Virus record (IMG/VR): IMGVR_UViG_3300008219_000073
Span: 1 to 27,117 of that record
DNA: 27,117 bases
Source: a virus
Direction: 5' to 3' (one strand)
Within the stretch, counting starts at the first letter, position 1, and every line of letters starts with the position of its first letter. Below the pieces are notes generated by a model. It was not told the origin of the DNA and searched no databases. It saw nothing but the letters and a program-made list of their open reading frames with translations. Shown here piece by piece: positions 1 through 27,117 of this stretch. The position numbers and the translations under genes are program-made.

Positions 1-894
1 AGGTTTATTCTTTAGTTTCTTAGACTTGATATCGGCATTATCCATAGCATCGAATTTTGCCGCTTTCATCAAGACCAGAACAGATCGGTGATCTACGAGA
101 GAACTTAACTCTTCTTCAGAAAACCCCTGACCTAGTGCATACTTTCGCACATCAGCAGCCAGTTCCTTCTGCTTTTCCGGCTCTCCCCACTCTGGCATAG
201 CGGAAACAAGTTTCTTATGTTCCTCAAATACCATGCTGGCATGGAGTTGTTTCGTTTCCTCTGCTTGCTTTTGTTGAGCAACAGCTTGCTCATTACGCAT
301 GGATTGAATCTTCTCCTGAGCCTCTCGATATTCTTCCCTCTTAGTAATATACTCTATTGGATCAGATTCTTTTAGTCGATCCCAATCCAAATTAGCATAT
401 TTATCCAGACCACCCATAGATTTCTCTACGATCTGGTTTAGGTACTCAGTGTACTGCTGACGCTCTGTCTGAATCTGGGCCATTTCGGAGTTATACTTCT
501 GTTGAAGTTCTTCCATGCCCTTTCTATCGTTAGACAGCTCTTGCGTCTTGCGGGTATAATCTGACTGGCGTGAATAGCCTTTCATAAGTTCTTCAAGGCT
601 TACTTCCTGCTCCTCACCATTTACGGTGACAGCATATAAAAGTTCCTCTTCAACTTCTTCGTCAGACTCTTCAGATTCCTCTTCGGATTCCTCCTCAGCC
701 TCCTCTTCAGATTCCTCTTCCAATGATTCGTCTTGAGTTTCCTCAGTGGACTCTTCCTCTTCCGTAGGTGTGGCTTCCTCAGCTTCTGGTTTCTCCTCTT
801 CGGATTCCATCAGGCCGAGTAATACCTCTTGCGCTTCCATTATACTTCCGGGTTGCGCTTGTACTTCTTGCGGGGCTACTTGCTTATCCGCCAT
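1..894 (-). CDS. Scaffolding-like head assembly protein (3' end cut by window edge)
   Basis: The frame is open from an ATG at 894 to the left edge, 298 codons with no stop, so the C-terminus is missing. A Shine-Dalgarno-like GAGGA lies just upstream. After about 35 residues there is a long run dominated by Glu with some Ser (about residues 36-78). It is followed by a segment of the type VNGEEQEVSLEELMKGYSRQ and DYTRKTQEL, which in my memory recurs in phage scaffold or head-assembly proteins near the capsid gene. The rest is charged, Gln-rich and probably coiled-coil. It lies downstream of the portal, where scaffold and then major capsid genes usually sit. The role is inferred from composition, motif and position; it could also be a minor head protein. 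Confidence 0.7.
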   Translation of the reverse strand, partial: MADKQVAPQEVQAQPGSIMEAQEVLLGLMESEEEKPEAEEATPTEEEESTEETQDESLEEESEEEAEEESEEESEESDEEVEEELLYAVTVNGEEQEVSLEELMKGYSRQSDYTRKTQELSNDRKGMEELQQKYNSEMAQIQTERQQYTEYLNQIVEKSMGGLDKYANLDWDRLKESDPIEYITKREEYREAQEKIQSMRNEQAVAQQKQAEETKQLHASMVFEEHKKLVSAMPEWGEPEKQKELAADVRKYALGQGFSEEELSSLVDHRSVLVLMKAAKFDAMDNADIKSKKLKNKP

Positions 895-906
895 AATTTA
901 TTCCTC

Positions 907-1155
907 TTAGATGAATGGGTGTTGCTTTTCCAGAACTTTATTCATGTGTCCAGTTTCAACTATGGATGTTATATGACCATAAAGTTTGTCAAGCAGTCTC
1001 ATCGCAAGCCAGATTGATTCTCTGGCTTCCAACTCTGTCGAACCGCTGGCTTCCCACCGGATCATTAAATCTTTTCTCAATACTTCAAATGCTTCGTTAA
1101 ACAGCTCGTTACTTAGGAGGTTCTTTGCTTTCTCCTCCCGATATTCGTCAGACAT
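907..1155 (-). CDS. Small conserved phage head-module protein, function unknown
   Basis: An 82-aa charged, apparently all-helical protein with the pattern NELFNEAFEVL, then RESIWLAMRLLDKLYGHI and a near-terminal ETGHM. Small proteins with this pattern are, as far as I recall, common next to portal and scaffold genes of podo- and siphophages; no biochemical role is known to me. It starts at an ATG inside the end of the 59-aa gene upstream (8-base overlap) and ends 12 bases before the scaffold-like gene, so it is probably co-transcribed with the late head genes. The 12-base gap holds the ribosome binding site of the scaffold-like gene. Confidence 0.7.
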   Translation of the reverse strand: MSDEYREEKAKNLLSNELFNEAFEVLRKDLMIRWEASGSTELEARESIWLAMRLLDKLYGHITSIVETGHMNKVLEKQHPFI

Positions 1156-1327
1156 TATAATCAGTTATTTTCGGTGTCGGCGCTTTTCTACCCCTTCTTC
1201 CGCGAGACACCTTTGCTACTTCAAACTGACTAGCCCACTTTTCAGCGGCTGCTCTTGTTTTGAATGTTTTAATCTTCCCGCCATAAGTGGCGATAAAATG
1301 ACCCTTCGGGCTTTTTCTAATCGGCAT
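1148..1327 (-). CDS. 59-aa basic protein, function unknown
   Basis: A short gene found by reading the gap between the portal gene and the 82-aa gene. It begins MPIRKSPKGHF and has a helical segment FKTRAAAEKWASQF and a basic patch SRGRRGRK. Its ATG shares one base with the portal stop (TAATG), and its stop overlaps the next start, so it fits the stop-start coupling seen through the whole operon. The high Lys/Arg content suggests nucleic-acid or capsid-interior contact, but nothing proves it. A longer open frame on the opposite strand here (986-1330) has no ribosome binding site and runs against the operon. Confidence 0.6.
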   Translation of the reverse strand: MPIRKSPKGHFIATYGGKIKTFKTRAAAEKWASQFEVAKVSRGRRGRKAPTPKITDYNV

Positions 1328-3324
1328 TAAGTTGCTCCTATTGCTACTGCTCGTTTTTGTTCACGTTCCAGTTGAAGTTCTGCCATCTTCAGTTGTGCAT
1401 CAACTTGCGCTTCCTGTGCATCTTGCTGAACTTTCTGGGCCTTGATTTGTACCTCAGCAGCCTTAATCTCTAGCTCCTTCTGCTTTATCTGCGCTTCCAT
1501 CTGCATCGACTGTTCTTCTGACGACGGCCCCGATGGAGGAATCTGTGAAGGATCAGTCATAAAATCGCTCACATTCTGGAATCCCATTGCTTTCACAAGT
1601 GATGCGCCAAGATTATACATATTCTGTTCGTTTACGATTCTTAAACCACCTGACATTGCCTGCGATGCAAAATTAATCATCTGAGAAATATGCATCATCT
1701 GCTGGTCTTTATTACCCTGACCTAAAGCAACAGATACAGTACAATCAGCCTTATCGTTCCATGCGTCTGGGCGAACAGGAATCCACTGGTTTCTAAGCAT
1801 AACCACTCTCTCCTTATCCTGATTCTTCAGTAGGAGTTCGTATATCGTAATCATCAAGTCTTTTACGCCAGTCTCTGCAAAGTTTCTGGCGATGAGTTCT
1901 ACGCGACTCTGTGCGGCTGTCATAACAGCGTTGACAGCGGTGGCTGTGGTATGTGATGTCAAGGCGTTCTCATTCATCCCCTGTGACATTCTTGATACAC
2001 CGGCTCTGGATTCTCTTACCCCGTCCAGATATTCGAGCATCTGGAACGAGTAAGGTTCAAGAGGTGGAGTTGTTAGCGGCATTATAGCGTTAGGAGACTT
2101 AACCCTAACTACGCCGCCCGGTCGTTGCGTAAGAAGGTCATCAAGGTTGGCCTGACCCTCTAAGACTGCATAACGCCCGAAGTTCTGGTTATACATATTA
2201 TCCATGAGGTTACGCATTAGCGTACTCTTCATTAACTGTAAATCCATCACCAAGTCTGCAACCGACATACCGAAAAACTTATGCGGAATTTTTATCGGCG
2301 TAATAGATACGAAAGGAATAGAATCTATTTCATCATTCTGTAGAACATAATTCCCAACTGAACAAACTTTCCTAAGTTCAGCAATCCCGTCATTATTATA
2401 ATCTGTTTTCAGGAAAGATTCATGCAGCCAATACGTCCTTAAAGCCTCTTCTGTCTGTGATTCACCAAGATTAAAATTTGAACTATCATCGAATTCAAAC
2501 CTTGCCTGCCTTTCACCAAAGAGTGAGAACTCATCATCTTCGCCAGAACCTAACTCTTCCGGCCCAATATCTTCATCAGGATACATCTCCCTTAATTCAG
2601 ATAAAGTCTTTTGCACCCTATGACAAACGAATCTTGCATCCTGAATATTTTTAGCATCTCTACTGATAAGGAACTCAGATGGCGGAACATTCTCTATCTT
2701 TATCTTGCCATTATAAGCGCTTCTCTTAATAACGACATCGTGAAGCGATCCGCCGCCCATTTCCTGACCATAACCTTCTTGACCACCACCTTCGTAACCT
2801 CCCTGACCACCATATTCGGTATGTTCAATAACCTCTACTTCGTCGCTACCGATAAGAGCCATGAAAGACATCTCATCAAGACCGTTGTACTCTTCCCGCT
2901 GACTGTCTTCGTATTCATCCCACCATACTTTAACGATACCATTCTTGGAAAGCAGGGCATCGGTAAACCATGAGTACATAATTTCCCAGCCGGGATTATC
3001 CTTTGTGAAAACATAGTTCACATAGTCAGTGGCTTGTTCGGCCATCTGCACATCTTCGGGGCCGTGCGGTGAGAATTTTACCATTTCATCGCCAGATGCA
3101 AACACACGCATTAGAGATGGTTTTATCCATTCTATTGTATCCGCTACTGTGGAATCTACAAACTGTGATCTGCCTTCTACTTCATTTCCAAAAGGCTGAC
3201 CATAGTAATACTCCATAGCCTGCTCACGCTGTCGAGAAATAGTATCACCATAACCTAGAGCGTCTGTAATCTCGCCCCTGATTCTGGCTACTAATTCTTC
3301 CTCAGTGATTTTTTCTTTCGCCAT
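1327..3324 (-). CDS. Portal protein
   Basis: A 665-aa protein forming the dodecameric DNA gate at one capsid vertex. Visible portal-type features are an N-terminal helical region with RQREQAMEYYYGQP, the segment FVDSTVADTIEWIKPSLMRV and a central region rich in aromatic and charged strands (EALRTYWLHE, HKFFGMSVADLVMDLQ). I recognise this as the P22/podovirus-like portal family. Two oddities: a Gly/Gln-rich insert at about residues 171-193, and a C-terminal amphipathic coiled coil (about 605-655) made of Gln, Lys, Glu and Ala. It starts one base inside the TerL stop (TAATG) and is followed by the 59-aa gene in the same way. Length and neighbours (terminase before, scaffold after) agree with the assignment. 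Confidence 0.9.
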   Translation of the reverse strand: MAKEKITEEELVARIRGEITDALGYGDTISRQREQAMEYYYGQPFGNEVEGRSQFVDSTVADTIEWIKPSLMRVFASGDEMVKFSPHGPEDVQMAEQATDYVNYVFTKDNPGWEIMYSWFTDALLSKNGIVKVWWDEYEDSQREEYNGLDEMSFMALIGSDEVEVIEHTEYGGQGGYEGGGQEGYGQEMGGGSLHDVVIKRSAYNGKIKIENVPPSEFLISRDAKNIQDARFVCHRVQKTLSELREMYPDEDIGPEELGSGEDDEFSLFGERQARFEFDDSSNFNLGESQTEEALRTYWLHESFLKTDYNNDGIAELRKVCSVGNYVLQNDEIDSIPFVSITPIKIPHKFFGMSVADLVMDLQLMKSTLMRNLMDNMYNQNFGRYAVLEGQANLDDLLTQRPGGVVRVKSPNAIMPLTTPPLEPYSFQMLEYLDGVRESRAGVSRMSQGMNENALTSHTTATAVNAVMTAAQSRVELIARNFAETGVKDLMITIYELLLKNQDKERVVMLRNQWIPVRPDAWNDKADCTVSVALGQGNKDQQMMHISQMINFASQAMSGGLRIVNEQNMYNLGASLVKAMGFQNVSDFMTDPSQIPPSGPSSEEQSMQMEAQIKQKELEIKAAEVQIKAQKVQQDAQEAQVDAQLKMAELQLEREQKRAVAIGAT

Positions 3325-4829
3325 TAAATAATTCCGTAGTTCCTGTATTCAACGTCTTTAGTCCACTCTGGGTCTTCACCCGCCATAGCAAAGCGTTGGG
3401 ATTGAAATGCATATCGTGTTGCTGACATCAGGTCATCCCGCAAAGGAACCACCTTATTATCCTTTCTGTGGTACATTCTGAACTCTTCAAACCAGTCAGA
3501 AAGGGTAGAAAATACCTTAAATTTACCAGCCTCTATTGATTGTAACATAGCCATTAAACCTTCCTCTACGCTATTTGAGCCTTTTACAGCGCCCAAGGCA
3601 GGTGGATTAGTGAAATGCTCCATCATAAAATTACAACCCAGATTTCTATACTGGTCAGCCAAGCCGGGATTTCCCATGCTATCCCTGCGATTTCCGTCAT
3701 GTGGGTAGGCTATAGGAATGAAATGAGGTCTTGTCCTGATAATCTCGGCGTGAACTGCTGGTGAAGCCTTAGATGCTCTATAACAATCGTAAATATAGAA
3801 CATTTCTTCTTCTCTGTCAATAGCACACCATACTACTGCTGTTGGGTGATCCCAACCAAAGTCTATCGCTGCTATTCTGGGCCAATGATTTTCAATACGC
3901 ATTGGATCGACCATTACCTTTTCTTCCCCTAATGGGAAGACCAATCCTGAACCAATTGAGGGTCTTCCGTATCTTCTCATCTCCCGCTCATGTGGGGAAT
4001 ATGAGGATAGAATCTGTTCCATCACAGATTCATTCAGATGGCCGCGCTGCCCTTTCAAGGACATGACCTTCTCTGAAGCGTCATCCCATGTGGCGTTGGT
4101 CAGGGATTGGCCGGACTGTAGGTTATTCATAAACGAAGCTACTGTCTCAGTCATTCCGGCTTCTGGGGTGAAGGTCATATAAACCATCCCCCTTCTATCC
4201 AGCGTCCTTGTTACAGCCTGCGAGTATAACTCACGACTAGGCTCTTCGTCAAGCCATATACAATCAACGCTGCGGCCCTGCCATTTCTCCACCTGCATCT
4301 CGTAGGCTTTGAAGAATAAAGAGGAGTTCCCCCCAGAGACATGGCGAATAAGTGCCACGCTCTTGGCGTTGGGTACGCCGGGTTTCCGTTCTGTCTTTAG
4401 GATACAGCTTCTTGGTATAGCGCCAGAACCAAAAGCCTCTGGATCATCCGGGGAACCCAATAATTCAAATTGTACGATATCTCTGGTGGTTTCATTTGAA
4501 ACCCCACCAGCCCATGCTACAATGGGTTTAGTGTACCTTCGGCCATTCCACCACTTTGGGTAGAGGCCGGTTACATGGTAGGCTAGCTCCGCTGCCCCAC
4601 AATATGATTTCCCAATGCGGTTAGCAGCCATGAGGAGGCGCTGGTTCGCCTCTGAGCCTGTTTCGTGAAAATTCTTCTGGTACGGGTAAGGGTCGTAGAA
4701 ATCTAGTTTGTTGAAGCGTTCTCTAGTTCTTATCTCCCTAGCGATTTCTACCGCTTTTTCCAGTTCTACCCTTGTGGATGGGGGCGCTGATTGCGGCTGC
4801 TTGGCGCTCTGCGCCCTCTCTAACTGCAT
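3324..4829 (-). CDS. terL: Terminase large subunit (ATPase and nuclease)
   Basis: A 501-aa packaging motor that cuts concatemeric DNA and pumps it through the portal. ATPase motifs are a Walker A-like AANRIGKS at residues 68-75, a hydrophobic Walker B IWLDEE at 191-196 and a coupling motif TFTPEAG at 219-225. The nuclease domain begins with AAIDFGWDHPTAVVW (321-335), giving the first catalytic Asp (D323). Further conserved acids are plausible in YPHDGNRRD (about 375) and LRDDLMSATRY near the end. The start is two bases after the TerS stop and the stop overlaps the portal start by one base, so the order TerS-TerL-portal is canonical. The Walker A variant with Arg-Ile-Gly-Lys-Ser is normal for this terminase group. 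Confidence 0.95.
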   Translation of the reverse strand: MQLERAQSAKQPQSAPPSTRVELEKAVEIAREIRTRERFNKLDFYDPYPYQKNFHETGSEANQRLLMAANRIGKSYCGAAELAYHVTGLYPKWWNGRRYTKPIVAWAGGVSNETTRDIVQFELLGSPDDPEAFGSGAIPRSCILKTERKPGVPNAKSVALIRHVSGGNSSLFFKAYEMQVEKWQGRSVDCIWLDEEPSRELYSQAVTRTLDRRGMVYMTFTPEAGMTETVASFMNNLQSGQSLTNATWDDASEKVMSLKGQRGHLNESVMEQILSSYSPHEREMRRYGRPSIGSGLVFPLGEEKVMVDPMRIENHWPRIAAIDFGWDHPTAVVWCAIDREEEMFYIYDCYRASKASPAVHAEIIRTRPHFIPIAYPHDGNRRDSMGNPGLADQYRNLGCNFMMEHFTNPPALGAVKGSNSVEEGLMAMLQSIEAGKFKVFSTLSDWFEEFRMYHRKDNKVVPLRDDLMSATRYAFQSQRFAMAGEDPEWTKDVEYRNYGII

Positions 4830-4831
4830 AA

Positions 4832-5233
4832 TTAGTTCAATACTTCTGGTATTTCAGATATATCGGAAGTCCCTATCAGGGCTTCTAGTTCCCTCTGTAG
4901 TTCATCTGTAGACGATTGTTCCACATGAGAGATTTCCTGCTTAATCTTCTCAGTAGGTTTAAGACCGGCTCTGTCCAGTACATCCTTAACTGCACCCAGA
5001 CGGACGGACTCCGACTCGGCGTTCTGTACTAATTCATTCAATTGGGCTAATGCGCCCGGTACGCAGTCTTGGATCATCTTGCGCTGGCGCTCTTCTATCT
5101 CTTTGGCGAACTTATTCTTGAGTTCATAACCCCTCTGTTTAGCATGGGAATACCCAGCCATTTCAGCCGATCTAGCCGCCTTACCAGTGAGGCAGTATTG
5201 TTCTATAAATACTTCTTGCTTCTCAGTTCTCAA
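4832..5233 (-). CDS. terS: Terminase small subunit (DNA-recognition)
   Basis: A 133-aa protein directly upstream of TerL. The N-terminus reads as the helix-turn-helix of small terminases: KQEVFIEQYCLTGKAARSAE followed by MAGYSHAKQRGYEL. A helical middle and a Glu-rich C-terminal tail (SSTDELQRELEALIG) follow, as expected for oligomerisation and contact with the large subunit. Small terminases of this type bind the packaging site and recruit TerL. The gene overlaps the end of the 818-aa gene by four bases (ATGA). The assignment rests on the HTH pattern plus position; the length is typical. Confidence 0.85.
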   Translation of the reverse strand: MRTEKQEVFIEQYCLTGKAARSAEMAGYSHAKQRGYELKNKFAKEIEERQRKMIQDCVPGALAQLNELVQNAESESVRLGAVKDVLDRAGLKPTEKIKQEISHVEQSSTDELQRELEALIGTSDISEIPEVLN

Positions 5234-7686
5234 AATTCTCTTTCCTGTAGTAATCCCGGTAGAGCAACCTGACCGGCTAAAGATATTCTACTGAGGTAAT
5301 CTTCTAATTCACGCTGCCTCAAGTTATATGATTCTGGAATCTCTCCGGTTCTCCAAGTATCAGTCTTGCGTCCTGTCCAACCCCTAAGAGCATCCTCCAT
5401 ACTCTCTAATGCTGCTGATCTTGTACCCCCTAATAATGATAAATCTCTTGTCGCTCCACCAGCCTTTGATCTATCATATGCCTTCCAAGGTATATATGGA
5501 AATGCTGACGATGATTTTCCAGAAGGATCGAAAGCTGGATTTATCACCGCAGGCTTTCCAGAGGTGGGCGGGCGAAACGCCACCGGATAAATATCTGCTA
5601 TATCCTGTGTTTCCCTCCTAAACGACTCAGATGCATCCCTAGCCCATTCATCAACTTTTCCCTTAGCTGCAGTTTGAGTATTATCATCAACCCGAAGCCC
5701 TGTTGATCTGGTCACACGATTGCCATTGGCATCCCTGTATCCACCATACCAGTAACCATCATTCTCAAATAGGTCAGGCTTCCCTCCCTTAGCTCTTGCC
5801 TTAGCAGCCATTGACATCAATGCTTGAGCCTCATAAAATGTGTCGCTATACCAATCCCTGTGGGGAAATATAGCATCATCTGCTGCTTTTGCAAATGAAG
5901 CATCTTTGAAAATTACACTTAGAAAATCTTCATTTTTACCAAGCCCAAAAGCAATATCAGCACCCTTGCCAAGTATATCCAGTTTATCAGAACCCAAAAT
6001 TAACACACCGCCATCTTTTGTATTTACTCTAGCTACAACATTTATCCCGCCAAGAAGTTCATTGCCAGTTGTTGTTGAATATTGAATTAAAATATGGCCG
6101 GGTGTAGAAGAATCCTTAACCTTTAGACCGCCTCTATAAAAATCTTTCTTCTGTAAAAGGTTTATAAAATCTTTAGCAGTTATGCCATTCCAATTATCTC
6201 CCGCATTTCGCCTTGCCTCTAACCATACATCCTTAACATGATTATAATGCCTTTGCTTATCAAACTGCATCGTATAATGGAGATTACCACTAGCTTCAAA
6301 CTCCCTAACACCACCAATTCTCAAATCTCTTCCGAATCGTTGCTTCTGTAGACCCCATGAATCAGAAACCATTCCAACCATTTCATCTAGCAACTCAGGT
6401 TTCAGATGCTCCATTCCTGTAGCCTGACGAAAAGTATCAGATGTTACAATTTCACTGGGTTTCCCCACAACCTCATCGTGATAAAGTTGCTTATAATAAT
6501 TATGCAGTTGACTGCCCGGCTGTACAGAATGGTGATCAGGTGAATACATCCTTCTAATAAGAAAACTGTACACAGGCTGCTGTGTTAATTGTCTGGCTAA
6601 TGCATTTATTTCAGAGCGATGAGCTGTTGCCTCATCTTTAGACATTCCACTGGTTGGCTTGGCCCTTTTTGTATCTATCTGAGAAGCTAATTTCTCCATA
6701 GCCAGCAAAGAGTTAGCCGACACTCCAATCTCTTCTTCCATATATTTGTAATATGGATCGCCCTTCTTAAATAAATTGGAGATAGACTCTACCGGCATTT
6801 TGGCAAGACCCATGAGCTTACCCGTAGTACCCATATACCAGTTCCACTCCCCTGTTGCTAAAATATCATTAAGGTCTTTGCTATTGGCGTATTTTTTAGC
6901 AATATCACTAAAGGCTCTATCTGTTTCCCCCCATTTAGCCATGAACTCCTTCGCTCTATTCATTGCCGCCAGTGTTCTTGGGCCAAGTTGTCCTCTTCGG
7001 GATAACTCGATCCCTGAAGCAAAATCACGCATTACATTTGGCCCCTCTTTCACTGCTGTTGCCGATTTTCCAAGTAAGGTTTTTGGGTTAAGGGTTACTA
7101 GCCTACCGTATAGAAGTTGATCTGCCAGATTCTCTAGATAGTCTCCGGGCATTACCGAAGCAACAAATCTTGAAACCGGGCGAATAATATTTTCATTTAA
7201 GAAATCACCACCCTGTGCGATGCGTTCCTGAATTTGCTGACCTTCCTCACTTTGTGGTTGGTAGACTCTACTTTGAGCGGCTTGAGCAAGCTGTTCTGGT
7301 GTCATCCCTGTATCCATTAAACTTGTACCTACAGGAAGGTGAAATGGAGCAGATGGCTTTATATCTGGGTAATGCTCTATCTGACCCTCTCCACCCCTTC
7401 CGCGAAGTGCATTTTCAAGAACTCCCCATGCATGGAATGGAAGTGTAGCAAAACCAGCCGCCAGTGCAGGAACATTTTCTATCATCCCTTGATACATAGG
7501 TTCAGCGCTTGCCTCAGCTTCTAGCGCGGTAGCATATGACGATCCTATACCGGAAAGTTGTCGGGAGAGCCAACCCTTTTTCTCTGGTTCTTTTTTCTTC
7601 TTGAACTCCTCAAAGGTATCTATGTGGGGAGCCTTTCTATGCTTATCCCATATTGCCTGTGATTCTGAATCTGTAATATCTGTCAT
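5230..7686 (-). CDS. Large 818-aa phage protein, probably virion-associated; function unknown
   Basis: A large protein with no domain I can name. The N-terminal 40 residues are very charged (EEFKKKKEPEKKGW), followed by an Ala/Gly-rich stretch with possible membrane-active character (MIENVPALAAGFATLPFHAW, about 68-87). The middle is rich in Lys, Asp and aromatic residues, and the last 150 residues are rich in Arg, Ser and Pro. It lies upstream of TerS in the same operon and overlaps both neighbours by four bases. Large proteins encoded beside packaging genes in podophages can be internal or ejection proteins, and that is my best guess; a tail component or a polyvalent cargo protein is equally possible. 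No peptidase, lysozyme or kinase motif is evident. Confidence 0.6.
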   Translation of the reverse strand: MTDITDSESQAIWDKHRKAPHIDTFEEFKKKKEPEKKGWLSRQLSGIGSSYATALEAEASAEPMYQGMIENVPALAAGFATLPFHAWGVLENALRGRGGEGQIEHYPDIKPSAPFHLPVGTSLMDTGMTPEQLAQAAQSRVYQPQSEEGQQIQERIAQGGDFLNENIIRPVSRFVASVMPGDYLENLADQLLYGRLVTLNPKTLLGKSATAVKEGPNVMRDFASGIELSRRGQLGPRTLAAMNRAKEFMAKWGETDRAFSDIAKKYANSKDLNDILATGEWNWYMGTTGKLMGLAKMPVESISNLFKKGDPYYKYMEEEIGVSANSLLAMEKLASQIDTKRAKPTSGMSKDEATAHRSEINALARQLTQQPVYSFLIRRMYSPDHHSVQPGSQLHNYYKQLYHDEVVGKPSEIVTSDTFRQATGMEHLKPELLDEMVGMVSDSWGLQKQRFGRDLRIGGVREFEASGNLHYTMQFDKQRHYNHVKDVWLEARRNAGDNWNGITAKDFINLLQKKDFYRGGLKVKDSSTPGHILIQYSTTTGNELLGGINVVARVNTKDGGVLILGSDKLDILGKGADIAFGLGKNEDFLSVIFKDASFAKAADDAIFPHRDWYSDTFYEAQALMSMAAKARAKGGKPDLFENDGYWYGGYRDANGNRVTRSTGLRVDDNTQTAAKGKVDEWARDASESFRRETQDIADIYPVAFRPPTSGKPAVINPAFDPSGKSSSAFPYIPWKAYDRSKAGGATRDLSLLGGTRSAALESMEDALRGWTGRKTDTWRTGEIPESYNLRQRELEDYLSRISLAGQVALPGLLQEREF

Positions 7687-8201
7687 TTTACGTTATATAG
7701 GTATTCATTCAGGGACATCTTCTCATTAGGAGTAAGATAAGGCCAGAATCTATCAAAGACTTCCTGAGCGGCCTCCCTTCCTCCTGAGCGAAGCGCCTGA
7801 TTGAAATACGTTAAGAATTGCATCGCATTGGCTGGAACACCTGTATCTCTCTCCATAGCCTCTGCTGATTCCGTATCCTCTGGAGACATCCATTCTGGCT
7901 GCTCTCCTACTGGCAGATCGGCTGGTCTATCCAAAAGTCCACCAACCCAATCCTTCGCTTGTCCGAATTCTTCCTGTACGCCCGCTCCTACCCTGTCTAG
8001 GATACCCCCTAGTCCACCCCTTGGGTAACCTGTTGTTCTTCGTCTGAAGTCAACCTGTTCCTGCTGGGTGGGTAAATCACCCCATGGATTTTGTCTCCCT
8101 TCAATTTGAACAGAAGAATCTGGCACAACATTGGGAATTCCTCCCTCCCTTTGCGCCCTCTCTAGTTCTGCCCACTCTGCGGGAGTAAGGGTTCTTGCCA
8201 T
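7683..8201 (-). CDS. 172-aa protein, function unknown
   Basis: Unrecognised. It starts MARTLTPAEWAELERAQREG and has a Gly/Arg-rich central segment (GYPRGGLGGILDRVGAG), then an acidic segment EWMSPEDTESAEAMERD and a helical C-terminus with FLTYFNQALRSGG and LTPNEKMSLNEYLY. The C-terminal part looks like a small helical fold, the rest like flexible linker, suggesting a minor structural or adaptor role. It overlaps the 818-aa gene by four bases (ATGA) and follows the 77-aa gene by one base, so it belongs to the late leftward operon. There is no signal peptide or membrane segment. Confidence 0.6.
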   Translation of the reverse strand: MARTLTPAEWAELERAQREGGIPNVVPDSSVQIEGRQNPWGDLPTQQEQVDFRRRTTGYPRGGLGGILDRVGAGVQEEFGQAKDWVGGLLDRPADLPVGEQPEWMSPEDTESAEAMERDTGVPANAMQFLTYFNQALRSGGREAAQEVFDRFWPYLTPNEKMSLNEYLYNVK

Positions 8202-8202
8202 G

Positions 8203-8436
8203 TTATCGCTTAATCTGTGGCTTGCCTTTGTAGTATGAAGGTCTACTATGGGTATATTTTTCCATTATTCGTCTAGGCTTATCCATCCCTGCTAAAGCCT
8301 TTCCCAATAAACTTTTCTTCTTACGCTTCTTTTTCGCAAAAGTTAAAGGATCACTAGCTATATCGGAGGCCAACCCCCCTGATTTATTCAATTTACGTTG
8401 ATGCCCATCCATATGGTGATTTCCTTTATTACTCAT
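8203..8436 (-). CDS. 77-aa highly basic protein, first gene of the leftward operon
   Basis: A short protein with His-rich start (NHHMDGHQRK), a strongly basic centre (FAKKKRKKKSLLGKALAG) and a basic end (KGKPQIKR). Lysine-rich small proteins at the head of a phage structural operon can bind DNA inside the head or act as regulators, but no family is recognised. The ATG at 8436 has a GGAG six bases upstream. It is the promoter-proximal gene of the minus-strand operon, since the 430 bases above it are non-coding on both strands. Translation of the next gene follows after one base. Confidence 0.6.
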   Translation of the reverse strand: MSNKGNHHMDGHQRKLNKSGGLASDIASDPLTFAKKKRKKKSLLGKALAGMDKPRRIMEKYTHSRPSYYKGKPQIKR

Positions 8437-8868
8437 GATAACTCCATTAGTGTTTGCTTATATTAGTGATATTTACGGACTGGTGAGTAGGGATAATATA
8501 TATAGATTTCATATTTTTAAAAAGGGGTCGGGGGGGGTCTGTCTGTACTGACTCTGTTTAAAAGGGAGTCGAGACTACGATAAGAAAAGAAATCGAGAGT
8601 ACACTAAGCAAACCCCAGTAAATTAGCCATTTTTCATTGTTGCCATGCTACCACTATATAGTGGAGTTACCATCGATTCGAATACCCGAGTGATTGCAGT
8701 GTATATGGTACGTCGGACAGTCTGACATCGTATGCGCGTGGACTGATGGAACATAGTCTCACACCATCGGTGGACACCGGGTGAAAATAAATCACGCCAC
8801 CCTATTGTAATCAGGACAGGCATGCACTATATTCAGGCCTCACCCAACACGTCTGGAGCATACAGGAT
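8437..8868. promoter_or_regulatory. Divergent intergenic control region
   Basis: About 430 bases lie between the leftward late operon and the rightward early operon, so promoters for both should be here. Visible features: an AT-rich stretch near 8470-8520 (upstream of the leftward operon), a G-rich run 8524-8537 ending in eight Gs, an inverted repeat GACTC 8550-8554 / GAGTC 8566-8570, a perfect 14-bp palindrome at 8651-8664, and paired GTCGGAC 8712-8718 / GTCTGAC 8720-8726. I could not fix a confident -35/-10 pair. Short open frames (for example a 26-codon one from 8645 and a 28-codon one from 8823 in the plus direction) exist, but nothing supports them beyond a purine-rich AGGACAGG before the second. 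Confidence 0.55.
8651..8664. repeat. Perfect 14-bp palindrome, possible operator
   Basis: CCACTATATAGTGG is its own reverse complement, with a TATATA-type centre, inside the divergent control region and about 200 bases upstream of the first rightward gene. A dimeric repressor or activator site is the simplest reading; it could also be a small cruciform. No second copy was noticed elsewhere in the window. Confidence 0.45.
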
Positions 8869-9057
8869 ATGGAACCGCGCAACATCGCAGAATACATACT
8901 CAGTATAATTGTAGACGGGCAATCGCGATCTATAGCACTCAGAGATGCTGTAATACATTTCGATATAGATGTAGATGGTTCGATGTATCGTGAGGTATTG
9001 GACGCTCTAGTGGAATTGGAGCGTGAATTTGACCATGATCTATGGTCTACAATATGA
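8869..9057 (+). CDS. 62-aa acidic protein, first gene of the rightward operon
   Basis: A short acidic protein. The pattern (EYILSIIVDGQSRS, DAVIHFDIDVDG, REVLDALVELEREFDHDLW) suggests two helices around a small sheet, and the EVLDALVELERE segment could be part of a winged-helix-like fold, but no family is recognised. The ATG is preceded by AGGA at short spacing. Its stop overlaps the next start as ATGA. Being promoter-proximal and small it could be an early regulator (inference only). Confidence 0.55.
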   Translation: MEPRNIAEYILSIIVDGQSRSIALRDAVIHFDIDVDGSMYREVLDALVELEREFDHDLWSTI

Positions 9058-9716
9058 TGCAAAACGTAGCATTCACACCCAACAGTAGCAATCGAAAAAC
9101 CGGTGCCATGCCGGTTTCCTACTCAACAAAAGACTGGTGTCCGGATTCCTGCCCACTCAAGGAGCACGGGTGCTATGCGAAGCACGGGCACACCGGAATG
9201 CACTGGCGCAAAGTGACAGCCGGTGAGCGCGGTATGGACTGGAATACATTCGTTTCCAAAGTACGTCACCTGCCAAAAGGTGGAATATGGCGGCATAATG
9301 TTGCCGGTGACCTGCCAATACATGATCACGGCATGATTCAACAATTGATCCGTGCCAATCGTGACAAAGGTGGATTCACGTACACCCATCACAATCCATT
9401 TGATGCTGACAATGCGGCAATCATCGCTGAATCTAATCGTGACGGTTTTACAATCAATCTATCGTCAAATAAGGTCACTGAGGTCGATGCGCTGGCCGCT
9501 CTAAGCATTGCTCCGGTTGTGACTATCCTACCTACCGGTAGCGCAAAAGTGACGTACACGGCGGAAGGGCGGAAGGTGGTCAGGTGCCCCGCTGAAACGT
9601 CTGCAAAAGTAACGTGCCAATCATGCCGGTTGTGTCAGAAAATAGACCGGCCTATAATCGGTTTCACGCCGCACGGTAGCGGCAAGAAAGTAACTCAGGA
9701 GATAGCGACAAAATGA
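9054..9716 (+). CDS. Cysteine-rich 220-aa phage/plasmid protein (DUF7227-like), function unknown
   Basis: Two cysteine clusters stand out: C29, C33 and C40 (CPDSCPLKEHGCYA) and C178, C188, C191 and C194 (CQSCRLC). Between them are conserved-looking patterns WRHNVAGDLP, AN-x6-FTYTHHNP and GFTINLSSN. I recall this arrangement from a widespread uncharacterised phage and plasmid family; my recollection of the number DUF7227 is not checked. Seven cysteines could hold zinc or an Fe-S cluster. The start is taken at 9054 because it makes an ATGA overlap with the previous stop; an ATG at 9042 is also in frame. The next gene overlaps its end by four bases. Confidence 0.7.
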   Translation: MMQNVAFTPNSSNRKTGAMPVSYSTKDWCPDSCPLKEHGCYAKHGHTGMHWRKVTAGERGMDWNTFVSKVRHLPKGGIWRHNVAGDLPIHDHGMIQQLIRANRDKGGFTYTHHNPFDADNAAIIAESNRDGFTINLSSNKVTEVDALAALSIAPVVTILPTGSAKVTYTAEGRKVVRCPAETSAKVTCQSCRLCQKIDRPIIGFTPHGSGKKVTQEIATK

Positions 9717-10117
9717 AACGATCCTACGTCTATTTCAACCTGCAACGCCGTGTCTGGTCTGAGCGGCAAGCAGGGAAGGTGATCGGGCATCCCGAGTTTA
9801 TTTGGATGTCCGACGCACGGTTTCTGGTCGGCAAAGCCGGTCAGGCACGAGTCCGGTCAGAAGGTCGGAAAAATGTACACGCCGGTGTATCCGGTGAATG
9901 GATTGCCAGAATTGACGACAATACCGAGTCGGATATTGTCAATATGTTTCATGCCGACGCCCTTACGGGCATAGCCGTTCTGGTTACCTACAACCCCTAC
10001 GTCAATGACACGTTCGTTCTGGTCAATGGCGGGCAACCGGTAACATCTGCCGATAAGGTGGCAATGTTCGCATTGCCGAACGAGCGCCCTTATGTTCTGG
10101 CGTATAAACCACAATAG
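9713..10117 (+). CDS. 134-aa protein, function unknown
   Basis: Overlaps the cysteine-rich gene by four bases (ATGA) and is followed after ten bases by a GTG-started gene, so it is part of the same operon. Patterns are YFNLQRRVWSERQAGKVIGH, a basic segment GRKNVHAGVSGEW, and a strand-rich end ITYNPY-like (VTYNPYVNDTFV). Proteins with the KNVHA and TYNPY pieces occur, in my memory, beside the cysteine-rich family in other phages, which suggests a functional pair. No enzymatic motif is visible. Confidence 0.6.
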   Translation: MKRSYVYFNLQRRVWSERQAGKVIGHPEFIWMSDARFLVGKAGQARVRSEGRKNVHAGVSGEWIARIDDNTESDIVNMFHADALTGIAVLVTYNPYVNDTFVLVNGGQPVTSADKVAMFALPNERPYVLAYKPQ

Positions 10118-10127
10118 GAGCAATCAA

Positions 10128-10373
10128 GTGGACCCCAACTGCTACAAATTCGAAAATTCTACAATGTCCGTTGTCGTGCCAAATGACCCCACGCGGATAA
10201 TGCAATACTTCGCGCTCTGTGGTGCGCTGAAATTGGAAACGCTAGGCATGAAACGCAGTCGGTCGCCGTCGGCCTATGCCATTATGAAACGTCAGTACGG
10301 TTTCAAGGGTAATCGGGCGAAGGTACTGCAACAGGCTCAAATGGTCAAAAGTTGGCTCAAGGAGAATTCGTAA
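10128..10373 (+). CDS. 81-aa protein, GTG start, function unknown
   Basis: The start is placed at GTG 10128 because AGGAG lies seven bases upstream and the previous gene stops at 10117; an in-frame ATG at 10092 would overlap that gene by 26 bases and has no ribosome binding site. The protein has a basic helical C-terminal half (KRSRSPSAYAIMKRQYGFKG, AKVLQQAQMVKSWLKE) that could contact nucleic acid. Its stop TAA shares a base with the next ATG (TAATG). Confidence 0.6.
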   Translation: MDPNCYKFENSTMSVVVPNDPTRIMQYFALCGALKLETLGMKRSRSPSAYAIMKRQYGFKGNRAKVLQQAQMVKSWLKENS

Positions 10374-10711
10374 TGTCCGAACAAATCAAAATTATTGATG
10401 GCAAGCCGGTAGTTTACCTGTACGATGAGCCACTGCCGTCCAAGGTGGTAGTCTGTGGCCGGTGTGATGGCAAAGGCGTTTCTACGGCCTACCTAGGGGC
10501 TTACACGATGGAAGAGATGGATGAACAGGGGCCGGAATTTTTCGAAGACTACATGAGCGGTATGTATGACCGCCAGTGCGACAAGTGCAACGGCCTACGG
10601 GTCACGGCTGTCATCCTATGGGATGAACTCACAAAGGAGCAAGAGGCCGATCTGGAGTCCGATTACATCGACGAACAAATAGCCAGAAATGAGCGGTTAA
10701 TGGGATGCTGA
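10373..10711 (+). CDS. 112-aa protein with DnaJ-type zinc ribbon
   Basis: Two CxxCxG motifs are visible: CGRCDGKG (C28, C31) and CDKCNG (C69, C72), separated by an acidic helical insert (YTMEEMDEQGPEFFEDY). This is half of the DnaJ central zinc-binding repeat, so one zinc ion is expected. Small proteins with this ribbon are frequent in phages, with no fixed role. The ATG at 10373 overlaps the previous stop and GGAG lies about ten bases upstream; an upstream in-frame ATG at 10352 is less likely. The stop codon lies seven bases before the tRNA-like hairpin at 10718. Confidence 0.7.
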   Translation: MSEQIKIIDGKPVVYLYDEPLPSKVVVCGRCDGKGVSTAYLGAYTMEEMDEQGPEFFEDYMSGMYDRQCDKCNGLRVTAVILWDELTKEQEADLESDYIDEQIARNERLMGC

Positions 10712-10717
10712 ATCTAC

Positions 10718-10757
10718 GGCAAAATGGCGGGTTCGACTCCCGCCTTGCCACTTTTTT
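10718..10757 (+). terminator. Hairpin plus T6; its arm is a near-perfect tRNA T-arm and 3' acceptor
   Basis: GGCAA (10718-10722) and GGCGGG (10726-10731) pair with CCCGCC (10739-10744) and TTGCC (10745-10749) around the loop TTCGACT (10732-10738), followed by TTTTTT at 10752-10757. That is a textbook rho-independent terminator after the cysteine-rich gene cluster. The loop is also a tRNA T-loop (TTCGACT matches TTCRANY) with a GC-rich stem and a 3' acceptor strand. No matching 5' acceptor TGGCAAG is found upstream and no CCA follows, so this is not a complete tRNA. It may be a tRNA 3'-end fragment, as in phage attachment sites, doubling as a terminator. Confidence 0.65.
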
Positions 10758-10823
10758 GGCACAAAAAAACCACACCCGGAGAGAGATTCAGTAATCGGGG
10801 ACAGTCGTCGCAAAATTCGTCAA

Positions 10824-10961
10824 TTATGTCGATCTCAGGTAATCAGAGGGGTACTTTGATTTCCGATTATAGTCTGTCACCGTCTTATGTCGGCCACCTT
10901 TGTGGTTATTCGCCTTGGCAACCAGATTCCGCTTTCTGCGACTGGCTCTTTGTGCCCTCAT
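10824..10961 (-). CDS. 45-aa very basic protein on the opposite strand (candidate)
   Basis: Inside the gap 10712-11192, the minus strand carries an open frame starting at ATG 10961, with MRAQRASRRKRNLVAKANN at the N-terminus, then KGGRHKTVTDYNRKSKY. Very short Arg/Lys-rich proteins with an RKRNxVAK motif recur in phages, in my memory, with unknown function. The reading is more protein-like than the plus-strand frame across the same DNA. Weak points: no clear Shine-Dalgarno, and direction opposite to all neighbours. A TTG five codons upstream is an alternative start. It would need its own promoter in the AT-rich stretch to its right. Confidence 0.4.
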   Translation of the reverse strand: MRAQRASRRKRNLVAKANNHKGGRHKTVTDYNRKSKYPSDYLRST

Positions 10962-10980
10962 ATCGTTCTTATCCAATATA

Positions 10981-11140
10981 GTTTAACTGCCTTAATTTTG
11001 ATTATATATTATTATTATATATAGAGTAAAGGTCTACATTCAAACAGTTATAATTATATAATTATTCTTTTTCCCTATATGTATAACGCATCAGGGCCAA
11101 GTCATTGATTATAAAGGGGAATCGAGAAAATTGGAAAAAG
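10981..11140. other. AT-rich non-coding stretch with 16-bp palindrome
   Basis: No gene on either strand. From about 10990 to 11070 the sequence is almost entirely A and T, including a perfect palindrome ATAATTATATAATTAT at 11050-11065. This could be a DNA-unwinding element of an origin, a promoter region for the small minus-strand gene, or part of an attachment site next to the tRNA-like hairpin; the sequence alone does not decide. The rest of the gap (10758-10823) contains only an imperfect T6/A7 inverted run just after the hairpin. Confidence 0.4.
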
Positions 11141-11142
11141 GG

Positions 11143-11171
11143 TTGCAATTGAAATCTACATCGACAATAAT
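11143..11171 (+). promoter_or_regulatory. Probable sigma70-type promoter for the small-gene/replication operon
   Basis: TTGCAA (11143-11148) and AATAAT (11166-11171) are separated by 17 bases, close to TTGACA/TATAAT. The first start codon downstream is at 11193, preceded by GGAGGAA. Together they mark a plausible transcription and translation start for the rightward genes after the gap. Confidence 0.5.
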
Positions 11172-11192
11172 AGCACCTGAACCGGAGGAAAT

Positions 11193-11282
11193 ATGAAAAT
11201 TGACTTCTCAAATGCGGCACCTGACTTCAACGGTTACAACGTGACATCATTTGCCGGTGGTGGCTCAATGGGGGGCAAATGA
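11193..11282 (+). CDS. 29-aa peptide with strong ribosome binding site
   Basis: ATG at 11193 is preceded by GGAGGAA at ideal spacing, one of the best ribosome binding sites in the window, yet the frame closes after 29 codons. It ends with a Gly-rich tail FAGGGSMGGK, and its stop overlaps the next start (ATGA). It may be a real micropeptide, a leader that drives translation of the next gene by coupling, or the N-terminal remnant of a larger deleted gene. No family recognised. Confidence 0.45.
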   Translation: MKIDFSNAAPDFNGYNVTSFAGGGSMGGK

Positions 11283-11455
11283 AGAAGGTGAACGGACGCA
11301 GTAGAGCGAAGAAGTACGGAACGGTTCTCAGTTGCCCCAAATGCTATTCGACGGAAGGCAACCGTGTGTATCATTTCGCATGGTCAGCCATCACCTGTCA
11401 GAACTGTCGGAAGATCGTCTATAAGGACGAATGGGAGATAGATGAAGAAGCCTGA
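11279..11455 (+). CDS. 58-aa zinc-ribbon protein
   Basis: Two CxxC knuckles, CPKC (C19-C22) and CQNC (C40-C43), 17 residues apart and flanked by a basic N-terminus (GRSRAKKYG) and an acidic C-terminus. This is a classic small zinc ribbon, of the type that binds DNA, RNA or protein. It starts by ATGA overlap with the 29-aa frame, and the next start lies inside its 3' end (14-base overlap). Confidence 0.6.
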   Translation: MKKVNGRSRAKKYGTVLSCPKCYSTEGNRVYHFAWSAITCQNCRKIVYKDEWEIDEEA

Positions 11456-11591
11456 CGAAGAGAAACTGACCAAGCTGTACGGTCAGAATGAGGACAAGAA
11501 AAAGTCATACCGTAGAGGTTGGGAAACCGTAGGTAAAACATTGGAGAAAAAGCGTAATGAAAAATCTATGCAGAAAAAGTCGTCCAGTTGA
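11442..11591 (+). CDS. 49-aa highly charged protein, function unknown
   Basis: A lysine-rich small protein (MKKPDEEKLTKLYGQ at the start, then KKKSYRRGW and TLEKKRNEKSMQKKS). It is probably one long helix. It overlaps the zinc ribbon by 14 bases and the next gene by 35 bases. Composition and phasing with neighbours favour a real gene, but the long overlaps reduce confidence. Confidence 0.45.
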   Translation: MKKPDEEKLTKLYGQNEDKKKSYRRGWETVGKTLEKKRNEKSMQKKSSS

Positions 11592-11811
11592 TAACCCATA
11601 TGAGGTCTGGCAGAATGACCAAGGTTGGACATGGCACATTCTGAAAAAGTACCAGAATCCTGACAATGAGGCGAAAAACCCCCATGCACGGTGGTTTGTG
11701 GCAGCGAAATCCCCATACACGTTTGGGTCTTGGGAATACGGTGACACTTATGTATCTGACATCAAAGAGTACGGTGTACGAACGGACATTGACATCGATG
11801 ATCGATCCTGA
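11557..11811 (+). CDS. 84-aa conserved phage protein, function unknown
   Basis: The segment NPYEVWQNDQGWTWHILKKY followed by QNPDNEAKNPHARWFVAAKSP is a pattern I have seen in many phages (a short aromatic-rich fold with conserved W-x-V/I-L-K-x-Y and NPxARWF), without known function. GGAG lies about nine bases before the ATG. It shares 35 bases with the upstream gene and 14 with the downstream one, in different frames. Confidence 0.65.
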   Translation: MKNLCRKSRPVDNPYEVWQNDQGWTWHILKKYQNPDNEAKNPHARWFVAAKSPYTFGSWEYGDTYVSDIKEYGVRTDIDIDDRS

Positions 11812-12022
11812 AATTGTACACAAAGGCGGTGGCAGTTGGCAGATCACCGGTAAGTTGGACGGTTTAGACACTGCTGACTTAGAGTACCTTCATGCCCAAA
11901 TCGGAGCTGAACTGAGAGAGTGGGATAACAGGGATTACCATGACAACCTGACCGACGTAGAGGCTGACGCAGACACGTTAGCCTCTGCCGGTTGGGGAAC
12001 TGACGAAGACTACGGAGGCTGA
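11798..12022 (+). CDS. 74-aa acidic protein, function unknown
   Basis: The chosen start is ATG 11798 near the end of the previous gene; an in-frame ATG at 11666 would add 44 residues entirely overlapping that gene, with a composition unlike a protein. The product begins MIDPEIVHKGGGSWQITGKL and ends in an Asp/Glu-rich tail (EADADTLASAGWGTDEDY), with a helix DTADLEYLHAQIGAELREW between. Nothing is recognised. Confidence 0.55.
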   Translation: MIDPEIVHKGGGSWQITGKLDGLDTADLEYLHAQIGAELREWDNRDYHDNLTDVEADADTLASAGWGTDEDYGG

Positions 12023-12024
12023 TT

Positions 12025-12324
12025 ATGTGGAGAAAGAAGACCGCTGCGGAGCGGAAGGCTGACACGGTAGACCGGATGGCTACGCTTGAGGGTCTGTTGA
12101 AGGGTGTTGAGAACCTTTACGAGCATCTTATGATGTGTGAGGGTTCTTGGGGTGTGATTGGTATACAGGAGTACGAGCGGATGTTGGAGCAGTACCATCG
12201 TGCCAAGTGCGCTCAAGGGCGGGTGAGGGAGTCCTATGTGGGCGATCACCGGTCAGAGGGTGAGGGCGGTGCTGTAGAGGACTGGAGCGACACCAGTCCG
12301 TACCGGCATTATGAGGAAGGTTAA
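12025..12324 (+). CDS. 99-aa charged helical protein, function unknown
   Basis: Starts two bases after the previous stop with MWRKKTAAERKADTVDR. The first two-thirds look helical (TLEGLLKGVENLYEHLMMC, QEYERMLEQYHRAKC), and the last third is Gly/Glu/Ser-rich and probably disordered. The next gene starts 14 bases before its end. No known domain. Confidence 0.5.
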   Translation: MWRKKTAAERKADTVDRMATLEGLLKGVENLYEHLMMCEGSWGVIGIQEYERMLEQYHRAKCAQGRVRESYVGDHRSEGEGGAVEDWSDTSPYRHYEEG

Positions 12325-12505
12325 ACTTCCTCAAGACGCTCATTTGATGGGGGAGCCGTCACTGGTTCCCCCTGACTTTTTTCCGCCTAAAAAGCGGCAA
12401 TACGAACCATTGGATTGGGAGATTGGAGAGTTCGAAGCAATGGAAGAAGAACTTTTAAAACAATGGTGGGAGTGGTATGAATACGACGAAACGGATTCCT
12501 CTTGA
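12311..12505 (+). CDS. 64-aa acidic, Trp-rich protein, function unknown
   Basis: The product has a proline/lysine middle (PDFFPPKKRQYEPLDW) and an acidic C-terminal helix with several Trp (KQWWEWYEYDE). Acidic aromatic mini-proteins like this are typical of early phage inhibitors of host proteins, but that is speculation. It overlaps the 99-aa gene by 14 bases. Confidence 0.45.
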   Translation: MRKVKLPQDAHLMGEPSLVPPDFFPPKKRQYEPLDWEIGEFEAMEEELLKQWWEWYEYDETDSS

Positions 12506-12567
12506 ATATCAATTACTTAACCCTGATGCGTTATATAAATGCGGTGCCCTTACATGGACAGGTTAGA
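12478..12567 (+). CDS. 29-aa candidate small ORF
   Basis: A short frame overlapping the 3' end of the 64-aa gene, starting at ATG 12478 with GGGAG eight bases upstream. The peptide contains KRIPLEYQLLNP and KCGALTWTG, reasonable composition for a protein, and bridges the otherwise empty 33 bases before the 168-aa gene. Too short to be sure. Confidence 0.25.
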
Positions 12568-13045
12568 TCGTGCAATGAAAGTTTTACGAAATCTACCGGC
12601 TCATGCAGTGAGTTCCAAGAGCAGGACTGGTCAGGTTAATGCAGATAACATACGAAATCGTGCATTACAAGCCATTGATATCATTAGGAAATTTAGAAAA
12701 AGACCTAAAACAGTGGATGCGTACATTGAAGAAGCATGGCAGATTTACAAAAGATTACAGAACCTTGTAGGGCCGGAATTCTTTTTTGACAACACCACCC
12801 AAAACCCAAATAGAACGATTTCTATTGACACCATGCAATCGCCAAATGTGCGGTCGGGTGGAATGGGATTTCGCCATGTCAATTGGGATGCGGAATCGAT
12901 GATGGCAGTACCAAAAGGCCATAAGCAACACAATCCCTACTGGAACCCTACCGGTGGTAAACGTGATAGAAATGGTGTACTATTAGACTTGTCGGATTCA
13001 GATTACTGGATGTGCAAAGAAAGGAGAAGAGATGAGAATAGATGA
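12539..13045 (+). CDS. 168-aa protein, function unknown
   Basis: The N-terminal half is basic and helical (RLDRAMKVLRNLPAHAVS, NIRNRALQAIDIIRKFRKRP, YIEEAWQIYKRLQNL). The C-terminal half is Asn/Gly/Pro-rich with a GKRDRNG turn and an aromatic end (SDSDYWMCKERRRD). ATG 12539 is used; an ATG five codons later is possible. It overlaps the helicase gene by 14 bases and carries that gene's ribosome binding site (AAGGAG) in its 3' end. Its position suggests a helicase partner or loader, which the sequence does not prove. Confidence 0.55.
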   Translation: MRCPYMDRLDRAMKVLRNLPAHAVSSKSRTGQVNADNIRNRALQAIDIIRKFRKRPKTVDAYIEEAWQIYKRLQNLVGPEFFFDNTTQNPNRTISIDTMQSPNVRSGGMGFRHVNWDAESMMAVPKGHKQHNPYWNPTGGKRDRNGVLLDLSDSDYWMCKERRRDENR

Positions 13046-14030
13046 AGAGAGGCTGAAACCTTACCGGAAAATGACGGATGCACAGCGAAACATCCGGTCA
13101 GCCGGTGACCCCGAGTTTACTCAGCAAGTGTTGGATCATTATATGTTGGGTGAGAACTTAAACGGGATCGAACTGCCGTTTGGTGAATACAAACACCGGT
13201 TCCGGCTCAAGCCAGAAGAACTCACCGTACTAGGGGGGATTAACGGCGCAGGCAAGTCCCTGTTGGCCTCTCAGATGATACTTCATGCCGGAGAACAGGG
13301 GTACAAATCCCTCTCTATCAGCATGGAAATGAGTCCGAAGGCACAACTAGCGCGGATGAACCGCCAAGCATCATTACAGGCGGAGCCAGCGCTAGATGCT
13401 ATTGTGGAGTTTTCCCAATGGGCGAAGGAAAAAATATATTTCTATGATCAGCACGGGTCAGTCGATCCTAACACGTTGGTGTCGATTATCCGGTATTCTG
13501 CTGACAACTACGGAATTAAACTGGTTCTAGTGGACTCCCTGATGACCATGAGCATGGCCTCAGACGATTGGAACGGACAGAAGTCCGTAGTCAACGCACT
13601 GGCGAATTGTGCTAGAAATCTTGGCGTTCACGTCATCTTGGTTGCCCATGCAAAAAAGGGTGAGAAGATCACAGACAAGCTAGACAAGTGGTCTATTGCC
13701 GGATCAGCAGACATCACCAACAGGGCAGACAACGTGATCCTGTTCGGGAGATCGTTCAATCCTGACCCGCATGAGCCTGATGCACATTTTGACCTGTGCA
13801 AGGCACGGCATTACGACAACGCCGAACATGAAATTAATCTGCAACTGTGCATGGCCTCACTGAATTACTACCAGAGAGAAACCTTGCCAAGAGCAATCGG
13901 TGTTCCTATTGAAACCAAGCCCAAAGGTGGTATAATGGGTGAACTAGATAGAGTAGCATTACATGACCCCACAATCGGCAAAAGCGAAAGGACGAAAACT
14001 ACAGAAGTGGTTTCGCCAACGCTTAATTGA
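13032..14030 (+). CDS. RecA-fold replicative helicase (DnaB/T7 gp4 C-terminal type)
   Basis: A 332-aa NTPase that would unwind DNA at the phage fork. Motifs in order: Walker A GGINGAGKS at 68-76, SMEMSP at 97-102 (carrying the catalytic Glu position of DnaB-family helicases), Walker B LVLVD at 164-168, the polar motif VILVAHAKKG at 201-210, and an arginine-rich SADITNRADNVILFGR at 225-240. The N-terminal 60 residues have no primase zinc ribbon or TOPRIM signature, so priming must come from another protein. AAGGAG lies six bases before the ATG. A RadA/KaiC-like recombination ATPase is the main alternative. Confidence 0.85.
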   Translation: MRIDEERLKPYRKMTDAQRNIRSAGDPEFTQQVLDHYMLGENLNGIELPFGEYKHRFRLKPEELTVLGGINGAGKSLLASQMILHAGEQGYKSLSISMEMSPKAQLARMNRQASLQAEPALDAIVEFSQWAKEKIYFYDQHGSVDPNTLVSIIRYSADNYGIKLVLVDSLMTMSMASDDWNGQKSVVNALANCARNLGVHVILVAHAKKGEKITDKLDKWSIAGSADITNRADNVILFGRSFNPDPHEPDAHFDLCKARHYDNAEHEINLQLCMASLNYYQRETLPRAIGVPIETKPKGGIMGELDRVALHDPTIGKSERTKTTEVVSPTLN

Positions 14031-14307
14031 TACATTAAATCTACATCCTGACGATGTGGAGAGCCGTAGCATGGGGGCAGGCGGTGAAGATATAATGCTC
14101 TCTGCGAAAGCTAGAAATATGTTTCCGTATTCGGTGGAGTGCAAGAATCAGGAAACACTGAACGTCTGGAAGGCGTTCGAGCAGGCGGAGTGCAACTCCG
14201 GTGTGTACCAACCCCTTCTTATTATTAAGAAAAATCGGAAGGAACCACTGGCGGTTGTCGAAGCAAATCATTTCATTAAATTAATAGACAACAGTAAGGA
14301 GGTTTGA
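13963..14307 (+). CDS. PD-(D/E)XK endonuclease, Holliday-junction-resolvase-like
   Basis: A 114-aa small nuclease. The N-terminus KAKGRKLQKWFRQRL is followed by SMGAGGEDIMLS (E42, D43) and FPYSVECKNQ (E59, K61), which together make the D-x(n)-ExK catalytic core of this superfamily. Small phage enzymes of this build cut branched DNA or resolve recombination junctions before packaging. It starts 68 bases before the helicase stop in another frame, an unusually long overlap; the conserved-looking N-terminus supports this start. It ends five bases before the next gene. Confidence 0.7.
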   Translation: MTPQSAKAKGRKLQKWFRQRLIDTLNLHPDDVESRSMGAGGEDIMLSAKARNMFPYSVECKNQETLNVWKAFEQAECNSGVYQPLLIIKKNRKEPLAVVEANHFIKLIDNSKEV

Positions 14308-14311
14308 TAAT

Positions 14312-14569
14312 ATGAGAAGTATGATGTTAGGTAATGACCCATTCAGAAGTCTTTTAACAGAGTTGATGCAGCCGTATAAAAGTATGCAGCACTTCTCTCC
14401 TCAGCGTGTGATTGAGGCCGGTACGGTTGACAAACCGGCTATCATCACCAGAGGTGAATGGGTTGAGAGGAAGTACAGGGCATGGCAAGAAGAGGACGGT
14501 TCTTACCATGAAGAACTTATTGATGATGAGAATTTACCGAAGGGTACAGGTAAGGAGGGAACTGATTAA
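14312..14569 (+). CDS. 85-aa protein, function unknown
   Basis: Unrecognised. It starts MRSMMLGNDPFRSLLTEL, has a central VDKPAIITRGEWVERKYRAW and an acidic tail (EELIDDENLPKG). AGGAGG lies about eight bases before the ATG, and the stop shares a base with the Rad52-like gene (TAATG). Position between a resolvase and an annealase suggests an accessory recombination role (inference). Confidence 0.5.
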   Translation: MRSMMLGNDPFRSLLTELMQPYKSMQHFSPQRVIEAGTVDKPAIITRGEWVERKYRAWQEEDGSYHEELIDDENLPKGTGKEGTD

Positions 14570-15036
14570 TGGATAAGATAGAGGTAGCGCTCAAACGTCC
14601 CTTTAAGTTGTCCCAACTAAAGTGGCGCAAGGGTCAAGGCGGTAGTGGTGATCTGGTTTATATTACCGCAAGAGATGTTATGGACAGGCTTGACCAAGTA
14701 TTCGGAGTGCATGGCTGGGGAACAAACTTTGAATACCTTGGTGGACGTATGATCTGTCGCTTGACCTGTGAATTCGGCGGCAAAGTAATAACAAAATCTG
14801 ATGGCGCAGACGATTCCAATATTGAAGGCGCAAAAGGAGGTATCTCAGATTCGTTGAAGAGAGCCGCAGTACAGTGGGGTATAGGGCGCTATCTCTATCA
14901 CCCATCAGCATTCAACAGTAGCCGTGAGCCTGCTTCATGGGCAACACCGGAAGGGTATGACGCCTTAATGGCGCAGAGAGAAGGAAAGGAGATAGAACAA
15001 TGGCGAAAGGAATACTCTGATGGCCTTCAGGACTGA
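14569..15036 (+). CDS. Rad52/22-type single-strand annealing protein
   Basis: A 155-aa annealase core. Features seen are an N-terminal KRPFKLSQLKWRKGQ, a strand region LVYITARDVMDRLDQVFGVHGW, and the family hallmark GAKGGISDSLKRAAVQWGIGR followed by YLYHPS. Phage Rad52 homologues pair complementary single strands, usually with a phage exonuclease and an SSB-like partner, and help make concatemers and recombinants. Both possible partners are present downstream (18097-18336 and 18333-19100). The product is shorter than eukaryotic Rad52 but normal for phage versions. The RNR gene begins 17 bases before its end. Confidence 0.85.
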   Translation: MDKIEVALKRPFKLSQLKWRKGQGGSGDLVYITARDVMDRLDQVFGVHGWGTNFEYLGGRMICRLTCEFGGKVITKSDGADDSNIEGAKGGISDSLKRAAVQWGIGRYLYHPSAFNSSREPASWATPEGYDALMAQREGKEIEQWRKEYSDGLQD

Positions 15037-16657
15037 ACTGGGGCAAAATATATTCAAGCAAAAGTATGCGTCAAACGCATACGAAACTTGGGAAGACAGG
15101 GCCAACACCGTCGTAAACTACGTTTGCGGTGATGTAGACGGCCAAAAAAATAACCTAATGGCTAAGGATGACCGGGATCAGTTAGCCCGGTACATCTCTG
15201 AATTCAAATTCATGCCCGGTGGCCGATACCTTTGGTATGCAGGGCGCGATGCAAGATTCTTTAACAACTGCTACCTTCTCCGTCTGGAAGAGGATTCCAG
15301 AGAAGAGTGGGCGGCTTTGACACAACGTGCTATGTCCTGCCTGATGACCGGTGGTGGCATAGGCGTTGATGTCTCCCTTTGTCGTCCGTCTGGACGGCGA
15401 TTAAGACGTACAGGTGGGGTCGCCTCCGGCCCCATCCCTCTCCTGCTCACCTTGAATGAGGTCGGCAGGAATGTCATGCAGGGCGGTAGTCGGAGGTCTG
15501 CCCTGTATGGCTCCCTAAATTGGCAGCATGAAGATGCATTCGACCTTCTTCATGTTAAAAACTGGCAAGATATGTATCTTGGTAAGCAAAAGGAGTACAC
15601 CGTTTCAGATATGAAACGTCTGAACTTCAACTACGCTGCACCGTTAGACATGATGAACATCAGCCTGAACTACGATGATGCATGGTTGCATGGTGGTAAT
15701 TCTGATATCTTCATGGAGAACTGCAAGCAGGCTCTGATGACCGGTGAACCGGGATTCTCATTTAACTTTGGTTCTCAACAAAATGAAACACTTAGGAACG
15801 CCTGTACAGAAATTACATCAGAAAATGACAGTGACGTATGCAATTTAGGCAGTGTAAACCTAGCCAACATCGAAAGCATTGAAGAGTTCAAGAGTGTAGT
15901 ACACTTGGCCTCTAAGTTTCTCGTCTGCGGATTAATCAGAGCGCACCTACCTTATAAGAAGGTGGAGATGGTGCGTCAGCAGAACAGCAGGCTTGGGTTG
16001 GGTCTTATGGGTATGCATGAGTGGCTATTAAAGCGCGGATCAAAGTATGAGTTCACTGATGAACTTAAACAATGGATGAGGGTTTATGAGCAAGAAAGTA
16101 CAAAATCAGCAAATGAACACTGTGACAGACTGTTCCTCAATAGACCTAAAGGATACAGGGCAATTGCCCCGACAGGTACAATTTCGATCCTAGCGGGAAC
16201 CACTTCGGGGGTGGAACCGATTTATGCTGTGGCGTATCGCAGAAGATATCTTACGGACGGAACCAGATGGAAATATCAGTTTGTTGTTGATGGCACAGCG
16301 GAATCCCTGATCAATGATGGCATTAATCCTGACGATATAGAATCTGCTGTTGATCTAGCCGCTGACATGGAGCGAAGGGTTAAGTTCCAGTTTGAATTAC
16401 AGAAGTATGTAGATCATGCGATCAGTTCAACAATCAACCTTCCCGCATGGGGTAAGAGTCAAGATCGTGTGGATGAATTCGCAAAGATAGTGCGTAAGTA
16501 CGCTCATGGACTGAGGGGTCTGACCCTGTACCCTGATGGTAGTAGGGGTGGTCAGCCTATAACCTCAGTTCCTTATGAGGAGGCGCACAGTAAGCGTGGT
16601 GTGGTGTTTGAAGACAACAGTGAAGAACAATGTTTATCGGGAGTGTGCGGAATATGA
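15020..16657 (+). CDS. nrdJ: Class II (adenosylcobalamin-dependent) ribonucleotide reductase
   Basis: A 545-aa reductase converting ribonucleotides to deoxyribonucleotides for phage DNA synthesis. Active-site residues are all visible: first redox Cys in FNNCYLL (C84), the catalytic triad NACTE (N260, C262, E264), the second redox Cys in DVCNLGSVNL (C274), the class II signature APTGTIS (383-389) with GTTSGVEPIY, and a C-terminal thioredoxin-exchange pair ending CLSGVCGI (C538, C543). No partner radical subunit (NrdB) or glycyl-radical motif is present, which supports B12 dependence. It is shorter than many bacterial class II enzymes, as expected for a phage version. It overlaps Rad52 by 17 bases and the next gene as ATGA. 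Confidence 0.88.
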   Translation: MAFRTELGQNIFKQKYASNAYETWEDRANTVVNYVCGDVDGQKNNLMAKDDRDQLARYISEFKFMPGGRYLWYAGRDARFFNNCYLLRLEEDSREEWAALTQRAMSCLMTGGGIGVDVSLCRPSGRRLRRTGGVASGPIPLLLTLNEVGRNVMQGGSRRSALYGSLNWQHEDAFDLLHVKNWQDMYLGKQKEYTVSDMKRLNFNYAAPLDMMNISLNYDDAWLHGGNSDIFMENCKQALMTGEPGFSFNFGSQQNETLRNACTEITSENDSDVCNLGSVNLANIESIEEFKSVVHLASKFLVCGLIRAHLPYKKVEMVRQQNSRLGLGLMGMHEWLLKRGSKYEFTDELKQWMRVYEQESTKSANEHCDRLFLNRPKGYRAIAPTGTISILAGTTSGVEPIYAVAYRRRYLTDGTRWKYQFVVDGTAESLINDGINPDDIESAVDLAADMERRVKFQFELQKYVDHAISSTINLPAWGKSQDRVDEFAKIVRKYAHGLRGLTLYPDGSRGGQPITSVPYEEAHSKRGVVFEDNSEEQCLSGVCGI

Positions 16658-16929
16658 GCAATGTATTAGAAGATAACCCAAACGGTTTTAATAGAGAAGG
16701 GGTTCCCAAAGACATATTTGATTTAGATAAGGGGCAACAGGCTTTAATGTATGCCGCAAGTCTGGATGGAGGCAAGGTCTGTGATGGATGGGATGACATG
16801 GGTACGTGCGCCGTTGCATTCCTAAATTCGTGTAACCGGAATCTTACATTAGCCATTAAAGTTATTAAAGAAGCCGACAAACAGACCAGATACAGCCGAA
16901 GCCGATTGTCATCGCGCCGAAAACCATGA
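16654..16929 (+). CDS. 91-aa protein downstream of RNR, function unknown
   Basis: Start chosen at ATG 16654, an ATGA overlap with the RNR stop; an in-frame ATG eight codons upstream lies inside RNR. The product has the segment NREGVPKDIFDLDKGQQALM and CDGWDDMGTCAVAFLNSCNR with three cysteines. Translational coupling to RNR and DUF3310 suggests a nucleotide-metabolism accessory, but no known thioredoxin or glutaredoxin CxxC active site is visible. It ends ATGA into the next gene. Confidence 0.5.
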   Translation: MSNVLEDNPNGFNREGVPKDIFDLDKGQQALMYAASLDGGKVCDGWDDMGTCAVAFLNSCNRNLTLAIKVIKEADKQTRYSRSRLSSRRKP

Positions 16930-17138
16930 AACCAACATACTACACAGCCATGAAGATCACTCCGATTCAATACATACTGGCTAACGATATGGACTTCTGT
17001 AGTGGGAATATAATAAAGTATGTAAGCAGATGGAAAAAAAAGGGAACTCCGGTAGAGGATTTGTATAAAATCATTGAGTATACTAATATTTTACTGGAGG
17101 AATACAATGAAATTTTACGAGAGAAGGGTATGAAATGA
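16926..17138 (+). CDS. DUF3310-family phage protein (nucleotide-kinase-like annotation)
   Basis: A 70-aa protein with ITPIQYILANDMDFCSGNII and KYVSRWKKKGTPVEDLYKI, the conserved core of DUF3310, a family very common in phage replication modules and often mislabelled as a nucleotide kinase. The fold is helical and related in look to MazG-type proteins, so a link to nucleotide pools is often proposed (established as a family, function not). It starts ATGA inside the 91-aa gene and overlaps the lipoprotein gene after it in the same way. Confidence 0.8.
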   Translation: MKPTYYTAMKITPIQYILANDMDFCSGNIIKYVSRWKKKGTPVEDLYKIIEYTNILLEEYNEILREKGMK

Positions 17139-17263
17139 AAATTCTAATTACGTTGTTGCTGGTTGGTATGCTAATGGGATGTTCTTATGCTACTAGGTTA
17201 CAGGTTGGTGAATATGGTGCTTCTCATATAGCATCTGTCACTAAGCATGATGATAAAAATTAG
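17135..17263 (+). CDS. 42-aa lipoprotein
   Basis: A short gene at ATG 17135, overlapping the DUF3310 stop as ATGA. The N-terminus is a signal peptide: MK, then a hydrophobic core ILITLLLVGMLMG ending in Cys16 (lipobox-like MLMGC), and after it SYATRLQVGEYG. The mature part is only 27 residues. A lipidated peptide of this size made among replication genes is unexpected. Spanin-type, superinfection-exclusion or immunity roles are known for tiny phage lipoproteins, but none is shown here. Its last 17 bases overlap the next gene. Confidence 0.6.
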   Translation: MKILITLLLVGMLMGCSYATRLQVGEYGASHIASVTKHDDKN

Positions 17264-17432
17264 CAGAATAGAGGAGCCAAACTGGACTGGTGCTGTAGAA
17301 ATGAGAATAGTAATTGAAGAGGGTGACGTTTCTATACTGGCGGCGGAAACTGTCAAAGATACTTTGGGCAAACTTGTGGCTGATATAAAGGCAAAGCAAG
17401 AACTGGCAGGGCCGGACGCTCCCATTTTATGA
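17247..17432 (+). CDS. 61-aa protein, function unknown
   Basis: A small acidic protein: MMIKISRIEEPNWTG, then AVEMRIVIEEGDVSILAAE and a helix VKDTLGKLVADIKAKQ. The pattern suggests a beta hairpin followed by a helix. It overlaps the lipoprotein gene by 17 bases and the HNH gene by four (ATGA). Nothing recognised. Confidence 0.5.
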   Translation: MMIKISRIEEPNWTGAVEMRIVIEEGDVSILAAETVKDTLGKLVADIKAKQELAGPDAPIL

Positions 17433-17749
17433 CACTTGAAAAGAATCCAAGGGTGGAGAGCCGGAAATATCTGGATTGGGTGGCAACCCTTCCTTGTGCT
17501 GACTGTAAGATAGAGAATGATACAATAGTGGCTCACCACTTAAAAGGCAGGTTTGCACCATTTTCTGGTGGCACCGGATTTAAGGCTAGTGATTACTTTG
17601 TGATGCCGTTATGTTATGAGCATCATACTGATATACACAATGGAGATGTAGAGTTGTTAAACTGGCAACCCTATTTTATTATGCAAACGCTTGACAGAGC
17701 GTTTAAGGACGGGTTAATATTATTTAATGATAAGCGAAAAGGAAATTGA
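17429..17749 (+). CDS. HNH nuclease (DUF968/Ref-like)
   Basis: A 106-aa nuclease with zinc and active-site pattern C23-x2-C26, AHHLKG (H36, H37), FKASDYFVMPLC (C62), then EHH (65-66) and H70 in TDIHNG. This matches the small HNH group that includes the DUF968 (YbcO) proteins of lambdoid prophages and P1 Ref; Ref is a RecA-dependent nuclease. A role in recombination-dependent DNA cleavage fits its neighbours, though which substrate it cuts cannot be read. It starts ATGA inside the 61-aa gene and overlaps the next gene by 23 bases. Confidence 0.8.
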   Translation: MTLEKNPRVESRKYLDWVATLPCADCKIENDTIVAHHLKGRFAPFSGGTGFKASDYFVMPLCYEHHTDIHNGDVELLNWQPYFIMQTLDRAFKDGLILFNDKRKGN

Positions 17750-18053
17750 AGATGCATTACAGAAAATTGAGGAGACAGCTCCTCAGTACGCTACTGCGAA
17801 AGCGTTATCGTTTCAAGCGCAGGAGTGGAAGAAAACTCAACGTTCCCTACTATACTCTCAAGCGGTCGGTAGGACTGTGGCGGATAAGGAGCATTGGGTT
17901 GCGGTGCAGTCGGCTGTTGCCGTTGCAAATGAGGGTATCGCTGCTGCGATATCTAATGAAGAGAAGTTACGTTGGGAATTGAAGCAGGCTGAACTCAAGA
18001 TTGAAATCTGGAGAACTCAGCAGGCTTCTGCTCGACTAGAAAGAATGGTATGA
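17727..18053 (+). CDS. 108-aa helical protein, function unknown
   Basis: Begins MISEKEIEDALQKIEETAPQ, continues AKALSFQAQEWKKTQRSLL and ends ELKQAELKIEIWRTQQAS. It is likely two helices forming a coiled coil. Proteins with this plan (N-terminal ETAP, C-terminal KIEIWRTQ) lie beside recombination nucleases and exonucleases in other phages in my memory, suggesting a recombination accessory. It overlaps HNH by 23 bases and leaves a 43-base gap before the SSB-like gene. Confidence 0.6.
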   Translation: MISEKEIEDALQKIEETAPQYATAKALSFQAQEWKKTQRSLLYSQAVGRTVADKEHWVAVQSAVAVANEGIAAAISNEEKLRWELKQAELKIEIWRTQQASARLERMV

Positions 18054-18096
18054 CATCCTGTCTACCTAAACATTCCAAAAACGTGAGGAACGTATA

Positions 18097-18336
18097 ATGG
18101 ACATGAAACCTGACACGATAGTGTTATTTGAAAACGAGAAGGATGGGAATACTAAACGCCCTGACTTAACCGGAACGGCTCTCTGGAACGGAGAGGAAAT
18201 CAAAGTTGCCCTTTGGGAGAATGTCTCCAAGGGTGGCAAGAAGTATCTCTCGGGCCAGCTGCAACGGCCTTACAACGGTGCTGCTTCCAGCGGTGATGTC
18301 AATCGAAGTGTTGAAGGCGACAACATTCCGTTTTGA
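18097..18336 (+). CDS. SSB-like small protein with C-terminal DNIPF tail
   Basis: A 79-aa protein with the core KRPDLTGTALWNGEEIKVALW and NVSKGGKKYLSGQL, which resembles the DUF736-like single-domain OB-fold proteins. It ends in an acidic stretch and DNIPF, the same ending class as the SSB C-terminal tip (DDDIPF in E. coli) that recruits exonucleases, helicases and polymerases. The ending is directly visible; the OB fold is inferred. It has AGGA upstream of the ATG, and its stop overlaps the exonuclease TTG start, which pairs it with that enzyme. Confidence 0.6.
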   Translation: MDMKPDTIVLFENEKDGNTKRPDLTGTALWNGEEIKVALWENVSKGGKKYLSGQLQRPYNGAASSGDVNRSVEGDNIPF

Positions 18337-19100
18337 AAATTGAGTACCATGATGGGGAGGTCATCGAGCTTGGGTTTGATGACCGACTCCATTCCTACAG
18401 GATAGAGGATGAGCTGATTACATCCGTCACTCAAACGATGGATGTGATCTCCAAACCCGGCTTAATTCCTTGGGCATTAAAAGAAGGAGTCGAATGGCTT
18501 TCGAGCCATTTGTTCTATGACTCTGAACGTGATAACTACCACACAAAAAGTGTGGGAATTGATTTTATCACCAAGGGAATTAAGGGGGCATACCGGAATA
18601 CTTCAACCTCAGCCATCAATATCGGCACTGTCACCCATGCGTGGGTAGAAGGCGCTATAAGGTGGAAACTTGAGGGGGGCGACCCACCCCCTATGCCTCA
18701 GCAGAAAGAGGCTCAGAAGGCAATAGAGGCGTCCAGGTCATGGGTTTCGGAGAATGATGTGGAGTGGCACTCCGCAGAGCAAAAAGTCTACCATAGAACC
18801 CATAAATATGCCGGTACGGTGGACGCTGTGGCGACCATCAATGGGGAGTATTCTGTGATAGATTGGAAGACTTCCAAGGCTGTATATCCTGAGTATTATC
18901 TACAGGTGGCGGCCTATGCCAAAGCCTTAGAAGATATGGAGGGTAGGCCAGTGGACTCCGCATACATCTTGCGGTGCGACAAGAAGACTGGTAAATTTCA
19001 GTGTGTCCAGTCGGAGAATTTCGAATTAGACTTTGATGCATTCCTAGCATCCCAAAGGTTGCGCCGAAGACTCAAAGTTCTTAGTAAGAAACGGAAGTGA
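18333..19100 (+). CDS. RecB/Cas4-like PD-(D/E)XK exonuclease
   Basis: A 255-aa nuclease. In order: GTVTHAWVE (98-106), the GxxxHxxxE helix of RecB-family nucleases; E149; GTVDAV (161-166, D164); IDWKTSK (176-182, D177, K179); and QVAAYAKAL (191-199), the QxxxY motif. All core residues are present. A processive single-strand-producing exonuclease feeding the Rad52-like annealase is the likely role. No Fe-S cysteine set of true Cas4 is seen. The start is TTG 18333, overlapping the previous stop as TTGA, which supports coupling with the SSB-like gene. The C-terminus is very basic (RLRRRLKVLSKKRK). Confidence 0.82.
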   Translation: MKIEYHDGEVIELGFDDRLHSYRIEDELITSVTQTMDVISKPGLIPWALKEGVEWLSSHLFYDSERDNYHTKSVGIDFITKGIKGAYRNTSTSAINIGTVTHAWVEGAIRWKLEGGDPPPMPQQKEAQKAIEASRSWVSENDVEWHSAEQKVYHRTHKYAGTVDAVATINGEYSVIDWKTSKAVYPEYYLQVAAYAKALEDMEGRPVDSAYILRCDKKTGKFQCVQSENFELDFDAFLASQRLRRRLKVLSKKRK

Positions 19101-19312
19101 AGATCAATTGGTATCGCGGTGGATCATTCAATCATGGATACCTTGACGACGGAATACACAGATGCGAAAGATTCAAGGGTACGGATGGCTCTTTGTGGTT
19201 TCTCCTGTCTTCAGACAAGAAGACTTATCTCTGCTGCAAAGGGCCGTTCGACTCTCCCGAAGAAAGGGATCAAGCAATCATCAATGAGGTGAAAAGGCGT
19301 GAACGAAACTAA
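19097..19312 (+). CDS. 71-aa protein, GTG start, function unknown
   Basis: Starts with GTG overlapping the exonuclease stop as GTGA. It has aromatic strands (INWYRGGSFNHGYL, GSLWFLLSSDK), a TYLCCKGPF turn and a C-terminal charged helix (SPEERDQAIINEVKRRE). It looks like a small beta-sheet-plus-helix fold. Nothing recognised. Confidence 0.5.
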   Translation: MKINWYRGGSFNHGYLDDGIHRCERFKGTDGSLWFLLSSDKKTYLCCKGPFDSPEERDQAIINEVKRRERN

Positions 19313-19979
19313 GAGGTGTACCGGACATAAGGGACATTGGGAGTGTGCTGATAAATACCCGGATCACATGGTTCCAGTTGGTGAGTTTGGAACATCCAGT
19401 CGTGATGGACTTCAACCAATGTGTCGTCAGTGTATGCGTTGCCGCATGAAGCCCCACAATGCCAGAATATCTGCCGCTGAAAAATTGGTTGGCTCGCGGG
19501 AGACATTTAGGTCTATGACTAAGGCAGAGCATGACGAGATTTATGCCCTACTAGATAGAAATGTAGTAGAAATAAAACCTAAGTTAAAATCTGAATTCGG
19601 ACAATCAACGCCAATGACTAAGCGAGAAATTTCCAATGTTGTGGGCGAGTCGGTACGGGAAGGCTGGGTATACGTTGTTCGAAATCCAGATGTTCCATCC
19701 GTAATCAAAATCGGTAAGACCTTTCCCAACGGAATCCCCGACATTATGTCGAGTGCTAGAAGATTTGGTAGGTCTGAGTTGGTGGATAAGTTCTGGTTTG
19801 AAGAAGCGTACAGGGCAGAGCAATCGATACACACCCTGTTAAACCATTGTAATCTCAGGACGTTAGGCCATACAGACTGCGGTAAGGAACTATTCAAATG
19901 CACAATAGAAGAGGCTATAGATGCAATCACTAAAGTTCAATCAGAAAATGATAGGCCAAGCATCGCAGTGGGCGAGTGA
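19299..19979 (+). CDS. GIY-YIG-type nuclease (T5orf172-like) with N-terminal zinc ribbon
   Basis: A 226-aa two-domain protein. Residues 7-48 contain five Cys (C7, C16, C42, C45, C48; CRQCMRC), consistent with a zinc-binding recognition module. From about 123 comes the GIY-YIG core: GWVYVVRN, IKIGKT (136-141), a helix with RRFGR, then RAEQSIHTLLN carrying the catalytic Glu (E174), and KELFKCTIEEA at the end, the T5orf172 pattern. Such domains occur in phage free-standing endonucleases and regulatory proteins. The start is GTG 19299. Its end overlaps the next gene by 59 bases in another frame. Confidence 0.75.
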   Translation: MNETKRCTGHKGHWECADKYPDHMVPVGEFGTSSRDGLQPMCRQCMRCRMKPHNARISAAEKLVGSRETFRSMTKAEHDEIYALLDRNVVEIKPKLKSEFGQSTPMTKREISNVVGESVREGWVYVVRNPDVPSVIKIGKTFPNGIPDIMSSARRFGRSELVDKFWFEEAYRAEQSIHTLLNHCNLRTLGHTDCGKELFKCTIEEAIDAITKVQSENDRPSIAVGE

Positions 19980-20424
19980 TCTTGGGGGAATTAAGAATTC
20001 GATTACAAAAGGGAGGGGTAACCACGCGGGCAGGCTGGGGGAATTAGCACTGGCGAAACATCTTGGCGTAGAGTTATTAGATCATAAGGACTATGACCTG
20101 ATTTATGAGGGGCAAAAGATTGAGGTTAAAACTAAGCGTCGCGCTGTCCAACCACAACCCAATTACACTGTCAACATAGCAGCGACATCCCGACACCAAA
20201 AGCCGGACATATATGCTTTTCTAAGCATGGAGTATTCGGATAGGGATAGCGGTGGGAATTATAGTGATCTGCTACACATCTGGCTTTGCGGTTATAAAAA
20301 CGCTGAACAATTTTTTGAAGAGTCTTCATTCTGGCCGAAGGGTCACCCAGACCCACCGGCATTTACAACGCATAGAGATATGTATGTTATGAAGATCAAA
20401 GATTTAGATGAGAGATTACAGTAA
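19921..20424 (+). CDS. PD-(D/E)XK nuclease, restriction-endonuclease-like
   Basis: A 167-aa protein with E41 in GRLGELALAKHLG, D59 in DYDLIYEG and E68-x-K70 in IEVKTK, the E-x(n)-D-x(n)-ExK core of restriction-endonuclease-like nucleases. Aromatic C-terminal part (LLHIWLCGYKNAEQFF). It lies after the GIY-YIG gene, starting 59 bases before its end; a start at the in-frame ATG 19948 would shorten the overlap but lose a plausible N-terminus. It may cut host or competing phage DNA, or process phage DNA; this cannot be told from sequence. The next gene starts 17 bases before its stop. Confidence 0.7.
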   Translation: MQSLKFNQKMIGQASQWASDLGGIKNSITKGRGNHAGRLGELALAKHLGVELLDHKDYDLIYEGQKIEVKTKRRAVQPQPNYTVNIAATSRHQKPDIYAFLSMEYSDRDSGGNYSDLLHIWLCGYKNAEQFFEESSFWPKGHPDPPAFTTHRDMYVMKIKDLDERLQ

Positions 20425-20635
20425 TTGGAGGGAGAAGTGGGAAGCTGATCAGGAACACCGCAGGCTGTGCTTCGCAAGATACTGTTGGGTAAGGCGCGGA
20501 CGAGTAGCCCCATCCGGTCTATTTTGGGAGGAGGCGTTTGAGAAGAGGGAAGGAATTAGTCTATCGAAGTATGCAGCGGAACGCATGAAAGAACGCAGCC
20601 AGAGGGAAAAGCAAGAATCCCGTAGTAAGTCATAG
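20408..20635 (+). CDS. 75-aa basic protein, last gene of the rightward operon
   Basis: A helical, basic protein with EHRRLCFARYCWVRRGRV and a C-terminal charged helix (SKYAAERMKERSQREKQE). The HRRLC-x-x-RxxW piece resembles a small phage family of unknown function (DUF7696-type, from memory). It starts inside the nuclease gene. Its final 80 bases overlap, on the other strand, the end of the leftward 111-aa gene, so this is where the two transcription units collide; no terminator hairpin is evident. Confidence 0.5.
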   Translation: MRDYSNWREKWEADQEHRRLCFARYCWVRRGRVAPSGLFWEEAFEKREGISLSKYAAERMKERSQREKQESRSKS

Positions 20636-20891
20636 CACCCTCATGCTCGCCCAATGAGTCATGCCGGTCAAGAGTGGTGGCGATCTTCACAGTGTCATCA
20701 TCTTGCGACACCAACCAGCCAACCGACTCCATCACCGGGCACTCTACTTTATCTGCGGTAGTCCAGTCAGAATACTGTATAATATCCCGCCATTTTACCC
20801 TTACTAGCGTTTCTTCTTCACCTTCTGTAACGGCCCCGGTATGATCCACCCGATCACCATTGGAAGTAACAGAACTAAGCCTAACAGCCAT
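20556..20891 (-). CDS. 111-aa conserved phage protein, function unknown
   Basis: The middle RVKWRDIIQYSDWTTADKVE followed by SVGWLVSQDDDTVKIATTLD resembles, from memory, a short beta-rich family found in many phages, with a shared W-RDI-x-SDW and VGWLxxxDDD plan; its role is unknown. ATG 20891 is used, but it overlaps the lipoprotein gene by 88 bases, and a GTG about 14 codons downstream (20850 region) is a credible alternative that better matches the length of relatives. The 3' end overlaps the convergent gene by 80 bases. Confidence 0.6.
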   Translation of the reverse strand: MAVRLSSVTSNGDRVDHTGAVTEGEEETLVRVKWRDIIQYSDWTTADKVECPVMESVGWLVSQDDDTVKIATTLDRHDSLGEHEGAMTYYGILAFPSGCVLSCVPLHTSID

Positions 20892-21217
20892 CCGCCCATA
20901 CCCACCAATTTACCAAGTAATGTAAAGAAATTATCCGGCGCTTGATTGACCACAGTATCGGCAGTAACCGCAATGGGTTCACCCTTAATCGGCTCCGGCG
21001 CACTCACCGCAGAGACAGTTACAGCCGTTGCTCCCCCGGCTAGTGCTGGTACAATCGCACCCCCCGTCAAGGCACTCGTTGCACCAACAACTGCGGTAGT
21101 CGCTGCCCCTGTCATCAGACTGCTCTTTAATTTCGGCAAACTGCATCCTGCGATACTCAGTGAGAAAAGGACTAGCCAAAGAGATACATAACTACGATTA
21201 ATATTACGACTGCCCAT
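20804..21217 (-). CDS. 137-aa lipoprotein with two hydrophobic segments, holin-like tail
   Basis: Signal peptide with lipobox SIAGC (residues 21-25, C25). After it comes a Gly/Ala/Thr-rich hydrophobic stretch (about 38-72), a polar link, then a strong transmembrane segment (about 98-128, with GWLLGLVLLLPMVIGW) and a basic end QKVKKKR. The basic tail after a membrane helix is holin-like, but true holins are not usually lipoproteins. It sits beside other small membrane genes, so a lysis role is possible. GGGAG lies nine bases before the ATG. Its 5' end overlaps a 30-aa membrane peptide in another frame. Confidence 0.65.
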   Translation of the reverse strand: MGSRNINRSYVSLWLVLFSLSIAGCSLPKLKSSLMTGAATTAVVGATSALTGGAIVPALAGGATAVTVSAVSAPEPIKGEPIAVTADTVVNQAPDNFFTLLGKLVGMGGWLLGLVLLLPMVIGWIIPGPLQKVKKKR

Positions 21218-21264
21218 AAAGGTTTCTCCCTAATTTCTGCCCATAGTTTTTTGATTATGTCCAT
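21172..21264 (-). CDS. 30-aa single-pass membrane peptide
   Basis: Starts at ATG 21264 with GGAGA five bases upstream. A charged N-terminus (KKLWAEIREKP) is followed by one hydrophobic helix (LWAVVILIVVMYLFG) to the end. The last 46 bases overlap the N-terminal part of the lipoprotein gene in another frame, and its mRNA contains that gene's ribosome binding site. Such a size and topology suits a pinholin, antiholin or regulatory membrane peptide. A longer in-frame extension to 21501 overlaps the whole Fe-S carrier gene and is not believed. Confidence 0.5.
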   Translation of the reverse strand: MDIIKKLWAEIREKPLWAVVILIVVMYLFG

Positions 21265-21274
21265 ATTGTCTCCA

Positions 21275-21580
21275 TTATAGTGTGAATGATGAACCGCAAC
21301 CACAGGAAGATGCTCCCGTAGGTGGGGTGAAATGGAAGGATGGTTTGAATGGGTCATCGTTCCAATCCATAACTGCATCTCCAAGTAAGTTAAGGGAATT
21401 GGCATCAGAGTAGATAGTTTCTGAGCCAGAGATAAGGGTCGCATCCGTTGGTAGCTCTCCAGTGGGCGATAGCTTGATTCTGTAGCCTGAACATCCGCCA
21501 CCTTCCAGATAGATTCCTAAGAACCCTTCCCCATTTATTACTTGGTCTACCTTGTTTTGTGCAGCCTCTGTAATAATCAT
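21275..21580 (-). CDS. A-type Fe-S cluster carrier (IscA/SufA/ErpA family)
   Basis: A 101-aa protein that in bacteria receives and delivers iron-sulfur clusters to apo-enzymes. The three ligand cysteines are intact: C30 in LEGGGCSGYR and C93/C95 in SSCGCGSSF, with the family's spacing of about 63 and 2. Length is also standard (about 105-120), and the start ITEAAQNKV is family-like. It lies three bases after the SufT-like gene, in the late-strand membrane block. It is an auxiliary metabolic gene; likely targets are host Fe-S proteins, since no Fe-S enzyme of the phage is visible here. Confidence 0.9.
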   Translation of the reverse strand: MIITEAAQNKVDQVINGEGFLGIYLEGGGCSGYRIKLSPTGELPTDATLISGSETIYSDANSLNLLGDAVMDWNDDPFKPSFHFTPPTGASSCGCGSSFTL

Positions 21581-21583
21581 TGG

Positions 21584-21913
21584 TCACAGCATACCCATTT
21601 CTAGTTTAGTGTGCATTGGTATCATCTCTTGAGTCCACTGCGGATCGAAAGTCATTTCTACCTCTACAGAATCTACACCAGAAACCCTGCAAGCATCTCT
21701 AACTTGATTGTATAGGGTATCGCCAACAGGGCAGAATGGTGAGGTTAGTGTCATAAGAACCTTGCAAGATTTACTATCCAGAGAAAGAGCATAGATTAAA
21801 CCAAGGTCATACACGTTGGTAAATATTTCTGGGTCATACACCTTGCGAATATTAGATACGATCTCATCCATCGTAGAACTCTCGCCCTCTACGTATTCGT
21901 CAACGTGTGGCAT
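21584..21913 (-). CDS. MIP18/SufT-like (DUF59) Fe-S maturation protein
   Basis: A 109-aa protein matching the DUF59 family (SufT, PaaD, MIP18). It reads KVYDPEIFTNVYDLGLIYAL (25-44), then MTLTSPFCPVG (54-64) with the conserved Cys61-Pro62, and ends VEVEMTFDPQWTQEMI (83-98), all in the family order. Relatives help deliver Fe-S clusters to target proteins. The gene starts one base inside the stop of the 85-aa gene (TAATG) and precedes the A-type carrier by three bases, so the two would be made together. Confidence 0.88.
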   Translation of the reverse strand: MPHVDEYVEGESSTMDEIVSNIRKVYDPEIFTNVYDLGLIYALSLDSKSCKVLMTLTSPFCPVGDTLYNQVRDACRVSGVDSVEVEMTFDPQWTQEMIPMHTKLEMGML

Positions 21914-22170
21914 TAGTCAAGTATCTTACGCACTACTTCGCGTCCCTCCCAGTTATTTTCTACTGCAACCTCATGCTTCTCGCAAGCGTAACGGGTATTG
22001 GTGTCAGCATTATCCTTCCATCCATTTCGAGAAAGTGTCCGTTTCATAGCTAAACATCCCGGCACACCCATCTCTACCCATTCACCTTTCTCATTCTCTT
22101 GGTGACCCATGAACTCAATGAGGCTTCCATTAAGGAATAACATAAGCACAAACATAGTTTTAATAATCAT
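21913..22170 (-). CDS. 85-aa exported protein, function unknown
   Basis: Signal-peptide-like N-terminus (MIIKTMFVLMLFLNGSLIEF) followed by a polar domain with two cysteines (VPGCLAMKRTLSRNGW and TRYACEKHEVAVE), which could form a disulfide in the periplasm. I recall similar short exported proteins with paired Cys in phages of aquatic bacteria but know no function. It starts two bases after the 142-aa gene, and its stop shares a base with the SufT-like start. Confidence 0.55.
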   Translation of the reverse strand: MIIKTMFVLMLFLNGSLIEFMGHQENEKGEWVEMGVPGCLAMKRTLSRNGWKDNADTNTRYACEKHEVAVENNWEGREVVRKILD

Positions 22171-22172
22171 TG

Positions 22173-22601
22173 TTAGTTTCCATTGTGTGCCTTTAAGTTA
22201 GCTACGTTATCTTTTAATGTTTCAACTTTTCCCTCAAGAGTTTCGATTCTCTGTTTGTAGAAGTCCAATGTAAGTGCTTGCTGCTGATCGAATGGAGCTT
22301 TACCTGTTTCAATGTTGTGCAGAAGTTTGTCGAACTCCCCGCTGAGGTGCTCGATCAACATAAACTGCTCTGCATCAGCAGGGAGTGAGCCTAGGTCACC
22401 TCTAGGCCACTTGATCCTGAACTCCGTGTTCTTTACTAGGTCAGAGTTGACAAGGATCATCTCTGTTTCGATTCGATTAAGCCTTTCAATGATACCAAAG
22501 TAAGCCCATACTCCAACAGCAACAGAAGCAACCAAAGAGATCAGGTTGCGAATAGGCATAGCGAATTTAGTTCTATCGCTTACATCAATCGCATCGCTCA
22601 T
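22173..22601 (-). CDS. 142-aa membrane-anchored coiled-coil protein
   Basis: One transmembrane segment (about residues 18-40, LISLVASVAVGVWAYFG) near the N-terminus, then a long coiled-coil ending KQRIETLEGKVETLKDNVANL. This single-pass plus periplasmic coiled-coil plan recalls inner-membrane spanin subunits (Rz-like), but length and Cys content do not settle it; a lysis or membrane-attachment role is inferred. It starts TAATG within the end of the 109-aa gene. Confidence 0.55.
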   Translation of the reverse strand: MSDAIDVSDRTKFAMPIRNLISLVASVAVGVWAYFGIIERLNRIETEMILVNSDLVKNTEFRIKWPRGDLGSLPADAEQFMLIEHLSGEFDKLLHNIETGKAPFDQQQALTLDFYKQRIETLEGKVETLKDNVANLKAHNGN

Positions 22602-22930
22602 TAGTAATCGCCGTAGCCATAACCCTTACTGCTTTGCTGCATAGGCCCAGCCGATCCTTGATTACGAAGTATGTCAAATAATCTACTATGCTGATTTGCT
22701 ATATCAGAATTAGCTTCCCTAATTCTTTTGAGTTCATCACTGATCTGTTCAGTTTGAAACTTCATTACATCCAGACCCTTAATCGCTTCTTCCAGTGCAG
22801 GTATTGATGTACCTTGAACTCCAGCCAACCTTTCCACTTCCGAAGATATGGACGAAGCCCACCAGATAGCCCCACTTGTCTGAGCAACCAGAAATAATAT
22901 TGCACTAAAGAATTTAGCATCTATTTTCAT
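22601..22930 (-). CDS. 109-aa membrane-anchored coiled-coil protein
   Basis: Hydrophobic segment at residues 7-24 (FFSAILFLVAQTSGAIWW) and then a helical region (VERLAGVQGTS, KFQTEQISDELKRIREANSD), ending in a Gly/Tyr tail GYGYGDY. Topology matches that of the 142-aa neighbour, so the two could work together. It overlaps the DUF6356-like gene upstream by four bases. Confidence 0.5.
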   Translation of the reverse strand: MKIDAKFFSAILFLVAQTSGAIWWASSISSEVERLAGVQGTSIPALEEAIKGLDVMKFQTEQISDELKRIREANSDIANQHSRLFDILRNQGSAGPMQQSSKGYGYGDY

Positions 22931-23115
22931 CGTGTAGATAGTTTCTCATTGAGATATTTAATTTTATCTGAGACTGTACCAGTTAAAATCCAAGGACATA
23001 AGCCATGCACTATAGAAACAATTGAAAGAAAGAGTAATACAAGACTAAGTTGTACAGTAAAAAATAGATGATTTCCATAAGTTTCCTTAACTAGTTCTAA
23101 GTGTTTGCATTTCAT
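22927..23115 (-). CDS. DUF6356-like small membrane protein
   Basis: A 62-aa protein with the DUF6356 pattern: HLELVKETYGNHL, a membrane helix (about 17-40), then HGLCPWILTGTVSDKIKYL. The family occurs in proteobacteria and phages; function unknown. The start is taken at ATG 23115, four bases after the previous stop; a GTG at 23127 is in frame but overlaps the upstream gene. Confidence 0.65.
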   Translation of the reverse strand: MKCKHLELVKETYGNHLFFTVQLSLVLLFLSIVSIVHGLCPWILTGTVSDKIKYLNEKLSTR

Positions 23116-23119
23116 TATT

Positions 23120-23335
23120 TTATCCACTGAGCCATTTTGTAACCATTGATGCAGTTGCTCCGCTGATTCCTACAATGCCTAACACTACACCAATGCCAAT
23201 ACCTTTGGTGCGCTCTAATTGTTTTTCTAAAGAGTTCAAGCGTAATGTATTTTCACGCAAAGATGCTTCCATTGCATCAACCTTTTGGCAGAGTCTACCT
23301 ATCTCAAAGCGATCAATGTCTACAGTATCATTCAT
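23120..23335 (-). CDS. XhlA-like coiled-coil/membrane protein
   Basis: A 71-aa protein: coiled coil at about residues 10-42 (LCQKVDAMEASLRENTLRLNS) then a C-terminal membrane helix (GIGIGVVLGIVGISGA) and a short positive end. This is the plan of the XhlA family of phage lysis proteins and of several holin partners. ATG 23335 overlaps the previous stop (ATGA). Confidence 0.6.
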   Translation of the reverse strand: MNDTVDIDRFEIGRLCQKVDAMEASLRENTLRLNSLEKQLERTKGIGIGVVLGIVGISGATASMVTKWLSG

Positions 23336-23673
23336 ATCTCTATTTCCTTTTCATCTTTGGTGGTAATGACTTCCCATTCAGTACCACCACCCATAGCACA
23401 GACTACTTGTTCTCCTGTCTCTATATTATGGTGAAAATGAATATATGACCATGATGGTTTTTTTGGGTTTACTGTAATAGTAGCAAACGTAGTTCCATTA
23501 GGATTGTTTATTACACCCTTTCCTACTGGATACTCTTCCAGTATCTCTTTATGGTATTTGATTGCCTCTTCCCAACTGTCCCAGCATATAGATGATATTG
23601 GAACTTCGTGTGGAAACATTCTTGAGGAGGCAACCAGAGGTAACAACAGTAACAACACTAATAGTTTTTTCAC
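23332..23673 (-). CDS. 113-aa exported protein, GTG start, function unknown
   Basis: Signal peptide MKKLLVLLLLLPLVASS, then a polar domain with VPISSICWDSWEEAIKYHKE, SWSYIHFHHNIETGEQ and VVCAMGGGTEW; Cys residues could pair. The GTG start overlaps the 990-aa stop as GTGA. No lysozyme or amidase motif is visible. It could be a periplasmic accessory of the membrane block. Confidence 0.55.
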   Translation of the reverse strand: MKKLLVLLLLLPLVASSRMFPHEVPISSICWDSWEEAIKYHKEILEEYPVGKGVINNPNGTTFATITVNPKKPSWSYIHFHHNIETGEQVVCAMGGGTEWEVITTKDEKEIEI

Positions 23674-26642
23674 AATCCAAATCTTTCCTTATATTCTGTA
23701 CCTTCTTCCTGACCCGTAGCCTGCTGGATAATGGATAGAACGTGCTTTACCAATTCTGGGTTCCTTGCAACTCTTGAGCTACCCAGAAGATTACTGAGTA
23801 CAGTCAGTTCATACGCGGTACTTGCGCCTTCATACCTAGCTTTAGCACCTTTCTCACGCTGGTATATTCTAGCACCAATCGCTGCGCGAATCAAGCGAGC
23901 AGCGGGAGAAATATCATTAGTTGTTCGCTGCGCTCCAGCCCATGACTTTCGGCCTGTTTCCTCATCACCAAAAATACCAAAGGGGTTGGCGCGATCTATC
24001 TCTCCAAGAAGAACAATAGCCTGAAACAAATGCTTTTGTCTTGGTGTCATTTTGATACCAAGAAAAGATTCAGAGCCTTCTTTACCAATAGGAGAAACTA
24101 GGCCAAAAAACTTACCCTCACCCCAATCCTTTCCATGAGTCTCTCCAAGTTGCTTCATAAAGTCAATTGGACGCTCTCTAAATGTGTCATAGTTCGCAAA
24201 AATTTCTAATGGAACCTTAAACAGAGGAGTACCCATCTGCCCTACGAAATTAGCAAAAGATTCTGGGTTGGTGAATATCTTATTCAGTTCTGCGGTAGGT
24301 AGATAACTCAATGCGGTGATGAATGTATGAGTATCTTCTGCCTCTTTCCCACTAAGCATAATTGGGAACTGGTCAATCGCCCACTGCTCTATGTCATCAT
24401 CATTTACCTTCGGCACATCCCTCTGTATACCGCCTACGATGATGTTTAATTTGTTTGCGCGATCAGGGTGTTGGAGTACAGCGTGGAGTTGCGCGGGGAT
24501 ATTCTTTCTCGTCCAAGTATAGAACGGAAAGATTCTCTTCATATACCGCTGCTCAAAGGGAGACAGGTCAGCGTAATCAAACAGCGCCTTACGCACCATC
24601 TGAGCAGCATCTTCTATTGTGTCACCCTTGGCTAACCGGTCAATGAACAGGGCTATTCTGGCATTATTCTCTACTGTCTTACCGGCTGCAAAGGCTTTAT
24701 TGATCCCCTTCCATTCGGTGGCACCGGGGATATTAGACGCGGCTCTAGCAGCCTGCTCGACATCAGTTCCGTACAGGCCAGCCTCATATATACCACTGTT
24801 CACTGCGGCTTCCCAGATTTCCTCTCTAGTCATGCCTGTGCCGGGTACTTTGAATGTTGGGTCTACAGCCTTACCTGTAAGCCTGCCTGCCAGCCTGTCA
24901 ATTTCACTGACGACATCACCCTTCTTGAACTGCATAGCCTTCTGTATGGCAGCGGCCTGACCGTAACGAGCGGGGTTAGTCAGCCCACCAATAAACCAGT
25001 TGTTCCAGAAGTTACTGAATGCATTCCGTGAATGCCATGCCGGTCTTAATGCTAGAGCATATTTCTTCCACCATCTCTGCACTTCATCGAACGCCTTGAG
25101 CGGTACATTGAGGCGCTTCGGATCACGAACCACCCACAACTGCTTATCCAATATTCTCTTAGCTTCTGCTGGAATAGCATGACCGTCGATCTTTATAAAG
25201 TCAGCAGGAAGGGGATTACCGGCCTCATCAAACAGGGTCTTCCTTCTTCCTACCGGATGAACATATCCCTCTGGGGCTTTACCAAGTTTGGTTCCAAGTT
25301 CACTGGTAAGTCTATCAAGCATACGATTGGAGAACAGAGCTTGACGACTCCACTTCTGTCTTAATGTACGGAGAACTAAGGGGTCATCCATAAATACTGT
25401 ACGACCTCTTGCATTATTTATATCTCGTACAGTTCCGGGTACACCCCTCCCTATAGCATAAGGGAGGGCTTGGCTAAACCATGAACTAACTTTCTCACTT
25501 AGGGTTGCGCCTTTCCCAAGAACATGAGGATAAAACCCACCAATACCCAACTCAGCGGCTCGCTCTGCTTCACCACTCTCTTTCGTTATCCGCATGATGT
25601 CTTCTACTGCCAAACCCGCAGCCTGTTCTTCGGCTAAGATGTCTGACATGACCTTACGCTCACCTTCAGCAAACCCTACAGCCTCATCAGATATTCTTCC
25701 AAGTTCACTATCTGGAGCGATATATTTATCCCCACGCGCCCTAGCCTCATCAACCTGAGAAGGAAGTGAGCCTGTCTCTATATCCTGAAGGAGTGCGGAT
25801 TTTAATTCTGGTACTGAGACACCAGCTCTTGCCGCGATTGCTGCAAGTTCCTCATTGAGAAGAACCTCTTCCCTGTCGGACAGGATGTTAGAACCTCTCT
25901 TCTGCCGCCTGAGATCATCCATAATTCTCTTGGCTTTACCAGCATCCCCAACATAGACATTGAATGCTTCTAGTACAGTTCGGACAGGGGCAGCGGTAAT
26001 TCCTGCCTGCACCGGTCTTGTCGCTGCTATCATTTCAGCAGCGCCCCTTATTAATTTATACGGTACGCTGATAACGGCTGCTGGAGTATAAGTAAGGGGG
26101 TCACCAGCGACGTTAGCCGTGATGTCACCGATTACACTTGCCACCTTTCCAGTAGTTCCGGTTTCCGCTAAGTCAGTTCTGATCTGTTCTGGGAAATAAG
26201 ATTTAGAACTGGGATCACGCCATCCCTCACCCATGCCTTCCAAAATCCGTTGAACCATACTGCGCTCATCCATTACGGATGTAGCTTCTGGGCCAAGTTC
26301 TTCCCATGCTCCAGCCAATGCACCTCTTGGTTTATCAAGCGGCCCAAGAAAATCCATGAACCTAGAACCTACAACCTTAGCGCCCTGCCCGGTAGCTTCT
26401 ACCCCTCTTTGTATTGGATCAGGAACTACATCATATATACTAGATATGACATCTCCAACCTGCGAAATAGGAGAATCTCCATATTGCATAGCGCCGGAAA
26501 TATCACGAACCCCCTCAATAAGTTCTTCCCGTGTTTCAGGGGCTGTTGCTTCGGGGTCGTATGGATTTACTGATGAGTAATAGAGTTCATCAGCAAGCCT
26601 CCTTCTCTCCTTCTCGCTTAGTTCGTAAGGATTTTCAGCCAT
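23670..26642 (-). CDS. Large 990-aa phage protein, probably virion/ejection type; function unknown
   Basis: No catalytic domain recognised. The N-terminus is acidic (SEKERRRLADELYYSS), the region around residues 175-200 has hydrophobic patches (LTYTPAAVISVPYKLI), and near 520-560 is ALRPAWHSRNAFSNFWNNWF, then FPFYTWTRKNIPAQ near 680, both aromatic/basic segments that I have seen in very large phage proteins of unknown function. It has the size of internal virion or membrane-penetrating ejection proteins in podophages, and this gene sits in a late-strand operon. A large polyvalent protein injected with the DNA is an alternative. It overlaps both neighbours by a few bases. Confidence 0.6.
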   Translation of the reverse strand: MAENPYELSEKERRRLADELYYSSVNPYDPEATAPETREELIEGVRDISGAMQYGDSPISQVGDVISSIYDVVPDPIQRGVEATGQGAKVVGSRFMDFLGPLDKPRGALAGAWEELGPEATSVMDERSMVQRILEGMGEGWRDPSSKSYFPEQIRTDLAETGTTGKVASVIGDITANVAGDPLTYTPAAVISVPYKLIRGAAEMIAATRPVQAGITAAPVRTVLEAFNVYVGDAGKAKRIMDDLRRQKRGSNILSDREEVLLNEELAAIAARAGVSVPELKSALLQDIETGSLPSQVDEARARGDKYIAPDSELGRISDEAVGFAEGERKVMSDILAEEQAAGLAVEDIMRITKESGEAERAAELGIGGFYPHVLGKGATLSEKVSSWFSQALPYAIGRGVPGTVRDINNARGRTVFMDDPLVLRTLRQKWSRQALFSNRMLDRLTSELGTKLGKAPEGYVHPVGRRKTLFDEAGNPLPADFIKIDGHAIPAEAKRILDKQLWVVRDPKRLNVPLKAFDEVQRWWKKYALALRPAWHSRNAFSNFWNNWFIGGLTNPARYGQAAAIQKAMQFKKGDVVSEIDRLAGRLTGKAVDPTFKVPGTGMTREEIWEAAVNSGIYEAGLYGTDVEQAARAASNIPGATEWKGINKAFAAGKTVENNARIALFIDRLAKGDTIEDAAQMVRKALFDYADLSPFEQRYMKRIFPFYTWTRKNIPAQLHAVLQHPDRANKLNIIVGGIQRDVPKVNDDDIEQWAIDQFPIMLSGKEAEDTHTFITALSYLPTAELNKIFTNPESFANFVGQMGTPLFKVPLEIFANYDTFRERPIDFMKQLGETHGKDWGEGKFFGLVSPIGKEGSESFLGIKMTPRQKHLFQAIVLLGEIDRANPFGIFGDEETGRKSWAGAQRTTNDISPAARLIRAAIGARIYQREKGAKARYEGASTAYELTVLSNLLGSSRVARNPELVKHVLSIIQQATGQEEGTEYKERFGL

Positions 26643-27117
26643 TAGAACTGGCGCTTCTTATACTCTTCTGGATCAAGAATATACTCTGCCATCCTTATTG
26701 GTATACGATTTGCTTCAGCAAACCATCTTAGGTGGGTTTCTACTGTTGCCGTATCATCACCAGCAGCAGCAACATCATTCCTGAACTTATCTACCATAGA
26801 CATAGACAATGGGTTTGGGCCGTAACTCATTATGGAAATCATGCGATCAAAGACTTGCGCCTCTCTCAAACCTAGTGTCATCTGTGCAAGATAAGGATTG
26901 TTCTGAGAATAACGATCCATCAGTTCATTGAAAACTCTAGTGCTGTTAGCCATATCAGACTTAATATTCTCAGTTCTCTCGAACAATCTATCTTCAAGGC
27001 GCTTCTCTCTTACAACAGCAGCCTGTGGAGTTTTCTCTGTAGGTCTACCCACACCCTTCTCTACAGATTCTAAATTCTTTAGAACCTTTTCAAGAACAGC
27101 CTGCTTATTCTCTGGCG
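26642..27117 (-). CDS. Conserved helical protein, 5' end outside the window
   Basis: The frame stays open from the stop at 26642 to the right edge without interruption, so the start lies beyond 27117; a GTG at 27050-27052 is in frame but the residues upstream of it read as a continuous lysine-rich helix (KQAVLEKVLKNLESVEKG). The C-terminal part includes EDRLFERTENIKSDMANSTR and ETHLRWFAEANRIPIRMAEY. Charged and helical, no domain recognised; probably a partner of the 990-aa protein whose ATG overlaps its stop (TAATG). Confidence 0.6.
   Translation of the reverse strand, partial: PENKQAVLEKVLKNLESVEKGVGRPTEKTPQAAVVREKRLEDRLFERTENIKSDMANSTRVFNELMDRYSQNNPYLAQMTLGLREAQVFDRMISIMSYGPNPLSMSMVDKFRNDVAAAGDDTATVETHLRWFAEANRIPIRMAEYILDPEEYKKRQF

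Follow-up and report, generated by a model that had tools for sequence, protein, structure and literature searches.

The two adjoining genes at positions 21275-21913 on the minus strand of a marine phage genome fragment encode an A-type Fe-S carrier (ATC1) and a SufT-like DUF59 protein. We consider that they probably constitute a phage-borne Fe-S delivery module, relaying clusters from the host SUF system to host Fe-S enzymes late in infection. The whole stretch analyzed here (27,117 nucleotides; hereafter, the window) is a 27-kb linear virus fragment that includes terminase and SU10-type portal genes. Named phage relatives in GenBank gave distant matches only; as pointers to the host, the terminase matched Vibrio and Pelagibacter phages, and the membrane block matched Pelagibacter phages. 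The pair is located among genes for small membrane proteins, listed below in the order of the minus strand (the coordinates of the carrier and DUF59 ORFs include the stop codons).

22927-23127, minus strand: DUF6356 small membrane protein, 66 aa (cluster 2)
22601-22930, minus strand: membrane coiled-coil protein, 109 aa (cluster 4)
22173-22601, minus strand: membrane coiled-coil protein, 142 aa (cluster 3, phrog_20984), also in Pelagibacter phages
21913-22170, minus strand: upstream neighbor of the pair, 85 aa (cluster 14, phrog_24646); its stop, in TAATG, marks the putative insertion point
21584-21913, minus strand: DUF59/SufT-like protein with Cys61-Pro62, 109 aa; the start codon ATG and the stop of the preceding gene overlap in TAATG
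21275-21580, minus strand: A-type Fe-S carrier ATC1, 101 aa, ligand cysteines 30, 93 and 95
21172-21264, minus strand: small single-span membrane ORF, 30 aa, directly after the carrier
20804-21217, minus strand: 137-aa lipobox protein (cluster 1) with a C-terminal hydrophobic span, usually found next downstream of the carrier
20556-20891, minus strand: cluster 5 protein, 111 aa, the last gene of the block

The carrier passed the cut-off of Pfam PF01521 (E 5e-8; 33.6 bits against 26.3), scored exactly at that of TIGR00049 (E 5e-16; 58.8 bits) and matched IscA/ErpA-type chains in the PDB with E values down to 2e-9. An AlphaFold2 model (pLDDT 88, pTM 0.77) resembled IscA with a [2Fe-2S] cluster (1x0g; E 1.9e-5, TM 0.76) and SufA (2d2a; TM 0.79), and the predicted fold is that of IscA/SufA. 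The DUF59 protein matched PF01883 (FeS_assembly_P; E 7e-12; 45.8 bits against a cut-off of 23.5) and PDB TM0487 (E 5e-18). Its best match among all families was TIGR02945 (SUF_assoc; E 7e-30, 103.3 bits), whereas it scored 44.3 bits against PaaD (TIGR02159; cut-off 108.15), suggesting that this protein is nearest to the SUF-associated SufT type. These data agree with the first-pass annotation, made from the sequence, which had described an intact carrier with C30, C93 and C95 and an intact DUF59 protein with Cys61-Pro62, three bases apart; those bases, between the DUF59 stop and the carrier start, are CCA. Neither protein reached the equivalog cut-offs of its cellular counterparts. The carrier scored 49.2 bits for ErpA, 41.8 for SufA and 36.0 for IscA (cut-offs 117, 136.2 and 150.6), and the DUF59 protein was below the 143.4 bits of SUF_assoc. 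Therefore, the partner specificity of the carrier may differ from that of cellular carriers, and the proteins should be called an A-type carrier and a SufT-like protein rather than SufA, ErpA or PaaD.

Conservation among relatives was in accordance with functional genes. The cysteine triad (C...CxC) was kept in all 53 distinct full-length viral copies of the carrier, C61 was invariant throughout the alignment of phage DUF59 proteins, and pairwise dN/dS values were approximately 0.08-0.20, indicating purifying selection. The dN/dS values and the intact triads ruled out chance or decayed ORFs, and the carrier gene is selected accessory cargo.

A scan of viral contigs with the carrier yielded 68 loci, with 68-100% identity across the best segment. 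These loci shared a conserved order, in which membrane protein genes are followed by the carrier and usually by the lipobox protein; early genes on the opposite strand or packaging genes lay beyond the block. The location of the pair on the late strand, which had been regarded as unexpected, is thus the ordinary one, since dozens of related marine phages hold the carrier in the same membrane-protein block. In a tree based on about 100 columns, too few to resolve the deeper branches, the viral copies formed a single, fully supported clade distant from cellular carriers. These findings suggest that phage Fe-S carriers are old viral lineages under selection, rather than one-off captures from hosts.

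The cluster 3 membrane protein matched 38 phage records, of which 34 are from Pelagibacter phages. Since lysozyme or endolysin genes were found near it in several of these phages, the surrounding genes are likely to form a lysis or envelope block. A scan of the block for promoters and terminators gave nothing exceeding chance. When loci were sampled from the cluster 3 side (the best 80 of at least 594 matches, biased to close relatives), an A-type carrier was present in 11 of the 22 loci that also had the lipobox gene, and in only 3 of the 58 without it. The carrier is accessory, since half of the sampled block-bearing phages had no carrier at all. These data bear on a very improbable explanation, in which the membrane/lysis block has taken the carrier into its own function, for example as a trigger that senses redox state or iron, or as an iron component of the virion. 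The usual position of the carrier and the lysozyme or endolysin genes near the pelagiphage relatives of the block would fit such a role. However, the 11 carrier-free phages with the same block argue against it, as do the empty sites in L218 and L219, the carriers located upstream of cluster 3 in L223, L224 and L226, and the related carriers of T4-like phages, whose surroundings differ from the membrane block.

Comparison of the loci further suggested how the pair was assembled. L218 and L219 keep the upstream gene without a carrier. In L008 and L009, which have carriers with 88% identity to the window carrier, ACTTGACTAATG leads directly into the carrier. The identical ACTTGACTAATG in the window leads into DUF59 and then the carrier. 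These three states show a clean gain or loss of DUF59 at the single TAATG junction. L005 also has DUF59 followed by the carrier, with a different gene upstream. Among the relatives, L005 thus keeps both genes together, L008 and L009 have the carrier alone, and other loci have ATC2 or a knuckle gene in front of it.

The gene immediately before the carrier was indeed variable across the loci. DUF59 filled this position in the window lineage and in L005. At least 11 loci had a second, divergent carrier there (ATC2, in which CGGC replaces CGC), and about 10 loci had a small protein with CxxC...CPWCG. This last protein, seen in L010, L026, L032 and others, has 55-67 aa with a zinc-ribbon or rubredoxin-like knuckle, and occupies the DUF59 slot. 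A third carrier, ATC3, directly followed ATC2 in L120, L123, L128, L131, L136 and L040/L042, with ATC1 further along in L040/L042; the two adjoin in reversed order in L135, a 41-kb contig. Two or three divergent carriers in tandem per phage were thus observed in L040, L042, L120, L123, L128, L131 and L135, with an extended loop in ATC3. It is possible that such tandem carriers form heterodimers. A more speculative extension, which we regard as tentative, is that carrier parts evolved in phages make up a common pool among marine phages and are paired at one slot as DUF59+ATC1, ATC2+ATC1 or ATC2+ATC3. The divergent carriers would then be obligate partners, comparable to mitochondrial ISCA1/ISCA2, tuned to seize the output of the host SUF system during infection.

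The closest relatives of the DUF59 protein were also found in phages. Relatives on viral contigs showed 72, 67, 66, 57 and 56% identity, proteins of T4-like phages being 66-67% identical, as compared with at most 51% in the bacterial and archaeal collection. In the tree, the window protein grouped with those of L005, L079 and L080 (support 100/86), and this group was nested in a 13-member, all-viral clade (98/84). Since the viral identities and the all-viral clade outweigh the bacterial matches of 51% or less, passage of DUF59 between phages is more likely than fresh capture from a host, and recent capture was rejected on the same comparison; an ancient host origin is possible. The idea that several of the IMG/VR DUF59 matches are host flanks was also discarded, as 4 of the 20 tested contigs with DUF59 or carrier genes have a T4-like Gp23 capsid gene over the cut-off. 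L079 carries T4-like late-regulator and helicase-loader genes, and this T4-like phage fragment also has a SufE-like gene near DUF59 (L079:3295-3684; a weak match, E 4e-5). L080, a 39.8-kb viral contig (IMG/VR 3300003702_000032), encodes SufB over the equivalog cut-off (L080:1892-3316; 876 bits against 717), ATC2, rubredoxin and DUF59, all inside 4.4 kb; the contig also has two 2OG-oxygenase-like genes and a HAD-like gene. Gp23 was not found on the L080 fragment, the viral status of which rests on IMG/VR, on the phrog match of a 2OG-oxygenase and on the resemblance to L079.

We next consider which enzymes may receive the clusters. That the pair supplies clusters to host or phage enzymes, as the first-pass annotation had proposed, is still the best functional reading. 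Maturation of a phage-encoded Fe-S protein, such as the DUF7227 protein or an enzyme encoded in genome regions beyond the fragment, is a less probable alternative. The DUF7227 protein (9042-9716, plus strand) is the sole Cys-rich protein of the window that could be a client; it has seven conserved cysteines, in C-x3-C-x6-C and a C-terminal cluster, weakly resembles GP88, and gave a barrel-like model of low confidence (pTM 0.60). However, a structure search with this model found no significant match (best PDB E 0.013) and the gene was present in only 3 of the 15 carrier-bearing small-phage contigs, and on these grounds it was set aside as a client. T4-like contigs with DUF59 or carrier genes have up to 19 radical-SAM genes, in agreement with PMC5332604, some of them adjoining DUF59, and T4-like phages of this kind also encode ferredoxins, which favors phage clients in those phages at least. 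The 322-kb contig L082, which carries a Gp23 capsid gene, has 19 radical-SAM matches, and its DUF59 gene is flanked by radical-SAM genes. By contrast, no radical-SAM gene was found in the window or in the 15 contigs with the window-type carrier, all of which are fragments. Because of this absence and the sparse occurrence of DUF7227, host enzymes are the likelier clients, by exclusion within fragmentary records; as the window is a 27-kb fragment, a client encoded by the phage may be located beyond its ends.

Two other proposals were rejected. A PD-(D/E)XK nuclease considered as a Cas4-like Fe-S protein has few C-terminal cysteines, which are missing in other members. Placement with the B12-dependent RNR had also been expected, but class II RNR lacks and does not need an Fe-S cluster, so that no link is to be expected, and the carrier was not beside RNR in the compared contigs.

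The preferred reading, delivery to host enzymes, finds a parallel in the suf operon of SAR11. At seven Pelagibacteraceae loci, the operon ends with DUF59 and then sufA across a short gap; the order in L139 is sufB-C-D-S-U-DUF59-sufA, where SufC, D, S and U were named from ORF reading, without a profile. The phage pair has the identical two families, order and short spacing, but differs in standing alone without sufBCDS and in sequence, with 26-29% identity of the carrier to SAR11 SufA and 39-46% for DUF59. The phage, which encodes the carrier and DUF59 together as a small module on the late strand, would thus substitute for the final two genes (sufT-sufA) of a SAR11-type operon. The clusters would come from SufBCD with SufS/SufU, the scaffold of the host SUF system, and would be loaded onto host Fe-S enzymes. 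This may sustain metabolism in the late phase of infection, a time of high demand after synthesis by the host has ceased. Within the membrane/lysis block, the pair would then be swappable cargo, outside the function of the block itself. It is conceivable, but quite unlikely, that the proteins instead withdraw clusters or iron from the host, by diversion or sequestration, to shut the host off or to store iron. Competition between an apo-carrier and host SufA could have this effect, whereas the full ligand set, the two cooperating families and the host-operon order point to productive transfer.

Genes for Fe-S delivery have been described in ocean viruses before. In marine environmental viral genomes they include genes for an A-type carrier, IscU and PaaD, one T4-like genome having an A-type carrier, a DUF59-family gene called PaaD and many radical-SAM genes (PMC5332604, 2017), and sufE and nifU were reported from an oxygen-minimum-zone virome (PMC8940887). 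The window shares with the former an A-type carrier in a marine tailed phage, but differs in that the two genes adjoin as an operon, that the phage is small, is not T4-like and lacks radical-SAM genes, and that the DUF59 protein matches SUF_assoc far above PaaD (103 versus 44 bits). Small marine phages with A-type carriers, termed auxiliary metabolic genes, also include HMO-2011-type phages with erpA/iscU (PMC9038755) and OM43 phages with sufA (PMC10580990); a DUF59 partner, a family-wide context or a swappable slot is not described in the available portions of these two papers. In Staphylococcus aureus, SufT and SufA act under high Fe-S demand (PMC4982691). This SufT is, like the phage DUF59 protein, stand-alone with a single conserved cysteine, and acts alongside SufA, although it is a cellular and experimentally tested protein and the phage protein is known from sequence. 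In the open-access literature, we found no compact DUF59-carrier operon in a small phage, no clean one-junction gain or loss and no exchangeable carrier pairs with T4-like relatives, which is weak evidence of absence. What differs here is the swappable slot and the closest relatives being in phages. Taken together, these results suggest that operon pairs mimicking the host suf operon are kept by phages, both T4-like and small phages having related genes, and raise the testable claim that the loading of Fe-S enzymes limits phage production in hosts of the iron-poor ocean, such as SAR11.
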